Of a stretch of DNA of 64,000 nucleotides, positions 1-64,000 are shown in pieces. Positions within the stretch are counted from its first letter, which is position 1; the number at the start of each line of letters is the position of its first letter. The stretch lies in the NCBI GenBank assembly GCA_003133245.1, contig PKWM01000018.1:1-64000 (forward strand). Reading direction: 5' to 3'. Made by a program: the position numbers and the translations under genes. The notes beneath the pieces were generated by a model. It did no database searches and had not been told where the DNA came from. It saw nothing but the letters and a program-made list of their open reading frames with translations. The DNA is from Rhodoferax sp. (GTDB taxonomy: Bacteria; Pseudomonadota; Gammaproteobacteria; Burkholderiales; Burkholderiaceae_C).

Positions 1-184
1 CGTTCTCGAAGAGCAGGGCGCAGCGCTGCTCTTCGGCGACGCTCTGAAAATTAACCCGCCCCACGGCGGCGATTTCCCAGTCCTTGTCAACCGCCTTGGT
101 GATGCGCTTGAGTTTGCCGTTTTGTTCGAGCACTGCGAGGTACTCGCGCAAATCCGCGTAGGGTCGTTTACGAGCTTGTGTCAT
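1..184 (-). CDS. UbiD-family decarboxylase, N-terminal part (cut by window edge)
   Basis: Partial gene. The minus strand from an ATG at 184 reads MTQARKRPYADLREYLAVLE and stays open to position 1, about 61 codons. A ribosome binding site (AAGGAGA) lies 4-5 bases upstream. The DLREYLAVLEQNGKLKRI start, followed by an IAAVGR segment and a LLFEN segment, is typical of the N-terminal region of UbiD-family prenyl-FMN-dependent (de)carboxylases. The catalytic region lies outside the window. It is the last visible gene of the operon that begins with ubiX at 8875, and it follows the bicupin gene after 40 bases. The operon therefore carries two UbiD paralogues, which may act on successive or alternative carboxylic acids (inference). 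The family call rests on the N-terminus only. Confidence 0.72.
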   Translation of the reverse strand, partial: MTQARKRPYADLREYLAVLEQNGKLKRITKAVDKDWEIAAVGRVNFQSVAEEQRCALLFEN

Positions 185-224
185 CTATTCTCCTTTTGTT
201 GCAATAATAAAAATCAGTCAGATA

Positions 225-1310
225 TTACTTGAAAAACCCGGACATTTTCGCTGCAACGCCGTTCTTTCGAGTTGCTTCTTCATACAGCTGATTAATGCGG
301 GGTGATTGGTCTTCATACTCGATCTGGGCACCGCCTAATTTTATGCTGGTGGAGACTCCACCGAACAGAGATTTGCGCTTGCTTTCGGTGAAGGGATAAC
401 GCAAACTACCATAGGCCGTAGCCAGATAGCGCGCCGGTTTCGAGCCGGTATTGAAGTGTTGATGAAACATTTGATCCGGCGGGGCAAACACCGTGCCATG
501 CTTCCAGTCGACGCGATGAAAATCCTGTTCGCCTTCATACCATAGCAGTGAATATCCCGTGCCGGTTACGCACATCACATGGAAGTCGGCCGCATGGCGA
601 TGGCCCTTTTTATAGGTTCCGACCGGCATTTCAGAGATGTGCGCATGCATGGTTCCATCGGCCAGAATAAACATGATGTTCCCCCCGCCAGCCCCGCGGT
701 CACCCCAGGGTTTCAATTCAATGGCAGCCAGATCTGGAACAAAATTGGTTTCCCACATATGGTTGCCGGGGCGTACCGGGATGAAATCGCCTTCACCGCT
801 GAAGTACTTCGAACTGCCAATGCGTTCATCGAACTGCCAGCTATTGTTGAAAATGAATTTCTCGTTATGGAACATGTTCATGACCGCCGGCATATTGGTG
901 GTTGAAATCAGCAATGCCGACTCCAATCCGCTGCCGTTGAAATGCCTGTATTTGGTATTAAGCGGAATGGCGAACATGCTCTTTGGGCCCCACTCGAAAG
1001 TATGCTTGCGGCCATCAGCTACTTCAATCGTGGTACTACCTTGACCAGCCAGGACGTACACGACTTCTTCGTAAAGATGTTGCTGCGGTAAAGTCGAAGC
1101 AGTTGGCGAGATATCCAGCAAGAACATGTTCAGGAAATCGCCACGCCCTTTAAGGTGGACGGCCGCACCGTTAACGCCAAAACGGGCCCAAGGCTTGGTT
1201 TCTACTTTGAACAAATCAATCCCGAAATCCTCTGCAACCGGTATGCCCTCAGTTTTGAGCCATTCGAGATAGGAGTCGATCATGATTCTTGGCGCGTCAG
1301 TGTTGCTCAT
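225..1310 (-). CDS. bicupin protein (cupin-domain protein found next to EutA-like genes)
   Basis: 361 residues, ATG start with AAGGAA upstream. Two cupin beta-barrels are visible. The first, about residues 60-140, has H78 with E81/E82. The second, about residues 215-310, has an HRH motif at 237-239 and further histidines near 283-285, a plausible metal site. No signal peptide or membrane segment is seen. Proteins of this type are often named ethanolamine ammonia-lyase-activating protein by association, but nothing in the sequence shows that function. Its place between an EutA-like ATPase and a UbiD-type decarboxylase suggests a role in the same catabolic route, for example as a dioxygenase, isomerase or lyase on a carboxylic acid. 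That is inference, and the substrate is unknown. Confidence 0.7.
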   Translation of the reverse strand: MSNTDAPRIMIDSYLEWLKTEGIPVAEDFGIDLFKVETKPWARFGVNGAAVHLKGRGDFLNMFLLDISPTASTLPQQHLYEEVVYVLAGQGSTTIEVADGRKHTFEWGPKSMFAIPLNTKYRHFNGSGLESALLISTTNMPAVMNMFHNEKFIFNNSWQFDERIGSSKYFSGEGDFIPVRPGNHMWETNFVPDLAAIELKPWGDRGAGGGNIMFILADGTMHAHISEMPVGTYKKGHRHAADFHVMCVTGTGYSLLWYEGEQDFHRVDWKHGTVFAPPDQMFHQHFNTGSKPARYLATAYGSLRYPFTESKRKSLFGGVSTSIKLGGAQIEYEDQSPRINQLYEEATRKNGVAAKMSGFFK

Positions 1311-1370
1311 ATTTTGTTCCTTGATTAACTAATAATACGGAGATGAAATTCTAGGATGCTGCAAACGATG

Positions 1371-3068
1371 TTACAGATTCTGTTGGCCGGTTGAAAATAA
1401 CAATGATTTGATCACGACCGGCACCGCATTGCTGGGCTGGATTGCTTCACCGATATCCACGTAGTCAAAGGCGCGTAACTGGATACCGTCAATTGATACA
1501 ATTTTTTGGGGAAAATGAAGCTCATGTTCAATAATATGCCCGAGAGTTTTTCCGATATCGCCATCAACAATCAGAATTATTGTTGACCCGGCACCTGGCT
1601 CCGTGACCAAGGCGAGTGCAATGCCCTCTGCAAGATTGCGTAAACGAGAGTAATGGGGGTCACCACGCCATTTAAGCGCCAATGCAATTGGCTGCCCTTT
1701 GTGCAGGTGTGCGCGTGAGAGCACCAAACTGATTTCTTCTGCCACAGATTGAACTGAAAAGCTTTCATCCATCGAAAGCGTAGGTGCTAACACCGGAACA
1801 TTATGGACCGGCAATGCAGTTCCATCCGAAATATGAATGGTTCTTCCGCTTACCTGGACCGTAAACTGTGAAGCACCGATCACGGTAGCGCGGATTCCCT
1901 GTCCTGGATCCAACATTGGAACGGTGATACGGCCATCGAAGAACGCGCGGCGGATATTGTCGGCAAGCGGCTGGGCGATATCGCCGAATAGCCCGTTTTC
2001 GCGACGATAGATGTATTCTGAAACCCCTCCGGAGAATGTAATGAAATCGGCTTTCACTGGCTCCAGGAAAGGCGGTGTCAAATATAACTCTTGGGCGGTT
2101 CCGAGCACGCTCTTTTGTTGTATCAACGCAATGACCGCATTGGATAAAGCGTCGATCACACTATCAATATCGGCAGCATTGGCTTGTTCACCCAGCTGCA
2201 GTTTGATTCCCTGCGCCTTTGCCATCAAATGTGCCGAATCATCAATCCGAACCAGTCGTCCCTCCTCATCTTGAGCGATCAAACGACCGCCAACCGCGAT
2301 GGCGCAAGTTCCGAGTATTTCGCCATTTTTTATCAATGCCAGCTTTGTTGTCCCGCCGCCGATGTCTACATGAAGAACAGTCCGCGAAGTCTTGCGTGAA
2401 AGCGCCACCGCACCTGAGCCATTGGCTGCAAGAATGCATTCCAGATAGTGCCCGGCAGAGGCACAGACGAATTTTCCGGAGTCGGCAGCAAACAATTCGG
2501 CAATTGCCGAAGCGTTGCTTCTCTTGATTGCCTCGCCCGTCAGAATCACCGCACCGCTATCGATATCCGCTGCGGCAAGCCCGGATTCAAGATAGGCATC
2601 TTCAATGAAAACGCGAAGCCGGTCGGCGTCGATCGTGTTATCGGGCAGGAAAGGGGTAAGAAGAATTTGTGAGCGCCAGATTATTTCCCGGTCGATAACG
2701 ACAAACTGGCTCGACAGCATTTGGGTTTTACGTTGCAAATGCACCTTGGCAAACATCAGATGCGATGTTGAACTGCCAATATCAATCCCCACGGTTGTGA
2801 GTTTGATGTTGTCTATTTTCCAGATATATTCTGCAATTGCTCCTTTCTCGTCAATCGATATTTCGTGAATATGATCGTCTTCATCGCTGTCGTGCAGTTC
2901 CTTACGATTTAAACCTTCACATGAAAACCCGCTGGGTCCATCAACCGCACCAAGCGAATCACCACACTCGACCCATCCTGGGCGTGGTCGCGTAAAAGCT
3001 GCCTGGTTTGAAATGGTAAGTAGCTTGTTCTGTTGAATAGGGCTCATTCCGGAAAGCGCAAGCAGCAT
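1371..3068 (-). CDS. EutA-like reactivating-factor family ATPase (ASKHA fold)
   Basis: 565 residues. The phosphate-binding motif GIDIGSSTSH lies at about residues 94-103 and the second motif HVDIGGGTTK at about 233-242, both characteristic of the Hsp70/actin-like fold of EutA. EutA removes inactive cobalamin from ethanolamine ammonia-lyase. Here there is an N-terminal extension of about 90 residues, rich in Asp/His around residues 60-70, and the protein is roughly 100 residues longer than enterobacterial EutA. No eutBC genes occur in the window, so an ethanolamine role is not supported. The start ATG overlaps the stop of the upstream binding-protein gene as TAATG, indicating translational coupling. 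It may reactivate or chaperone another cofactor enzyme of this operon (inference). Confidence 0.75.
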   Translation of the reverse strand: MLLALSGMSPIQQNKLLTISNQAAFTRPRPGWVECGDSLGAVDGPSGFSCEGLNRKELHDSDEDDHIHEISIDEKGAIAEYIWKIDNIKLTTVGIDIGSSTSHLMFAKVHLQRKTQMLSSQFVVIDREIIWRSQILLTPFLPDNTIDADRLRVFIEDAYLESGLAAADIDSGAVILTGEAIKRSNASAIAELFAADSGKFVCASAGHYLECILAANGSGAVALSRKTSRTVLHVDIGGGTTKLALIKNGEILGTCAIAVGGRLIAQDEEGRLVRIDDSAHLMAKAQGIKLQLGEQANAADIDSVIDALSNAVIALIQQKSVLGTAQELYLTPPFLEPVKADFITFSGGVSEYIYRRENGLFGDIAQPLADNIRRAFFDGRITVPMLDPGQGIRATVIGASQFTVQVSGRTIHISDGTALPVHNVPVLAPTLSMDESFSVQSVAEEISLVLSRAHLHKGQPIALALKWRGDPHYSRLRNLAEGIALALVTEPGAGSTIILIVDGDIGKTLGHIIEHELHFPQKIVSIDGIQLRAFDYVDIGEAIQPSNAVPVVIKSLLFSTGQQNL

Positions 3069-4138
3069 TACTTTATCCCTTTGAGGAAAATTTCGTTAAA
3101 GGTCTGGGTCCATTTTTCGTTGTTATCCAGGAAAAATCCCGGGTCGATGAATTTGAGAGTTAACTTTTTAAGAGGTGAGGCGATCTTAACGCTCGTGGGG
3201 ACATAGTAGCGGTTGGCCAAAATTTGTTGGGCATCGCTCAGCATGAAGTCGTAAAACAGCATCGCGGCGTAGGGGTGGAGCGCATTTTTTAGCAAACCGA
3301 TGGTTCTGAACTGGGCAACGGTCGGGGGAATCAGAAACCAATCGATCGGTTCTCCCTTTTGCTTAAACTGAACAGGCTTGTTGCTATAGGTCGTCAAGGC
3401 CAACGGTACTTCTCCTGAGGCTACCAATTGAGCTAACAGGGTATGGCCTTTGCGCACTGACATGCCGTTGGTCTCGACAATGGTCTTAAAAAGTTTTGTT
3501 CCTTTTTCTTGCCCTAATTCTTGTATTACAGTAGCCAACCAATGTTGGTCCTCTGCTTCAATGCCCAAACGGCCTTTCCATTTTGGATCAAGCAAATCCT
3601 GATAAGTTTTTGGAAGCTCTTCTTTTTTAACTTTTTCTGTGTTGTAAGCCTGAACGAAGATATCGATCGTTGTCCCGACCCATTCCTTGTGCGCCGGAAT
3701 GGCCTGAGGCATTAAGTCGGCGAGGTAAGGGGATTTAACCTGTTGCAATAATTTTTCACGGTGCAATGCTTCCATTTCTGGTGCATTATTTTCAACTATA
3801 TCCACTTCGAATCGTCCGGCACGTTCTTCAGATACGACTCTTTGCAAAATATTTTCCGAACCGGAACGCCAGCTTTTTACTTTAATACCGTATTTTTTGG
3901 TAAAGGCGTCAATGACCGGCAACATGTCATCTGCTGTCATGGATCCATATATAGTCAACTCGCCTTCTTTTTTGGCGCCTTCCATGAGTCTGTGAAGACG
4001 ATTCTCACCCTGCAAAAGAGCAATTTCAGCTACTGCCGCCTCTGTTTTCTTGGATTGCGCAAATGCGGGATTAGCGCAAAGGAAAGTTATAGCTATTAGC
4101 AATAAAGCCAAACTGGATCTGACAGGTGAATTAGCCAC
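3068..4138 (-). CDS. periplasmic substrate-binding protein, ABC family 1 / iron(III)-type
   Basis: About 356 residues from the chosen GTG at 4138, which has AAAGG 7 bases upstream and places a normal signal peptide (hydrophobic LALLLIAITFLC, cleavage near AFA-QS) at the N-terminus. A longer version from TTG at 4195 is possible but has no visible ribosome site. The mature part has the layout of extracellular solute-binding family 1 proteins (KEGELTIYGS near the start, then a bilobed fold with PKWKGRLGIE in the middle). Such proteins bind ferric iron, or small anions and carboxylates, for an ABC transporter. No permease or ATPase gene lies next to it, so it either works with a distant transporter or acts as a periplasmic sensor. 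It is coupled to the EutA-like gene by TAATG and follows the CoA-transferase gene. The ligand could be the acid degraded by the operon (inference). Confidence 0.7.
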   Translation of the reverse strand: MANSPVRSSLALLLIAITFLCANPAFAQSKKTEAAVAEIALLQGENRLHRLMEGAKKEGELTIYGSMTADDMLPVIDAFTKKYGIKVKSWRSGSENILQRVVSEERAGRFEVDIVENNAPEMEALHREKLLQQVKSPYLADLMPQAIPAHKEWVGTTIDIFVQAYNTEKVKKEELPKTYQDLLDPKWKGRLGIEAEDQHWLATVIQELGQEKGTKLFKTIVETNGMSVRKGHTLLAQLVASGEVPLALTTYSNKPVQFKQKGEPIDWFLIPPTVAQFRTIGLLKNALHPYAAMLFYDFMLSDAQQILANRYYVPTSVKIASPLKKLTLKFIDPGFFLDNNEKWTQTFNEIFLKGIK

Positions 4139-4209
4139 TTTTTTACCTTTAGAAGCAAACGTTACATTGGATATTTGTTGTATCAGCCGCTCCAAGTTGG
4201 CACGCCAAC

Positions 4210-6618
4210 TCAGGCGAAGGCACCCTGCATTCGGTAAGCGTCAAATTGATTATCTGTCATGCCGAGAAACTCCTGAAACACGAGCGCATTGTGTTCGCCG
4301 ATGAGCGGCGCTGCGGCCATTACATCGCCTGGCGTATCAGACAGGTCAAAGGCAGAAAAGTAACAGCTCAGGTCGCCGATTGCCCCATGCAGGCGCCGCC
4401 GCCAGAGGCGCCGGTGTAACAACTGCGGGTCGCTAAACAGGTCGGCGATCGTATTCACCATGTGGGAATGAACGCGTGCCGACTGGAGTTTGGCGGCGGC
4501 TTCACCGCCAACTTGAGTCAGCGACCATTGGGTGATGATTTTGTCCAGTTCCAGGGCATTTGCCTGGCGTAGTTCCAAGGTTGCAAACCGGTTGTCAAGT
4601 GCCAGTTCAGGGCAGCCTAGGACCCCGGCGAAACGCTTAAACTCGTCGTTGGACCAGCAAGAAAGTGCCAGCCAGTGCCCATCGCGACATGGATAGGCAT
4701 CGTGCGGGGCAGCGTTACGGTCGCGGTTACATGAGCGTTCGGCAATGCCACCGTTGGTGTGGTAATCGAGCAAGGCACCGGCAACAAACAGCAGACCTGC
4801 TTCGTATTGCGCCAGATCTATCCATGCCCCTTGTCCGGTTCGCCGCTGCCGATCGAGTGCCGCCAGCACGGCAGATGCCCCCAGAGTTGAGGCGATGAAG
4901 TCGATGTAGGGTCCGTAAAGCAACATCGGCGGTCCGTCCGGGCTACCAGTCAGGCCGCAGAAGCCGGCCAGCGCCGAGAGTTGGGAGCCAAATCCAGGCG
5001 TTTGCGCACGTGGCCCGGTCTGCCCCATGTTGCAGCTGGAAATCATCACCACGTTCGGGTTGAGCTCGCGCGCGCTTTGATAGCCAAGGCCCAAGCGGGA
5101 CATTACCTCGGGCCGCATGTTTTCAATAACGATGTCGGACCAGCCAAGCAGCTTCTGTGCCAGTTCGATGCCGGAAGCAGCCTTGAGATCCAATGTCACC
5201 GCGTATTTGGAATCGTTAAAAATGGCAAAGCAACCGCTGCGATTTACCCCAGGTTTTCCGTCCTTGAACGGTGGGTATTCATTGCGGAAACCATCTGGGT
5301 GCAGGTGCGATTCGACGTGCACAACTGTCGCACCAAAGGCCGCCAGCATCTTGCCGATGTGCGGTCCGGCGGCGTAGGCGCCAAACTCCACCACTTTTAC
5401 CCCGGCCAGGGCTTGCGAAATTCCGCTCGTGGGAGGGGCAAGTCCTGAGGAAGTTTTTCCGCGGGGCGCATGGGCCCGGCTGCCGAACGCGCCCAGCAGC
5501 GCCTCAATATCGACCTCTTCGCCGGGAAAGTGGCGCAGCGGCGCGCGCACCCGATCGACAATGGCAAAACTACCACAGTAACGCTGACGCTCCCCGTCGG
5601 AGTCCGGCAAATCCTGCCAGAAACTGCGCGCCGTCAGTTGCGGGTCGCTGGCGATATCGGGCATGGTCGATACCGGATAGCCGAGCATTTCCCGTCGGCT
5701 GGCTTCTTCCAGAAACTCTCGCTTGACAATCTTCAAGAAAAAATCGGCGATCGGTCGTTCCAGCGCGTCCACCTCTTCCTGGGTGGCGATCTTCGGGTCG
5801 AAACGCTTCCAGTCGATCTGTTCGAGTGCACCAAGGTTCGCACCACGCTCGCGCATCCATGCGACCAACTGGGCGTTGGTGCGCCTGCCGGCCGGCCCGC
5901 CGTAGAGAACAAAGTTAAGGTAGCCGTCGGCACAGGGCCAGAAGGCGCGGTGGCGCGCGCCCTTGATCGAGCGCCCGGTGATGTATGCCCCGGCCCTGGT
6001 CGGAATAGTCTGTTCCATATCCCAGAATGCGGCTGCGTGCGAGGTGGCCAAAATCATGGCGGCTTGCGCCGAAACATCCACGTGTTGTCCGCCGCCTGAG
6101 GCTGTGCGGTGAAAGAGTGCCGTCATCGCGCCCACGGCCGCCTGTGCCCCGGCCCAGCAATGGGATTGCGGCACGCTGATGCGTAAAGGCGTGCCCTCTG
6201 GCTCGCCGGCCAGCGACATGGCGCCGCTCGCCGCAGTGACCTCGAGATCCGAAGCCAGCCAGTTCGCTCTCGGGCCGCTCGACCCGAAAGGTGTAATCGA
6301 AACATGAATCAGCTTTGGGTTGAGCAACTTGAGCCGTTCAACGCCGAGGTAGCGAGCACTAGGATCGCTGGGCTGCGCCGACTCGATCAGGACGTCGGTA
6401 CCGACGATCAACTGATCGAATTCCAATTGCCCGGCAACGGTTTCAAGGTCGAGCCACAACAAACGTTTGTTGACGTTGAAGGCCTGCCAGTCGGCGCCCC
6501 CGATGGCGGCCCCCGGCACCTCGACCTTAATCACGTCTGCCCCCAGATCAGCCAGCAAGCGACCGGCCAGCCAGCCGATCCGGTTGCTGATGTCGAGGAC
6601 GCGGTAGGTGCTGAGCAT
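4210..6618 (-). CDS. tandem-fused family III (CaiB/BaiF) CoA-transferase
   Basis: 802 residues from ATG at 6618, which has AGGAAAG upstream. An in-frame start at 6678 would overlap ubiD and is less likely. Two full CaiB-like domains are joined head to tail: domain 1 at about residues 1-380 and domain 2 at about 405-790, linked by a Pro/Gly/Ser-rich stretch. Each domain keeps the VD[VL] motif that carries the catalytic aspartate of formyl-CoA transferase-type enzymes: D181 in HVDVS and D601 in WIDLA. Each also has its own N-terminal Rossmann start (VLDIS..LAGRLLADLGADVIKVE and VVEFGAYAAGPHIGKMLA). Family III enzymes transfer CoA between carboxylates, and many act as homodimers with interlocked rings. 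A fused pair may therefore make an asymmetric pseudo-dimer. The gene lies directly downstream of ubiD, which suggests that the acid is activated to a CoA thioester before or after decarboxylation. The CoA donor and acceptor are unknown. Confidence 0.85.
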   Translation of the reverse strand: MLSTYRVLDISNRIGWLAGRLLADLGADVIKVEVPGAAIGGADWQAFNVNKRLLWLDLETVAGQLEFDQLIVGTDVLIESAQPSDPSARYLGVERLKLLNPKLIHVSITPFGSSGPRANWLASDLEVTAASGAMSLAGEPEGTPLRISVPQSHCWAGAQAAVGAMTALFHRTASGGGQHVDVSAQAAMILATSHAAAFWDMEQTIPTRAGAYITGRSIKGARHRAFWPCADGYLNFVLYGGPAGRRTNAQLVAWMRERGANLGALEQIDWKRFDPKIATQEEVDALERPIADFFLKIVKREFLEEASRREMLGYPVSTMPDIASDPQLTARSFWQDLPDSDGERQRYCGSFAIVDRVRAPLRHFPGEEVDIEALLGAFGSRAHAPRGKTSSGLAPPTSGISQALAGVKVVEFGAYAAGPHIGKMLAAFGATVVHVESHLHPDGFRNEYPPFKDGKPGVNRSGCFAIFNDSKYAVTLDLKAASGIELAQKLLGWSDIVIENMRPEVMSRLGLGYQSARELNPNVVMISSCNMGQTGPRAQTPGFGSQLSALAGFCGLTGSPDGPPMLLYGPYIDFIASTLGASAVLAALDRQRRTGQGAWIDLAQYEAGLLFVAGALLDYHTNGGIAERSCNRDRNAAPHDAYPCRDGHWLALSCWSNDEFKRFAGVLGCPELALDNRFATLELRQANALELDKIITQWSLTQVGGEAAAKLQSARVHSHMVNTIADLFSDPQLLHRRLWRRRLHGAIGDLSCYFSAFDLSDTPGDVMAAAPLIGEHNALVFQEFLGMTDNQFDAYRMQGAFA

Positions 6619-6644
6619 TCGCTTTCCTTTCGCGTTTAGCGCTG

Positions 6645-8225
6645 TTAGCGCCCGGTCCGTGCCAGCGAAAGAACCCAACCAGCCATGCGGCCCTTCATCT
6701 TCTCGATGTCCTTCTCTTCGAAGAAGTTTTCAGGTTTGACCAGATCGACGCCATAAACCGGACGGTGGAAGTCATTCTCGTAGCCGAATGGCACTGTTGC
6801 ATCAATGCCCATACCACCTTCGAACTGGGTGTTCGAAGCGGTCCATTGCTTGTCGCCCGATGTCATGCGCTCGGCCGGCATGAAGGTCTGGCCACGACCG
6901 CCCGGGATCGGATTGAGAATGTCTGTTCTTGGGTTCACGCGTGTCGTCAGGCACCACATGATGTCGTCCATCGAATAGATATCGACGTCCTCACTTACCG
7001 CAATCGCCAGGCGCATGCCTTGTGAGCAGGACAGGATCGCCGAGAGGAAGTTGCGCTGCCAGCCTTCTTCGATCTGGTTGCGCTTCTTCACCTGGATGAT
7101 GCAGCCGCCCCAGTCGGTCATGCAGTAGGGAATGTGGACGTTCTGCACGATACCCGGTTGCAGGCGCTCGCACAGGGCGTAGATGGCCGACTCGCGCACC
7201 GAGGTATCGATATTGGCATCGTCCGCGGTATGCACACCAAGCGGGAAAATGATCGGTTTGCTTTCGCGCTTGCGCATGGTAATTGCGGTGACATGGAAGG
7301 TTGGTGCCTTGTAGGCTTTGCCCATGTAACCGGCCCATTCCGGGTGGAAGTGAAAACGACCCTGAATATCGGCGGCCTCGGACTCGGCGGTTTCATAGCG
7401 CTTGTCACGTGGATGCAGGTAACCTTCGAGCACGTATTCGGCGTCGGCCAGTGTGTAGGCATCGATGGTCCGGCACTTGACCAGGCGGATCGGCGAGCCC
7501 TGGATGGCGCCGGCGATACCGATTTCATCGCAGCCCTTGGGCAGAATCGCATAATCGAAGCCGGAACCAGCGACGTAGGTGCAGGCCGGGGGAACGCCGA
7601 AGCACATGGTCAGAGGGATTGGCTTGTCGTCCTTGTAGTGTTCGGTCATCACCTGCCACATGTGCGAGCCCGGGGAGATCTGGAACGTGCCGGTGTCGAC
7701 CCAGCGGAAGTTCATGCGGTTATAGCCGATGTGGCTGCCGCCGTCGAAGTAGTCGCCGATGACGCAGGAGATGCCAGATCCGATAGTCATCTCGGTCTCC
7801 AGCGGCGTATGGCGGATGGCGGTCAGCCACTTGTTGACGTCGATGTTTTCGGTGATGACATCCTCTTGAACCGGCGCATCTTTTTGCTCGATGATCACCG
7901 ACTTGAGCGGATGATCAATGGCGCGAGCTACCTTCTTGACGCGGTCGAGCGAATCTTTCCAATCGAACATGTCCTCGACGACGCGGATGTCACCGAACAG
8001 ATTGGTAATGGCGCGGGCGTGCGGCATGCCCTTGACGTTGTTGAATAACATCGGCAGGCTACCGTCAAAAATCTTCTGCAGGCCCGTGATCTCAAGGTCA
8101 GGATTGACCTCTTTGTCGGTTTCAACCAGGTAGCCTTTTTCCCGAAACCAATTCAGTGTCGAGCGCAAGCTCGTAACATCCTTGACACCAGTTCCGGCTA
8201 TTGCCTTGTTCGTTTTGTCAGTCAT
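6645..8225 (-). CDS. UbiD-family prenyl-FMN-dependent decarboxylase
   Basis: 526 residues, ATG start with a GGAGAA-type site upstream. UbiD enzymes use prenylated FMN to (de)carboxylate aromatic or alpha,beta-unsaturated acids. The sequence holds the expected prFMN/active-site elements: the region around R170 in IGYNRMNF and the paired glutamates E263/E267 in DAEYVLEGYL. The C-terminal third contains the conserved region around PRTDI and GMGIDAT. It sits 53 bases downstream of a ubiX gene that would make the cofactor and 26 bases upstream of a fused CoA-transferase. Such a trio is reminiscent of anaerobic phthalate-type pathways (CoA-transferase plus UbiD-like acyl-CoA decarboxylase). The similarity is of architecture only, and the substrate cannot be read from the sequence. 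Confidence 0.88.
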   Translation of the reverse strand: MTDKTNKAIAGTGVKDVTSLRSTLNWFREKGYLVETDKEVNPDLEITGLQKIFDGSLPMLFNNVKGMPHARAITNLFGDIRVVEDMFDWKDSLDRVKKVARAIDHPLKSVIIEQKDAPVQEDVITENIDVNKWLTAIRHTPLETEMTIGSGISCVIGDYFDGGSHIGYNRMNFRWVDTGTFQISPGSHMWQVMTEHYKDDKPIPLTMCFGVPPACTYVAGSGFDYAILPKGCDEIGIAGAIQGSPIRLVKCRTIDAYTLADAEYVLEGYLHPRDKRYETAESEAADIQGRFHFHPEWAGYMGKAYKAPTFHVTAITMRKRESKPIIFPLGVHTADDANIDTSVRESAIYALCERLQPGIVQNVHIPYCMTDWGGCIIQVKKRNQIEEGWQRNFLSAILSCSQGMRLAIAVSEDVDIYSMDDIMWCLTTRVNPRTDILNPIPGGRGQTFMPAERMTSGDKQWTASNTQFEGGMGIDATVPFGYENDFHRPVYGVDLVKPENFFEEKDIEKMKGRMAGWVLSLARTGR

Positions 8226-8278
8226 TGCATTTTCTCCTTCAGTTAAGTTAAGTTGAGTTGAATATTTGAGGTGAGTTA

Positions 8279-8875
8279 TTACGTTTGCGCCTGATTAGGG
8301 GCGTCTTGCTTTCCCATCTGCCCAGTCCAACGCTGCGCAAATTCGGCTGGAATTCCGAATTGATCGAGAATTCGAGCCACCACGTGATCGATCATGTCGT
8401 CAAGCGATGTCGGGCGGTTGTAGAAGGCCGGCATCGGCGGCATGATCGTCACGCCCATACGAGACATTTTGAGCATGTTTTCCAGATGCACGTCACTGAG
8501 CGGCATTTCTCGGGTTACCAGCACCAGTTTTCGCCGCTCCTTGAGAATCACATCGGCTGCCCGGTGGATCAAATGATCGCCCGTACCATGGGCAATTGCC
8601 GCCAAACTGCGCATTGAGCACGGCGCGACAACCATCCCTTCGGTGACAAATGACCCGGAGGAGATTGTCGCCCCCATATTTCCTTCAGAATGATCCACCG
8701 TTGCCAAGGCCCGAACCTGTTTCGCGGTATAGGTGGTTTCGTGTTCGATGGTCTGGATCGCCCACTTGCTGAGAACTAGGTGGGTTTGCACCTCTGTGTT
8801 CTTCAACGCCTCAAGCAAACGGATGCCAAAAATTGCACCTGTAGCGCCAGTAATGCCGACAATTAGCCGTTTCAA
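8279..8875 (-). CDS. ubiX: UbiX-type flavin prenyltransferase
   Basis: 198 residues starting at TTG 8875, with AGGAGAG 5 bases upstream. UbiX attaches a dimethylallyl group to FMN to make the prenyl-FMN cofactor of UbiD enzymes. Visible family motifs are GITGATGAIFG at the N-terminus, GSFVTEGMVVAPCSM with the following RSLAAIAHGTGD around the middle, the KERRKLVLVTRE strand, and FYNRP near the C-terminus. The length is normal. It is the first gene of the operon that carries one complete and one partial UbiD gene, so it likely serves these dedicated enzymes rather than, or as well as, ubiquinone synthesis. Many genomes carry such a second ubiX (general knowledge). The symbol denotes the family; a pad1/dedicated-paralogue name would be equally valid. 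Confidence 0.88.
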   Translation of the reverse strand: MKRLIVGITGATGAIFGIRLLEALKNTEVQTHLVLSKWAIQTIEHETTYTAKQVRALATVDHSEGNMGATISSGSFVTEGMVVAPCSMRSLAAIAHGTGDHLIHRAADVILKERRKLVLVTREMPLSDVHLENMLKMSRMGVTIMPPMPAFYNRPTSLDDMIDHVVARILDQFGIPAEFAQRWTGQMGKQDAPNQAQT

Positions 8876-9049
8876 TTTGCTCTCCTAGAACGAATTACCA
8901 ATCCATCTCCAGTTGGTGCATGAAAGTCCATAATTTGAACTAAATTAAAATGCAGCCAGTGGCTGAAAGTCTTTCATACGCCGCCTTACAGAGATAAACA
9001 TAGAGGCCTGAATATATATCAAATTTCAACTCAAATAACATGAGAAATA

Positions 9050-9061
9050 GAACATTTGTTC
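9050..9061. promoter_or_regulatory. possible operator palindrome GAACA-TT-TGTTC
   Basis: Perfect 5-bp inverted repeat with a 2-base centre, about 175 bases upstream of the ubiX start in an A+T-rich leader. It has the form of a dimeric-repressor site. No regulator gene is adjacent, and a 12-bp palindrome can occur by chance. Confidence 0.25.
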
Positions 9062-9091
9062 CAAAATACGGACTTTTCTCAAGAGCCCGTA

Positions 9092-9160
9092 TGGAACGTC
9101 CGGATCATCCATGTTGAGTGGGGGTTATTTCGCCGTTGCGGGCGCCCTGCACAAAGGTTT
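9092..9160 (-). pseudogene. decayed fragment of a second PEBP-family gene
   Basis: The DNA aligns with positions 9606-9670 of the adjacent intact PEBP gene. GGAACGTC, then TCATCCATG, TGAG, and a TGCGGGC block are shared, with scattered substitutions and small indels. On the minus strand one frame still reads MDDPDVP, the PEBP ligand-site motif, but an in-frame stop lies shortly before it. It looks like the residue of a tandem duplication, or of an older paralogue. Only about 70 bases are recognisable. Confidence 0.45.
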
Positions 9161-9296
9161 TTAAAAGCTGGCCGTTCAATGTGGCGCGAAAATACAATTG
9201 AACCTGGCACCCAAGGGCAGCGGATTGATGGTCACTATTGACTTCTTTGGCACCTGATTACGGATGTTGCCCATTTCAACCATATTGGCCGTCGAA

Positions 9297-9776
9297 CTAT
9301 TTTCGCTTGTACTTTCCAATGAGCTGGGTTTGATCAAGGATGTGCCCTTGCATCGCTGCTTTGACCTCCAGCTTGGTCGCACCAGCCTCTAAGGCAAGCA
9401 TGCGGTCGAGGGCGTAAAGCGCAAAGACGTAGCGGTGTTCGGATGGCTCATACTGCGGCGGCGGACACGGGCCGGTATAGACATTTTTGCCAGCCCCGTT
9501 GGTACCCGCGATGCCAACCGATCCGCCCTCTGGAATTTCACGGGTACTGGCCGGGATGTTGAAGAGGGTCCAATGGTCGAACACACCGTCGGGTCGCAAT
9601 TGCTTGGGAACGTCGGGGTCATCCATGATGAGCGCGAGCGATTTTGTCGCTGCGGGCACGCCCGCAAAGGTGAGCGCCGGGCTCAAGCTTCGATCTCCAT
9701 CGCAGGTGTACTTGGACGGAATGGGGCCATTTGCCGTAAATGCGAGGCTGGCAAGTATCAATGTTGAAGTGACCAT
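9297..9776 (-). CDS. YbhB/YbcL-family PEBP protein (Raf kinase inhibitor-like)
   Basis: 159 residues. The family pattern is clear: IPSKYTCDG near the N-terminus, SPALTFAGVPAATKSLAL, the DDPDVP ligand-site motif at about residues 52-57, FDHWTLFNIP, then GPCPPP and HRYVFALYALD. The bacterial family (YbhB, YbcL) has a phosphatidylethanolamine-binding-protein fold with a small anion-binding pocket, and its physiological role is poorly known. The N-terminus is mildly hydrophobic but aligns with the cytoplasmic family start, so no cleaved signal peptide is assumed. It is a single gene, convergent with nothing and divergent from tsaD. Next to it is a decayed copy of the same family. Confidence 0.85.
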   Translation of the reverse strand: MVTSTLILASLAFTANGPIPSKYTCDGDRSLSPALTFAGVPAATKSLALIMDDPDVPKQLRPDGVFDHWTLFNIPASTREIPEGGSVGIAGTNGAGKNVYTGPCPPPQYEPSEHRYVFALYALDRMLALEAGATKLEVKAAMQGHILDQTQLIGKYKRK

Positions 9777-9913
9777 GATGATTGATGTGGGTTAAAGACT
9801 TGTTTCACTATAGCCGCTTTCAGTTCTATTCATTTCCGGAAGACGACTCTATGAAGAACTTGCATCATGCTGTCACGCTGCTGGTCGGCAGCATCGCCTA
9901 AACTCTGATCTCT

Positions 9914-10978
9914 ATGGTAAAAAATTTGCAGGTTCTGGGGATTGAATCCTCTTGTGACGAAACCGGTGTGGCGCTGGTGGAGGTGCGCGGTACCGCGTTG
10001 CCGGTGCTGCTCGCTCACGCCTTGCACAGCCAGATCGTGATGCACCAGGCCTACGGCGGTGTTGTGCCGGAGCTGGCCAGTCGTGACCATATTCGCCGGG
10101 TGCTGCCGCTGACAGAACAAGTGCTGCTCGAATCCAAACGAAGTCTGACTGACATCGATGTGGTGGCCTTTACCCGCGGTCCGGGGTTGGCGGGTGCCTT
10201 GCTGGTCGGCGCTGGCGTGGCCTGCGCGCTGGGGGCTGCGCTGGCCAAGCCGGTGCTGGGGGTGCATCACCTCGAAGGCCATTTGTTGTCGCCTTTTTTG
10301 AGTGTTGACCCGCCCGAATTTCCGTTTGTGGCGCTGCTGGTTTCAGGCGGTCACACGCAACTGATGCGGGTCGATGGAGTGAGTCGCTACACATTGCTGG
10401 GCGAAACCATTGACGACGCTGCGGGCGAGGCGTTTGACAAGTCGGCCAAGCTATTAGGCCTGGTTTACCCGGGTGGGCCAGCGCTGGCCCAGTTGGCTGA
10501 ACAGGGCAATGCCCAGGCCTTCAAGTTGCCGCGCCCCCTGCTGCACAGCGGCAACCTGGATTTTTCATTTGCCGGTTTAAAAACGGCAGTGCTGGTGCAG
10601 GCCAAAAAACTGGCGCTGGCGCAGGGCAGCGCGGTCGAGGCGCTGCCTGTAGAGGTGCTGGCGGATCTGGCCGCCTCCACGCAAGCAGCCATCGTCGAAG
10701 TACTGGTTAAAAAGTCGCTTGCCGCGCTAACTCAAACCGGTTTGCGCCGACTGGTGGTAGCTGGTGGTGTCGGTGCCAACCGCAGCTTGCGCCAGCAACT
10801 CAATGCCGCTTGTGCCGCACGTCAAGTACGGGTGCATTATCCCGAGTTGCATCTGTGTACCGACAACGGTGCCATGATTGCCATGGCAGCGGCCATGCGA
10901 CTCCAGGCCGGCGTGCAAAGCGCCAGCACGGTTTACGCTTTTGACGTCAAACCACGCTGGCCGATGGATCTGCTTTAG
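9914..10978 (+). CDS. tsaD: tRNA N6-adenosine threonylcarbamoyltransferase TsaD
   Basis: 354 residues with the complete Kae1/Qri7/TsaD pattern: [10 protein letters not shown] at residues 8-17, the metal-binding HHLEGH (two histidines) at about 115-120, SGGHTQLM at about 142, [10 protein letters not shown] at about 175, and TDNGAMIA near the C-terminus with the third metal ligand. TsaD transfers the threonylcarbamoyl group from the TsaC product to A37 of ANN-reading tRNAs, together with TsaB and TsaE. These partners are not in the window. It is a single transcription unit, divergent from the PEBP gene and convergent with the RquA-like gene. Confidence 0.95.
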
Positions 10979-10989
10979 GGTAGAGTTCC

Positions 10990-11790
10990 TCAGGCAGCGC
11001 CGTTTTTGGTCGCTACCAGGACTTGAAAATTGCCAAAGAAAACGGTGCGGCGTTCGCAAGTGAAACCGCCCATGGCCTCAATTTGTTTGAGTGGGTCATG
11101 CGAATCCCAAAGCGCCAAGCCCAGGGGTTCAAAGACTTTGAAGTAGGTCCAGCTCAAGGCGCGCAGCACCCACAGATCGGGGCGATGAAATTCGGCCAGA
11201 TAGAGTTTGCCGCCCGGTGCCAGCACCCGGGCAGCCTCTTTCAAGGCCACGCCTTTGAGTTCGTGCGGGAGTTCGTGCAGCAGGAAAAAGATCACGTTCG
11301 CATCGACCGATCCATCGGCTTGCTTCATGGCAGTGGCGTTTTCTTGCAGGAGCTCAAGTTTCCCGGCGAATTGGGGCAGTTTGCTCTCGGCGTGGGTCAG
11401 CTCATTTTTGATGATGTCGGCAATCAGGACCCGGCGTGCACCCGATTCGACGGCGGCAGTGACGACGCGTGGGATGACATTGCCAAAGGCGCAGGAAGTG
11501 ATCAGCACTTTTTTGCCGCGCAGGTCCATGTGTTTGAGCCCATGGGTGATGGCTGAGACCAACCGGTCGTATTGAAACAGCAAAATAGCCGCAATGATCG
11601 GCTGAAAATCGACCAGGCGAATCAGCCGCATGTTCGAGTAAAGCGGATAGACGTGGGCTGCTTCGTGCTCCAACTGACCTAAAGCACCGCGCACCAGCAG
11701 GGTGCCTCGCGTCAGTGCGAAGAAGAACAGGGCGGTGGCAGAAAGGACGAAAAACACCGAGAAAAAAAGATACATCAACCAGGCAGACAT
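10990..11790 (-). CDS. class I methyltransferase-fold protein resembling RquA (rhodoquinone synthesis)
   Basis: 266 residues, ATG with AAAGGAA upstream. An N-terminal membrane helix (residues 4-28) is followed by a Rossmann methyltransferase domain. The usual Gly-rich SAM motif is replaced by LITSCAFGN at about residues 95-103. Downstream come IFFLLHELP, EAARVLAPGGKLYLAEFHRP and FEPLGLALW, and the end has RRTVFFGNFQVLV. From memory of the family, RquA proteins share the altered motif I (..C.(Y/F)G..), the LLHE(L/Q)P segment and the terminal TxFGG-like end. RquA converts ubiquinone to rhodoquinone, used for fumarate reduction under anoxia. The fit to other tasks in the window (class II RNR, 2-oxoacid oxidoreductase) is good. 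It could also be an uncharacterised relative; the membrane helix is unusual as far as I know. Confidence 0.6.
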   Translation of the reverse strand: MSAWLMYLFFSVFFVLSATALFFFALTRGTLLVRGALGQLEHEAAHVYPLYSNMRLIRLVDFQPIIAAILLFQYDRLVSAITHGLKHMDLRGKKVLITSCAFGNVIPRVVTAAVESGARRVLIADIIKNELTHAESKLPQFAGKLELLQENATAMKQADGSVDANVIFFLLHELPHELKGVALKEAARVLAPGGKLYLAEFHRPDLWVLRALSWTYFKVFEPLGLALWDSHDPLKQIEAMGGFTCERRTVFFGNFQVLVATKNGAA

Positions 11791-11900
11791 TGGTTTCCTT
11801 TGGATTTCGAGGAGAGAGGCGAATCATAGCGTACCGCGCTTGGCCTTGGACTGTCGAATGGCAATTTGTTACCAACCAGTTTTGATCTGGCGCAATTGAC

Positions 11901-12659
11901 TCAATGTCCCAGGATTTTCGATAAAAAGTCTTTGCTGCGTTCGTTTTGTGGATGATTAAAGAAGTCGTTCGGGTTGTTTTGCTCAACAATCTGACCTTCG
12001 TCCATGAAGATGACCCGGTCTGCCACCGCTTTGGCAAAACCCATTTCATGGGTCACACACAGCATGGTGATGCCCTGATTGGCCAGTTCCACCATCACGT
12101 CGAGCACTTCCTTGATCATCTCCGGGTCGAGCGCCGAGGTGGGTTCGTCAAATAGCATGATTTTGGGTGTCAGGCACAGTGCCCGTGCAATCGCCACACG
12201 CTGCTGTTGACCACCGGAAAGCTGGAGCGGGTATTTGCCAGCCTGCTCCGCAATGCGCACGCGCTGCAACTGCTGCATGGCTTTTTCTTCGGCTTCTTTT
12301 TTGGGCAGCTTGCCAACCCACATCGGCGAGAGCGTCAGATTCTCCAGCACTGTCAAGTGCGGGAATAGGTTGAATTGCTGGAATACCATGCCCACTTTTT
12401 TTCGCACCTCGTCGATTACCTTGACGTCGTCAGTCACCTCGACGCCATCGACAAACAGCTTGCCTTGCTGCTGTTCTTCCAACCGGTTTATGCATCGGAT
12501 CAGCGTTGATTTACCTGAACCGGACGGACCGCAAATGACGATGCGTTCACCCGGCGCAACGTCAAGGTCAATATCGCGCAACACATGAAAGTTGTTGCCA
12601 TACCACTTGTTGAGCTTTTCAAATTTGATGATGGGAGATGGGTCTTTGGTGTCGCTCAT
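11901..12659 (-). CDS. aapP: amino acid ABC transporter ATPase (AapP/GltL type)
   Basis: 252 residues from ATG at 12659 (MSDTKD). A longer reading from TTG 12686 is possible but lacks a ribosome site. Walker [10 protein letters not shown] at about residues 42-50, Q-loop FQQFNLFPH, signature [15 protein letters not shown], Walker [16 protein letters not shown]-loop CVTHEMGFA. All belong to the polar amino acid uptake ATPases. It is the last gene of a four-gene operon (binding protein, two permeases, ATPase) in the order of the rhizobial general L-amino acid transporter aapJQMP, and it lies 28 bases after the second permease. It powers import of glutamate/aspartate-like or general L-amino acids. 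Confidence 0.92.
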
Positions 12660-12687
12660 GATGTGGCCAATTAGTCTGTCCCGCAAG

Positions 12688-13794
12688 TTATCTCAATTTG
12701 CTCTTGTTGATCTGTCTTTCGACCCACTGGCTGTAGCGCGACATCGAAAAGCAGAAAATGAAATAAATAATTGCAATGAACATATAACCTTGCAATTTGA
12801 AAGGCTTCCAGTCGGCGTCGGCATTGATCGCCATGTCGAGCGCGCCGGTGAGTTCGTACAGGCTCACAATGCTGACCAAAGAGGTGTCTTTGAAGGTGGC
12901 GATGATGCTGTTGACGATGCTCGGCACCACCATGGCAAGCGCCTGCGGCAGCACAATTTTGCGCTGTGTTTGCCAGTACGACAACCCGAGTGTGGCGGCC
13001 GCTTCAATCTGTCCCTTGGGAACGGCTTGCAGGCCACCGCGCACGACTTCGGCCAGATAAGCTGCGTTGAACAAGGTGATCCCCACCAGCACTCGTATCA
13101 GCACGTCAATGGTCAAGCCCGGTGGCATAAACAGCGGGAACATGAAGGAGGCCATGAACAGCACCGAAATCAGCGGCACGCCGCGGACCAGTTCAACATA
13201 AAGTGTGCAGACGACCCGGATCGCTGGCAGATCGGCGCGTCGCCCCAATGCCACTAGCAGCGCAATCGGAAACGCCATCACAATCGACAGCGTGGCGAGC
13301 AAAATGGTCAGCGGCAGACCGCCCCAGCGATCAGTGGTCACTTTTGTCAGGCCGAGCGTATTGCCGTACATCAATACAAAAAATACGGCCAGGATCACCA
13401 ACCACAAACCGGCCAACCACGACTTCCAGAACGCGCGCATGCAGCTCGCCACCAGCATTGCCATCATCAAGAGGGTGGCAACCAGCGGACGCCACTGCTG
13501 GTCGAATGGATAGCGCCCGAAAATAATGAGCCGGTATTTTTCGACAACCACTCCCCAGCAAGCCCCTGATGCCTGCGCCGCACGACAGGCCTGTACATCG
13601 GGCGTCCAGACCGCGTTGAACAGCGACCAATTTAAAAGATTGGGCACAATCCAAAGCAGCAACCCGCCCAGGACGATGGTCGAGAGGCCGGTTTTGACAT
13701 CACCAAACAGGTTGGCGCGCAACCAGGCCAGCAACCCGCTGGTGTTGCTGGGTGCCGGTCGCGCCGCAATCGGCTGGTAGCTCGGGGCATTCAT
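12688..13794 (-). CDS. aapM: general L-amino acid ABC transporter permease (AapM type)
   Basis: 368 residues, with several hydrophobic membrane segments and the EAA-loop motif [20 protein letters not shown] near residue 275, which contacts the ATPase. The extra N-terminal region with a periplasmic stretch (residues about 60-90) is usual for AapM and distinguishes it from short GltK-type permeases. It lies between aapQ (15-base gap) and aapP. It forms the membrane channel as a heterodimer with AapQ. Confidence 0.9.
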
Positions 13795-13809
13795 GAAATT
13801 ATTTTGTAT

Positions 13810-14985
13810 TCAGCGTTCTTTGATAGAGACACGCTTGTTGTAGCCATTCATCAACATCGAAGTCAGTAGCGAAATAAACAAGTAGATCGACATCACAATC
13901 GCAATACATTCGACCGCCCGACCAGTCTGGTTCATGGCCGTGTTGGCAATCGAGACAATGTCCGGGTAGCCAATGGCCACCGCCAGCGAAGAATTTTTGA
14001 TCAGGTTCAAATACTGGTTGGTCAACGGTGGAATGATGACGCGAAGCGCCTGCGGCAAGACGATCAGCCGGATTTCCAGACGCAGGTCAAGACCGAGCGC
14101 CGCAGCTGCTTCAGTTTGACCGCGTGACACCGAGGCAATGCCTGAGCGTACGACTTCAGCGATAAAGCTGGCCGTGTAGATTGTCAAACCGAGCAACATG
14201 GCCAGAAATTCGGGTGTCAGCGCACCACCGTTTTCCACTGAGAATTCACCTTTGACCGGATGGTCCAATGCGCTTGGCGCGCCGCCCAGCAGCCACGCCA
14301 GCAAGGCGCTGGCCAGCACCACCCCAAACGGCATCCAGAACATGCTTTTGATGCTACCGGTCGCTTCAAATTGACGGCGTGCCCAGCCGTGGTAGAGCCA
14401 GGCCAGCGCAATGCCGATAACTAGGCCAGCAAGCGCCCAGGCATGGCCGGCTTGCCAAATCGGAATCGGATAATTGAATCCGCCCTTGCTCAGGAAAAAG
14501 GGACCGGCTTGCCAGGCGTCCTGAATGGAAGGCAACATTTCAGTCAGCAGCAGGTACCACATTAGCAATTGCAGCAGCACCGGGATATTGCGAAAACATT
14601 CAACGTAGGTAGAGCACAGGCCGCGCACCAGGGCGTTGCGTGAAAAACGACCAATGCCGATCACCGTACCCAACAAGGTTGCCAAAATAATGCCGACCAC
14701 GGCGACCCTCAAGGTATTGGCCACGCCAACCCAAAACGCGCGCCAGTAAGACTCGGCTGAGTCAAACGGGAAAAGACTTTCGCCGATGGAAAAACCGGCC
14801 GGTTGGTTCAGAAAATCAAAACCGCTCTGAATACCACGCACACGCATATTGGTCAGCGTGTTGGAGGCCAGGAACCAGACTCCCAAAACAATCACGCCGA
14901 TGGCGACGATCTGGTAGATCAAGCCCCTGAAGGCTTGACTGCGCCAGGACCAGCGTTTCTTATTGGGATCGCTCTTTGACGACAT
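13810..14985 (-). CDS. aapQ: general L-amino acid ABC transporter permease (AapQ type)
   Basis: 391 residues, longer than simple polar amino acid permeases, as expected for AapQ. The first membrane helix is at about residues 20-42, followed by a periplasmic segment with FDFLNQPAGFSIGESL, then the permease core (VANTLRVAVVGIILATLLG) and the EAA loop TEAAAALGLDLRLEIRLIVL near residue 300. It starts at ATG 14985, 68 bases after aapJ. The space between aapJ and aapQ may hold a stem that lowers downstream expression, but none stands out. Confidence 0.9.
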   Translation of the reverse strand: MSSKSDPNKKRWSWRSQAFRGLIYQIVAIGVIVLGVWFLASNTLTNMRVRGIQSGFDFLNQPAGFSIGESLFPFDSAESYWRAFWVGVANTLRVAVVGIILATLLGTVIGIGRFSRNALVRGLCSTYVECFRNIPVLLQLLMWYLLLTEMLPSIQDAWQAGPFFLSKGGFNYPIPIWQAGHAWALAGLVIGIALAWLYHGWARRQFEATGSIKSMFWMPFGVVLASALLAWLLGGAPSALDHPVKGEFSVENGGALTPEFLAMLLGLTIYTASFIAEVVRSGIASVSRGQTEAAAALGLDLRLEIRLIVLPQALRVIIPPLTNQYLNLIKNSSLAVAIGYPDIVSIANTAMNQTGRAVECIAIVMSIYLFISLLTSMLMNGYNKRVSIKER

Positions 14986-15053
14986 AGTTTTAGGTGACGT
15001 CGTCGATCAACTCAATGACGACCATCGCGGCAATCCATGACGCCAGCGAAATG

Positions 15054-16088
15054 TCAGCGCAACGGATAGGCGTACATCAAACCGCCTTTGTTCCACTGGT
15101 TATTCAGACCGCGTGGCAAGCCCAGGGCTGATTTGGGTCCGACGTTGCGCTCGAAGATTTCACCGTAGTTGCCGGTGGCCTTGAGAGCCCGTGCCATCCA
15201 GTCCTTGTCCAACCCAAGAAGCTTGCCGGTGTCATCGCCGGTGCCCAAAATGCGCTTGACGACCGGATCCTGGCTGCTGGTTTTGAGCTGATCAACCTGC
15301 GCTTGGGTAATGCCGTATTCTTCGGCTTCAATCAGACCATATATAACCCATTTGACGATCGCAAACCACTCGTCGTCACCGCGGCGCACCATCGGACCGA
15401 GCGGCTCCTTGGAGACCAGCTCGGGCAAAATGAGGTGATCAGCGGGTACCGGAGCGACCTTGTTGCGGATCGAGGCCAGACCCGAAGCGTCCGTGGTGTA
15501 TGAGATGCAGCGGCCGGCAAAGTAAGCGGCGGTTGCGGCTTCTTCTTTTTCGAACACCACGGTTTTGATGTTCAGGTTATTGGCTTTGGAGTAATCGGTG
15601 AGGTTTTTCTCGGTGGTAGTTCCCGATTGCACGCACACGGTCTGATTTTTGAATTGCTTGGCGCTGGTAATTTTGCTTTTCTTGGGGACGATGAAACCCT
15701 GGCCGTCATAGTAGGTTACGACGGTGTCGTTCAGGCCCAGGGAGACATCACGGGTCAACGTAAAAGTAGTGTTGCGTGAGAGCAAGTCGATTTCGCCGGA
15801 CTGCAATGCAGTAAAACGCTGTTGCGCGGTCAGCGGAACGTATTTCACCTTGTCGGCGCTTCCCAACACGGCCGCAGCTACCGCGCGGCAGATATCCACA
15901 TCGAGGCCAGCCCATTTGCCACTCGAGTCAGCAGCAGAAAAACCGGCAAGACCGGTGTGTACGCCGCACACTACCTGGCCATGAGCCTTGACGGCATCGA
16001 GGGTTTTGCCGGCTTGTGCTGGAGCGGCAATCAGAGTTCCGAGGGCGGCAACAACGGCTGTCAGCGTTTTTAGTTTTTTCAAATTCAT
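15054..16088 (-). CDS. aapJ: general L-amino acid ABC transporter periplasmic binding protein (AapJ type)
   Basis: 344 residues with a Sec signal peptide (TLTAVVAALGTLIAAPAQA, cleavage after AQA). The mature part has the family 3 solute-binding pattern: VVCGVHTGLAGFSAAD, GLDVDICRAVAAAVLG, RFTALQSGEIDLLSRNTT, and VQSGTTTEKNLTDY in the hinge region. The length and the GRNTT-like motif match AapJ/BztA rather than the shorter GltI. GGAGCAATTC precedes the ATG. It is the first gene of the operon. Upstream (16089-16243) is a shared region divergent from the serine hydrolase gene; a small inverted repeat GCGAC-A-GTCGC lies around 16122-16132. Confidence 0.92.
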   Translation of the reverse strand: MNLKKLKTLTAVVAALGTLIAAPAQAGKTLDAVKAHGQVVCGVHTGLAGFSAADSSGKWAGLDVDICRAVAAAVLGSADKVKYVPLTAQQRFTALQSGEIDLLSRNTTFTLTRDVSLGLNDTVVTYYDGQGFIVPKKSKITSAKQFKNQTVCVQSGTTTEKNLTDYSKANNLNIKTVVFEKEEAATAAYFAGRCISYTTDASGLASIRNKVAPVPADHLILPELVSKEPLGPMVRRGDDEWFAIVKWVIYGLIEAEEYGITQAQVDQLKTSSQDPVVKRILGTGDDTGKLLGLDKDWMARALKATGNYGEIFERNVGPKSALGLPRGLNNQWNKGGLMYAYPLR

Positions 16089-16243
16089 TGAATTGCTCCA
16101 TTTAAATAAAAGAAATTAAAAATGGACTGCGACAGTCGCCTGTGAGCTGATCCAAGAGTTGGACTTTAGCAGCATTGCGAGAATGCAGCTATCGGGCTTT
16201 ACGCTCGCGTGTCAGCGAAAATATTTTTATTGGAGAGTAACTT

Positions 16244-17443
16244 TTGTTTCAAACAACTATCCCGGGCGCACTGCCACAAACGCTTGGTCTGTGCCCACAG
16301 CGCATCCGGCACTTGATGACGGTGCTGCAAACTGAAGTGACACGCCAAAGCCTGCCCGGCGCAGTGGCGTTGATCGCCCGGCATGGCAAACTGGCCTTGT
16401 TTGAGAGTGTTGGTGCGCTAGACCCGGCGTCCGGCACTGCGATGCCGCCGGATGCTATTTTTTGCATTTATTCGATGACCAAACCGGTCGTCTCAGTGGC
16501 CGCCATGATGCTCATGGAACAGGGTAAATTGCAGCTCAGCAACCCGGTTTCCCACTATCTGCCGGAGTACGCTGCGCAGCAGGTAGCGAGCCTGGTCGGA
16601 GGCACAGTTCAATTGCAAGCAGTGCAGCAATTGGCGACGATTCAGGATTTGCTGCGTCACACGGCTGGTTTGACCTATGAGTTTATGGGCAGCAACGCAG
16701 TGCAGCGGCAATATGCTCAAGCCAGAATTGGCTCACGTGGGCGCAGTAACGCCGAGTTTTCACAGACATTGGCGGCTTTGCCGCTGATGTTTGAGCCCGC
16801 CAGCGTGTGGGAATACAGTCGCGCCACCGATGTGCTGGGGCGTGTGCTGGAGGTCATCAGCGGGCAAACGTTGGGCACTTATCTTGATGAACACATTTTC
16901 AAGCCTTTGGGAATGACTGATACCGGGTTTTCGGTGCCAGAACAAGATCAGGGTCGAATAGCCGAGCCTTTTGGCCGCGACCCGCTGGGCGGTCTGCAAA
17001 TGCGCTTGATTGACGTGCGTCAAGCGACGCCGATGGAGTCCGGCGGTGGCGGCCTGGTTTCTACTGCCATGGATTACGCGCGTTTTCTGCAATTCATGTT
17101 GAACAAAGGTGAACTCGACGGTGTGCGTTTGCTGAGCCCGAGAACGGTTGATCTCATGACGGTTGACCATCTGGGGACTATTCCGGTCAACAGTGGCAGC
17201 TCGCGCGACCTGTTGCCACTTGGTCATGGTTTCGGCCTGGGCTTTGCGGTGCGAAGGGACCTGGGCGTAGTCGAGGTACCAGGATCGGTTGGCAGTTATT
17301 TTTGGGGCGGCATGGCCGGGACCACTTTTTTTGTGGATCCCGCTGCCGACCTGTTTGCTTGTTTGATGCTGCAAGCACCCAACCAGCGCGAGTATTACCG
17401 GTGCTTGTTTCGTAATCTCGTCTATGCCACGCTGCTGGATTAA
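16244..17443 (+). CDS. serine hydrolase of the class C beta-lactamase/esterase family
   Basis: 399 residues, TTG start with GGAGAG 7 bases upstream. The catalytic SxxK is SMTK at about residue 76 (YSMTKPV). The YxN-like motif is YSR (EYSRATDVLG) at about 186, and a GGGGLVSTAMDYARFL segment lies near 267-282. No signal peptide is visible, which argues for a cytoplasmic esterase, D-aminopeptidase-like or peptide hydrolase rather than a secreted beta-lactamase. It is a single gene between the divergent amino acid transporter and the 2-oxoacid oxidoreductase operon. The substrate is unknown. Confidence 0.82.
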   Translation: MFQTTIPGALPQTLGLCPQRIRHLMTVLQTEVTRQSLPGAVALIARHGKLALFESVGALDPASGTAMPPDAIFCIYSMTKPVVSVAAMMLMEQGKLQLSNPVSHYLPEYAAQQVASLVGGTVQLQAVQQLATIQDLLRHTAGLTYEFMGSNAVQRQYAQARIGSRGRSNAEFSQTLAALPLMFEPASVWEYSRATDVLGRVLEVISGQTLGTYLDEHIFKPLGMTDTGFSVPEQDQGRIAEPFGRDPLGGLQMRLIDVRQATPMESGGGGLVSTAMDYARFLQFMLNKGELDGVRLLSPRTVDLMTVDHLGTIPVNSGSSRDLLPLGHGFGLGFAVRRDLGVVEVPGSVGSYFWGGMAGTTFFVDPAADLFACLMLQAPNQREYYRCLFRNLVYATLLD

Positions 17444-17546
17444 ACTGGTTCTCCCTGAATTTACATGATGGTGCATAATTTCGTCTGGCGGAAAATGCAA
17501 TTTGCAAGTTCGCTCTTTTGCACGACCGCAAGTCGAAAGGCCAAGA

Positions 17547-18134
17547 ATGTTCCAAGTACGAATTCACGGACGTGGCGGGCAGGGAGTGGTGACCGGAGCC
17601 GAGATGCTGTCGATTGCAGCGTTTCTGGGGGGCCAGCATGCCCAAGCTTTCCCCAGCTTTGGCTCGGAGCGCATGGGAGCCCCGGTGGTGGCGTACTGCC
17701 GAATGAATGATCATGAAATCCGCTTGCGCGAACCGGTCATGGAGCCCGATGCCATCATCATTCAGGATTCGACCTTACTGCACCAGGTAGAAGTTCTCAG
17801 CGGTCTCAAAAAAGACGGCTACATCCTGATCAATACAAACCATTCGTTCGACGATTTGGGCTTGGGTGAATTTGTCAAAGACTACCAGCCGGCGCATTTG
17901 CTAACCGTGGCGGCGACCGAACTGGCGCTCAGGCACGTCGGTCGAGCGGTGCCTAACGTGCCGTTGTTGGGTGCGTTTGCTGCGATCACGGGTCTCATTA
18001 CGCTGGCAGCGGTGCAGGCCGCGATACAGCAGAAATTTAAAGGTGCGGTCGCCGAGGGCAATATGCAAGCCGCTCGCGAGGCCTTTGAAATTGTCAAGAA
18101 CCGTGAACTGAAGGTGGAGGCCCAACATGCTTAA
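17547..18134 (+). CDS. porG: 2-oxoacid:acceptor oxidoreductase, gamma subunit
   Basis: 195 residues from ATG 17547, with AAAGG upstream. The ORF remains open further upstream but lacks similarity there. The N-terminus MFQVRIHGRGGQGVVTGAEM is the standard start of gamma subunits (RIHGRGGQG), followed by FPSFGSERMGAPV, also diagnostic. In pyruvate-type oxidoreductases the gamma subunit forms the interface that helps bind CoA. It is the first gene of a gamma-alpha-beta-flavin/ferredoxin operon and overlaps porA by 8 bases. The physiological 2-oxoacid is probably pyruvate judging by the alpha and beta subunits, but others (e.g. phenylglyoxylate) are not excluded. Confidence 0.9.
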   Translation: MFQVRIHGRGGQGVVTGAEMLSIAAFLGGQHAQAFPSFGSERMGAPVVAYCRMNDHEIRLREPVMEPDAIIIQDSTLLHQVEVLSGLKKDGYILINTNHSFDDLGLGEFVKDYQPAHLLTVAATELALRHVGRAVPNVPLLGAFAAITGLITLAAVQAAIQQKFKGAVAEGNMQAAREAFEIVKNRELKVEAQHA

Positions 18135-19380
18135 ACAATGCGAAGGTTCGCATGCCGTGGCCTTGGCGGTTGCCATGAGCCGACCGGAAGTGATTTGTGC
18201 CTACCCGATTTCACCGCAGACGCACATCGTAGAGGGGCTGGGCGAGATGGTCAAGTCGGGTACCCTCACGCCTTGCGAGTTCATTAACGTGGAGTCCGAG
18301 TTTGCCGCCCTGAGCGTGGCTATTGGTGCATCCGCCGCCGGCGCGCGCGCCTACACGGCCACTGCCAGCCAGGGCCTATTGTTTATGGCCGAGGCGGTTT
18401 ATAACGCCTCTGGCCTGGGTTTGCCGATTGTTATGACAGTGGCAAATCGTTCGATTGGCGCACCGATCAATATCTGGAATGATCACACCGACAGCATGTC
18501 GATGCGCGACGCCGGCTGGTTGCAGCTTTTTGCCGAAACCAACCAGGAAGCGCTCGATCTGCATATTCAGGCCTTTCGCATCGCCGAGGAATTGTCGTTG
18601 CCGGTGATGGTCTGCATGGACGGTTTCATTTTGACGCACGCCTATGAGAGGGTCGATATGCCCGAGCAGGCACAGGTTGATCGTTACTTGCCGCGTTATG
18701 AACCGCGCCAGGTGCTTGACCCGGATTCGCCGGTCACGATCGGTGCCATGGTTGGCCCTGAAGCGTTTGCCGAAGTGCGCTATCTGGCGCACGCCAAGCA
18801 GATGCAGGCACTTGACCTGATTCCACAAGTTGCTCAAGAGTTCAAAAATGTGTTCGGACGCGACTCCGGTGGGCTCATCAAGCACTACCGCCTGGAGGAC
18901 GCTGAGACCATCGTGATCGCGTTGGGTTCGGTGCTGGGCACGATCAAGGACACGGTCGATGAGTTGCGCCAGGCGGGTATCAAGATTGGCGTGCTGGGCA
19001 TCACCTCGTACCGTCCGTTTCCGATCAATGCGATCCGGGACGTCAGCGCCAACGCCAAACGCATTGTGGTGATCGAGAAGTGTTTTGCCGTGGGTATTGG
19101 CGGCATCGTTTCGCGCGACGTGCGAAGTGCCGTGCGCAACCGGCCTCAGCCGGTGTACACGGTAGTGGCTGGCCTGGGCGGGCGCGCCATTACCAAGGCA
19201 TCCTTGCACAAGTTGTTGTTGGAGGCGGCTACTGACCAGCTTGAGCTTTTGACCTTTCTCGATCTGGACTGGGAAATCGTCAACCGTGTGCTTGACCGCG
19301 AGAAGAAACAGCGGCGCTCCGGTCCGGTGGCCGAAGGTGTACTGCGTGACATCGGCACCGTAGCGTCACATACCTCCTGA
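18127..19380 (+). CDS. porA: 2-oxoacid:acceptor oxidoreductase, alpha subunit (pyruvate type)
   Basis: 417 residues. The start EGSHAVALAVAMSRPEVICAYPISPQTHIVE resembles PorA, with the YPITP-like motif near residue 28. ESEFAALSVAIGASAAGAR and TATASQGLLFM follow in domain I. ANRSIGAPINIWNDHTDSM at about 110-130 is typical for pyruvate-active enzymes, with the conserved arginine contacting the 2-oxoacid. It decarboxylates the 2-oxoacid with TPP in the beta subunit and makes acyl-CoA. It is overlapped by porG and followed by porB after 14 bases. Confidence 0.9.
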   Translation: MLKQCEGSHAVALAVAMSRPEVICAYPISPQTHIVEGLGEMVKSGTLTPCEFINVESEFAALSVAIGASAAGARAYTATASQGLLFMAEAVYNASGLGLPIVMTVANRSIGAPINIWNDHTDSMSMRDAGWLQLFAETNQEALDLHIQAFRIAEELSLPVMVCMDGFILTHAYERVDMPEQAQVDRYLPRYEPRQVLDPDSPVTIGAMVGPEAFAEVRYLAHAKQMQALDLIPQVAQEFKNVFGRDSGGLIKHYRLEDAETIVIALGSVLGTIKDTVDELRQAGIKIGVLGITSYRPFPINAIRDVSANAKRIVVIEKCFAVGIGGIVSRDVRSAVRNRPQPVYTVVAGLGGRAITKASLHKLLLEAATDQLELLTFLDLDWEIVNRVLDREKKQRRSGPVAEGVLRDIGTVASHTS

Positions 19381-19394
19381 CACTGGCTAATATT

Positions 19395-20393
19395 ATGGAA
19401 CAAACGCTCGTCAAGTTTTACCAGACCGGCACTTTCACCGTCGGCAACCGTTTGCTCGCGCCTGAGCAGCGCAGCGTACAGGCCAACACCGCGCGCAGCA
19501 ATTCCCTCAACTCGGGTCACCGCGCCTGTCAAGGCTGTGGCGAGGCGCTTGGTGCCCGTTACGCCATCGACGCCGCGATGCAAGCCAGCAATGGCCAGTT
19601 GATTGCGGCCAATGCGACCGGTTGCCTGGAAGTATTTTCCACGCCTTACCCTGAAACATCCTGGCAAATCCCCTGGATTCATTCGCTGTTTGGCAATACG
19701 GCAGCGGTGGCAACCGGCATTGCTGCGGCCATGCGCGTCAAGGGCCGTAGCGAGGTGCGCGTGGTCGCCCAGGGCGGCGACGGCGGAACCACGGACATCG
19801 GCTTTGGCTGTCTCTCCGGCATGTTCGAGCGCAATGATGATGTGCTCTACATCTGTTACGACAACGAGGCTTACATGAACACTGGTGTGCAGCGCTCATC
19901 GGCAACACCGCCGGCTGCTCGCACCGCCACCACCATGCCGGTCGGTCCGCACCCTGGCAATGTGTTTGGTCAGGGTAAAAATGTGCCGCAAATTGCCATG
20001 GCGCATGAGATTCCCTACGTCGCTACCGCCACTGTGGCTGATCTGCACGATCTGGAATACAAAGTCAAGAAAGCGATGTCAATTCACGGTGCCCGTTACA
20101 TCCACATCTTTGTTCCTTGTCCATTGGGCTGGGGCGCGGCATCGCACGACACCATCCGACTCGCAAGGCTGGCAGTTGAGAGCGGCGTCTTTCCGGTGTT
20201 TGAAGCCGAGCACGGGGAAGTTACCGGGGTCGTGAAAATCAGACGGCGGGTACCGATTGAAGATTACCTCAAGCCGCAAAAACGCTTTGCCCACTTGTTT
20301 GGCAAACAGCCCGACCTTGACACCATTGCCCGCTTGCAAGCCCGGGCTGATCGCAATATTCGCCGCTTTGGTCTGCTCGATGAAGAGAAATAA
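19395..20393 (+). CDS. porB: 2-oxoacid:acceptor oxidoreductase, beta subunit (TPP-binding)
   Basis: 332 residues. CQGCGEALGAR at about residue 44 and further cysteines carry the proximal [4Fe-4S] cluster. GGDGGTTDIG at about residues 130-139 with the following NDDVLYICYDNEAYMNTG gives the TPP/Mg site, and NTGVQRSSATP is the pyruvate-type signature. It catalyses the TPP-dependent oxidative decarboxylation together with the alpha and gamma subunits. The next gene follows after only 2 bases, so electrons probably pass straight to that flavin/iron-sulphur protein. Confidence 0.9.
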   Translation: MEQTLVKFYQTGTFTVGNRLLAPEQRSVQANTARSNSLNSGHRACQGCGEALGARYAIDAAMQASNGQLIAANATGCLEVFSTPYPETSWQIPWIHSLFGNTAAVATGIAAAMRVKGRSEVRVVAQGGDGGTTDIGFGCLSGMFERNDDVLYICYDNEAYMNTGVQRSSATPPAARTATTMPVGPHPGNVFGQGKNVPQIAMAHEIPYVATATVADLHDLEYKVKKAMSIHGARYIHIFVPCPLGWGAASHDTIRLARLAVESGVFPVFEAEHGEVTGVVKIRRRVPIEDYLKPQKRFAHLFGKQPDLDTIARLQARADRNIRRFGLLDEEK

Positions 20394-20395
20394 CC

Positions 20396-22021
20396 ATGCG
20401 TAAACCCTTTGCCATAACATTGGACGTTGGCACCTCGCTGGCCAACCACACCGGCTCCTGGCGCACCTCGCGGCCGGTTTATCTGAGCCGTCTGCCGCCT
20501 TGCAATCATCAGTGCCCGGCGGGCGAGAACATCCAGGCCTGGTTGTTCCATGCCGAGTCAGGCGATTATGAAAAAGCCTGGCGTGAGCTGGTGGAACAAA
20601 ATCCGTTGCCTGCCGTCATGGGCCGGGTTTGTTACCACACTTGTGAGAGTGCCTGCAATCGCGCGCAGGCTGACGAAGCCGTTGGCATCAACTCGGTGGA
20701 ACGCTTTCTGGGCGACGAAGCGATTGCGCTGGGCTGGAAATTTGACGCTCCGGCACGAGCGTCGGGTAAAAAGGTGCTGGTGGTCGGTGCCGGCCCCTCC
20801 GGCCTGTCTGCTGCTTATCACCTGGCCCGGCTCGGTCACCAGGTGACAGTGCAGGAGGCTGGCCCGTTGCCGGGCGGCATGATGCGTTTTGGCATTCCTC
20901 AATACCGCTTGCCGCGCTCGGTGCTTGACGCCGAGGTGCAACGCATTGTTGATCTGGGGGTCACGGTCAAGTACAACACCAAAGTGTCAAACGTGCTGGA
21001 AGCCAAGCAGCAGGGTGGTTTTGACGCGGTCTTCCTGGCGGTCGGTGCCCATATTGCCAAGCGCGCCTATATTCCAGCTGGCGACTCGGCCAAGGTGCTC
21101 GATGCGGTTTCGGTGTTGCGCTCGATGGAGGACGCAGACAAGCCGATGCTGGGTCGGCGCGTGATTATTTATGGCGGTGGCAACACCGCGATTGACGTCG
21201 CCCGCACCGCCAAACGCATGGGCGCCACCGAGTCCATCATCGTCTATCGGCGCAATCGCGAAAAAATGCCGGCCAGCGACCTGGAAGTTGAAGAAGCGCT
21301 GCAAGAAGGGGTGCTGATCAAGTGGCTCTCAACCATCAAGCTGGCGGGTGAATCCTCTATCACAGTAGAAAAAATGGCGCTCGACGAAAAGGGCTTTCCG
21401 CAGCCTACCGGTGAGTTTGAAACGCTGGAAGCGGATTCGCTGGTGCTCGCGCTTGGGCAGGATGTGGATCTGTCGTTGATTGAAGGCGTGCCGGGGCTGG
21501 CGGTGAATGACGGTGTGGTGCAGGTCAATGACCAGATGATGACCGGGCACGACGGGATTTTTGCCGGTGGCGACATGGTGCCGGCTGAACGCAATGTAAC
21601 GGTGGCTATTGGTCACGGCAAAAAAGCGGCGCGCAATATTGATGTCTGGTTGCGTGGCGAGGTCTATGTGCCAGCGCCCAAGAGCGAGTTGGCCAGCTTT
21701 GACAAGCTCAACACCTGGTATTACAGCGATGCACCCAAGACGGTGCGGCCGACGCTTGACATTATCCGGCGGCAATCTACTTTTGAAGAAGTGCAAGGCG
21801 GCCTGATCGAGAGCAATGCTCTTTTCGAGGCGCGTCGCTGCTTGTCGTGCGGCAACTGCTTTGAGTGCGACAACTGCTACGGTGTCTGCCCCGACAATGC
21901 TGTGATCAAGCATGGGCCGGGCAAGGGCTTTGACTTTAACTATGACTACTGCAAGGGCTGCGGCATTTGCGTGTCAGAATGCCCCTGCGGTGCCATCAAG
22001 ATGGTGCCGGAAGATATTTAA
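20396..22021 (+). CDS. GltD-like FAD/NAD(P) oxidoreductase fused to a PorD-type 2[4Fe-4S] ferredoxin
   Basis: 541 residues. N-terminal Cys-rich domain (CNHQCPAGENIQAWL and CYHTCESACNR), then the FAD motif VVGAGPSGLSAAYHLARLGH at about residue 125, GGMMRFGIPQYRLP, and a second dinucleotide motif YGGGNTAIDVAR at about 260-271. A C-terminal bacterial ferredoxin domain has two cysteine clusters (CLSCGNCFECDNC and CKGCGICVSECPCGAI). The first three parts match the glutamate synthase small subunit family. The ferredoxin tail stands in for the separate delta subunit of classic pyruvate synthases. The probable role is transfer of electrons between the PorABG core and NAD(P)H, as in NAD-linked phenylglyoxylate dehydrogenase. 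Direction and nicotinamide type are unknown. Confidence 0.88.
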   Translation: MRKPFAITLDVGTSLANHTGSWRTSRPVYLSRLPPCNHQCPAGENIQAWLFHAESGDYEKAWRELVEQNPLPAVMGRVCYHTCESACNRAQADEAVGINSVERFLGDEAIALGWKFDAPARASGKKVLVVGAGPSGLSAAYHLARLGHQVTVQEAGPLPGGMMRFGIPQYRLPRSVLDAEVQRIVDLGVTVKYNTKVSNVLEAKQQGGFDAVFLAVGAHIAKRAYIPAGDSAKVLDAVSVLRSMEDADKPMLGRRVIIYGGGNTAIDVARTAKRMGATESIIVYRRNREKMPASDLEVEEALQEGVLIKWLSTIKLAGESSITVEKMALDEKGFPQPTGEFETLEADSLVLALGQDVDLSLIEGVPGLAVNDGVVQVNDQMMTGHDGIFAGGDMVPAERNVTVAIGHGKKAARNIDVWLRGEVYVPAPKSELASFDKLNTWYYSDAPKTVRPTLDIIRRQSTFEEVQGGLIESNALFEARRCLSCGNCFECDNCYGVCPDNAVIKHGPGKGFDFNYDYCKGCGICVSECPCGAIKMVPEDI

Positions 22022-22034
22022 CAGGAGTTTTATC

Positions 22035-22472
22035 ATGTTCAAGCACATACTGGTTCCGGTTGATGGTTCACCGACCTCCCAACTGGCGGTTGAAAAGGCG
22101 ATTGGGCTGGCCAAAGTCTTTGGCAGTCGGGTCAGCGCAATTTTTGTTATCGATCCCTACCCCTTTACTGGAATAGGAACTGATTTTGCCTATGGTCAAG
22201 CCGAATATCTGAGCGCAGCGACGGCCGAGGCCAATGCTGCGATCAAGTCCACTAAGACGGCTTTCGATCAAGCTGGCCTCAGCGTGGATACTTCGGTGAT
22301 CGAGGCGCACACAGCCTGGCGTGGTGTGATTGAAACCGCTGAATTAAATCAGACTGATTTGATTGTGATGGGTTCGCATGGCCGCAGCGGCCTTGAAAAA
22401 CTGATGCTTGGCAGCGTCACCCAGGCGGTTTTGGCGCACACCAAATTGCCGGTTTTGGTGGTGCGCGACTGA
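22035..22472 (+). CDS. universal stress protein, UspA family
   Basis: 145 residues from ATG 22035, with ACAGGAG 7 bases upstream. A reading that starts inside the previous gene is a shadow. MFKHILVPVDGSPTS at the start and GSHGRSGLEKLMLGSV..VLAHTKLPVLVVR at the end hold the ATP-binding G2xG9xGS motif, so it is the ATP-binding type. It lies 13 bases after the oxidoreductase operon and is probably co-transcribed, which fits the common link between Usp proteins and anaerobic or energy metabolism. Confidence 0.9.
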   Translation: MFKHILVPVDGSPTSQLAVEKAIGLAKVFGSRVSAIFVIDPYPFTGIGTDFAYGQAEYLSAATAEANAAIKSTKTAFDQAGLSVDTSVIEAHTAWRGVIETAELNQTDLIVMGSHGRSGLEKLMLGSVTQAVLAHTKLPVLVVRD

Positions 22473-22483
22473 GACTGAACCTG

Positions 22484-25375
22484 TTAACCGCACTGCCCGA
22501 CGTAGCCACAAGCGGTGCAAAAATCACAACCGTCCTTGTGGATTACGGTGGGGTTGCCGCATTCCGGGCAAACTTTGCCGGCCATGGTGCTCGGTGCCTC
22601 CTGGTTTTTTGGCGTATCAAGCACCCCCATTTCGCGTAGCGGCAATCCCTCTTCATCGAGCACCCCGAGCATGGCGTAGCGGTGAATGATCAGTCGTGCG
22701 ATGTAGGCTACGGTGCTGGGCCATGTTTGCTGGCGTCGTTCGCCGTGCGGCAAGCCCGGCACGAACGCCATGAAGTGGCCCAATGGCTCAGCATAGTTGA
22801 GCAACTTGCGCAACTTCATGCCGATCCAGGCCGGGTCAATTACCCGCATATCCAGTGACAGCAGTCGGGCCAGTCCATCAAGGGCTCTGGGGTAGTTGCC
22901 GGAAAATCCGACGGCGCAAGGGCGCGTGACGGTGACGCCGTCAGGGCCGGGCAGGTTTACCTCTTTGAGGGTAACGGTGAAGACTTCGCCGGTAGCCGGG
23001 TTATCCACGTCCACTGACCACGCCAGCGTGCCCGACGGACCGGTCTGCGGTTCGCCTCGGCTGAACATGGCGTCGATCACCGGGGTGGGCAGCTTGCTGT
23101 TGGCACCCGCCAAGGCTTTGAGTTGGTCGCAGCGCCAGCGAATGACGGCGGCGGTGGCAGCGACCACACCGGGGAACAGACGGCGTTCTCCCGAAGGCGG
23201 AAAAGGCATTTCAAACGAGTGTTCTTCGGCCACTGTGGCCAAGGCATCGAGTTTGAGTTCCAGCCAGGCCGGATCATTGGCGCGTAAGTCCATCGACAAA
23301 GTTTTAGCCAACGCGCCCAAGCCGCGTGGCTGCTCAGCGCCATTGACCCAGACCTCGAACGGCTGCGGCGCGCCGCCTTCTTCGGGCGCGAGTTCACCTA
23401 CAAATAGGGCAAAGTCGCCAAATGGGTGATGCACCATGAAAGTCCAGGCCGGGTTGCCTGCCGGCAATTCGGGGCGGCTTGGCCAACGCAGCGATGACAA
23501 CACCGGCGCGGGCAGGCGCTCCAGCGCCAAACGATGATTGGCACCGTCGATCTGCAAATTGGTGGCTAGCCCGACCTTGGGCGTCACGCTTAGCACCGAT
23601 CCCAACACTGCATTGGGGCGGTAGGTGGCCAGGCCCTTCAAGCCAGATTGCCAAGCTTGCAGGTACAGATCCTGGAAGTCGCCGTAGGGGTAATCAGCGG
23701 GTACGTTGACAGTTTTCGAGATTGCGGTGTCAATGAAAGGTGCCACCGCCGCCACCATGGTTTCGTGCGCCTGGGCGCTCATCTCCAGAGCTGTGATGAA
23801 GGCTGGCGTGAGCGCGGTATCTTCGCCATACAGATGGCGATAAAGACGCCAGGCATGGTCTTCCACGGCATACTCCTTGAAGCTGCCGTCCATCATGCGT
23901 TTTTTGCGGGTGTAGCTCCAGCTGAAAGGGGGTTCAATGCCATTGCTGGCGTTGTCGGCAAAGGCCAGGCTGATGGTGCCGGTTGGCGCAATTGAGAGCA
24001 AGTGAGAATTACGCAGCCCGTGCGCACGAATGCGCTCTTTCAGGCTCGGGGACAAGCGCGAGGCAAAGGTTTGGCCACTGAGGTAGAGGTCGGCATTGAA
24101 GAGCGGGAAAGCACCACGCTCTCGGGCCAGTTCAACTGAGGCACCATAGGCCGTGTCACGCATCAATTCGGCGATTTGCCGCGCTATGTCTCGCGCTGGC
24201 TGTGTGTTGTAGCGCAAGTTGAGCATGATCAAGGCATCACCCAGCCCGGTAAAGCCCAGACCGATGCGGCGCTTGCTGCGAGCTTCTTCCTGTTGCTGGG
24301 GCAACGGCCACACCGTTACGTCCAGCACGTTGTCCAACATACGGGTCGCCACGCGTGCCACTTCAGCAAAGGCATCGCTATTAAAGTTGGCATTTTCTTC
24401 AAACGGATGATCGATAAAGCGGGTCAGGTCAATCGAGCCCAGGCAGCAGCAGCCATACGGAGGCAGGGGCTGCTCGGCACACGGATTGGTGCTGGCAATG
24501 GTTTCGCAATAGGAAAGGTTGTTGTCACGATTGATCTGGTCGAGAAATAAAACACCCGGCTCGGCATGGTCATAAGTGGAACGCATGATTTGATCCCACA
24601 GCTCGCGCGCCTTCAATTTACGGTAAACCCAGACGCCGCTTTCAGCCATCTGGTACGCCCCTGCTGCTTTTTGAGCGAGGCCGGGTTCAGCCCGATGTAC
24701 CAGCGCAAATTCATCATCGGCTTGCACCGCTTGCATAAAGGCATCACTGACACCCACCGAAATATTGAAGTTTTTCAAGTCACCTTGATCCTTGGCGTGA
24801 ATGAACTCCTCAATATCGGGATGATCGCAGCGCAGCACACCCATTTGTGCACCCCGTCTGGCACCGGCCGATTCCACTGTTTCGCAGGAGCGATCAAACA
24901 CTCGCATATAGCTCACCGGCCCGGAGGCGCTGCTTTGCGTGCTGCCCACCCAGGCACCGTGCGGGCGGATCCGTGAGAAATCGTAACCGACGCCACCTCC
25001 GCGACGCATGGTTTCGGCGGCCTCGGTCAGCGCCGTGTAAATGCCGGGATGCCCGTCTTCGACGTGCGCAATGGAATCCCCGACCGGTTGCACAAAACAA
25101 TTGATCAAGGTTGCTGCCAGATTGGTACCCGCAGCAGATTGAATACGGCCAGCCGGCAGAAAGCCGTTTTGCAAAGCTTGCAAAAATTTGGCCTCCCACA
25201 GCTTTTGCTGCTCTGGGGCTTCCACATGAGCCAAAGCATGTGCCACTCTTTGGTTGACATCCAGGATACTTTGCTCGGATCCTTTGCCGTATTTTTCAAG
25301 CAATACCTCGTGGCTGATTTGCTGTGGGGGCAGTGCAATGACAGTTTTGCTTCGTTCTGGGGCTTTTTGTGTCAT
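22484..25375 (-). CDS. nrdJ: adenosylcobalamin-dependent class II ribonucleotide reductase
   Basis: 963 residues, ATG with AGGAAACA upstream. Substrate-site cysteine in INCFVQP at about 93; active-site N-x-C-x-E as [12 protein letters not shown] at about 297; [16 protein letters not shown] at about 463. After the catalytic barrel (to about residue 600) come two related regions ending in similar DPAW(L/I).(M)KL segments, which look like a duplicated TSCPD-type domain. The tail is zinc-ribbon-like, with CPECG and [14 protein letters not shown], and supplies the redox-active cysteines. The enzyme makes deoxynucleotides with or without oxygen. No cobalamin riboswitch is recognisable in the 169 bases upstream. 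It is convergent with uspA (12 bases). Confidence 0.93.
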
Positions 25376-25544
25376 GACTTGTTTCCTGAAAAATATGATG
25401 AGCCGCTTAAGATGATAAACCGGTTGATCACTAGTACGGTGAAATGCGCGGATAACCCTTTAAGGACTACTTGTTTGTATTGGTTTGAGACAGAGTTGCA
25501 ACTCTATTGGCCAAGCTGAAAATATTGTATTCGCAGCAATGTGA

Positions 25545-26210
25545 TCACGCTGAAAAGAACAGTGACGCGACGCTGCTATTGTGTGCAGTGTTTTCAATTG
25601 CCTTGGGCTTGGCGCGTGCGTGCTGGAGTGCGACTTCAATCACGTTGCGTTTTTGGTCTGCAATGAGCGTTTCGGCGGGTTTTTCTGAAAGACTTTTGTC
25701 ACCCTGGACCACGTCCTGCATGCGTCGGCAGCGGTTGGATTCATAGCGACTGCGGGCCAAATCAGCAAGGGATTGAGACCAGGCATCCCAGCCGGTGGCC
25801 GTACCGGTGACATTTTCAAGGACAATGCAGTCCACCGGGCAAACTGGCAGACACAACTCACAGCCGGTGCAATAGGCTTCGATCACGCTGTGCATCAGTT
25901 TGTTACTACCCATAATTGCATCAACCGGACAGGCATTGATGCACAGAGTACAGCCGATGCACCAGTTCTCATCAATCCAGGCGACGTTGCGTGGCGTCTC
26001 AAGACCGTGGAGCGGGTTGAGCACCAGCACTGTTTGACCAGTAAGCGTGGCCAGTAATGCAATCCCTTGTGCGCCGCCGGGAGGGCATTGGTTAATGGCC
26101 GCTATACCTGCCGCCATCGCCTGCGCATAAGCGGCGCAGTCGGAGTAGCCGCAGCGTGTGCACTGGGTTTGTGGCAGAACATCAAGCAGCGAGTCGGCCA
26201 GAGTGGTCAT
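25545..26210 (-). CDS. RnfB-like ferredoxin (stand-alone, no membrane anchor)
   Basis: 221 residues. The N-terminal [4Fe-4S] module has the RnfB pattern CTRCGYSDC with a later CPPGG, followed by two bacterial-ferredoxin clusters CIGCTLCINACPVDAI and CTGCELCLPVCPVDCI. The C-terminal 80 residues are polar, charged and not conserved in any way I recognise. The N-terminal membrane helix of true RnfB is absent and no rnfACDGE genes are near. Betaproteobacteria commonly carry such a lone protein annotated as electron transport complex subunit B (general knowledge); its partner is unknown. Its ATG overlaps the stop of phaZ as TAATG. Confidence 0.85.
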   Translation of the reverse strand: MTTLADSLLDVLPQTQCTRCGYSDCAAYAQAMAAGIAAINQCPPGGAQGIALLATLTGQTVLVLNPLHGLETPRNVAWIDENWCIGCTLCINACPVDAIMGSNKLMHSVIEAYCTGCELCLPVCPVDCIVLENVTGTATGWDAWSQSLADLARSRYESNRCRRMQDVVQGDKSLSEKPAETLIADQKRNVIEVALQHARAKPKAIENTAHNSSVASLFFSA

Positions 26211-27574
26211 TATTTTTGACGAATAGCCTTTTTTGCGGCGGTTTTAGTGGCTTTGAATGCTTTAGTCACGAGGGTCGATGCGGTTTTTGCAATCGGCACT
26301 TGCGCCAGGGCCGGTTGCTGGCTCAGGATAAACGATTTGACCTCGGGATAAACCATTTCACGCCAGCGGCGACCGGCAAATATACCGTAGTGACCAGCTC
26401 CCTTGACTTCCAGGTGTTTTTGCTGTGACTTGGGTACCCCACTGCAAATGTCATGCACGGCTTCGGTCTGACCAGCCCCGGAAATGTCATCGAGCTCACC
26501 TTCAATCGAGAAGAGCGCCGTGCTGGTGATGTCCTCAGGATGCACACGTTCGATTTTTCCATTTACACCTTTGACATCCCAGGTACCATTGACCAGACTG
26601 AACTCCTGAAAAACCACTCGAATCGTGTCCAAGTAGTAATCGGCGTCCATGTCCAGCACCGCGTTGTATTCGTCATAGAACTTGCGGTGCGCCTCGGTGC
26701 TGGCATCGTCGCCCTTGATCAAGTCTTCAAAGTAGTCGTAATGGCTCTTGGCATGGTTGCTGGGGTTCATCGCAACAAAACCGGAATGCTGCAAGAAACC
26801 CGGATAAACCCTCCGTCCGGCACCTGCGAAATTGGTCGGGACGCGGTAAATCACATTGTTTTCAAACCAGTTGTAACTCTTGTTCATGGCCAGATTGTTG
26901 ACCGCAGTGGGTGACTTGCGGGCATCGATCGGGCCACCCATCATGATCATGCTCAAGGGCGTCAATTCGCCACGGCTGGCCATCAGCGAGACAGCGGCCA
27001 ACACCGGTACGGTCGGCTGACACACGCTCATGACGTGGCAATTGCCGTAAATGCCTTGCAGATGGCGAATGAACTCCTGCACATAGTTCACATAGTCATC
27101 CAGGTGAAACGGACCTTTTGACAGCGGGACCAGTCGTGCATTTTTCCAGTCGGTGATATAAACCTTGTGATCTTTGAGCATGGTCTTGACGGTATCGCGC
27201 AACAGTGTTGCATAGTGGCCAGACAACGGCGCCACAATCAACACGGCGGGTTGATTTTTGAGCTTTATCAGTGTTGCATGATCATCTGTGAACCGCTTGA
27301 AACGACGTAGTTCACAAAAGGGCTGATCGATTTCAACGCGTTCGTGGATGGCGACACTGACGCCGTCCACTTCGACCGTGTGCAGGCCAAATTCCGGCTT
27401 TTCGTAATCCTTTCCCAATCGGTGCATCAAGTCGTAACCGGCTGAAATGCGGTTCGCAAAAGGGTTTTTTCCGAACAAGGACAGAGGGTTGCCATAGACT
27501 TTGGCGGCAGAATGTGCCAGGTCGGAGAAGGGCTCCATCAGGGCACGTTGGGTTTCGTAGATTTTATAGAGCAC
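26210..27574 (-). CDS. phaZ: intracellular polyhydroxyalkanoate depolymerase
   Basis: 454 residues, GTG start with AAAGG about 10 bases upstream. The N-terminus MLYKIYETQRALMEPF and a later DWKNARLVPLSKGPFHLDDY match the PhaZ family of Ralstonia-type depolymerases, which degrade stored poly-3-hydroxybutyrate in the cytoplasm. The nucleophile in this family is a cysteine in a lipase-box-like position; here VMSVCQPTVP at about 184-193 carries it. GAGHYGIFAGRRWRE near the C-terminus carries the catalytic histidine. The C-terminal end is Lys/Ala-rich and may touch granule or DNA. It is divergent from phaB across 197 bases. Confidence 0.92.
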   Translation of the reverse strand: MLYKIYETQRALMEPFSDLAHSAAKVYGNPLSLFGKNPFANRISAGYDLMHRLGKDYEKPEFGLHTVEVDGVSVAIHERVEIDQPFCELRRFKRFTDDHATLIKLKNQPAVLIVAPLSGHYATLLRDTVKTMLKDHKVYITDWKNARLVPLSKGPFHLDDYVNYVQEFIRHLQGIYGNCHVMSVCQPTVPVLAAVSLMASRGELTPLSMIMMGGPIDARKSPTAVNNLAMNKSYNWFENNVIYRVPTNFAGAGRRVYPGFLQHSGFVAMNPSNHAKSHYDYFEDLIKGDDASTEAHRKFYDEYNAVLDMDADYYLDTIRVVFQEFSLVNGTWDVKGVNGKIERVHPEDITSTALFSIEGELDDISGAGQTEAVHDICSGVPKSQQKHLEVKGAGHYGIFAGRRWREMVYPEVKSFILSQQPALAQVPIAKTASTLVTKAFKATKTAAKKAIRQK

Positions 27575-27771
27575 GATGAATTAACCTTTGGGAATGTTGC
27601 AGTGCAATATAACAGTTTTTGGGGCATACCGGGCAGGGCGACGAGTTCATTATGGACAAGAGTTGGTCTTCTTGGTGTTTTCCTCGATGCGGGTAATTAA
27701 TTTTGGCGCTATAGTGAATCAACGTATTAGGGGTATGACGTAACTGATAGTTTATTTACAGGAGAAAAACA

Positions 27772-28509
27772 ATGAGTCAAAAAGTAGCGTATGTGACCGG
27801 GGGTATGGGGGGTATTGGTACTGCCATTTGTCAACGTCTGCAAAAGGAAGGTTTCAAGGTCATTGCCGGTTGTGGACCGACTCGCGACCATGCCAAGTGG
27901 TTGGCCGAACAGAAAACGCAGGGCTTTACGTTTTATGCCTCGGTTGGCAATGTGGGGGATTGGGATTCCACCGTGGAAGCTTTTAGCAAGGCCAAAGCCG
28001 AACACGGCAGCATCGATTTGCTGGTTAATAACGCGGGCATCACGCGTGACCGCATGTTTGTCAAAATGACGCGTGAAGACTGGGATGCGGTGATTGAGAC
28101 CAACCTCAACTCAATGTTCAATGTGACCAAGCAGGTGGTGGCCGACATGGTGGAAAAAGGCTGGGGTCGCATCATCAACATTTCATCCGTGAACGGGGCC
28201 AAGGGCCAGGCGGGTCAGACCAATTATTCGGCGGCCAAGGCAGGGATGCACGGTTTCACGATGGCGCTGGCGCAGGAACTGGCGACCAAGGGTGTCACGG
28301 TCAACACGGTGAGTCCGGGTTATATTGGCACCGACATGGTCAAGGCGATTCGTCAGGACGTACTCGACAAAATTGTTGCCACGGTGCCGATCAAGCGGCT
28401 GGGCGAGCCGGGCGAAATTGCTTCCATCATTGCCTGGATTGCCTCTGAGGATGGAAGCTACTCTACAGGTGCTGATTTCTCGGTCAATGGTGGTTTGCAC
28501 ATGGGCTAG
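27772..28509 (+). CDS. phaB: acetoacetyl-CoA reductase
   Basis: 245 residues, with ACAGGAGAAA upstream of the ATG. Short-chain dehydrogenase with the NADPH motif VTGGMGGIG at about residues 7-15, NNAGITRD at 82-89, catalytic Ser in NISSVNG, YSAAKAG (Tyr and Lys) at about residue 153, and PGYIGTDMV. The pattern is that of PhaB, which makes (R)-3-hydroxybutyryl-CoA for polyhydroxybutyrate synthesis. It is paired divergently with the depolymerase gene. No phaC or phaA is in the window. Confidence 0.93.
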   Translation: MSQKVAYVTGGMGGIGTAICQRLQKEGFKVIAGCGPTRDHAKWLAEQKTQGFTFYASVGNVGDWDSTVEAFSKAKAEHGSIDLLVNNAGITRDRMFVKMTREDWDAVIETNLNSMFNVTKQVVADMVEKGWGRIINISSVNGAKGQAGQTNYSAAKAGMHGFTMALAQELATKGVTVNTVSPGYIGTDMVKAIRQDVLDKIVATVPIKRLGEPGEIASIIAWIASEDGSYSTGADFSVNGGLHMG

Positions 28510-28526
28510 AGCGTAGCGTACCCTGA

Positions 28527-28615
28527 GCTGAATTGGGGTCGGATCCCAATTCGGGGAAGCGCCTTCGAGCTGGCCTACCAAATATCTCCGATTTGGGCTC
28601 TGACCCCAATTCAGC
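28527..28615. repeat. REP-like palindromic element (arms GCTGAATTGGGGTC / GACCCCAATTCAGC)
   Basis: 14-bp perfect inverted repeat arms at 28527-28540 and 28602-28615 enclose 61 bases, including GGATCCCAATTCGGGG. It lies between the convergent phaB and BPSS1780 genes, and the right arm supplies the last codon and stop of the latter. The GAATTGGGGTCGGATCC left end is the same as in the polA copy at 31405, and the GGGGTC/GACCCC core is shared with hrpA at 51762. It may also act as a transcription stop for both genes. Confidence 0.8.
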
Positions 28616-29390
28616 GGGGCACCTCGTCGTCTATGACAAAGCTGTCGCGGAAGGTGAAATAGAGTGATGTAAAAAACATCGAAGCCATCAGCAACAGGGC
28701 TGGAAACAGGATGTCTCCGACCAGACCTTGATTACCCAGCAAAGATCCGAAAGTGCTGATGCCCATAACCATCAGCAGCAACAGCGCCAGCCACATCAGA
28801 CCAAACGTGGCAAATGCCCAAAAATTGCGCCAACAGGCCACCAGACTGAAGAACAGGCTTTTGAGTGGTGTCAGTCCGTGCCAGTGAACCAGGGCCGGTG
28901 CGTGCCAGAACAACAACGACAAGGGTAGATGCAGACCAATGAAAACCCACATGGCAGCCTGAAAGTTGGACTCTAGCATGAGTTCACGGGTGGGTGTATT
29001 GCCACCCAGATAGACGCGTGCAAAGCCACCGCCATCGATCAGCCAGGAGGCACCCATGGCGAGCAAAAAACCTATTGCATACAGTGCGCCTAACTGCAGC
29101 ATGGCGCGCGTCTCCCTTTTACTGGCCCGAAAAGCCGTGAGTAAAACGAGGGGCATCGGAAAGTGCCCCTCGCATGCGACTTGTGTGGCAACCATCAAGC
29201 CCAGCGTGGCGGCTGGCATCAGCATCATCGCCAGCGCCAGACCAACGAAGGGTAGCAGACTGGCCAGGGTCATAACAGCCATGAACATGAAAAACAGACC
29301 AGCCAGTGCCAGTGGTTGTTTAAAAAATGTCCGGATACCCAGCTTGACCCAGGCGGCGCCGGTGCGAGCCTGAACAAGGTTTAGTTTCAT
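28611..29390 (-). CDS. BPSS1780-family membrane protein
   Basis: 259 residues from ATG 29390; the ATG overlaps the thrB stop as ATGA. The start MKLNLVQARTGAAWVKLGIR and about six membrane segments, beginning with FFKQPLALAGLFFMFMAVMT, match the uncharacterised family named after Burkholderia BPSS1780. The family occurs in Burkholderiales next to thrB (general knowledge). Its function is unknown and its topology suggests an inner-membrane protein. The stop codon is contributed by the adjacent palindromic element, so the C-terminal end may be altered from the ancestral form. Confidence 0.8.
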   Translation of the reverse strand: MKLNLVQARTGAAWVKLGIRTFFKQPLALAGLFFMFMAVMTLASLLPFVGLALAMMLMPAATLGLMVATQVACEGHFPMPLVLLTAFRASKRETRAMLQLGALYAIGFLLAMGASWLIDGGGFARVYLGGNTPTRELMLESNFQAAMWVFIGLHLPLSLLFWHAPALVHWHGLTPLKSLFFSLVACWRNFWAFATFGLMWLALLLLMVMGISTFGSLLGNQGLVGDILFPALLLMASMFFTSLYFTFRDSFVIDDEVPR

Positions 29391-30382
29391 GCTGAATTTG
29401 CGTTTGTGCTGTTGCCGATGGAGTGGCAAATCCGCTCGCGCAGGACGCGCTCAAAATGGCTTGGGTCGTGCGCCTTGAGGATGCTGGCTGTGCGCGGCAA
29501 GTGGTAATCCCACAGGCGTGACAGCCAGAATCGCAGAGCAGCAGCGCGCAGCAGCGCCGGTAGCATCTCGAACTCAACGATTTCAAGCGGTCGCACAGCA
29601 CAATAGGCGGTCATAAAGCTCTGAAAGCGTTCTTCGTGGTGGCTGCCGTTGTCGAGATTGACGCACCAGTCGTTCAGACTCACCGCGAGATCAAAAACCC
29701 AGGCGTCAACACCGGCAAAATAAAAGTCGAAGAAGCCGGTGAGTCGAAGCTTGTCTGGTAGATTTTCAAACATCACGTTGTCACGGAATAAATCGGCGTG
29801 AATGGGTCCGCGTGGCAGGGCGGCGTAGGCGGGATATCTGGCAATCTGATTTTGATAGGCCAGTTCGCTCTGGAGCAAGGTGGCTTGGGGCACGCCCAGA
29901 TAGGGCAACACCACTGGCACCGTCTCATTCCACCAGACCAGGCCGCGCAGATTGGGTTGTGACAAGGTAAAGTCGCGCCCGGCCAAGTGCATCTGGGCCA
30001 GCGTTGTACCCACTAGCGCACAGTGATCCGGCGTTGGTGCCAGCTCGCAGCTACCCGCCAATCGGTTGACCACGGCTGCCGGCTTGCCTTTGACTTCAAA
30101 CACCAGGTCACCATTGGCGTTGGCATTGGGATCAGGTACCGCAATACCATGGTTGGCCAGATGCTTCATTAACGTCAAGTAGAATGGCAATTGGTCAAAC
30201 GTCAAACGTTCAAACAGGGTGAGTACGTAGTCGTGAACTCGACCCGCTAGCTCGGTGCTGACGAAATAATTGGTGTTTTCGATGCCGCCAGCGCAGCCTT
30301 GCATATTTTTCAACTCGCCAAGCTTGAGTTGTCGCAGCAGAGTGCGGGCCTCATCAGCAGTGACTTCCGTATAGACCGCCAT
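29387..30382 (-). CDS. thrB: homoserine kinase (ThrB, APH-fold type II)
   Basis: 331 residues. MAVYTEVTADEARTLLRQ start, GGIENTNYFV near residue 33, catalytic HADLFRDN at about 195-202 and metal-binding DFYFAG at about 219. This is the aminoglycoside-phosphotransferase-like homoserine kinase found in Pseudomonas and betaproteobacteria, not the GHMP-type ThrB of E. coli. It phosphorylates homoserine for threonine synthesis. It is translationally coupled to the downstream membrane protein and divergent from polA (127 bases). Confidence 0.93.
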   Translation of the reverse strand: MAVYTEVTADEARTLLRQLKLGELKNMQGCAGGIENTNYFVSTELAGRVHDYVLTLFERLTFDQLPFYLTLMKHLANHGIAVPDPNANANGDLVFEVKGKPAAVVNRLAGSCELAPTPDHCALVGTTLAQMHLAGRDFTLSQPNLRGLVWWNETVPVVLPYLGVPQATLLQSELAYQNQIARYPAYAALPRGPIHADLFRDNVMFENLPDKLRLTGFFDFYFAGVDAWVFDLAVSLNDWCVNLDNGSHHEERFQSFMTAYCAVRPLEIVEFEMLPALLRAAALRFWLSRLWDYHLPRTASILKAHDPSHFERVLRERICHSIGNSTNANSA

Positions 30383-30509
30383 GAATTAAAACCCGAAAAT
30401 TTTCCAACTGCGCTCACTACTGATCAAGGACGGGGTAAGGAGTAGGGTAAAACGCATGGCGTGATTGTAGAACCAGCCAGACGTTGGCTTTGGCAGGCAA
30501 AATGGAGGC

Positions 30510-33353
30510 ATGAACGACAACCCAACAAAAAACCTGCTGCTGGTGGACGGCTCAAGCTACTTGTACCGCGCCTTTCACGCCATGCCCGACTTGCGTGCCG
30601 TACCGGGCGATCCGGCCAGTGCGCCAACCGGGGCCATTCGCGGCATGATCAACATGCTGCAAAGCCTGCGCAAGGAGGTCAAGGCCGATTTTGCTGCCTG
30701 TGTCTTTGATGCCAAGGGACCCACCTTTCGCAATGAGCTCTACCCGCAATACAAAGCGCAACGTGCACCGATGCCTGACGACTTGCGCGCCCAGATTGAG
30801 CCAATTCATGAAGTGGTGCGCTTAATGGGCTGGAAGGTGCTGGCAGTGCCTGGTGTCGAGGCTGATGACGTGATCGGAACACTGGCGGTTGCCGCTGCCG
30901 GGCAGGGCATTGAAGTGATTGTGAGTAGCGGCGACAAAGACCTGGCGCAATTGGTCAACGCGCACGTCACCATCATCGACACCATGAACGGCAAACGCCG
31001 TGACGTGGCCGGTGTTGAGGCTGAATTTGGTGTACCGCCGCGTTTGATGGTGGATTTTCAAACGCTGGTCGGGGATGTAATTGACAATGTGCCTGGTGTG
31101 CCCAAGGTCGGCCCAAAGACCGCTGCCAAGTGGCTTCAACAATACGGTTCACTCGACGCGGTAGTGGCCCATGCCGATGATATTCAAGGTGTGGTCGGCG
31201 AGAACTTGAAAAAGACGCTGGACTGGTTACCGCTTGCCCGCGAGTTGCTGACCATCAAGACCGACTGCGATTTGCAGGTATGGCTGCCCGATCTGCCCGC
31301 GCTGGCCTCCATCGCAACCGGTAGCATGGATGCCCCGGCACTGGTCAATTTTTATGAAAAATATGGCTTCAAGGCGCTGGCCCGAACCTTAAGCGGCAAT
31401 GCAAGAATTGGGGTCGGATCCACGCAGCGAAGCGGAGCTGGCTCTGACCCCAATTCCGTTGATCCTGATTTCGTGCACAAGGTCAACAACGAGCCGGGCT
31501 TGTTTGACGAGCCAGAAACTCCCGGCTTACCAGCATCCTCGCAAGTGACCGAATTGCACTACGACACGATCCTGACATGGGACGCGTTTGAGCGCTGGCT
31601 CGTCAAGTTGCAAGCCGCCGACCTGGTGGCACTCGATACCGAGACCACTTCGCTCGATGAGATGCGTGCTCAAATTGTTGGCATCAGTTTTAGCGTCACG
31701 CCGGGTGAAGCGGCCTACATCCCGTTGACGCATCGCTACCCGGATGCACCGATGCAATTGCCGATCAACGAGGTGCTGGCCCGCCTCAAGCCCTACCTGG
31801 AGGATGCCAGCCACCACAAGCTCGGCCAGCACGTCAAGTACGACCGTCATGTGTTCGCCAACCATGGCATAGAAGTGCAAGGCTACGCGCACGACACCAT
31901 GTTGCAAAGCTATGTGCTCGAAGTCAACAAACCGCACGGTCTGGCGAGTCTGGCCGAGCGCCATTTGGGGCGTAGCGGCATCAGCTTTGAGGACTTGTGC
32001 GGCAAGGGCGTTGGTCAAATCTGCTTTGACCAGGTCGAAATTACCAAAGCATCGCGGTATTCGTGTGAAGACTCCGACATGACCATGGATGTGCACCTGG
32101 CCTTATGGCCCAGTTTGAAGGGTAATGACAAACTGTGTTTCATCTATGAGCTTGAAATTGCCAGCAGCGAAACGCTTTTCCGTATCGAACGCAACGGTGT
32201 GCTGATTGATGCCCCAACGCTGGCGAAACAAAGCCTCGAACTCGGCGCGCGCATCGGCGAGCTGGAAAGAGAAGCTTATGAGTTGGCCGGTCAAACATTC
32301 AACCTGAGCAGTCCGAAACAGATTGGTGAGATTTTCTTCATCAAACTCGGCCTGCCGGTGGTCAAAAAAACTGCTACCGGGGCACCCAGCACCGATGATG
32401 AAGTGTTGCAAAAACTGGCCGAAGACTACCCGCTGCCCGCCAAAATTCTAGAGCACCGGGGCTTGGCCAAACTCAAGGGCACTTACACCGACAAGCTAGC
32501 GCAACTCGCGCATCCGCGCACCGGTCGCGTTCATACCCATTACGCACAAGCGGTGGCGGTGACCGGGCGTCTCTCCAGCAATGACCCCAACTTGCAAAAC
32601 ATCCCTGTGCGAACGCCCGAGGGTAGGCGGGTGCGCGAGGCGTTTGTGGCACCCGCAGGCTGTGTCATCGCCAGCGCCGACTACAGCCAGATCGAGCTGC
32701 GCATCATGGCGCACATCAGCGGCGACGCTGCGTTATTGCTGGCTTTTCGCGATGGCATGGACGTGCACCGCGCCACCGCAGCCGAAGTGTTTGGTCTGAG
32801 TACCGATGAGGTGACGAGCGAGCAGCGCCGTTATGCAAAGGTCATTAACTTCGGGCTGATTTACGGCATGAGTGCCTACGGTCTGGCACGAGCACTGGGC
32901 ATAGATAACACAGCGGCCAAGAACTACATCGAGCGCTACTTTGAGCGCTACCCTGGTGTCAAGCGTTACATGGACGAGACCCGTCAGTTGGCGAAAAGAC
33001 AGGGGTACGTTGAAACCGTGTTTGGCCGCAGGCTCTACCTGCCCGAGATCAACTCACCCAACGGGCCGCGGCGTAGCGGTGCCGAGCGCGCCGCCATCAA
33101 TGCACCGATGCAGGGAACGGCAGCGGACCTGATCAAACTCAGCATGGTCAAAGTGCAGCAGGTTATTGATGATGAGAAACGGGCCACCAAGATGATCATG
33201 CAGGTACACGATGAATTGGTGTTTGAAGTGCCAGAGAGCGAGGTGGTTTGGGTGCGCCACGAAGTTCCACGGTTGATGGCGGGCGTGGCTCAGCTCAAAG
33301 TGCCCTTGCTGGCCGAGGTCGGAATCGGCCTCAATTGGGACAAGGCGCATTGA
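30510..33353 (+). CDS. polA: DNA polymerase I
   Basis: 947 residues. N-terminal 5'-3' exonuclease (LLLVDGSSYLYRAFHAMPDL at residues 9-28; GVEADDVIGTLA with metal ligands). 3'-5' exonuclease domain with an intact DxE (VALDTETTSL at about 374). Polymerase domain with SADYSQIELR (motif A), RRYAKVINFGLIYG (O-helix) and VHDELVFEVP (motif C). All three activities should therefore be present. Between the first two domains lies an in-frame palindromic repeat insertion, residues about 299-316, in a linker, probably harmless to the fold. It is a single gene divergent from thrB. Confidence 0.96.
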   Translation: MNDNPTKNLLLVDGSSYLYRAFHAMPDLRAVPGDPASAPTGAIRGMINMLQSLRKEVKADFAACVFDAKGPTFRNELYPQYKAQRAPMPDDLRAQIEPIHEVVRLMGWKVLAVPGVEADDVIGTLAVAAAGQGIEVIVSSGDKDLAQLVNAHVTIIDTMNGKRRDVAGVEAEFGVPPRLMVDFQTLVGDVIDNVPGVPKVGPKTAAKWLQQYGSLDAVVAHADDIQGVVGENLKKTLDWLPLARELLTIKTDCDLQVWLPDLPALASIATGSMDAPALVNFYEKYGFKALARTLSGNARIGVGSTQRSGAGSDPNSVDPDFVHKVNNEPGLFDEPETPGLPASSQVTELHYDTILTWDAFERWLVKLQAADLVALDTETTSLDEMRAQIVGISFSVTPGEAAYIPLTHRYPDAPMQLPINEVLARLKPYLEDASHHKLGQHVKYDRHVFANHGIEVQGYAHDTMLQSYVLEVNKPHGLASLAERHLGRSGISFEDLCGKGVGQICFDQVEITKASRYSCEDSDMTMDVHLALWPSLKGNDKLCFIYELEIASSETLFRIERNGVLIDAPTLAKQSLELGARIGELEREAYELAGQTFNLSSPKQIGEIFFIKLGLPVVKKTATGAPSTDDEVLQKLAEDYPLPAKILEHRGLAKLKGTYTDKLAQLAHPRTGRVHTHYAQAVAVTGRLSSNDPNLQNIPVRTPEGRRVREAFVAPAGCVIASADYSQIELRIMAHISGDAALLLAFRDGMDVHRATAAEVFGLSTDEVTSEQRRYAKVINFGLIYGMSAYGLARALGIDNTAAKNYIERYFERYPGVKRYMDETRQLAKRQGYVETVFGRRLYLPEINSPNGPRRSGAERAAINAPMQGTAADLIKLSMVKVQQVIDDEKRATKMIMQVHDELVFEVPESEVVWVRHEVPRLMAGVAQLKVPLLAEVGIGLNWDKAH
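31405..31456. repeat. REP-like palindromic element inside polA
   Basis: Perfect 11-bp inverted arms GAATTGGGGTC (31405-31415) and GACCCCAATTC (31446-31456) around 30 bases. The left end continues GGATCC as in the element at 28527. The insertion is in frame and reads RIGVGSTQRSGAGSDPNS in the protein, a Gly/Ser-rich linker between the 5'-3' and 3'-5' exonuclease domains. Confidence 0.85.
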
Positions 33354-33376
33354 GGCCAGTGTGTGCCGGCCTTTTT
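33353..33376 (+). terminator. weak intrinsic terminator after polA
   Basis: AGGCC (33353-33357) pairs with GGCCT (33368-33372), with a 10-base loop, followed by a short T run. It overlaps the polA stop codon. The stem is short, so confidence is limited. Confidence 0.4.
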
Positions 33377-34247
33377 ATTGAGAGTTCCGAAATTCACGAT
33401 ACCGTTCAGGCCAAGATGGCCTGATGCAGCTTGTCGTGGCAAAGCAAGAATTGAGGTCCAGGCATGTGTGGGCCGAAGGCGACGCAGCGGGTGGCAGGTC
33501 GGCCGGGTTGGGGTAGGGCATCACATGGCATTCGCCCTTTTGCAACTTGGCCCAGCGCACCGAGGCGTCTGGAGTGATTGCAAACACCAGGTCGTCAATC
33601 TTGGCTTTACCGGCCCAGTATTGCGGGAACGCCTTGTAACGCACGATGGCGTCTTTTTGGTATTGCACCAGATAGAACGGGCCAGTGCCGATCGGGTCTT
33701 GATCCACTTTTTCTGGTGTACCGGCCTTGAGCATGGCAATCGCGTATTCTTTGGACTGGATGCCGGCGTATTGCATTGCCAGGTTCGACAGGAACGGTGC
33801 CTCGGCGTGGTTGAGCGTGATCCTGACGGTGTAGTCGTTAATCTTCTCCACCGACTTGAGCAGCTTGTCCATGCTCATGTCGTTGAAATAGGAGTGGTTC
33901 GAGCTGGTCACTTTGAAATAAGGATCGGACTCTTTCCACTGCCTCTCCAGCGTGAAAATAAAGTCGTCAGCGTTGAAGTCGCGTGACGGTTTGTAGTTTT
34001 TGTTGGAGTGCCACTTGACGCCCTTGCGCAGGAAGAAGGTGTATTCGGTGCCGGCTTTTTCGATCATCCAGCGCTCGGCCAAACCTGGAATCACCTTGGT
34101 GCCGCCGCGCTCGAACTGAACGATGTTGTCATAGATTTGCTCGTTCACGTCAAACGAGGTGCCGGTGGTGTTGACGCTGGGGGCAAAGTTCTCCGGGCCG
34201 CCTTCAGAGCAGAATGCCAGAGTTTTGGCCGAGGCTGGTGTAGTCTT
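33375..34247 (-). pseudogene. truncated dipeptide-binding protein gene (dppA-like remnant)
   Basis: The minus strand reads the end of a signal peptide and mature N-terminus (TTPASAKTLAFCSEGGPENF) from about 34245, then a clear solute-binding family 5 sequence (PGLAERW, GVKWHSN, ADDFIFTLERQW, DPIGTGPFYLVQYQ, AKLQKGECHVMPYPNPADL) to about 33515. After that similarity stops and about 45 unrelated codons follow to a stop at 33375. Only about 240 of an expected 530 residues remain, and the signal peptide start and C-terminal half are missing. The left junction is a deletion scar that joins it to dppB. There is no start codon of its own with a ribosome site, so it is a dead gene. Confidence 0.82.
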
Positions 34248-34938
34248 CGCCCAGCACTTCGAGCATGCTTGATCGCGTCATGCGGGCAATGACTGCCAGC
34301 GGATTGGTGCCGAGCACGATGGTGGGCAAGATCAGGTGGGTGGCAGCCGACCAGAACGCGCCTTTGTCCCCGGCCAGCCAGGTGTCAATCAACAAGAAAC
34401 CGGTGACCGGTTCAATAAAATACTGCACCGCGATGCGCCCCGAGACGGGAGTCAAATCGAGTTGCACCGAGAACAGCAGAATCAGCAACAAGCCCCACCA
34501 GAAGATCGGCATTGAATAGCCGGTGAGCGAGACGCCCATGACGCCGTGGTCGAACACGGTATTGCGTCGCATGGCCGCCAGAATACCGGCCGGTATGCCC
34601 AGCAGCAGGGCGAACAAAATGGCGCACAGCGCGAGTTAAATCGTTGCCGGGAACAGCGCCAGGAATTCATTCATGACGGGCTCGTGCGTGATGATGGATT
34701 TGCCCAGATCGCCTTGCAGCACATGGCCAATGTAAATGCCATACTGCACCAGCACCGGGCGGTCCAACCCATACTCTTTGAGCAACATGGCGTGCCGCGT
34801 GGCGTCGATGCCGCGTTCGCCGACCAGCGTTTCAATCGGGTCGCCCGGCACTAGACGAATAAGAAAGAACGCCAGCAGTGTCATGTCGATGAAGGTGGGG
34901 ATGATCAGGCTGAAGCGGGATAACAGAAAGCGCAGCAT
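34248..34938 (-). pseudogene. truncated dipeptide permease gene (dppB-like remnant) with internal stop
   Basis: Starts at ATG 34938 (MLRFLLSRFSLIIPTFIDMT), with GDPIETLVGERG and QYGIYIGHVLQGDLGKS typical of DppB. TAA at 34636-34638 interrupts the frame (PATI-stop-LALCAILFALLLG), where homologues usually have an acidic residue, i.e. a GAA/GAG to TAA change. The same frame then continues through PAGILAAMRRN and NPLAVIARMTRSSMLEVLGED and ends at about 34248, where the sequence switches to dppA. About 100 C-terminal residues are lost. The deletion between dppB and dppA presumably removed the rest of the permease genes. Confidence 0.82.
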
Positions 34939-34981
34939 GGCTCGAATGGTGATGAACTACACAAAGGGATCACGCCAGAAC

Positions 34982-35003
34982 AAAAAAGCCGACTTGCGTC
35001 GGC
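34982..35003 (-). terminator. intrinsic terminator of the SWIB-domain gene
   Basis: On the minus strand, GCCGAC-GCAA-GTCGGC is followed by TTTTTT. The perfect 6-bp stem with a tetraloop and U-run lies 26 bases after the stop of the gene at 35029. Confidence 0.85.
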
Positions 35004-35028
35004 CTTTGAAGTAAACAGCCAGGGCTGA

Positions 35029-35439
35029 TTACTTGAGGTGTTTGCCAATCAGGCCGGCCATCTCGAACATCGACACCTGCATCTTGCCAAAGATTTCCTT
35101 CAACTTGGCGTCGGCGTTGATCATGCGTTTGTTGGCGGCGTCCTGTAGCTTGTTCTTTTTGATGTAATCCCACAATTTGCTCACCACCGCAGTGCGTGGC
35201 AATGGAATTGCCCCAACAATGGCAGCCAGCGCCGCGCTGGGTGTCAGGGGTTTCATGAATGCAGCGTTCACAGTGCGTTTTTTGGCGGGTGCTTTTTTTG
35301 CGGCTGGTTTTTTCGCAGGAGCAGCCTTTTTCGCAGGTGCTGCCTTTTTGGCAGGAGCCTTTGCGGCTATTTTTTTAGCCGGAGTTATTTTTTTCGCAGG
35401 TGCCGCTTTTTTTGCCGGTACTTTCTTTGCAGTTGCCAT
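35029..35439 (-). CDS. SWIB/MDM2-domain protein with histone H1-like Lys/Ala/Pro tail
   Basis: 136 residues, AAGGACA upstream of the ATG. Residues 1-56 are built of irregular PAKKA-type repeats (e.g. KKAAPAKK), as in bacterial H1-like DNA-binding tails. Residues about 60-136 form a SWIB domain (MKPLTPSAALAAIVG, LWDYIKKNKLQD, INADAKLKEIFGK, MFEMAGLIGKHL). Such fusions occur in betaproteobacteria and Chlamydia and are thought to bind and compact DNA. It is a single gene with its own terminator. The low-complexity repeat is likely to vary in length between strains. Confidence 0.9.
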   Translation of the reverse strand: MATAKKVPAKKAAPAKKITPAKKIAAKAPAKKAAPAKKAAPAKKPAAKKAPAKKRTVNAAFMKPLTPSAALAAIVGAIPLPRTAVVSKLWDYIKKNKLQDAANKRMINADAKLKEIFGKMQVSMFEMAGLIGKHLK

Positions 35440-35573
35440 GATTTATTGTCCTTCTAGAAGTTGATTAATCACCAGAAAAAAACTGCTTCTTCGCTGGCAG
35501 ACTGGATGCTACTGGAGAATGTGTGTGTTTCCAAGAGAAATAATGTTTATTTCATTGGGACTTGTTGTTTTTT

Positions 35574-36545
35574 TCATGTTGATTTGATGCTGGACCGAAC
35601 GGGCAAGGTCGCCAGCACCACGCCAGCCAGGGCAATACCGAATGCCAACACTTGCATCCCACTGAGACGCTCACCCAAAGTCAACACGCCCACCCCTGCC
35701 GCCGAGATCGGCAGCATCACCGTGAAAACCCCGGCTTTGGCAGCTGGCACCGTCTTCAGTCCGGTCATCCAGAGCCAGACCGTCCAGACGCTGGCTGCCA
35801 GCGCGTAAAACAACAACAACAGCCAGATCATGGGTGTCACGCTGAAAAAGTCGAACTTGAAGGCTGCGTAAACCCCCATCGGTGTCATCAACGCAAAGCC
35901 CCACAAGTTGATCAGCGCGGTGATGCGTTTGGGTGTCAACGCAGCGGTGAGTTTCTTGCCGATCACGGCGTAAGACGCCTCGCACAGCACGGCAGCAAAC
36001 ACCAATAAATTGCCAAATAATTCGTTCTGGGAAACCAAATTGCCGGCTAAGGCAGGTACGTAACCGGTTGACAAGGGTGATTTTGAAAGCGAGAACAAAC
36101 CGATACCAAAAGCCGCGCAACCAATAGCAGCCCAGACCCGGAGACCAATACGCTCGTGCAAAAAAAACCAGCTCAGCAGCGCTACCACGGCTGGAATAGT
36201 GGCCATGATGATGCCTGCCGAGACCGCGCTGGTCAGGCTCACGCCGTACAGCATGCACAGCGTAAATAAAAAATTGCCTAAAAAAGATTCTAGGAAGAGC
36301 AGCTTTTTGATGCGACTGGTCAGGGGCGCTTCAGTGGCAGGCTTTTTCAGCCAGCGCAGGATGGCCAGTCCGCCAATGCCAAACCGCAGCCATGCCAGCA
36401 ACATAACCGGCAGCATTGCCACCAGCGGCTTGGACAGGGCAACGTAGCTGCCTACCAGTGCCATGCTCAGGGCCAGAAAAAAATAGCCGCTCAGGCGATG
36501 GCTGAAGAGTTGAAAAGATTTTGGTGCAGAAACCACGACAGTCAA
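35574..36545 (-). CDS. EamA/DMT-family transporter
   Basis: 323 residues, about ten hydrophobic helices in two repeated halves, typical of the drug/metabolite transporter superfamily (RhaT/YdcZ-type EamA). The start used is TTG 36545, 5 bases after the upstream quinone oxidoreductase gene; a later GTG is possible. The family exports amino acids, purines or drugs, and the substrate is unknown here. It probably forms an operon with the preceding gene. Confidence 0.8.
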   Translation of the reverse strand: MTVVVSAPKSFQLFSHRLSGYFFLALSMALVGSYVALSKPLVAMLPVMLLAWLRFGIGGLAILRWLKKPATEAPLTSRIKKLLFLESFLGNFLFTLCMLYGVSLTSAVSAGIIMATIPAVVALLSWFFLHERIGLRVWAAIGCAAFGIGLFSLSKSPLSTGYVPALAGNLVSQNELFGNLLVFAAVLCEASYAVIGKKLTAALTPKRITALINLWGFALMTPMGVYAAFKFDFFSVTPMIWLLLLFYALAASVWTVWLWMTGLKTVPAAKAGVFTVMLPISAAGVGVLTLGERLSGMQVLAFGIALAGVVLATLPVRSSIKST

Positions 36546-36549
36546 TGGC

Positions 36550-37524
36550 CTAATTCACCAAAACGAGTTTACCCATCACGCTGCGCGAACCCATGTGGGC
36601 GAAAGCGGCCTTGAGTTCGGCCATCGGCATGCTGCGATCAATCACCGGTTTGATTTTCCCCTGCACATACCATTGGCATAACTCCTGCATCATGGTGACG
36701 TAAGCCTTGGGCTCGTGTTTGGCAAAACTGCCCAGGAAGGCACCGACGATGGAGGCACCCTTGAGCAGGGGCAGGTTGACCGGCAGGCTGGGGATGGTGC
36801 CGGTGGCAAAACCGATCACCAGGTATCGTCCGCGCCAAGCGATGGTGCGAAAAGCGGCCTCGGTCAAGCTGCCGCCGACCGGGTCATAGATCACATCGGG
36901 GCCGTTGCCGTCGGTCAGCGCCTTGACGGCATCACGCAGATCATCAGTGCCGTAATTGATTGTGGTGTCAGCCCCGATGGATTGGCACAGTGCACATTTT
37001 TCAGCGCTCGATGCCGCTGCAATGACATGCGCCCCAGACGCTTTGGCAATCTGAATGGCCGCTGTGCCGACACCCCCCGCAGCACCCAGTACCAGCACGG
37101 TTTCACCCGCCTTGAGTTGCGCTCGGTCCACCAAGGAGTGGTAGGCGGTGCCATAGATCATGGTGAAGGCCGCCGCATCAACAAATGAGAACTCGCCGGG
37201 CAGTGGCAGGCACAGCGCCGCCGGTGCCAGGGTGTGAGTGCCAAAGCCGCCCGTGCCTGCCAGACAAGCCACCGGCTGGCCTGCTTTGAGGTGGACAACA
37301 CCAGCGCCAACCGCCTGCACCACACCCGCATACTCGGAGCCTGGCACAAACGGCAGCGGCGGCTTGAGCTGGTACTTGTTTTGCACAATCAGCAGATCAG
37401 GAAAATTCAGGCTCGCCGCTTTGATTTCAATCAGCACTTCGCCCGTCTTGGGTTGCGGCGTCGGCATTTCTTTCCAGCTCAGGGCATCAACGCCCACCGG
37501 GTTTTCACAAAGCCAGGCATGCAT
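36550..37524 (-). CDS. NADPH:quinone oxidoreductase-type medium-chain dehydrogenase
   Basis: 324 residues, GGAGATATTCCC before the ATG. Zinc-free MDR family: GroES-like N-terminus (GEVLIEIKAASLNFPDLLI, PFVPGSEYAGVV) and nucleotide-binding motif VLGAAGGVGTAAIQIAKASG at about residues 146-165. No structural or catalytic zinc ligands are seen. It likely reduces quinones or enones with NADPH. It is followed closely by the EamA transporter. Confidence 0.88.
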   Translation of the reverse strand: MHAWLCENPVGVDALSWKEMPTPQPKTGEVLIEIKAASLNFPDLLIVQNKYQLKPPLPFVPGSEYAGVVQAVGAGVVHLKAGQPVACLAGTGGFGTHTLAPAALCLPLPGEFSFVDAAAFTMIYGTAYHSLVDRAQLKAGETVLVLGAAGGVGTAAIQIAKASGAHVIAAASSAEKCALCQSIGADTTINYGTDDLRDAVKALTDGNGPDVIYDPVGGSLTEAAFRTIAWRGRYLVIGFATGTIPSLPVNLPLLKGASIVGAFLGSFAKHEPKAYVTMMQELCQWYVQGKIKPVIDRSMPMAELKAAFAHMGSRSVMGKLVLVN

Positions 37525-37941
37525 GGGAATATCTCCAAAATAATGGAACCAATGATAGAGGTAATCGGTGCTGGAAAATGTCTCACCTGGGACCGTTGGG
37601 CCTGGGCGCTTGCGATGGTGGTATCGAACTGGGTTGTAGGGGTTGATATGGTTTTATTCGTTTTCATTTTGGCCCCACTCTATTCCCCCCACCCCTTTCC
37701 CGCCCCGCCGGCGAAGCCGGGCGACGAATCCGGCTGTCTTTTCTTTCGGTTCCCTTTCTTTGGACAAGCAAAGAACGGGAACTCGCCTGCCGGGGCGAGA
37801 CCCGGCTTACCACGCGCTGGCAAGGATAAAAGCAGAAACGCACCATCGCCCACCGGGCCGAAACCCGGACTGCCAGTGCTGTCGGGCGCATGATCTGAAC
37901 CCTGGCTCCCCCTACAATGAATATCAATCACGACACTGAAT
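37525..37941. repeat. 417-bp intergenic region with inverted-repeat-rich, repetitive-looking DNA
   Basis: No gene is supported. From about 37680 to 37880 the DNA is C-rich and then carries several dyads: CCGGCGAAGCCGG (37707-37719), the TTCCCTTTCTTTGGACAAGCAAAGAACGGGAA type structure around 37748-37785, and GGGCGAGACCCGG and GGGCCGAAACCCGG. Such blocks resemble the repetitive intergenic elements scattered in Comamonadaceae genomes (from memory). The promoter of the surE operon should lie in the last 100 bases. Confidence 0.5.
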
Positions 37942-38724
37942 ATGAAAATTCTTATTTCCAATGACGACGGTTACCAAGCGCCAGGCGTCGCTGCACTGTA
38001 TGAAGCGCTTAAAGATGTGGCTGAGGTGGAGGTGGTCGCGCCTGAACAAAACAACAGTGCCAAATCAAACGCTCTAACCCTCAATACACCGATGTATGTG
38101 ACGCGCGTCAGCAATGGTTTTCGCTACCTCAACGGCACGCCGGCTGACTGTGTTCATGTGGCTCTGACGGGGTTGCTAGGTTATCGGCCTGATCTGGTGC
38201 TCTCGGGTATCAACAACGGCGCCAATATGGGAGACGATACGATTTATTCCGGCACCGTAGGCGCGGCCATGGAAGGTTACCTTTTTGGCATTCCAGCCAT
38301 TGCCTTTTCGCAGGTCGAGAAAAATTGGAAACACTTGGAGTCAGCCGCGCGCAAGGCGCGTGATCTGGTGTTGCAGATGGTCAATCAAAACCTGATTGGC
38401 AGCAGTCCGTGGCTGCTCAATGTCAATATTCCCAACTTGCCGTTTGACGAGATTGGTCACATCAAACTCTGTCGGCTTGGGCGTCGCCATGCCGCCGAGT
38501 CGGTTATCACGCAGCTTAGTCCGCGCGGTGAGACCATGTATTGGATTGGTGCTGCCGGCCCGGCCAAAGACGAAGCCGATGGAACTGACTTCCACGCGAC
38601 CAGCCACGGCCATATTTCGATGACACCGCTGAAAGTTGATTTAACCGACCATGATCATTTGGGTTATTGGGCCCAGACCGCTGCCCGGCTGGTGGGGGCG
38701 TCCCCGCCAGCGGTTCTTTCATGA
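37942..38724 (+). CDS. surE: 5'/3'-nucleotidase SurE
   Basis: 260 residues. ILISNDDGYQAPG at the N-terminus holds the metal-binding DD pair; NNSAKSNALTLNTP and SGINNGANMGDDTIYSGTV follow, all standard. SurE dephosphorylates nucleoside monophosphates and polyphosphate in stationary phase. It is the first gene of the conserved surE-pcm-nlpD-rpoS cluster. Confidence 0.95.
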   Translation: MKILISNDDGYQAPGVAALYEALKDVAEVEVVAPEQNNSAKSNALTLNTPMYVTRVSNGFRYLNGTPADCVHVALTGLLGYRPDLVLSGINNGANMGDDTIYSGTVGAAMEGYLFGIPAIAFSQVEKNWKHLESAARKARDLVLQMVNQNLIGSSPWLLNVNIPNLPFDEIGHIKLCRLGRRHAAESVITQLSPRGETMYWIGAAGPAKDEADGTDFHATSHGHISMTPLKVDLTDHDHLGYWAQTAARLVGASPPAVLS

Positions 38725-38731
38725 TGCGTCG

Positions 38732-39484
38732 ATGAGAGAACGTCCGACTTTCCCTGCGCGTCTGGACTTGTCGTTGGGCCAAGCCCGGACTCAAAAAACT
38801 GCGTTGACTGGAGTTTTACCCCAGGGTTTGGGCCTTGATTCCGGTGCCGTGCGCATGAACATGGTGGGCAAGCTTGTCAACCAGGGTTTGACCGATCCAT
38901 TGGTGATTGCTGCCATGAAGAACATCGAGCGGCATCGCTTTGTTGATAGTGCTTTGGTGAATCAGGCCTACAAAGACACCAGTTTGCCGATCGGTTTAGG
39001 ACAGACCATCTCCAAGCCCAGTGTGGTGGCCCGCATGTTGGAGCTCTTGCGCCATGGAACTGCAGGCAAACTTGGGCGCGTGCTTGAGGTTGGAACAGGT
39101 TGTGGTTATCAAGCGGCCGTGCTCAGTCTGCTGGCCAACGAGGTCTACAGCATTGAACGCTTGCGCGGCTTGCATGACAAAGCGCGAGGCAATCTGCGCC
39201 ACCTGCATTTGGCCAACTTGCACTTATTATTTGGCGATGGCATGTTGGGTTTTGCCAGTGGCGCACCCTATGCTGGCATCATTGCCGCCGCCGGTGGTGA
39301 AGCCGTGCCCCATGCCTGGGTTGATCAACTCGCCGAAGGCGGACGTCTGGTGGCCCCTATGGCGGCTGGCGCTGGCCGCTCTGGGCAACAAGCGTTGGTA
39401 GTGATCGACAAAACACTGCAGGGTGTGCGGCAAACGGTGTTTGAGGCGGTTCACTTTGTCCCCTTAAAATCAGGCATCGCATGA
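38732..39484 (+). CDS. pcm: protein-L-isoaspartate O-methyltransferase
   Basis: 250 residues from ATG 38732, just 7 bases after surE; an upstream extension inside surE is a shadow. RMNMVGKLVNQGL and MKNIERHRFVD are followed by SQ-like QTISKPSVVARMLELL, the SAM motif VLEVGTGCGYQAAVLS at about residue 118, IERLRGL, and PHAWVDQLAEGGRLVAPM. The enzyme methylates isoaspartyl residues to repair aged proteins. The N-terminal 30 residues are extra relative to E. coli Pcm. Its stop overlaps an ATG for nlpD (ATGA). Confidence 0.92.
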   Translation: MRERPTFPARLDLSLGQARTQKTALTGVLPQGLGLDSGAVRMNMVGKLVNQGLTDPLVIAAMKNIERHRFVDSALVNQAYKDTSLPIGLGQTISKPSVVARMLELLRHGTAGKLGRVLEVGTGCGYQAAVLSLLANEVYSIERLRGLHDKARGNLRHLHLANLHLLFGDGMLGFASGAPYAGIIAAAGGEAVPHAWVDQLAEGGRLVAPMAAGAGRSGQQALVVIDKTLQGVRQTVFEAVHFVPLKSGIA

Positions 39485-39495
39485 AGGGATGTCAT

Positions 39496-40377
39496 ATGTC
39501 TGGTTTGAGTGCTCGTCTGAGTTCGGCTTTGGTAATTGGATGGGTTGCTGTGCTGCTTGTCGGCTGTGGCACCAAAGCCCTTAATCGTGCGCCAGTGGAA
39601 GATCGTGGCGTGTCAGCGCGTCAGTTGGTACCAGCGCCAGTAACACCCGAGTCAGCCAGTCCGGCGCTCAAGCAGTTGCCAGGATTTGAAAATGCCGGCA
39701 AACCCGGCTATTACACCGTTAAGCCCCATGACACCTTGATCAAAATTGGGCTTGACCACGGGCAGTCGGCCAGAGACATTGCGCGCTGGAACGGCCTGGA
39801 TAATCCGAATCGTATTGAAGTGGGCCAGGTGCTGCGTGTAATTGCGCCTTCTGCCATTGCGGGTAACAGTGCAGTTGTCGTCAAGCCGGTCAATGGTGGA
39901 ACCGTCACGGAGCGTGATACCGCGACAATGGGTAGCGCCGACCGGCAAACCGCAGCAGCACAGACGGCTGGTATGACCGCCGAGTCGACTGCGGCACTGC
40001 CGAACGAAGATGATCTGGGTTGGATTTGGCCCAGTAACGGTGCTGTCTTGACCGGGTTTGATGAGACTAAAAACAAAGGCCTCGATATCGGTGGAACGGC
40101 GGGCGATGCGGTGCTGGCAGCGGCCGATGGCCGGGTGGTCTATGCAGGCGCTGGTTTGCGAGGCTACGGCAACTTGATCATTCTCAAACACAACAACACT
40201 TATTTGACGGCATATGCTCATAACCAGACCCTGCTGGTTAAAGAAGACCAGTTAGTGCGCAAGGGCCAGAAAATTGCCGAAATGGGCAGCAGCGATGCGG
40301 ATCGCGTGAAACTTCATTTTGAAGTTCGCAAGCAGGGCAAGCCGGTTGATCCGGCCAAATACCTGCCTCCCAGGTGA
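39496..40377 (+). CDS. nlpD: lipoprotein NlpD (LysM + degenerate M23/LytM domain)
   Basis: 293 residues from ATG 39496, which has AAGGGA 6 bases upstream; the ATG at 39481 that overlaps pcm is an alternative. Signal peptide ending in the lipobox LLVGC, so it is a lipoprotein. LysM domain at about residues 72-118 (YYTVKPHDTLIKIGLDHGQS). C-terminal LytM domain at about 172-293 (WIWPSNGAVLTGFDE .. LHFEVRKQGKP). The zinc-ligand positions are lost: the segment before GLD has NK instead of an H-x-G-x-D arrangement, and HLHF is KLHF. It should therefore be a non-enzymatic activator of an amidase such as AmiC during cell separation. It lies 12 bases before rpoS and likely holds an rpoS promoter inside it, as in other bacteria. 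Confidence 0.9.
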   Translation: MSGLSARLSSALVIGWVAVLLVGCGTKALNRAPVEDRGVSARQLVPAPVTPESASPALKQLPGFENAGKPGYYTVKPHDTLIKIGLDHGQSARDIARWNGLDNPNRIEVGQVLRVIAPSAIAGNSAVVVKPVNGGTVTERDTATMGSADRQTAAAQTAGMTAESTAALPNEDDLGWIWPSNGAVLTGFDETKNKGLDIGGTAGDAVLAAADGRVVYAGAGLRGYGNLIILKHNNTYLTAYAHNQTLLVKEDQLVRKGQKIAEMGSSDADRVKLHFEVRKQGKPVDPAKYLPPR

Positions 40378-40389
40378 TGGACACAGACC

Positions 40390-41343
40390 GTGAAAAAGCG
40401 TCTCGCAACAACGCCGACTGGGTCACGTGAGTCACGTGATGCGGGTGATGCGGGTGATGCGGGTGATGCGGGTGATGCGGGTGATGCGGGTGATCTGGCG
40501 GATGGGTTGAGCGTTTACCTGCAACAGATGCGCCGGACCGAGTTGTTTACCCCACAAGAAGAGTTCAAGTTTGCCAGCAATGCCCGCGCTGGCGACTTTG
40601 CGGCACGCCAGAGCATGGTTGAACACAATCTGCGCTTGGTGGTGAGCATCGCCAAAGCCTACCTGGGGCGCGGAGTGCCCTTGTCCGATCTGATCGCCGA
40701 AGGCAACCTTGGTTTGATGCATGCCATTGACAAATTTGAACCCGATCGCGGCTTTCGGTTTTCTACTTATGCGACTTGGTGGATTCGCCAATCGGTCGAG
40801 CGTGCTTTGATTTACCAAGGGCGCTCGGTGCACCTGCCCGTGAACGTTGTCAGAGAACTACAGAAAGTGCTGAGTGCGCGTCGTGTGTTGGAGAACGATG
40901 CCGCGTTGACCGCCAGTCGTCCCGAAGGCATCCGGGTTGAAGATATTGCTGCCTTGTCGGGGCGCGATGTGACAAGCGTTGCCGATTTGCTGGCACTGGC
41001 GGAAGTTCCCCGTTCGCTTGATGCTGTCATGGATCGCTCGGCAGAAGGGCAGACCCTGGGCGACTCGTTGGCGGATGAACTCACACTTGACCCCCCTGGT
41101 GTGGCGCAGGCACATGAAGTGGCGCATTTGCTCAAAGACTGGATGGCGACATTGTCTGAACGCGAAAAAGAGGTGCTTGAAGGTCGTTTTGGTTTGCACG
41201 AACGCGAACCCGAGACGCTTGATGTGCTGAGTGTGCGGCTCGGGCTGACTCGTGAGCGTGTGCGCCAGGTGCAAAACGAGGCGCTGAGCAAGCTCAAACG
41301 ATATTTGGCGGTACGCGGTATCAAGCAGCAAGCCCTTCTCTAA
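40390..41343 (+). CDS. rpoS: RNA polymerase sigma factor RpoS
   Basis: 317 residues, GTG start. Region 1.2 [21 protein letters not shown]; region 2 with [37 protein letters not shown] and [17 protein letters not shown]; region 3 with [13 protein letters not shown]; region 4 helix-turn-helix [20 protein letters not shown] near the C-terminus. This is the general stress/stationary-phase sigma factor. The N-terminal tail before region 1.2 contains six DAG repeats (residues 17-34) encoded by a 9-bp minisatellite. Genome context surE-pcm-nlpD supports RpoS. Confidence 0.95.
40422..40491 (+). repeat. 9-bp minisatellite in the rpoS N-terminal coding region
   Basis: GTCACGTGA occurs twice in tandem (40422-40439). 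Then GATGCGGGT repeats six times without error (40438-40491) and encodes DAG six times. The unit length keeps the frame, so copy number can change without breaking the gene. The repeats vary in number by slipped-strand mispairing in many bacteria (general knowledge); variation here is not shown. Confidence 0.95.
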
Positions 41344-41344
41344 A

Positions 41345-41462
41345 CCTTGTGGGACAGACCGCAGTTGTGTGTCATCGGCTCCAGCCGATGACAGGCAGAG
41401 CGAACAAGCTCTGTCCCCAACATTTCTTCGGATGTCGGAAGTCCGCCTTGTGGGACAGACCG
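41345..41462. repeat. intergenic repeat block between rpoS and rlmD
   Basis: CCTTGTGGGACAGACCG occurs exactly twice, at 41345-41361 and 41446-41462, 101 bases apart. Between them lie a 10-bp hairpin GTCATCGGCT-CC-AGCCGATGAC (41371-41392) and a 6-bp hairpin CAGAGC-GAACAA-GCTCTG (41396-41413). The first hairpin lacks a T-run but may end rpoS transcription. The direct repeats suggest an inserted or duplicated mobile repeat unit. Confidence 0.75.
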
Positions 41463-41498
41463 GGACACCACCAACCGGGGGCCTGAGACAATGGCGCC

Positions 41499-42932
41499 AT
41501 GACCGATGAAATAAAAAACACCAATAGTTTTCCGCCCGACTGGCTACAGGTTGAGTCGCTCGACCTGGAGGCCCAGGGCGTGGCCCACCGTGCCGACGGT
41601 AAAGTGGTATTTATCGAGGGCGCACTGCCGTTTGAGTGGGTGAGTGCCAATATCAATCGCAAAAAAAACAACTGGGAGCAGGGCACATTGACGGCGATTC
41701 ATCGCGAGTCGGCTCAGCGCGTGCAGCCAGGTTGCCCTTATTTTGGTTTGCATACGGGTGCCTGCGGAGGTTGCAAGATGCAACATTTGCACGTAGCTGC
41801 GCAGGTGGCGGTCAAGCAGCGCGTGCTTGAAGACAATCTGTGGCACTTGGGCAAAGTCAAGCCCGATATTATTTTGCGTCCGATTGAAGGTCCGGCCTGG
41901 GGTTACCGCTACCGGGCCCGGCTTTCGGTGCGCCATGTGCGCAAAAAAGACGAGGTGCTGGTCGGTTTTCATGAGCGCAAAAGCGGTTATGTAGCCGACA
42001 TAAAAGTGTGCCGCGTGTTACCGCCGCATGTGAGTGCCATGCTGCTGCCGTTACGCCTGTTGATTGCGGCCATGGACGCGGTTGAAACCTGCCCGCAGAT
42101 CGAACTGGCCTGTGGCGATGCTGTGACGGCGCTGGTGCTGCGTCATCTGGAGCCGCTCAGCGAAGGCGACCTGGAGCGTTTGCGTGCTTTTACCGTGGCG
42201 CATGTTGGCGTTCAGTGGTGGTTGCAGCCCAAGGGGCCAGAAACAGTGCATTTACTCGACGATGGCAGTGCACCATTGAGTTACGCATTGCCCGAGTTTG
42301 GCATCACCATGCCGTTCAAGCCGACCGACTTCACCCAGGTCAACCCGCACATTAACCAGGTATTGGTGGCGCGCGCTTTGCGCCTGTTGGACGCTCAAAA
42401 AAACGAGCGGGTGATCGACTGGTTTTGTGGTCTGGGTAATTTCACGCTGCCGATTGCTACGCAGGCAGGCTCGGTGCTTGGCGTTGAGGGTAGCGAGGTA
42501 CTGGTCGCCAGATCACGCCAGAATTACCAGATCAATTGCACTGTCGCTCCAATGAAAAAAACGTTATGCATGACTCATTTTTCAGCCAGAAATATTTTCG
42601 ACATGACGCCTGCTTTGCTGCTTGAAGACGGTGTGGCTGACAAATGGCTGATTGATCCACCGCGCGAGGGCGCTTTTGCGCTGGTGCAGGCGCTCGCTGA
42701 GTTGCGTCAGCAACAGCTTGATCCGCTCAATCATCCGCTCACGCCGGGCGCGCAGAGCTGGAGCCCACCCAAGCGAATTGTTTATGTGAGCTGCAACCCG
42801 TCAACGCTGGCGCGCGATGCGGGGCTGCTGGTGCATCATGCCGGTTACCGGTGTGTTGCGGCCGGGGTTGTGAACATGTTCCCGCATACCGCGCATGTGG
42901 AGAGTTTGGCGGTGTTTGACCGGGCGAGCTGA
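41499..42932 (+). CDS. rlmD: 23S rRNA (uracil-1939-C5)-methyltransferase RlmD
   Basis: 477 residues. N-terminal TRAM-like region ([18 protein letters not shown]). [4Fe-4S] cysteines in [19 protein letters not shown] at about residues 76-94. SAM motif [14 protein letters not shown] near residue 307, IDPPREGA near 385, and the catalytic cysteine in [13 protein letters not shown] near 430. The C-terminal domain contains a short insertion around [13 protein letters not shown]. It methylates U1939 of 23S rRNA. It follows the repeat block and is convergent with yccA at a shared terminator. Confidence 0.94.
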
Positions 42933-42942
42933 ATTGCCAAAC

Positions 42943-42970
42943 AAGAAAGACCCCGAAGGGTCTTTCTTGG
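42943..42970. terminator. bidirectional intrinsic terminator (rlmD / Bax-inhibitor gene)
   Basis: Perfect 12-bp inverted repeat CAAGAAAGACCC-CGAA-GGGTCTTTCTTG placed between convergent genes. The A-rich and T-rich parts of the stem serve as U-runs in both directions. Confidence 0.88.
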
Positions 42971-42988
42971 GTGCAAGCGTTATTGATT

Positions 42989-43684
42989 TCAGTCGCGCTC
43001 ACCACCAAAGATGCCAAGCAGGGCGAGTAGGGCCTGGAACACATTGATGACGTCCAGATACAAGGCCAGTGTGGCGCTGATGTAGTTGGTTTCGCCACCA
43101 TCGACGATGCGTTTGAGGTCATACAGCATATAAGCACTGAAAACCGCAATAGCCGCCACCGAGATCGCCATCATGCCCGCCGTTGAACCGACGAACACGT
43201 TGATGACGCCGCCAACCACAATGGCCATGGCCCCGACAAACAGCCACTTGCCCATGCCCGAGAGGTCGCGCTTGATCATGCTGGAGAGGCTGGCCATTAC
43301 AAAAAACACCCCGGCAGTGCCGCCAAAGGCGGTCATGATCAAATCCGGGCCATTCTTGAAACCCAGCACCATGGCAATCATGCGTGAAAGCATCAAGCCC
43401 ATGAAGAATGTGAAGCCCAACAGTACTGGTACACCAGTGGCTGAATTCTTGGTTTTCTCGATCGCGTAGATGAAGCCAAAGGCACCGCCCAAAAACACAA
43501 TCAGACCCAGACCACCACTCAAAGAGCGGGTGATGCCAGTTGCCACGCCCAGCCACGCACCCAACACGGTGGGCACCAAGCTCAGTGCCAGCAGCCAATA
43601 GGTATTGCGCAACACCTTGTTGCGCTCTTGCGCCGAGGCCACATAGCCGTAGCCGCGGTCAATGGATTGAACATTGTCAGTCAT
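42989..43684 (-). CDS. Bax inhibitor-1/YccA-family membrane protein
   Basis: 231 residues from ATG 43684, which has AAGGAG 7 bases upstream. Seven hydrophobic helices follow a short cytoplasmic N-terminus (YGYVASAQERNKVLRNTYWL). The last helix is preceded by DLKRIVDGGETNYI, the conserved acidic segment of the family linked to pH-dependent Ca leak in BsYetJ. In E. coli YccA modulates FtsH. It is a single gene sharing its terminator with rlmD. Confidence 0.92.
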   Translation of the reverse strand: MTDNVQSIDRGYGYVASAQERNKVLRNTYWLLALSLVPTVLGAWLGVATGITRSLSGGLGLIVFLGGAFGFIYAIEKTKNSATGVPVLLGFTFFMGLMLSRMIAMVLGFKNGPDLIMTAFGGTAGVFFVMASLSSMIKRDLSGMGKWLFVGAMAIVVGGVINVFVGSTAGMMAISVAAIAVFSAYMLYDLKRIVDGGETNYISATLALYLDVINVFQALLALLGIFGGERD

Positions 43685-43760
43685 AGTCAAACTCCTTCAT
43701 GCTGTGAACTCCACAGTTGAGGCTGATTCTAGGGCGAATCAAGACTTGTCGCGGAATCAT

Positions 43761-44957
43761 TCAAATCACCTTGGCAATCGACGCACAGACGTAGTCAATG
43801 TTCTTGTCGTTAAGCGCGGCAACGCACATGCGACCGCTGTCGGTGCCATAGACGCCAAATTCGCTGCGCAGACGCACCATTTGGTCTTTGGAGAGACCAG
43901 AATAACTGAACATGCCGATCTGGCTGGTGATGAAACTCATGTCTTGCTTGATGCCCGCCGCCTTGAGACCTTCCACCAGCTTTTGGCGCATGGTCTTGAT
44001 GCGCGTGCGCATTTCACCCAGTTCCTTTTCCCACAGGGCGCGCAATTCGGGGTTGCCGAGCACGGCGGTCACAATGGCACCGCCCTGGGTGGGTGGGTTG
44101 CTATAGTTGGTGCGGATCACGATTTTGAGCTGGCTCAAAACCCGGCCCGCTTCTTCTTTGCTTTCGCACAGCACGCTGAGTGCGCCGACACGCTCACCAT
44201 ACAGGCTGAAGCTCTTGCTGAAACTGGTGGCAACGAAAAACATCAGGCCGGCGGCAACAAATTTACCAATGACGGCACCGTCTTCGGTCAGGCCGTAGCC
44301 AAAGCCCTGGTAGGCCATGTCAAGAAAAGGAGTCAGCCTGTGGGCCTTGACGCTGGCAATAACCTGATCCCATTGGGCCGGGCTGATGTCGTAGCCGGTC
44401 GGGTTGTGGCAGCAGGCGTGCAACACCACCACGGTGCCCGGGGCGGCCGCATCAAGGTCAGCCAACATGCCAGCGAAATTGAGGCTGCGCGTTTGCGCGT
44501 CGTAGTAACGGTAGTTTTCCACTTTGAAACCTGCGCTGGTAAACAGGGCAAGGTGGTTTTCCCAACTGGGGTCGCTGATCAGCACCTTGGCATCGGGGTT
44601 GAGCTTCCTCAAAAAATCGGCGCCCACCTTGAGTCCACCGGTGCCTCCCAGCGCCTGCACGGTGGCCACGCGGGCGCTCTTGACCGGCTCACTCTCAGCA
44701 CCAAATACCAGCGACTTGACCGCTGCGTCATAGGCAGCAATACCGTCGATCGGCAGGTAGCCGTGTGGCTTGGGCGCGTCGGCCATGGCTTTTTCGGCCG
44801 CCAAGACGCATTGCAGCAGCGGCAGCTTGCCGTTGGCATCAAAGTACACGCCCACGCCTAGATTGACTTTGGCCGGGTTGGGGTCGGCGTTGAATTGTTC
44901 ATTGAGACCAAGAATTGGATCGCGCGGCGCCATTTCGACAGCAGAGAAGATTGACAT
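43761..44957 (-). CDS. tyrB: aromatic amino acid aminotransferase (TyrB/AspC family)
   Basis: 398 residues, AGGACC upstream of the ATG. Fold type I aminotransferase of the AspC/TyrB group: MAPRDPILGLNEQFNADPNP and KVNLGVGVYFDANGKLP at the N-terminus, HACCHNPTGYD with the PLP-contacting Asn near 185, and the PLP-lysine in SFSKSFSLYGERVGAL near 247. The substrate arginine lies in the C-terminal domain (GRMCVAALN). It transaminates aromatic amino acids and aspartate with 2-oxoglutarate. AspC versus TyrB cannot be decided with certainty from the sequence alone. Confidence 0.9.
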   Translation of the reverse strand: MSIFSAVEMAPRDPILGLNEQFNADPNPAKVNLGVGVYFDANGKLPLLQCVLAAEKAMADAPKPHGYLPIDGIAAYDAAVKSLVFGAESEPVKSARVATVQALGGTGGLKVGADFLRKLNPDAKVLISDPSWENHLALFTSAGFKVENYRYYDAQTRSLNFAGMLADLDAAAPGTVVVLHACCHNPTGYDISPAQWDQVIASVKAHRLTPFLDMAYQGFGYGLTEDGAVIGKFVAAGLMFFVATSFSKSFSLYGERVGALSVLCESKEEAGRVLSQLKIVIRTNYSNPPTQGGAIVTAVLGNPELRALWEKELGEMRTRIKTMRQKLVEGLKAAGIKQDMSFITSQIGMFSYSGLSKDQMVRLRSEFGVYGTDSGRMCVAALNDKNIDYVCASIAKVI

Positions 44958-45079
44958 GGTGAAGGTCCTGTTAAGTTTGGAAGGAAGAAAATTTTGCAGC
45001 GCTGTAGCGCTGGGTTACTTTGTATTTTACTGATCGCCACGACCACCAAGTTGCCGCTTGGGCACGCGACTCGTGGTGA

Positions 45080-45916
45080 CTACTTTGGTATGCCCAAAAG
45101 CTGGACCCAGTAAACGCCCATTGTGCTGGTGGCGCTGATTGCGAGCGCGACACCCATTTCGGTGTACATGCCGTTCATCAGGTTGGCACAATGCGCTGGG
45201 CTCTTAAGCCAGCCAGCGACTGTCTGCTCGGGCGACATATAACCGGCCGCGATGTTCTCACCGATCATCCGGTAGCGGTATCCCGAACGCGTGACTCGCT
45301 GCGCGGAGGTTGAACCGTCGCGTCCGGTGTGGCTGAAGTAGTTGTTCGCGGCCATGTCGGTGGCGTGCAGGGACGCCGCGTTTTCCAGAGTCTCATTCCA
45401 TTTGAGCGAGCGCGCGGTGCCAAAGGTCTGGTCGCCACATCTGCGTGTTTGGGCGCGTGCCTGGTTGACGAGCGTGAGCATGCGCTCGGTGATCTGCTGG
45501 CGCGTCATGTCCACTTTGGGCGCGAACGGCGCGGCTAGCACGATCCAGATTTGATTGCTGTCTTCGTGCACGCCGATTGCGGAGAGCGTCGGAGTGCTAA
45601 TTTGGGCGCAATAGCGCCCTGCGAGAAGTGTTTCGAGCTGTGCGTGCAGGCCTTCCCCAGCGAGGGTGATGACGTATACCTCGGACATGCGGTAACCCTC
45701 GGACTTGAGCGCAGCATCGAGCGACTCACCGCGTGCCAACCGGGCGGCAGTGGCATTGAGCGCGTCGTGTGCCACGACCAGCGGCGCGGCTGATGCGCAG
45801 GCACCACCCGGGGCGCGCAGGCGATTCACGATGCGCAGCACATCGTCGCTTCGTGCCTGCACACACTGACTTGCCGCGACCAGCGCGAACAATGCAATCT
45901 TCAAAATAGTTTTCAT
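45080..45916 (-). CDS. secreted CAP (SCP/PR-1) domain protein
   Basis: 278 residues from ATG 45916, which gives a normal signal peptide (MKTILKIALFALVAASQCVQA). A start at 45943 adds nine residues; neither has a strong ribosome site. An N-terminal domain of about 130 residues has no recognised family. The C-terminal CAP domain (about 145-275) has the signature pieces ERMLTLVNQARAQ, ASLHATDMAANNYFSHTGRDG, GENIAAGYMSPEQTVAGWLKSPAHCANLMN and YTEMGVALA. It contains the conserved H..E..H set that binds metal in this family. It is probably periplasmic or secreted; the biochemical role is unknown. Confidence 0.85.
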   Translation of the reverse strand: MKTILKIALFALVAASQCVQARSDDVLRIVNRLRAPGGACASAAPLVVAHDALNATAARLARGESLDAALKSEGYRMSEVYVITLAGEGLHAQLETLLAGRYCAQISTPTLSAIGVHEDSNQIWIVLAAPFAPKVDMTRQQITERMLTLVNQARAQTRRCGDQTFGTARSLKWNETLENAASLHATDMAANNYFSHTGRDGSTSAQRVTRSGYRYRMIGENIAAGYMSPEQTVAGWLKSPAHCANLMNGMYTEMGVALAISATSTMGVYWVQLLGIPK

Positions 45917-46309
45917 CAATGGGAGGGGGCGTTCATCGTTCATCGGGTGAAGGCTATCGGGCTGACCCTAGTACTCAGACACAGCCAATTCGCCATCAAG
46001 GTGTTGTAAAAAACTTGCAGGCACTGGGGCGCGTCCACTTGCATACACGCTTGCGTCAGCGGCTGGTTTTGCTTCCAGCCGGGTTGCCGATATGTCAGAA
46101 AATCACGCCGGTTTATCACGGTTTGGCCCTGCGCTGGAATATGCGGCGCGCGAACTTCAAAATCGAGATTGGCAGAACCGGCAACAAAAACCATGGTCAT
46201 TCCAGTGGGAAAATCAAAAGTGCAGGCACAAAATTATGCGTGACAAATTGGACGATAGATGCAAGAGATGGTACGCGACGCTGTTACAGTGCAGGCCTTT
46301 GGAGGTTTC
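45917..46309. other. 393-bp intergenic stretch with a ribokinase remnant
   Basis: No intact gene. The minus strand between 46063 and 46200 carries the N-terminal remnant of a PfkB-family sugar kinase (separate entry). The remainder contains no ORF with recognisable similarity. The promoter of the amino-acid binding protein at 46310 should lie near 46210-46290. Confidence 0.5.
46063..46200 (-). pseudogene. N-terminal fragment of a PfkB/ribokinase-family gene
   Basis: From ATG 46200 the minus strand reads VFVAGSANLDFEVRAPHIP, then GQTVINRRDFLTY, close to the first 45 residues of ribokinases (VxGSxNxDxxxxxxxxPxxGET). The following glycine-rich substrate motif PGGKGANQ appears as PGWKQNQ, with a codon lost and changes to Trp and Gln. 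After that no similarity is seen. Ribokinases have about 300 residues, so this is a broken leftover. Confidence 0.55.
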
Positions 46310-47506
46310 ATGAAGCAACTTATTGCAGTTTTTTTGTTTTTATCGGCGCTCACCGCGCAGGCCCAGAGTGGTCCGATCAAAATCGGTGAAATCAACAGCT
46401 ATTCCAGCATGCCACAGTTCACAACGCCTTACCGGCAGGGCTGGCAACTGGCGGTTGAGGAGATTAATGCAGCGGGTGGGTTGCTGGGCCGCAAGGTCGA
46501 AGTGATAGCGCGCGACGATGCTGGCAAGCCCGAGGAAGCGCTGCGCCACGCGGTGGAACTCACCAGCAATGAAAAAGTGGATGTGCTGGCGGGCGGTTAT
46601 TTATCCAACGTCGGACTGGCTTTGGCGGACCATGCGGCCAAGAACAAGCGTCTGTTTGTGGCAAGCGAACCCTTGACCGACGCGATCGTCTGGGACAAGG
46701 GCAACCGATACACCTTCCGGCTGCGCCCCAGCACCTATATGCAGGCCGCGATGCTGGTTGAAGAAGCGGCAAAATTACCCGCCAAGCGCTGGGCCACAAT
46801 TGCGCCCAATTACGAGTATGGTCAAAGCGCGGTGGCCAACTTCAAGGAATTGCTCAAAGCCAAGCGGCCCGACGTTGAATTTGTCGCCGAGCAGTGGCCC
46901 GTGCTGGGCAAGCTTGATGCGGGCACCACCTTGCAAGCGCTGATGCAAGCCAAACCCGATGCCATTTTCAACGTGACTTTTGGTGCCGACCTGGCCAAGC
47001 TGGTGCGCGAGGGCAACCAGCGCAATGTGTTTCCGAAAACGCCGGTGGTGTCACTGCTCTCGGGCGAGCCCGAGTACCTTGATGTGCTGAAAGACGAAAC
47101 GCCGCGCGGCTGGATCGTGACCGGTTATCCGTGGGATCAGATTGACAGCCGCGAGCACGCCTCGTTTGCCGCGAGTTATTACAAGAAATTCCATGAAAAC
47201 CCGAAGGTCGGTTCGGTGGTCGGTTACGCCACCATGCAGGCCATTTTTGCGGCCATCAAGAAAGCCAAAAGTACCGACAACGAAAAACTGGTGGTTGCCA
47301 TGCGCGGTCTTAAATTCAGTACGCCGTTTGGCCCAGCCGAATTCCGTGCGCTAGACCAGCAGTCCACCATGGGCGCTTTTGTTGGCAAGCTTGATCAGCG
47401 TGCTGGCAAAGGCACCATGGTGCAGTGGCACTACGCCGACGGCAAGTCCTACATGCCCAGCGATGCGTATGTGAAGGCGCGCCGACCCGCCGCAGCGATG
47501 CAGTAA
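46310..47506 (+). CDS. ABC transporter periplasmic amino-acid-binding protein (type I, LivK-like)
   Basis: 398 residues from ATG 46310 with GGAGG 4 bases upstream; an ORF extension to 46259 is not needed. Signal peptide LIAVFLFLSALTAQA-QS. Mature part: IKIGEINSYSS, WQLAVEEINAAGGLLGRKVEV, VDVLAGGYLSNVGLALADHAAKN, and later WATIAPNYEYGQSAV, a pattern of Peripla_BP_6 branched-chain amino acid/amide binding proteins. The permease and ATPase genes are absent here, so it is an orphan binding protein. The ligand is unknown. Confidence 0.88.
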   Translation: MKQLIAVFLFLSALTAQAQSGPIKIGEINSYSSMPQFTTPYRQGWQLAVEEINAAGGLLGRKVEVIARDDAGKPEEALRHAVELTSNEKVDVLAGGYLSNVGLALADHAAKNKRLFVASEPLTDAIVWDKGNRYTFRLRPSTYMQAAMLVEEAAKLPAKRWATIAPNYEYGQSAVANFKELLKAKRPDVEFVAEQWPVLGKLDAGTTLQALMQAKPDAIFNVTFGADLAKLVREGNQRNVFPKTPVVSLLSGEPEYLDVLKDETPRGWIVTGYPWDQIDSREHASFAASYYKKFHENPKVGSVVGYATMQAIFAAIKKAKSTDNEKLVVAMRGLKFSTPFGPAEFRALDQQSTMGAFVGKLDQRAGKGTMVQWHYADGKSYMPSDAYVKARRPAAAMQ

Positions 47507-47516
47507 GAGCGCCCGG

Positions 47517-47533
47517 CGTCTGGCAGACGTTTT
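47517..47533 (+). terminator. short hairpin after the LivK-like gene
   Basis: CGTCT-GGC-AGACG followed by TTTT on the plus strand, 11 bases after the gene. The stem is short (5 bp) and only tentatively a terminator. Confidence 0.35.
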
Positions 47534-47816
47534 AGTTGTTAGGCACTGCGCCGGTTGGCACATAGCCCTGCGCGGCGTCGGCGCCACTGCCAAAGAAATG
47601 ATTTTCCATTTGGCGCGCCAGGTACTGACGGGCGCGTGCATCGGCCAGATTCAAACGGTTTTCATTGACCAGCATGGTCTGGTGTTGCAACCAGACGGCC
47701 CAGGCCTCTTTGCTCACGCTCTGCCAGATGCGTTTGCCGAGTTCGCCTGGGTAGGGCGGAAAATCCAGACCTTCGGCTTCCCGGCCGAGTTTGATGCAAT
47801 TTACAGTGCGTGCCAT
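47532..47816 (-). CDS. yggX: Fe(2+)-trafficking / oxidative damage protection protein YggX
   Basis: 94 residues, matching the family closely: [20 protein letters not shown] with the single conserved Cys7, [30 protein letters not shown], and [14 protein letters not shown]. It protects iron-sulphur enzymes and helps iron supply. It is convergent with the LivK-like gene. Confidence 0.95.
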
Positions 47817-47899
47817 TTAGAGCCTTTTCAAATATCTTTCAAAGGCGTGACTGTAGCAAGCTTTTAAAGGCCATTGCACAGTGCGGTAAAATGCGACCT

Positions 47900-48130
47900 A
47901 TGGCAAAAGCTGACACAAAAACCAAAATGCTGGCCGACGGCCTGCGTTACAAATCCAAAGTATCGGGTTCCCCCTTCATGGCGGCAACGTCATTCGGGGC
48001 GGCGACGATGTCGTGCTTCCTATGTGGCAAGCATCGCGCTCGCTCGCAGATGGTAACGCGCAAAATACTTGGCAAGTCCCAGGCGGTGTGTTCACCGTCC
48101 TGCAAAGCGGCGGACGAAGCGTCTCGTTGA
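47900..48130 (+). CDS. small conserved CxxC protein (possible zinc finger), function unknown
   Basis: 76 residues from ATG 47900 (MAKADTKTKMLADGLRYKSK); ATG 47891 is a possible alternative. The N-terminus is basic. The C-terminal half has two cysteine pairs, CFLCGK and CSPSC, 22 residues apart, separated by basic residues (HRARSQMVTRKILGKSQ). This could bind zinc in a treble-clef-like way or resemble the FCSxxC DNA/RNA-binding zinc motifs. It stops 5 bases before the dsbB start, so the two may be co-transcribed. I do not recognise a named family. Confidence 0.6.
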   Translation: MAKADTKTKMLADGLRYKSKVSGSPFMAATSFGAATMSCFLCGKHRARSQMVTRKILGKSQAVCSPSCKAADEASR

Positions 48131-48134
48131 TTCC

Positions 48135-48650
48135 ATGGGGTTGCAGGTTTTGACGCGCTGGCCGGATCATTTCCCGCGGCGTATCTTTGCGCTCATTGGT
48201 CTGGTTTGCGTCGCGATGCTGGCGTTCAGCCAGTATTTGCAGCACGTTGTTGGCATCGAGCCGTGTCCCATGTGCATTGTTCAACGTTACGCTTTCGTAG
48301 CGCTAGCGCTCATTGCCGGTCTGGCAAGCTCCAGCAACAAAAAAAGTATTCACTTGGGCGGTGCCATGCTGCTGTTGTTGAGCGCTGCTTTTGGTGCTTA
48401 TGTTGCGGCCCGGCAAAGCTGGTTGCAGTGGTACCCGCCCGAGGTGCAGAGTTGCGGTCGTGATTTTTACGGGATGATCGAAGCCTTTCCGTTGCAGCGC
48501 GCCATCCCCATGATTTTCAAGGGCAGTGGCGACTGTAGCAAAGTCGATTGGACTTTTCTTGGTGGCTCCATTGCGAACTGGGCATTCGTATGTTTTAGCG
48601 TCTTCACCGTGCTGGCGCTGGCGCTGATCATGCGGCAAGTCAGACGTTGA
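48135..48650 (+). CDS. dsbB: disulfide bond formation protein DsbB
   Basis: 171 residues from ATG 48135; the ORF remains open further upstream inside the small neighbour, but this start fits the family. Four membrane helices. First redox pair PCPMC at about 41-45 after the first helix (quinone-linked), then second pair in QSCGRDF and GDCSKV on the large periplasmic loop. It reoxidises DsbA with quinone as acceptor. The partner dsbA is not in the window. Confidence 0.9.
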   Translation: MGLQVLTRWPDHFPRRIFALIGLVCVAMLAFSQYLQHVVGIEPCPMCIVQRYAFVALALIAGLASSSNKKSIHLGGAMLLLLSAAFGAYVAARQSWLQWYPPEVQSCGRDFYGMIEAFPLQRAIPMIFKGSGDCSKVDWTFLGGSIANWAFVCFSVFTVLALALIMRQVRR

Positions 48651-48653
48651 CCC

Positions 48654-50000
48654 TTACAGTTTTTTCACCAATACCTGGCTTTTGCGATCCCAGTTGTATT
48701 TGCGCTTGCGGGCATCGGGCAGCCAGTCAGGATCAACCAATTCGAAGCCGCGTTTGAGGAACCAATGCGCGGTACGGGTCGTCAGGACAAAAATACTCGC
48801 CAATCCAGCCGCCTTGGCACGTTGTTCAATTCGCTTTAAAACCCGCTCGCCGTCGCCTTCGCCCTGAACTTGAGGTGACACGGTCAGCGCCGCCATTTCG
48901 GCCGTGCGGGCCTCTGGGTAGGGGTAGAGCGCGGCACAGGCAAAAATGACACCATCGTGCTCAATCACACTGTAGAGGCCCACATCGCGCTCGATTTCCG
49001 TGCGACTGCGTTTGGCCAGGGTGCCATCTTTCTCAAACGGTTCAATCAGTTGCAAAATGCCGCCCACATCCTCTACCGTTGCCTCACGCAGGCTTTCCAG
49101 TTTTTCATCTACCACCATGGTGCCAATGCCATCGTGCACATAAACCTCCAGCAGGATGGAACCATCGACTGCGAAGGGAATGATGTGGCTGCGTTCGACG
49201 CCGCCTTTGCAGGCCTGGACGCAGTGTTGAAGGTAAAAAGCTGTGTCGCTGGGCAGGTTGGCCAAGGGTAACTCGGCTAACAACTTTTCTGCCGTGGCCA
49301 GTGGCAACTCGGTATCGATGGGGTTGTCGTCACCCTCTGGTTGCTCTGGATGGAGACGAATGCCGGCAATTTCAGTGACAAAAATAAGTTTGTCAGCTTG
49401 CAGTGCAATGGCGACTGAAGTAGCAACTTCTTCCATCGTCAGGTTAAAGGCCTCACCAGTCGGTGAAAAGCCAAATGGTGAAAGCAACACCATGGCACCA
49501 AAGTCGAGCGAGCGCAAGATACCCGCAGTATCAACCTTGCGCACCAGACCGGAAGACTGAAAATCGACTCCATCGACAATGCCCACCGGTCGCGCCGTGA
49601 GAAAGTTGCCTGAGATCATCCGCACCGTGGAGCCCGCCATTGGGGTGTTGGGCAGCCCCTGGCTAAAAGCAGCTTCAATTTCGTAGCGCAACTGGCCAGC
49701 CGCTTCCTGTGCGCAGTCCAGCGAAATTTCATCGGTGATGCGCATGCCGTGTGAATAGCGCGAAGTGTGCCCCTTGGCCTTGAGCTGCTCATTGACCTGC
49801 GGCCGAAAACCATGGATCAGCACGATTTTTACGCCCATGCTCTGGATCATCGCCAGGTCCTGCGCCAGGTGTTGCAGCTTGCCCGCCGCAATGGCTTCAC
49901 CGGCAATCCCCACCACAAAAGTCTGGTTGCGAAATTTGTGGATGTAAGGTGCGACCGAGCGAAACCAGGGAACGAAGGTGAAGTTGAAGACAGAGGACAT
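48654..50000 (-). CDS. argA: amino-acid N-acetyltransferase (N-acetylglutamate synthase)
   Basis: 448 residues. The N-terminal amino acid kinase-like domain (to about 290) binds arginine for feedback control: FVVGIAGEAIAAGKLQHLAQDLA, VLIHGFRPQVNEQL, MISGNFLTARPVGI. The C-terminal GNAT domain contains VIEHDGVIFACAALYPYP, VSPQVQGEGDGERVLKRIEQ (acetyl-CoA pyrophosphate loop) and TRTAHWFLKRGFELVD. It starts arginine synthesis. Divergent from hrpA, with 102 bases between, as is usual in betaproteobacteria. Confidence 0.95.
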   Translation of the reverse strand: MSSVFNFTFVPWFRSVAPYIHKFRNQTFVVGIAGEAIAAGKLQHLAQDLAMIQSMGVKIVLIHGFRPQVNEQLKAKGHTSRYSHGMRITDEISLDCAQEAAGQLRYEIEAAFSQGLPNTPMAGSTVRMISGNFLTARPVGIVDGVDFQSSGLVRKVDTAGILRSLDFGAMVLLSPFGFSPTGEAFNLTMEEVATSVAIALQADKLIFVTEIAGIRLHPEQPEGDDNPIDTELPLATAEKLLAELPLANLPSDTAFYLQHCVQACKGGVERSHIIPFAVDGSILLEVYVHDGIGTMVVDEKLESLREATVEDVGGILQLIEPFEKDGTLAKRSRTEIERDVGLYSVIEHDGVIFACAALYPYPEARTAEMAALTVSPQVQGEGDGERVLKRIEQRAKAAGLASIFVLTTRTAHWFLKRGFELVDPDWLPDARKRKYNWDRKSQVLVKKL

Positions 50001-50102
50001 GGTGGGCGCAGGCCTTGGTTAAATAGCCGAAAAGTGTAGCAGCCAGACACGACCGGTTAAACTGTGACGCGCCGGTGCGGTTTGCGCTAACCTTTATTTG
50101 CA

Positions 50103-53100
50103 ATGATGCTGACTGCTTGCCTACTTGAACCCATTGAAAGCCAATTGAGTGCACCGACCTTGAAAATTGACTTTCCCGAATCGCTTCCAGTTTCCGCCAG
50201 GCGCGACGAAATCATGGCGGCCATGGCGGCGCACCAAGTCATCATTGTCTGCGGTGAAACCGGCTCCGGCAAAACGACGCAACTGCCCAAAATCGCGTTG
50301 GCCATGGGGCGCGGCAAGCTGAACTATCCTCTGGTGAATCCTGATGGCTTGCGCGCCCCACCGGGCAAGCTCATCGGCCACACGCAGCCGCGCCGCATCG
50401 CCGCCTCAAGCGTGGCCAAGCGCATTGCCCAGGAGCTCAACACGACCCTGGGCGATGTGGTCGGTTTCAAAGTGCGGTTTCAGGATCGGATCAGCCGTGA
50501 CACCTCGGTCAAGTTGATGACCGATGGCATTTTGCTGGCCGAGACGCAAACGGACCCGCTTCTGAAGGGCTACGACACCCTCATCATTGACGAAGCGCAT
50601 GAGCGCAGCCTGAACATTGATTTTTTGCTCGGCTACTTGCGCCAGATCCTGCCGCGCCGACCCGATTTGAAAGTTGTGGTCACCTCGGCCACCATCGACG
50701 CGCAACGTTTTGCCGAACACTTTGCGGTCAAAGGAATCCCTGCTCCGGTCATCATTGTTTCCGGGCGCATGTTCCCGGTGGAGCAACGCTGGCGGCCGTT
50801 TGAAGAATCGCGTGATTACGACTTGAACTGTGCCATTGCCGATGCTGTCGATGAATTGTGGCGCGACATTCACAACAGTGGCGACATTCTGGTTTTTTTG
50901 CCGGGCGAGCGCGAGATCCGTGAGGCCGCCGATTATTTGCGCGGCCACTTAAGCCACCAGCCGCTATTTCGCAATGCCGAAGTGTTGCCCTTGTTTGCGC
51001 GCTTGAGTCAGGTCGAACAAGACCGCATTTTCGACGGCCACAGCGGCCGACGCATCATCCTGGCCACCAATGTGGCCGAGACCTCGCTCACAGTACCCGG
51101 CATCAAATACGTGATTGACGTTGGCACGGCACGCATGAAACGCTACAGTTTCAGAAGCAAAGTGGAGCAGTTGCTGGTGGAACCCATCAGCCAAAGCTCG
51201 GCCAACCAGCGCGCCGGGCGTTGTGGTCGGGTAGCCAACGGCATCTGCGTCCGACTATATGATCAAAAAGATTTTGACGCTCGTCCGCGTTTTACCGACC
51301 CGGAAATTTTGCGTTCATCGCTGGCCGGTGTCATCCTGCGTATGAAGTCGCTGCACTTTGGCGTGGTGGAGGACTTTCCGTTCATCGAGCGCCCCTCGGG
51401 CCGCGCCATCGCCGATGGCTATCAACTGCTCAATGAGCTCGGTGCGGTCGATGACGCCAATGAGCTTACGGCAACGGGTCAGGAGCTGGCCAAATTGCCA
51501 CTGGATCCGCGCGTGGGCCGCATGATTCTGGAGGCACGCAGTCGTGAGGCATTGGACGAAGTGCTTGTGATTGCCTCGGCTCTGAGCGTGCAGGATGTGC
51601 GCGACCGGCCGATGGAGGCGCAACAGCAGGCCGATCAGGCACATGTCAAGTTTGATGACGAAAAGAGTGAATTCAGCGGGTATTTGAAATTGTGGAAGTG
51701 GCTGGAAGACAGTCGGGGCGGTGGTCATCATGTGCCCGCTGGCGCGGGCATGCCAGAAAAAGGGGTCAGAGCACGATCTTTGGAGCACTCCGCTAACGCG
51801 GATCACTCCCGAAATCGCGATCTGACCCCAATTTCTAGCAAACTCTCCAATCGGCAATATGAACAGTTACTCAGGCAAAACTTCGTCAATATTCGTCGTT
51901 TGCGCGAGTGGCGTGACATCCATTCTCAATTGCACACCGTGGTGGCCGAGCACAAGTGGCGACTGAACACAACGCCGGCGAGCTATGAGCAATTGCATCT
52001 GTCGATGCTCTCTGGACTGCTCGGCAATATTGGTTGCAAGTTGGAAACCGATGGCGCATCGGGCGAATATCTGGGGGCCCGTGGCATCAAGTTTTACCCG
52101 CATCCGGGCGCGCACTTGGTCAAAAAACCCGGCCGCTGGATTGTGGCCGCTGAATTGGTGGAGACCACTCGTCTTTTTGGTCGCGGCATTGCAGCCATCG
52201 AGCCGCAATGGCTGGAACAAGTCGGTAGCCACCTGCTCAAGAAGCAGTTGCTCGACCCGCATTGGGAAAAAAAAGCCGCTGAGGTGGTTGCGCTGGAGCG
52301 CGCTACGCTCTACGGCGTTGTAATCTACAGCGGACGCCGGGTCAATTACGGTCGCGTGGATTTGGCCGGTGCGCGTGAAGTTTTTATCCGTGAAGCGCTG
52401 GTGGGGGGCCAGTGGGAGACCAAGCTGCCTTTTCTGCAAGCCAACCAGAAACTTATTGAGCAGGTGGAAGCTCTGGAACACAAAGCGCGCCGCCAGGACG
52501 TGTTGGTCGATGAGGAGTTGATTTATGCTTTTTACGACCAGCAATTGTCGGCCGACGTTTGCAGTGGTTACAGTTTTGAGCATTGGTATCGCGAAGCGCT
52601 CAAGCGCCAACCCAAACTTTTGCTGTTGACACGTGAAGAACTGATGCGGCATGAGGCCGCCGGTATCACCACCGAGTCTTTCCCTAAAACCATTCGCCTG
52701 GGCGGTGTGGACTGTGCATGTACTTACCTGCACGAGCCGGGCGATGCCAAGGATGGTCTGACGGTGACAGTGCCGCTGTTTGTATTGAATCAGGTCAATG
52801 AAGAACGCTGCGAATGGCTGGTGCCAGGCATGCTCAAAGACAAAATTCAGGCGTTGCTCAAGACCTTGCACCAACGTCCGCGTTCGCGCCTGGTGCCACT
52901 GCCCGAGACCGCCAGCAAGATGGCCCAGATATTGAATGCGCCCGAGGTCTTCGGCTGCGGATCGCTGTTGGATGCGGTGCTGAAGCTGGTGCGCCAGAGT
53001 ACCTCGCTCGATGTGGTGCGCGCCGACATCAAGGTGGAAATGCTCAGTCCGTATTTGTTCATGAACTTGCGGGTGGTTGATGAGCACGCTCGCCAGCTCG

Positions 53101-54284
53101 GCAGCGGGCGCAGCCTGGGCGCTTTGAAGGCTGAACTGGGCGCGCAGGCGCGTGGTGCGTTTCGGGTGCTGGCTGGGCTCAAGCTGGGGCAGGGGGTGGC
53201 CAGCAGTGGCGTCGCTGACTCCTGTCACCTCATTGCGAGCCCTTCGCCAAGCTCAGGACAGGCTGTAGCGCGGCAATCCAGCCAGTCCGGAAGCACGGAT
53301 CGCCGTAGCCTGCGGCCTCACGATGACGAGCGCGAGCGCGTAGAAGTTTTAGCGAAAAGTAGCGCCGCAAATAGGGGTACGGTAGCCGGACCGCGCTACA
53401 CCAACTGGAGTTTTGGTGAACTGCCCGAGTTGCTCGAAATTACCAAAGGCAACCAGACCTTGATTGGTTATCCGGCACTGGTTGATGCTGGCGATGCCGT
53501 CACAATTGAAGTATTTGATGAGCCCGATGTCGCCAGCGCGCGCCATCGCGCCGGTCTGCGCCGCCTGTTTGCCTTGCAAATCAAGGATGCGCTCAAGTAC
53601 CTTGAAAAAAACATTCCTGACCTGCAAAAAATGGCTGTTATTTTCATGCAAGTTGGCAAGCCAACTGAGGGCGCGCGTTCAACTGGCGCTGCGCCCACGG
53701 GCGGCACCCCCGAGGAACTGCGTGAGCAAATCGTCGCGCTCGCGCTGGAACGGGCTTTTTTGCTCGAACCCTTACCCACCGACGAATTCGCTTTCAAGCG
53801 CCGCCTGGAGGAGGGTCGGGGGCGACTGACGCTGATCGCCAATGAAGTGGCACGCTTGGCGGCGAGTATCCTGACGGAATATGCCAGCGCAAACCGCAAG
53901 ATCAAAGACACCCGGAATGCGCCCGAGACCACCACTGATGCGGCCCAGCAATTGGCCCGCCTGATGCCAAAACGTTTTCTGCTTCAGTCACCGTGGGCGG
54001 CGTTGCAGCACTTTGTCCGTTACCAAAAAGCGATTACCGCACGGCTTGAAAAATACCGTGCTGATCCGGCCCGCGATGCTGAGCGTCTGAGTGAATTGCG
54101 ACCGCTGGAACAGCGCTACTGGCATCTGGTGGCTGAGCGCAAAGGTGTCGTTGATGATCGTATGGCGGAGTTCCGCTGGCTGCTCGAAGAGTTGCGCGTG
54201 AGCTTCTTCGCGCAGGAGCTGCGCACGCCACAGCCGGTGAGCGTGAAGAGACTGGAGAAGGCGTGGGTGCAACTCAATAACTGA
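50103..54284 (+). CDS. hrpA: ATP-dependent RNA helicase HrpA (DEAH box)
   Basis: 1393 residues. Walker A GETGSGKTTQLPK at about residue 51, DEAH as IIDEAHERS near 160, motif III SATIDAQRF near 197, and motif VI QSSANQRAGRCGR near 362. The ratchet domain, OB-like region and the C-terminal HrpA-type DUF3418 domain (EELMRHEAAGITTESFP and later) follow. Two extra segments break homology: residues about 554-576, a REP-like palindrome, and about 1042-1079, a different repeat. Both are in frame and lie in surface-loop positions. HrpA resolves stalled ribosomes on mRNA and helps RNA processing in E. coli. Confidence 0.94.
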   Translation: MMLTACLLEPIESQLSAPTLKIDFPESLPVSARRDEIMAAMAAHQVIIVCGETGSGKTTQLPKIALAMGRGKLNYPLVNPDGLRAPPGKLIGHTQPRRIAASSVAKRIAQELNTTLGDVVGFKVRFQDRISRDTSVKLMTDGILLAETQTDPLLKGYDTLIIDEAHERSLNIDFLLGYLRQILPRRPDLKVVVTSATIDAQRFAEHFAVKGIPAPVIIVSGRMFPVEQRWRPFEESRDYDLNCAIADAVDELWRDIHNSGDILVFLPGEREIREAADYLRGHLSHQPLFRNAEVLPLFARLSQVEQDRIFDGHSGRRIILATNVAETSLTVPGIKYVIDVGTARMKRYSFRSKVEQLLVEPISQSSANQRAGRCGRVANGICVRLYDQKDFDARPRFTDPEILRSSLAGVILRMKSLHFGVVEDFPFIERPSGRAIADGYQLLNELGAVDDANELTATGQELAKLPLDPRVGRMILEARSREALDEVLVIASALSVQDVRDRPMEAQQQADQAHVKFDDEKSEFSGYLKLWKWLEDSRGGGHHVPAGAGMPEKGVRARSLEHSANADHSRNRDLTPISSKLSNRQYEQLLRQNFVNIRRLREWRDIHSQLHTVVAEHKWRLNTTPASYEQLHLSMLSGLLGNIGCKLETDGASGEYLGARGIKFYPHPGAHLVKKPGRWIVAAELVETTRLFGRGIAAIEPQWLEQVGSHLLKKQLLDPHWEKKAAEVVALERATLYGVVIYSGRRVNYGRVDLAGAREVFIREALVGGQWETKLPFLQANQKLIEQVEALEHKARRQDVLVDEELIYAFYDQQLSADVCSGYSFEHWYREALKRQPKLLLLTREELMRHEAAGITTESFPKTIRLGGVDCACTYLHEPGDAKDGLTVTVPLFVLNQVNEERCEWLVPGMLKDKIQALLKTLHQRPRSRLVPLPETASKMAQILNAPEVFGCGSLLDAVLKLVRQSTSLDVVRADIKVEMLSPYLFMNLRVVDEHARQLGSGRSLGALKAELGAQARGAFRVLAGLKLGQGVASSGVADSCHLIASPSPSSGQAVARQSSQSGSTDRRSLRPHDDERERVEVLAKSSAANRGTVAGPRYTNWSFGELPELLEITKGNQTLIGYPALVDAGDAVTIEVFDEPDVASARHRAGLRRLFALQIKDALKYLEKNIPDLQKMAVIFMQVGKPTEGARSTGAAPTGGTPEELREQIVALALERAFLLEPLPTDEFAFKRRLEEGRGRLTLIANEVARLAASILTEYASANRKIKDTRNAPETTTDAAQQLARLMPKRFLLQSPWAALQHFVRYQKAITARLEKYRADPARDAERLSELRPLEQRYWHLVAERKGVVDDRMAEFRWLLEELRVSFFAQELRTPQPVSVKRLEKAWVQLNN
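51762..51829. repeat. REP-like palindromic element inside hrpA
   Basis: Perfect 9-bp arms GGGGTCAGA (51762-51770) and TCTGACCCC (51821-51829) around 50 bases that contain further short dyads (CCGCTAACGCGG). The core is shared with the elements at 28527 and 31405, though the outer AATT is only kept at the right end. In frame; the protein reads KGVRARSLEHSANADHSRNR at this place. Confidence 0.82.
53226..53338. repeat. second in-frame repeat insertion in hrpA (TCATTGCGAG / CGATGACGAG type)
   Basis: TCATTGCGAG at 53230, GCGGCAATCCAG near 53270, CGGATCGCCG near 53296 and CACGATGACGAG near 53319 are the parts of the common betaproteobacterial intergenic repeat that runs from TCATTGCGAG to a GATGACGA end (from memory). 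A second known-looking unit, CCTTCGCCAAGCTCAGGACAGGC, is nested at 53241-53263. The protein there is low-complexity (SPSPSSGQAV, SSQSGSTDRRS), lacking similarity to helicases. Confidence 0.7.
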
Positions 54285-54287
54285 GCC

Positions 54288-55439
54288 CTACAGTTTTGCC
54301 AACCGGTCCAGTGCAGCGTGCAGCGTTTCATCCTTCTTGGCAAAGCAAAACCGCACCACATGCTGGTCAAAGCTGTTGCCATAGAAAGCTGACAAGGGAA
54401 TGGCTGCCACGCCAATTTCAGCGGTCAGCCATTGGCAGAACTCGGCTTCGTTCAAATCACTCACCGCAGACGTGTCAACGCTTTGAAAGTAAGTGCCTTC
54501 GCACGCAAGCAGCTTGAACCTGGTGTGTTTGAGACCCTCGCGAAAGAGGTCACGCTTGCGCTGGTAGAAGGTGCCCAAATCCAGGTATGGTTTGGGATCG
54601 GTCATATAAGAAGCCAGACCGTATTGCACGGGGGTGTTGACCGTGAACACGTTGAATTGATGCACTTTTCGAAACTCAGCAGTCAAGCTGGCAGGTGCTG
54701 CCACGTAGCCCACTTTCCAGCCCGTCACGTGATAGTTTTTACCAAAGCTTGAGACGATAAAAGTGCGTACGGCCAGGACGGGAAAGCGCGCTGCACTTTG
54801 GTGTTGTCGGCCATCAAACACCATGTGTTCGTAAACCTCGTCACTAATCAACAGTACCTTGGTCGGTGCCAGGATTTCTTGCAAGCGAGTCATTTCCTCA
54901 AGCGTCCAGACGGTGCCACTTGGGTTGTGCGGCGAATTGATGATGATGGCGCGCGTTTTGGGGGTCACGGCGGCGGCGATCTGCTCGAAGTCGGGGCGGA
55001 AGGTACCTGGCGTCAACGGCACGCGCACCGGGACACCACCGGCGAGTTCAATGTTGGGCACATAGCTGTCGTAGCAGGGATCGAGCACGATCACTTCATC
55101 ACCCGCACGGACGACTGCCAAAATGGCAGTGAGGATGGCCTGAGTGGCACCGGCGGTGATCGTAATTTCGTCCTCGGCACTGTATTGGCGGCCATATATC
55201 GCCTTTATTTTGCTGGCGATGGCTTCACGCAACACCGGCACCCCGGTCATGGGCGGGTACTGATTCAGACCTTGGCGCATGGCCGCCGCGACGCTATCGA
55301 TCAGCTTGGGGTCGCAGTTGAAGTCGGGGAATCCCTGGCCCAGGTTAACGGCATTTTTCGCTACCGCCAAGGCGGACATGACAGTAAAGATCGTGGTGCC
55401 GACGTGGGGCAATTTGGATTGAATGGATGGGGTGCTCAC
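54288..55439 (-). CDS. PLP-dependent aminotransferase, methionine/kynurenine type (YbdL-like)
   Basis: 383 residues. Fold type I: MSALAVAKNAVNLGQGFPDF at the N-terminus, AGATQAILTAILAVVRAGDE near 95, NSPHNPSGTVW near 170, and the PLP-lysine in SSFGKNYHVTGWKVGY near 235, and VRFCFAKKDETLHAALDRL at the end. The pattern is that of the YbdL/kynurenine aminotransferase group, which uses methionine, glutamine or aromatic amino acids. It lies 6 bases downstream of the CysB-type regulator, an arrangement that fits sulphur amino acid metabolism (inference). Convergent with hrpA. Confidence 0.88.
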   Translation of the reverse strand: MSTPSIQSKLPHVGTTIFTVMSALAVAKNAVNLGQGFPDFNCDPKLIDSVAAAMRQGLNQYPPMTGVPVLREAIASKIKAIYGRQYSAEDEITITAGATQAILTAILAVVRAGDEVIVLDPCYDSYVPNIELAGGVPVRVPLTPGTFRPDFEQIAAAVTPKTRAIIINSPHNPSGTVWTLEEMTRLQEILAPTKVLLISDEVYEHMVFDGRQHQSAARFPVLAVRTFIVSSFGKNYHVTGWKVGYVAAPASLTAEFRKVHQFNVFTVNTPVQYGLASYMTDPKPYLDLGTFYQRKRDLFREGLKHTRFKLLACEGTYFQSVDTSAVSDLNEAEFCQWLTAEIGVAAIPLSAFYGNSFDQHVVRFCFAKKDETLHAALDRLAKL

Positions 55440-55445
55440 AGCCGG

Positions 55446-56399
55446 TTAGAGTTCGTAGTTATCGATGTGGCCGGTCATGGCCATTTCTACTAAATGGCGG
55501 GTTAAGCGGTCACTCACCAGTTCAGAAAATTTATAAACAAAATTGCGCAGATAGGCACCCCGCTTAAAAGCGACGCGACTCACATTCTGGCCAAACAAAT
55601 GCCCGGCTGGGCGCACTACCAGATCGCTTTTGCCGCCTTCGGCCAGTACATCGCGTACCGACATTTCGGCGGCAATGCCAACGCCCAGGCCAAGCCGTAC
55701 ATAAGTCTTGATCACGTCCGAATCAATCGCTTCGAGCGCGATACGCGGAGCCAGTTTGCGGGTGGCGAACGCATGGTCTATTTTGGTACGTCCGGTGTAA
55801 GCCGGATGGTAGGTGATGAGTGGCTCCTGGGCAAGGTCTTCGAGCGTCAGATGTTCTTTCTGGCACAAGGGATGGGCTACCGGCAGCACCAGCACATGTT
55901 GCCACTCATAGCAGGGCAGGGTGACCAGTTCTTCATAGCCCGCCAGCGACTCGGTTGCAATGCCGATTTCTGCCACTTCGTCGATCAGCATGCGTGCGAC
56001 CTGGTCGGGTGAGCCCTGATGCAAGCTGACGTTGACCTTGGGGTAGGTTTGGCGCAGCTTGGCGACCGGTTCAGGCAGCACATAGCGGGCTTGCGTGTGT
56101 GTGGTGGCAATCGAGAGCGTACCACTGTCTTCGGCGCTGTATTGCTCGCCAATACGTTTGAGGTTACCGATCTCACGCATGATGAGTTCGATACTTTTCA
56201 GAACCAATTGACCCGGTTCGGTGATGCGTTTGAGTCGCTTGCCGTGACGGGCAAAAATCTCGATTCCGAGCTCTTCCTCAAGCTCGATGATGGCCTTGGA
56301 GACACCTGGCTGAGAGGTGTGCAAGGCTTTGGCGGCTTCAGTCAGGTTAAGTTCGCGACGGACGGCCTCTTGAACGAATCGGAATTGATGTAAATTCAT
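55446..56399 (-). CDS. cysB: LysR-type regulator of the CysB/Cbl group
   Basis: 317 residues. The N-terminal winged helix begins MNLHQFRFVQEAVRRELNLTE, as in CysB, with TSQPGVSKAIIELEEELGIEIF as the DNA-reading helix. The effector domain includes IATTHTQARYVLPEPVAKLR and FPxVxLHQGSPxQ-like VSLHQGSPDQVA, which in CysB bind N-acetylserine or sulphate. It likely activates cysteine synthesis and sulphonate-use genes. The adjoining aminotransferase gene follows on the same strand. Confidence 0.9.
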   Translation of the reverse strand: MNLHQFRFVQEAVRRELNLTEAAKALHTSQPGVSKAIIELEEELGIEIFARHGKRLKRITEPGQLVLKSIELIMREIGNLKRIGEQYSAEDSGTLSIATTHTQARYVLPEPVAKLRQTYPKVNVSLHQGSPDQVARMLIDEVAEIGIATESLAGYEELVTLPCYEWQHVLVLPVAHPLCQKEHLTLEDLAQEPLITYHPAYTGRTKIDHAFATRKLAPRIALEAIDSDVIKTYVRLGLGVGIAAEMSVRDVLAEGGKSDLVVRPAGHLFGQNVSRVAFKRGAYLRNFVYKFSELVSDRLTRHLVEMAMTGHIDNYEL

Positions 56400-56455
56400 A
56401 TCAAATTTCAGCTAACAGCGAAATTCATTATGCCTCATGCATCTATTAGCCAGCC

Positions 56456-57580
56456 TCATCTTCTGAATACCAGCCAACCCAACGCGGTCAGTGAAAGTAC
56501 TGAATAAATCAAACCTGGTAGTGCTGCAGTCAGCCAAGGATACCAGTTTTGGAGGTTGCCGATGTAACCGAAAACATTGTTCAACAAGAAAAAACTGATG
56601 CCGGCTAGAACACCGCCAAACACGTAGGAGGCAATGCTGCCCGAGCGGAAGTGCAGGTAAGCAAAGGGCAATGCCAGCACTACCATCACCAGGCAACTCA
56701 AGGGATAGAAAACCTTTTTCCAGAACTCGATCTCATAACGCTGGGCGCTTTGTGCGTTGGCATCGAGGTGTCCAATATATTCAAACAGGCCAATCGTGCT
56801 CATGCGCTCTGGCTTGAGCAGTGCGGCTGCGACCATCTCCGCGCTGATCTGGTTGGGCCAGCGAAGACTGTCAAATTGACGACGATCAATTCTGGCGCTG
56901 TCGGCATCGTGCGCGGGAAATTCGGTGCGCTTCACCTGGTATAGATTCCATGCATTGTTTTCGCCAAAATTTGCGGTTTGCGCCTGCACCATGGATATCA
57001 AGAAGCCTTGGTTGTCAAATTCAAAAATACGCACTGCCCGCATGCGCCCGTCCGAGTCCAACGCGCCAACATTGACCGAGTACTGCGCATAAGGCTGTTT
57101 TTCTTTTAGCCAGACCCCCGTCTGTCCCACTGTGATGTTTCCCTGGTAGCGCGCCTTGAGTAATTGTGCCGCGCGGTCTGCACTTGGAGCGACGTAATCG
57201 CCAATAACAAAAGTCAATAATACAAAACCTAGGCCCAGTGTCAGCAGTGTTTTTAGGGCCCGTCCTGGACCCAAGCCACTGGTTCTTAGAATGGTGTATT
57301 CGGAATTTTTGGCAAATCGTGCCATCACGAAAATGGTACCGATGAGAACAGTGATGGGCAACAACTCGTAGAGATGGCTCGGGATCAGCAGCGCTACAAA
57401 AGTCAGCGCATTGACGAGCCCGTATTCGCCAGCAGAAGCACGTCCGATAACCTGGATTTCTTCAGCAAAATCGAAAAAGAAAAACAGTGCGAGAAAGCCG
57501 AGGCTGACAAATGCAACTGCGTTGAGCACTTCACCGTAGATCAGGAGTCGAATGGTTTTCAAAGCGCCGACTTCCGCCAA
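56456..57580 (-). CDS. lptG: LPS export permease LptG
   Basis: 374 residues, six membrane helices (three at each end) with a periplasmic beta-jellyroll between about 130 and 270, the YjgP/YjgQ permease architecture. VLIGTIFVMARFAKNSEYTILRTSG is the conserved coupling-helix region that contacts LptB. Its start lies 22 bases inside the end of lptF, so the two are coupled. It extracts lipopolysaccharide from the inner membrane with LptF and LptB. Confidence 0.93.
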   Translation of the reverse strand: MAEVGALKTIRLLIYGEVLNAVAFVSLGFLALFFFFDFAEEIQVIGRASAGEYGLVNALTFVALLIPSHLYELLPITVLIGTIFVMARFAKNSEYTILRTSGLGPGRALKTLLTLGLGFVLLTFVIGDYVAPSADRAAQLLKARYQGNITVGQTGVWLKEKQPYAQYSVNVGALDSDGRMRAVRIFEFDNQGFLISMVQAQTANFGENNAWNLYQVKRTEFPAHDADSARIDRRQFDSLRWPNQISAEMVAAALLKPERMSTIGLFEYIGHLDANAQSAQRYEIEFWKKVFYPLSCLVMVVLALPFAYLHFRSGSIASYVFGGVLAGISFFLLNNVFGYIGNLQNWYPWLTAALPGLIYSVLSLTALGWLVFRR

Positions 57581-58680
57581 AGTGAGCCAATGCCGCGATG
57601 CCGATCCAACAAGTTGCTCCAGTGCCAGTTGTTGTGTGCCTTGGCCAACCAGAGGGTGCCCAGCAGCAGGGCGCTACCGTGCAAAGTCAACAAAAATCCA
57701 CCGAAGGTGAATTTGCCAGAGGCAATCCAGTTCTGACCCATATTCAAAAAGTTGTAATACAAGACAAAAGCAAAGAGTGAAAAAACCAGATTGGCACTGT
57801 GTCCGACGCGCGGATTGACACTTGAAACCGCAATGCCAATAACGACAAAATTGATTGCCGCCAAAATCAAGCCAATGCGCCACGACAATTCGGCCAGATT
57901 GCTCGGTGTCAGGGCCTTTAACAATTCCAGAGTTGCGAGGGTATTGACTGGCATCCGGTCGTTGCCCGTGAGAGCACCCACTCCAACTTTGATGCCATAT
58001 TCTTCAAACTCGCTGATTTTCAGGTCAGTGGTGCCTGTAATGCTCTCGAGTCGTTCCCCGTTGCTGAGCATCAAAAAACGATCCTTCCCAACGTTTTGAA
58101 CACGTCCGCTGCGGGCCGAAGTGATGGTCTCTTTGCCGTTTTCGGTAGTGGCAATAAAAACGTTGGATCCGGAACGTTCGCTGCTGGCGTTTTTTTCCAC
58201 AAAAAATACCCGTTTCCCGCCAGCAGACTCCTGAAACTGACCGGGTTCAACGCGTTCAATATCGCCGCGCTTCTCGTATTGCGTTTTCAGGGTTTCAATT
58301 CGTTGGTTGGACCAGGGCAGCACCACCAGTGCCAGTGCCATGACCACTAGCAATACCGGCCATGCAAACCGAAACAGCGGGCCAAGCAAGGCGGCCAAAC
58401 CGCGGCCGCTGATAAACCAGATCACCATCTCGCTCTCAAGGTACATGCGTGACAAGCTGGCAATGATGGCAATGAACAGGCTCATGGTCAGGATGGTTGG
58501 CATATAAGCCAGTACGGTATAGCTCATGATCAACATCACGTCCGACGGATTGAAGTTGCCAAGTGAGGCCTGTCCAAGTGTGCGGATCAGCGTCATCGTC
58601 ATCACCACCGTGGTCAGCACAATCAGCGTGGCGCCAAAGCTGCGCGCCAGTTCCTTGCGAATAGAAGAATGAAATAACAT
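57559..58680 (-). CDS. lptF: LPS export permease LptF
   Basis: 373 residues. MLFHSSIRKELARSFGATLIVLTTVV start, six membrane helices, and the coupling region FIAIIASLSRMYLESEMVIWFISG near 85, typical of LptF. The central region forms a periplasmic beta-jellyroll domain. It is the first gene of lptF-lptG and divergent from pepA (79 bases), a conserved neighbourhood in Proteobacteria. Confidence 0.93.
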   Translation of the reverse strand: MLFHSSIRKELARSFGATLIVLTTVVMTMTLIRTLGQASLGNFNPSDVMLIMSYTVLAYMPTILTMSLFIAIIASLSRMYLESEMVIWFISGRGLAALLGPLFRFAWPVLLVVMALALVVLPWSNQRIETLKTQYEKRGDIERVEPGQFQESAGGKRVFFVEKNASSERSGSNVFIATTENGKETITSARSGRVQNVGKDRFLMLSNGERLESITGTTDLKISEFEEYGIKVGVGALTGNDRMPVNTLATLELLKALTPSNLAELSWRIGLILAAINFVVIGIAVSSVNPRVGHSANLVFSLFAFVLYYNFLNMGQNWIASGKFTFGGFLLTLHGSALLLGTLWLAKAHNNWHWSNLLDRHRGIGSLWRKSAL

Positions 58681-58759
58681 GGATAATCAAATTTTTTGAG
58701 CAGGCCGCAGGGACATTGAGCGGTTTGTCTCTAGTCTTTGATGATTAGAAACCTGAATT

Positions 58760-60199
58760 ATGAACTTTGAACTCAAAACCTTTGACCTTGCTGATGCTGC
58801 CCGCGAGAAGTGCGATGCCTTGATTGTGCTGGTAAATGATGTCTTTAAACCTGGAAAAGATGTTTTATCTACCTTGCTGACGCAAGCGTTAAAAGCTGGG
58901 GATCTTGAAATTAAGGTCGGCAAATCGCTGGTTTTGTACCACACCAGTGGCGTCGCCGGTGTGCGCGTCGTGTTGGCTGGCATCGCGGCTGGATCGGCTA
59001 AGGATGTGCACAAAGCAGTCGTTTCCGCAGTGACCGCGGTGAAAGCGCCTAAGGTTAAAAAACTGGTAATCTGTTTTGCCAGTTTGCCTGAAGCAGCAGC
59101 AGTTTGCGCCGCCGTGATAGCCGCCGCCGAGGCCGGTTATGTCTATACCACGACCAAGTCAAAACCCGATGGCCAACTGATTCAGCAGGTGCTGGTGGGT
59201 TTGCCAAACGCTTCCAAATTCAAAACCGCGTTTGACCGAACGCTGGCAGCTGTTTTGGGCATTGAGTACGCCAAGGAGTGGGCGAACCGCCCCGCCAATC
59301 ATGCAACCCCGTCGCTTCTCGCCGGGGCGGCCCGCGCGCTGGCCAAATTGCCCAGTATCAAATGCGAGGTACTCGGCCCCAAAGAGGTGGCCAAGCTGGC
59401 GATGGGTGCTTTCATCGCGGTAGCGCAGGGCTCTGAGGAGCCCTTGCGTTTCATCGTCTTGCATTACAACGGTGCGTCTAAGGCACAGGCCCCGACGGTT
59501 CTGATTGGCAAGGGCCTCACCTTTGATAGCGGCGGCATTTCCATTAAACCGGCCGCTGAAATGGATGAAATGAAGTTTGACATGTCTGGCGCTGCCAGCG
59601 TGTTGGGTGTTTTTCGGGCCTTGGCAGAGTTGCATCCCGCCATCAACGTGGTCGGCCTGATTCCCTCCTGTGAAAACCTGCCGGGTGGACGCTCGATCAA
59701 GCCGGGTGATGTCGTTACCAGTATGAGTGGGCAGACAATTGAAATCCTCAACACCGATGCTGAAGGGCGTTTGGTGCTATCTGATGCTCTGACCTATGCC
59801 GAACGTTTCAAACCTCGGGTCGTCATCGATATTGCGACGCTGACAGGTGCCTGCATGATTGCCCTGGGCGGCGTGCGCAGCGGTCTTTTTTCCAGCGATG
59901 AAACATTGGCAGCATCCCTGATGGCGGCGGGTGAGTCTTCGTCTGACTTGTGCTGGCGCATGCCGCTGGACGACGAATACGCCGAAGGCCTTAAAACCAA
60001 TTTTGCAGATGTTGCCAATGTGGCCGGGCGAGCGGGTGGCGCCATCACGGCGGCTAAGTTTTTGCAAGGTTTCGCCGGTAAATTTCCCTGGGCACATCTC
60101 GACGTTGCCGGTACCGCCTGGAAAAGCGGGCTTGCCAAAGGGGCAACCGGTCGACCGGTGGCGCTGTTGTTGCAATACTTGCTGGCAACGCAAAAATAA
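58760..60199 (+). CDS. pepA: leucyl aminopeptidase PepA (M17)
   Basis: 479 residues. Catalytic/metal residues in KGLTFDSGGISIKPAAEMD near residues 253-271, FDMSGAASVLG near 273, and the signature NTDAEGRL near 334-341. Normal length for the family. PepA cleaves N-terminal residues from peptides and in E. coli also binds DNA in recombination and carAB control. Followed by holC, a widely conserved pair. Confidence 0.95.
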   Translation: MNFELKTFDLADAAREKCDALIVLVNDVFKPGKDVLSTLLTQALKAGDLEIKVGKSLVLYHTSGVAGVRVVLAGIAAGSAKDVHKAVVSAVTAVKAPKVKKLVICFASLPEAAAVCAAVIAAAEAGYVYTTTKSKPDGQLIQQVLVGLPNASKFKTAFDRTLAAVLGIEYAKEWANRPANHATPSLLAGAARALAKLPSIKCEVLGPKEVAKLAMGAFIAVAQGSEEPLRFIVLHYNGASKAQAPTVLIGKGLTFDSGGISIKPAAEMDEMKFDMSGAASVLGVFRALAELHPAINVVGLIPSCENLPGGRSIKPGDVVTSMSGQTIEILNTDAEGRLVLSDALTYAERFKPRVVIDIATLTGACMIALGGVRSGLFSSDETLAASLMAAGESSSDLCWRMPLDDEYAEGLKTNFADVANVAGRAGGAITAAKFLQGFAGKFPWAHLDVAGTAWKSGLAKGATGRPVALLLQYLLATQK

Positions 60200-60216
60200 C
60201 AGCAGTGATGCTGTCG

Positions 60217-60648
60217 ATGACTTCGATCGCCTTCCATTTCAACGCTTCCGACCGGATTGCCTATGCCTGCCGTTTGCTGCGCAAAGCAGCCAGTAGCGGA
60301 GCCAAAGTGCTGGTGATCGGTGCGTCCGAAACCTTGAACCAGCTTGATGCTGCGCTGTGGGCTTTTTCGCCTGCTGATTTCGTGCCGCACTGTCTTCTGG
60401 CGGGTGATGCCATGCTGGTTGCGGCATCCCCCGTGATCCTTGCAAACTCAACCGAGACATCGCCACATCAAGAGGTTTTGCTCAATCTCGGCCATCCGGT
60501 GCCAAATGGTTTCGAGAAGTTTGAGCGCATCATTGAAATTGTCACGCGGGATAATGAAGACCGTCAATTAGCACGCAGCCGTTGGAAACATTATGCCGAT
60601 TCTGGCTACACCATGACCCGGCATGATTTGTCTTTGAATGTTGCTTGA
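60217..60648 (+). CDS. holC: DNA polymerase III chi subunit HolC
   Basis: 143 residues from ATG 60217; GTG 60205 and ATG 60208 are in-frame alternatives that add up to four residues. Features of the chi fold: IAFHFNASDRIAYACRLLRKAASSG, LDAALWAFSPADFVPHCL, SPVILANS and FERIIEIVTRDNEDRQLARSR with YRxxG-like KHYADSGY near the end. Chi links the clamp loader to single-strand binding protein. It lies 17 bases after pepA and overlaps the next small ORF as TGATG. Confidence 0.9.
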   Translation: MTSIAFHFNASDRIAYACRLLRKAASSGAKVLVIGASETLNQLDAALWAFSPADFVPHCLLAGDAMLVAASPVILANSTETSPHQEVLLNLGHPVPNGFEKFERIIEIVTRDNEDRQLARSRWKHYADSGYTMTRHDLSLNVA

Positions 60649-60956
60649 TGATGGATGCACCACCTCAAAATTTGCTGCGGTTTTTGCCAACTCTGACAGA
60701 GGTTGTGAATCAAACGGACTTGGCCGAAACAACAGTGCCGACGAGGTTGGATATAGAGGAAATAGTGCAAACCGTGATGCAGCGGACTCAGGGCCAGTTT
60801 GAAAAACGATTGGCGCAAGAAATTGACACCATAGTTTGCACCCTGGTGGCTGAACAATTGAAGATTCTGGATTTACGCCTTCGGCAAGAATTCGAACTTG
60901 GTGTGCGCCAGGCGGTGGTTGAGGCTATTACGCGACGCCAGGGAGTGCAAAACTAA
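60648..60956 (+). CDS. small hypothetical protein coupled to holC
   Basis: 102 residues, starting at ATG 60648, which overlaps the holC stop (TGATG). The sequence is polar and helix-rich: LDIEEIVQTVMQRTQGQFEKRLAQ and a coiled-coil-like LKILDLRLRQEFELGVRQAVVEAI. No signal peptide or membrane helix is present. Many Burkholderiales have a small uncharacterised gene after holC (general knowledge). The tight coupling suggests a role with HolC or a co-regulated helper; function unknown. Confidence 0.7.
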   Translation: MMDAPPQNLLRFLPTLTEVVNQTDLAETTVPTRLDIEEIVQTVMQRTQGQFEKRLAQEIDTIVCTLVAEQLKILDLRLRQEFELGVRQAVVEAITRRQGVQN

Positions 60957-61033
60957 AATTATTTGACATTAATGACCGGGCTTGGTGTCTTCCCTATGTT
61001 GGTGGCTCAAAATTTGAGGTATCGTATTGAGCG

Positions 61034-61075
61034 TGGAGTTGTTTAATTCACATTTTTTAAATCTGGAGTTGTTTA
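61034..61075 (+). repeat. duplicated ribosome-binding/start segment before the LivK-like gene
   Basis: TGGAGTTGTTTA occurs at 61034-61045 and again at 61064-61075. The second copy runs into the ATG at 61075 and the first into ATT. This looks like a 30-bp duplication of the translation start in which the first copy lost its start codon. A GTG at 61027 is in frame with the gene but is not needed. Confidence 0.5.
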
Positions 61076-62208
61076 TGCAAATGAAATTGAAAATTACCGT
61101 TGTCGCAGCCATTGCAGCCGTCGCCAGCATGGCTTTGGCCCAAGAAGTTCAAGTGGTCAAGATTGGTTCCGTGGCGCCTATGTCCGGTGCCCAGTCGCAC
61201 TATGGCAAGGACAATGCTAACGGTACCTTGATGGCGGCTGAGGACTTAAATGCGCAAAACCTGGTTATTGGTGGCAAGAAGATCAAATTTGAAATTCAGG
61301 TTGAAGACGATGCCGCCGATCCAAAACAAGGCACGGCTGCAGCACAAAAACTGTGCGACAGTAAAGTTTCTGGCGTAGTCGGTCACTTGAATTCTGGCAC
61401 CACCATTCCCGCCTCCAAGATTTATCATGACTGCGGCATTCCCATGGTCACCGGCGCAGCCACCAACCCCAATCTAACCAAGCCCGGCTACGACACGACG
61501 TATCGCATTATTGCCAACGATAATTCGCTCGGTGCGGGCCTGGCTTTTTACGCGGCCGATGCGCTGAAAGTCAAAACCGTTGCCATGATCGATGACCGTA
61601 CTGCCTACGGCCAGGGTGTGGCAGAAGTGTTCAAGAAGGTTGCCCTGACCAAAGGCATCAAGGTTGTTGACGATCAGTTCACCACCGACAAGGCCACTGA
61701 CTTCATGGCTATTCTGACCGCGATAAAGGCCAAGAAACCGGATGCCATCTTCTTTGGCGGCATGGACCCACAAGCTGGCCCGATGTTGCGTCAAATGGAA
61801 CAACTCGGTATGAGCAATGTCAAGTACTTTGGCGGCGATGGCATCTGCACCGCCGAAGTTGCGAAACTGGCCGCTGGCGCCAAGACGCTCGACAACGTGG
61901 TTTGTGCCGACGGTGGCGCTTCACTGAAGAAAATGCCGGGTGGCGAAGCCTGGAAGAAGCGTTACGATGCCAAATACCCAGGCCAGTTCCAAGTCTATAG
62001 CCCCTACACCTATGACGCGACCTTCGTCTTGGTGGATGCCATGAAGCGTGCCAATTCAACCGATCCCAAGGTGTACATTGCCAAGATGCATGAAACCAAC
62101 TTAAAGGGCGTAACCGGTACAATTTCATTCGAGCCCAATGGCGAGTTGAAAAATCCGAGCATCACGCTTTCCCACTATGTTGATGGCAAGAAAACAGCGT
62201 TGAACTAA
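61075..62208 (+). CDS. branched-chain amino acid ABC transporter binding protein (LivK/LivJ type)
   Basis: 377 residues from ATG 61075 with GGAG 6 bases upstream. Signal peptide ITVVAAIAAVASMALA-Q. Mature region VVKIGSVAPMSGAQSHYGKDN and ASKIYHDCGIPMVTGAATNPNLT, YGQGVAEVFKKVA and CTAEVAKLAAGAKTLDN are typical of leucine/isoleucine/valine binding proteins. The livHMGF genes are not present within the window. It is followed by a strong terminator. Confidence 0.92.
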   Translation: MQMKLKITVVAAIAAVASMALAQEVQVVKIGSVAPMSGAQSHYGKDNANGTLMAAEDLNAQNLVIGGKKIKFEIQVEDDAADPKQGTAAAQKLCDSKVSGVVGHLNSGTTIPASKIYHDCGIPMVTGAATNPNLTKPGYDTTYRIIANDNSLGAGLAFYAADALKVKTVAMIDDRTAYGQGVAEVFKKVALTKGIKVVDDQFTTDKATDFMAILTAIKAKKPDAIFFGGMDPQAGPMLRQMEQLGMSNVKYFGGDGICTAEVAKLAAGAKTLDNVVCADGGASLKKMPGGEAWKKRYDAKYPGQFQVYSPYTYDATFVLVDAMKRANSTDPKVYIAKMHETNLKGVTGTISFEPNGELKNPSITLSHYVDGKKTALN

Positions 62209-62226
62209 TCGTTCAGATTCAGCACC

Positions 62227-62256
62227 AAGAAAAGCCACCTTCGGGTGGCTTTTCTT
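62227..62256 (+). terminator. intrinsic terminator of the LivK-like gene
   Basis: AAGAAAAGCCACC-TTCG-GGTGGCTTTTCTT, 13-bp perfect stem with a UUCG loop and a U-rich 3' side, 18 bases after the stop codon. Confidence 0.93.
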
Positions 62257-62315
62257 TGGCACCGTTGCTGTGGCTACCGGAAATCGGACTTGACTCAGTT
62301 AAAATGCAGCCCTGC

Positions 62316-62405
62316 GGAGCGGTGGATGAGCGGTTTAAGTCACACGCCTGGAAAGCGTGCGAGGGGTAAAACCCTCCGGGGGTTCGAATCCCCCCTGCTC
62401 CGCCA
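62316..62405 (+). tRNA. tRNA-Ser (anticodon GGA)
   Basis: 90-base class II tRNA. Acceptor GGAGCGG pairs with CTGCTCC (one G-U pair), with discriminator G and an encoded CCA. The anticodon arm CACGC-CTGGAAA-GCGTG gives GGA (reads UCC/UCU). The long variable arm GCGAGGGGTAAAACCCTCC and T arm GGGGG-TTCGAAT-CCCCC are present. Confidence 0.97.
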
Positions 62406-62448
62406 GTTATTGGGTTTCAACGGTCTCCAACCGTGTAAGTAAACCCCC

Positions 62449-64000
62449 CTAGAAGCCATTGTTTCCCAGTGAAGCAGTGGCTTTTTTGTTTTCATCACCC
62501 ACTTCGATAATCTCTGTTACTGCCAGGGCAGAGATGTCGCACATCTTTTCATGGCGCGGTGAAGCCAGATCGACCAGCTCGGATATCCTCGAATACGTGG
62601 CATTGACGAATACTTCGCGTTTATCCTGATCGAGTCGCCTCACCCCAAAACGAATGCTTCTGCGCTCTTCTGCCGTTAGTTTCCCCATCAAATTCTTGGT
62701 TGCCCATAATGAGCCGTAACGGGCAAAATCAGAAAGTCTGGCGGCGTGGTTGATGGTGTCACCCAGTACCGTGAATTCGATCTTCGTTTCAATGTGAAAT
62801 ACCCCCAACCACTCCTGACCTTCGTTGAGCCCGGTATTCAGATAAAGCTCGTTGAGCCAATTCTTGCGGATTTGCCATTCCTTGCTGATTTTGCGCATCA
62901 CATCGCGAATTTGGTTGGCGCATTTCAGGGCGTTGTAGATGTAGTTGCAGTCGGGCTGTGGGAAGAAGTAATACACCATGCCATCGCCGACATGCTTGCC
63001 ATGCGTGCCGTAATAACGGCGAAAAATGGGTTCCATCGATGCCCATATCTGGTTGATAAGTTCAAAATACTCCTCCGGTGGCAGTTCTGAGCAGATGCGC
63101 ACCGAATTCTGTAGATCAGCGACCATCACTGCCACATCGGTCAGCACGGGCAGGCGCTTCTTGAGCAAGTTTCGGATGACGTCGTCGCGCCGTTCCAGCA
63201 TCCCCAGCAGGTCATTGTGACCGGTCGTTTCGTCGGTAAAGATTACCAGGATTCCTTCGCGGAAATAGGAGGCATAGACCCGATAAAAATCGCTGGTTCC
63301 ATCGGCCGCACGCAGATTTAGAAGCCAATTCGTGATGGGACTGGCAAACCCTTCGGCATCATCCAAGGATGTATTGCCATTTTTGTCAATTTGACGCTTG
63401 TGCCTCATTTCTTCGTGCAATTGTCTGAAGGCTTCGCGATTGGACAAGTTCTTCCCGTAGATTCCGCGCGCAAAGAAATCAAGAACATTGCGTTCCTTGG
63501 TATCGGCTGGCAGTCGCTCGAACGCTCCCAGAATCGATACACGTGCTTCCTCGTTGTACCAGGCCAGTTCGAGGTTGTAATTCAACATATAGGCAGGGTA
63601 GGGCAGCTTATCGATAGTAAGCCGCAAGGTGCCGGTTTCGGCCATCGCGTATTCAGTCACCTTGGGTGATGGTGGCGCTGCTGCTGTGCTAGTTGATGTT
63701 GCGGCAGAAGTGGATTCGGATCGAGGCGTTTCAGCTGCTTTTTGTGGCAGCTCTTCGGGTGTGGGCGATGACAACTTGCGAACGATCTTGTCCATGGTCA
63801 TGCCGTTTTTTTTCATGAGTTTGATGCGTTCTATGCGGTCAAAGACATCCGGCGGGAAATAACCGATCTGGCGTGCCTGCGTACCCGAATCGACGCCTGG
63901 CGTTCTGACGATCGGTTTAGGCAAGAGTCCCAGTGCTATGTAATTGTTCAACGTCGCGCGTGAGATGCCAGACGCTTGAAGGACTTCCAGACTGCTCTTC
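62449..64000 (-). CDS. MerR-type HTH, PAS-like and class III adenylate cyclase fusion (N-terminus cut by window)
   Basis: Open through the window end. The frame continues upstream of the TTG at 63951 as a MerR helix-turn-helix (SLEVLQASGISRATLNNYIA), so that TTG is an internal leucine codon. The wing region runs to KIVRKL. Then comes a Ser/Ala/Pro-rich linker, a PAS-like domain (DKLPYPAYMLNYNLELAWYN), and a class III nucleotidyl cyclase domain. Counted from the codon at 63951, D279 (VADLQ) and D323 (GDGMVYYF) bind metals, K390 and D398 (TKIEFTVLGD) specify adenine, and N401/R405 (INHAARL) complete the transition-state site. All residues needed for cAMP synthesis are present. The coupling of a DNA-binding MerR module to a cyclase is unusual; the signal is unknown. 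Confidence 0.85.
   Translation of the reverse strand, partial: KSSLEVLQASGISRATLNNYIALGLLPKPIVRTPGVDSGTQARQIGYFPPDVFDRIERIKLMKKNGMTMDKIVRKLSSPTPEELPQKAAETPRSESTSAATSTSTAAAPPSPKVTEYAMAETGTLRLTIDKLPYPAYMLNYNLELAWYNEEARVSILGAFERLPADTKERNVLDFFARGIYGKNLSNREAFRQLHEEMRHKRQIDKNGNTSLDDAEGFASPITNWLLNLRAADGTSDFYRVYASYFREGILVIFTDETTGHNDLLGMLERRDDVIRNLLKKRLPVLTDVAVMVADLQNSVRICSELPPEEYFELINQIWASMEPIFRRYYGTHGKHVGDGMVYYFFPQPDCNYIYNALKCANQIRDVMRKISKEWQIRKNWLNELYLNTGLNEGQEWLGVFHIETKIEFTVLGDTINHAARLSDFARYGSLWATKNLMGKLTAEERRSIRFGVRRLDQDKREVFVNATYSRISELVDLASPRHEKMCDISALAVTEIIEVGDENKKATASLGNNGF

What the first reader, a model, noticed from the sequence alone, without database searches (positions are those of the whole stretch)
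1..8875. Candidate new decarboxylation system: ubiX - ubiD - fused CoA-transferase - binding protein - EutA-like ATPase - bicupin - second ubiD
Seven genes on one strand with gaps of at most about 70 bases and one TAATG overlap. The combination joins a prenyl-FMN cofactor maker, two UbiD-type decarboxylases, a double CoA-transferase, a secreted binding protein and an EutA-like ATPase without ethanolamine ammonia-lyase. Known anaerobic phthalate-type routes pair a CoA-transferase with a UbiD-like decarboxylase and a UbiX, but not, to my knowledge, with EutA-like and bicupin partners. Inference: the operon takes up an unknown di- or aromatic carboxylic acid, activates it with CoA and decarboxylates it, with the ATPase keeping one enzyme active.
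Basis: partly seen in the sequence, partly recalled or inferred. Interest (0 to 1): 0.72.

Follow-up and report, generated by a model that had tools for sequence, protein, structure and literature searches.

The report
ATPase-cupin pair beside phthalate genes
Half of this gene cluster is a known route for breaking down phthalate without oxygen; the other half is an undescribed but widely conserved two-gene unit, a probable metal enzyme of the cupin fold with its own ATP-driven partner protein, which may show that repair ATPases also serve enzymes that do not use vitamin B12.

Summary
The seven genes are there, but they are two modules. UbiX, UbiD1 and the double CoA-transferase are the known anaerobic phthalate module: UbiD1 is a phthaloyl-CoA decarboxylase (89% identical to Aromatoleum aromaticum EbN1, same gene order); the CoA-transferase is a fusion of two subunits. 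The second UbiD is cut off by the contig end.

The unexpected part is the EutA-like ATPase with the bicupin. In 80 EutA-like loci a bicupin lies within 1.5 kb in 76; a UbiD is in the held stretch in only 8. In whole-genome samples the bicupin occurs in exactly the genomes with this EutA type: 4 of 300 in the window's order, 7 of 347 in a second order. The four lack EutB. These ATPases form a clade apart from ethanolamine reactivases; three ATPase subtypes match three bicupin clades. 73 of 86 carry an N-terminal His motif that 15 of 15 ethanolamine-type proteins lack. Neighbours include many aromatic-acid genes; 17 of 80 loci hold phthalate dioxygenase-like or phthaloyl-CoA decarboxylase genes.

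Best reading: an ATP-driven reactivase or metal chaperone dedicated to a gentisate-dioxygenase-like bicupin. The pairing is well supported; mechanism and substrate are inferred.

The parts
8279..8875 (-). UbiX flavin prenyltransferase (makes prenyl-FMN)
   Evidence: NCBIfam UbiX subfamily models over their cut-offs; 82.5% to EbN1 RS22155
6645..8225 (-). UbiD1 = phthaloyl-CoA decarboxylase
   Evidence: about 1126 bits to 8pmk/8oz5; 89.4% to EbN1 plasmid 2
4210..6678 (-). Fused two-subunit type III CoA-transferase (succinyl-CoA:phthalate CoA-transferase type); likely start 6618
   Evidence: two PF02515 stretches; halves 75.7% and 75.2% to EbN1 RS22145 and RS22140
3068..4195 (-). Secreted ABC-type substrate-binding protein
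   Evidence: SBP_bac_8 and related Pfam models; an SBP on the same strand within 2 kb of the EutA-like gene in 10 of 80 loci
1371..3068 (-). EutA-like actin/Hsp70-fold ATPase, type I; likely CTG start at 2897, giving N-terminal LHDSDEDDHIHE
   Evidence: PF06277 392 bits; clade apart from ethanolamine reactivases; start; N-terminal His motif
225..1310 (-). Bicupin, candidate metal-dependent dioxygenase; partner of the EutA-like ATPase
   Evidence: Cupin_2/Cupin_1; model pLDDT 94.6; fold nearest gentisate and salicylate dioxygenases, oxalate decarboxylase close behind; His237/239/283 invariant in 52 of 52
1..184 (-). First 61 codons of a second UbiD, cut by the contig end
   Evidence: sequence; best match 38% over 52 aa to a UbiD of L077, 45% over 33 aa to the own UbiD on contig C50

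Best explanation
Two modules share one strand and probably one transcript. Module 1 (UbiX, UbiD1, fused CoA-transferase) turns phthalate into phthaloyl-CoA and then benzoyl-CoA; this is the known anaerobic route (shown by homology and gene order). Module 2 (EutA-like ATPase plus bicupin, often with a binding protein) is an undescribed, widespread unit. That the two proteins form a functional pair is supported by adjacency, genome co-occurrence and matched subtypes. Inferred: the bicupin is a metal-dependent oxygenase of an aromatic carboxylic acid, its metal held by the invariant His237/His239/His283 of its second cupin barrel. Inferred: the EutA-like protein uses ATP to re-open the bicupin and renew its damaged or mis-metallated centre, as EutA and diol-dehydratase reactivases eject damaged cobalamin (recalled), with the His motif of its N-terminus handling metal. 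Inferred, weakest: because the pair sits beside both aerobic (dioxygenase) and anaerobic (CoA) phthalate genes, its substrate is upstream of phthalate, for example a bicyclic hydroxy-acid whose ring cleavage leads to phthalate, as with the gentisate-type 1-hydroxy-2-naphthoate dioxygenases (recalled).
Confidence: 0.55

Rival explanations
1. The EutA-like protein and the bicupin are two subunits of one ATP-consuming enzyme. The ATPase activates the substrate or drives a hard step and the bicupin finishes it, in the manner of acetone-carboxylase-type enzymes, which are recalled to contain a related ATPase fold.
Against: Up to four bicupins per EutA-like gene (L058) fits a shared helper better. 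The nearest curated models are reactivating factors.
Confidence: 0.2
2. A regulatory or sensing pair: the bicupin binds an aromatic acid or a metal and the ATPase relays the state; neither is catalytic.
For: Binding-protein genes are frequent neighbours (SBP in 17 and Bug type in 18 of 80 loci).
Against: Invariant metal-ligand-like His and a fold closest to ring-cleaving dioxygenases suggest catalysis.
Confidence: 0.1
3. One reading: one new decarboxylation system in which the ATPase serves UbiD or the CoA-transferase.
For: A UbiD is near 8 of 80 EutA-like genes; a phthaloyl-CoA decarboxylase with a fused CoA-transferase near the pair also occurs in L053 and L116.
Against: 72 of 80 loci show no UbiD in the stretch held; the EbN1 plasmid with the phthalate cluster has no EutA-like or bicupin hit (the EbN1 chromosome was not searched); the nearest relative L057 has the pair without UbiD in 20 kb.
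Confidence: 0.04
4. An ordinary EutA that reactivates ethanolamine ammonia-lyase.
For: PF06277 match of 392 bits.
Against: No EutB in the genome; below every NCBIfam EutA equivalog cut-off listed (339 bits against 598 at best); outside the clades of EutA proteins that sit beside EutB.
Confidence: 0.01

Closest known systems
Anaerobic phthalate cluster of Aromatoleum aromaticum EbN1 plasmid 2 (UbiX - phthaloyl-CoA decarboxylase - two CoA-transferases)
   Same: Same enzymes in the same order at 82%, 89% and 75-76% identity
   Different: Window: the two CoA-transferase genes are fused, and a binding protein, EutA-like ATPase and bicupin follow; neither of the last two is found on the EbN1 plasmid
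EutA, ethanolamine ammonia-lyase reactivating factor (PF06277)
   Same: Same protein family and predicted actin-like ATPase core with its nucleotide-site residues
   Different: Separate clade, mostly no EutB in the genome, extra N-terminal segment often with a His motif, bicupin beside it in 76 of 80 loci
Gentisate and salicylate 1,2-dioxygenases (bicupins)
   Different: 10-15% identity; no curated model reaches its cut-off; the invariant His triad is in the C-terminal barrel, whereas salicylate dioxygenase is recalled to bind iron in the N-terminal one; dedicated ATPase partner
EutQ cupin of the ethanolamine operon (PMC3483176, passages read)
   Same: A cupin encoded in an operon with an EutA
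   Different: Single barrel without metal-binding His according to that paper; the partner here is a two-barrel protein with invariant His

Membership tests
Anaerobic phthalate degradation module | UbiD of the phthaloyl-CoA decarboxylase kind | tested here: met
   8pmk and 8oz5 at about 1126 bits; 89.4% to EbN1
Anaerobic phthalate degradation module | UbiX next to it | tested here: met
   window 8279-8875
Anaerobic phthalate degradation module | Two-subunit succinyl-CoA:phthalate CoA-transferase | tested here: met
   homologues of both subunits present, as one fused gene; activity not tested
Anaerobic phthalate degradation module | Downstream benzoyl-CoA reductase | tested here: inconclusive
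   a BcrAD-family pair at C18:105175-106749; that family also holds other activators
EutA reactivating factor of ethanolamine ammonia-lyase | PF06277 sequence family | tested here: met
   392 bits, cut-off 27
EutA reactivating factor of ethanolamine ammonia-lyase | EutB present in the genome | tested here: not met
   no PF06751 match in G000
EutA reactivating factor of ethanolamine ammonia-lyase | Curated equivalog score | tested here: not met
   best 339 bits against a cut-off of 598
EutA reactivating factor of ethanolamine ammonia-lyase | Within the clades of EutB-linked EutA | tested here: not met
   49 bicupin-type rows form one side of a branch, SH-aLRT 95.9 (quick search, no bootstrap)
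ASKHA reactivases (working mode) | Conserved nucleotide-binding residues | tested here: met
   D66, G68, D205, G207-T210, G317-G318 invariant in 50 of 50 (motif assignment recalled)
ASKHA reactivases (working mode) | ATP-dependent reactivation of the partner | not testable with these tools
   needs purified proteins
Gentisate/salicylate-type bicupin dioxygenases | Bicupin fold | tested here: met
Gentisate/salicylate-type bicupin dioxygenases | Curated sequence model | tested here: not met
   MabB model 30.7 bits against 650; TIGR02272 matched weakly by 6 of 52
Gentisate/salicylate-type bicupin dioxygenases | Three-His metal site | tested here: inconclusive
   three His invariant, but in the C-terminal barrel; metal not shown
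Gentisate/salicylate-type bicupin dioxygenases | Ring cleavage with oxygen | not testable with these tools
   no assay

The most novel reading that the evidence does not exclude
A new kind of enzyme-care system: an actin-fold ATPase of the EutA family dedicated to a non-B12 metalloenzyme. It renews the metal centre of a ring-cleaving bicupin, with a His-rich N-terminus passing metal; three ATPase-bicupin subtypes coexist and evolve in step, and the unit feeds aromatic acids into phthalate catabolism with or without oxygen.
Probability: 0.3. Interest if true: 0.88.

Novelty: new variant of a known kind. Interest (0 to 1): 0.7.

Why it matters
Reactivases of the EutA kind are known (recalled) for B12 enzymes only. 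A clade of them, named ethanolamine reactivating factors where annotation was seen, although 24 of the 26 genomes tested that carry them lack EutB (4 of 4, 20 of 22), would instead serve an uncharacterised cupin protein in aromatic-acid breakdown. If so, many annotations need changing, a new principle (ATP-driven repair of a non-haem metal centre) becomes testable with two small proteins, and an unexplained part of many aromatic-acid gene clusters gets a candidate function.

Tried and rejected
Considered and dropped: UbiD as the partner of the ATPase (8 of 80 loci). Ordinary Eut operon (no EutB). A natural EutA-bicupin fusion gene: no called EutA gene over 650 aa or bicupin gene over 480 aa (one search printed none). 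The TAATG overlap as a real start. No DdrA/GdrA-type reactivase appears among the rows shown for the EutA-like model; this shows nothing, since only Foldseek's own candidates were aligned. The Python box holds no model coordinates, so the geometry of the His triad was not measured. A complex of the two proteins could not be modelled. A search of the own genome for the oxygenase domain LigXa_C found none, but its control rang nowhere, so absence is not shown.

Literature: EutA with UbiD and decarboxylase 0 papers; EutA with cupin 4 papers: passages read in two, one on EutQ and one on an ectoine gene also called eutA, the other two seen as listings only; 'reactivating factor EutA' with dioxygenase 0; EutA with phthalate 0; gentisate, dioxygenase and 'reactivating factor' 0; bicupin, aromatic, gene cluster and ring cleavage 2, listing only; reactivase, dioxygenase and cupin 0; 'ethanolamine ammonia-lyase reactivating' with aromatic 0; phthalate dioxygenase, cupin and gene cluster 1, listing only; phthaloyl-CoA decarboxylase with gene cluster 5, passages read in PMC13040137 and PMC12016498, three as listings. 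The library is open-access only, so this does not show that nothing is in print.

Related genomes are not independent; Fisher values (3.0e-9 and 8.8e-15) and the Mantel test are descriptive. That, drew the same genomes is judged from the shared handles. In the EutA tree (64 rows; two hits, L157 and L162, were left out as a duplicate and a fragment) EutB adjacency was seen for L008 and L013-L016 and for L179-L181; L131-L135, L182 and L183 were labelled ethanolamine-type from sequence alone. In the bicupin tree (39 rows) the own C42 bicupin at 107 kb and the G293 bicupin on contig C89 were assigned to type III by elimination, since their EutA genes lie 6.8 kb away or on another contig; L130 was labelled type I although its EutA branches outside the three types; G143 C57 had no label; the tool warned of long branches for L130 and L149. 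Gene calls came from a home-made ORF picker, on which the pair gaps, the start-codon counts and the neighbour clusters rest; the adjacency counts used tblastn and HMM hits.
Full report
OBSERVATION. The window begins at the end of contig C22 of its assembly (2.94 Mb in 52 contigs, 98.6% complete), so the second UbiD is only its first 61 codons. The claimed TAATG start of the EutA gene is doubtful: against the nearest relative, L057, the first 57 codons differ evenly over codon positions (22/16/16) with 25 of 57 residues identical, while the remaining 508 codons differ 43/23/131 with 450 identical. Among EutA-like gene calls the codon before the first His-Asp/Glu is ATG in 40, GTG in 14, CTG in 3 and TTG in 3 of 62 (starts picked by my own caller, which favours ATG/GTG/TTG); in the window it is CTG at 2897.

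THE DECARBOXYLATION HALF IS KNOWN. UbiD1 matches two solved phthaloyl-CoA decarboxylases at about 1126 bits; the next solved relatives score 148 bits and less. It is 89.4% identical to a gene on Aromatoleum aromaticum EbN1 plasmid 2, where the order is UbiX, UbiD, CoA-transferase, CoA-transferase. The halves of the window's CoA-transferase are 75.7% and 75.2% identical to those two genes, and UbiX is 82.5%. A review (PMC13040137, passages read) states that denitrifiers such as EbN1 activate phthalate with a succinyl-CoA-dependent transferase and decarboxylate it with a UbiD-like enzyme, and that UbiX and UbiD genes are in all known clusters. The own genome has a BcrAD-family pair that could serve benzoyl-CoA reduction and three heme-copper-oxidase-family matches, consistent with life with and without oxygen. 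The fusion of the two transferase genes also occurs in L053 (799 aa) and L116 (834 aa), while L077 keeps two genes.

THE CONSERVED UNIT IS ATPASE PLUS BICUPIN. The own genome holds three strong EutA-like genes and three bicupins. A bicupin lies within 1.5 kb of the EutA-like gene in 76 of 80. Of the four exceptions, L055 and L126 are cut at a contig end and L106 and L109 (SAR202) have none in about 20 kb. Pairs occur in both orders, with gaps of -29 to 219 nt (81 neighbouring pairs), and some are divergent (G749, G863, G874, G977). By contrast a UbiD is in the held stretch of 8 of 80, UbiX of 2 and the CoA-transferase of 4.

CO-OCCURRENCE. In 300 genomes of the window's order, 9 have a full-length EutA-family protein (the other matches are weak, E 7e-9 or worse). 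Five of these (G297, G157, G118, G254, G075) have EutB and four (G000, G143, G180, G293) do not. The bicupin profile hits exactly those four and none of the other 296 at E <= 1e-20. In 347 genomes of the order of G670 (a Phyllobacterium), EutA is found in 8 and the bicupin in 7, the same genomes except G929, whose EutA falls with the divergent EutB-linked group in the tree (same place as hit L135; EutB was not tested there). Of 22 genomes behind 24 chosen loci, 20 lack EutB; the two that have it are those of L068 and L128.

CO-EVOLUTION. A tree of 64 EutA-family rows puts the 49 bicupin-type ones on one side of a branch (SH-aLRT 95.9), apart from 10 ordinary and 5 divergent EutA rows. Inside it, three proteobacterial types recur, two or three of them in the same genomes: I with N-terminus MHDxDxxHxH, II with GGRIFFS and no His motif, III with a long His-rich N-terminus. 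The bicupins sort into three groups that match the type of their partner with the least possible number of changes (39 rows; two assignments by elimination, L130 labelled type I although its EutA lies outside the three types). Distances of 73 neighbouring pairs correlate at r 0.73, 0 of 2000 permutations as high. The match is looser in Chloroflexota: in L114 and L124 two EutA-like proteins 0.60 apart sit beside bicupins only 0.38 and 0.32 apart.

CONTEXT. Clustering the neighbours shows many aromatic-acid genes. The Rieske oxygenase of L094 scores 682 bits to 7fjl/7v25/7v28 (recalled to be Comamonas phthalate dioxygenase; labelled only Rieske protein in the call) and 236 to a putative phthalate 4,5-dioxygenase. 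The reductase of L113 scores 398 bits to phthalate dioxygenase reductase 2pia. One member of a protein family present in 29 loci scores 182 bits to 4,5-dihydroxyphthalate decarboxylase. Oxygenases at least 60% identical to that of L094, itself included, occur in 14 of 80 loci, many of them related Hyphomicrobiales, and phthaloyl-CoA decarboxylase in 3 of 80. The remaining 63 show neither at that threshold, so phthalate is one theme among several (TPP enzymes, tripartite tricarboxylate transporters, FAH, aldolases).

INTERPRETATION. Shown: a known phthalate module next to a near-obligate ATPase-bicupin pair that has no link with ethanolamine ammonia-lyase in most genomes tested. Inferred: the ATPase keeps the bicupin active by renewing its centre; the His motif of the N-terminus and the invariant His triad point at metal. 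One EutA-like gene beside up to four tandem bicupins (L058) fits a helper better than a fixed subunit. Since the pair sits beside oxygen-dependent and oxygen-independent phthalate genes alike, a substrate upstream of phthalate is the simplest common ground, but this is the weakest step. The compositional break inside the run and the presence of the pair without UbiD in L057 suggest, without proving, that the two modules were brought together from different sources; the same three genes are also below their locus mean in L057 (0.51-0.55 against 0.595) but near it in L053 and L113. Phthaloyl-CoA decarboxylase beside the pair in Sterolibacterium (L053, L054) and in a Chloroflexota MAG (L116, on the same strand with the fused transferase) shows that the meeting has happened more than once, or was passed on.

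VERDICT. The EutA-like plus bicupin pair it pointed at is real, widespread and, in the papers searched, undescribed.

Noticed in passing
L066, L068, L069, L072-L074, L076, L078, L085, L086, L093, L094, L117: A nicotinate-nucleotide diphosphorylase (NadC) gene lies in the same locus in 13 of 80 loci. Phthalate resembles quinolinate, the NadC substrate (recalled), so an extra or shielded NadC could protect phthalate degraders; whether it is an extra copy was not tested.
   Followed up: no
L040:8796-9365 and 9378-9935 (own contig C42): Two adjacent single-cupin genes match the C-terminal half (positions 215-291) and the N-terminal half (59-140) of the bicupin profile: perhaps a split version of the bicupin, beside a binding protein and near two EutA-like genes.
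   Followed up: partly
L058:5156-9914; L062; L063; L065: Two to four tandem bicupin paralogues lie beside one EutA-like gene in alphaproteobacterial MAGs.
   Followed up: partly
window 2895-2897 and L057: The EutA-like gene appears to start with CTG at the conserved Met-His-Asp position in the window and in its nearest relative.
   Followed up: partly
L040:10938-12398 (own C42:95 kb): A UbiD of another subfamily sits between two EutA-like genes, next to a Bug-type binding protein; UbiDs 46-49% identical to it lie directly before an EutA-like gene in L053, L054 and L077.
   Followed up: partly
G143 contig C57:107272-108366: A divergent bicupin (330 bits) with no EutA-like gene listed on the same contig; it has a long branch in the tree.
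   Followed up: no
L140:1-457 (EbN1 plasmid 2): A second UbiD gene on EbN1 plasmid 2, seen only in part, is 94.7% identical to the window's UbiD1 over 151 residues: probably a duplicate phthaloyl-CoA decarboxylase.
   Followed up: no
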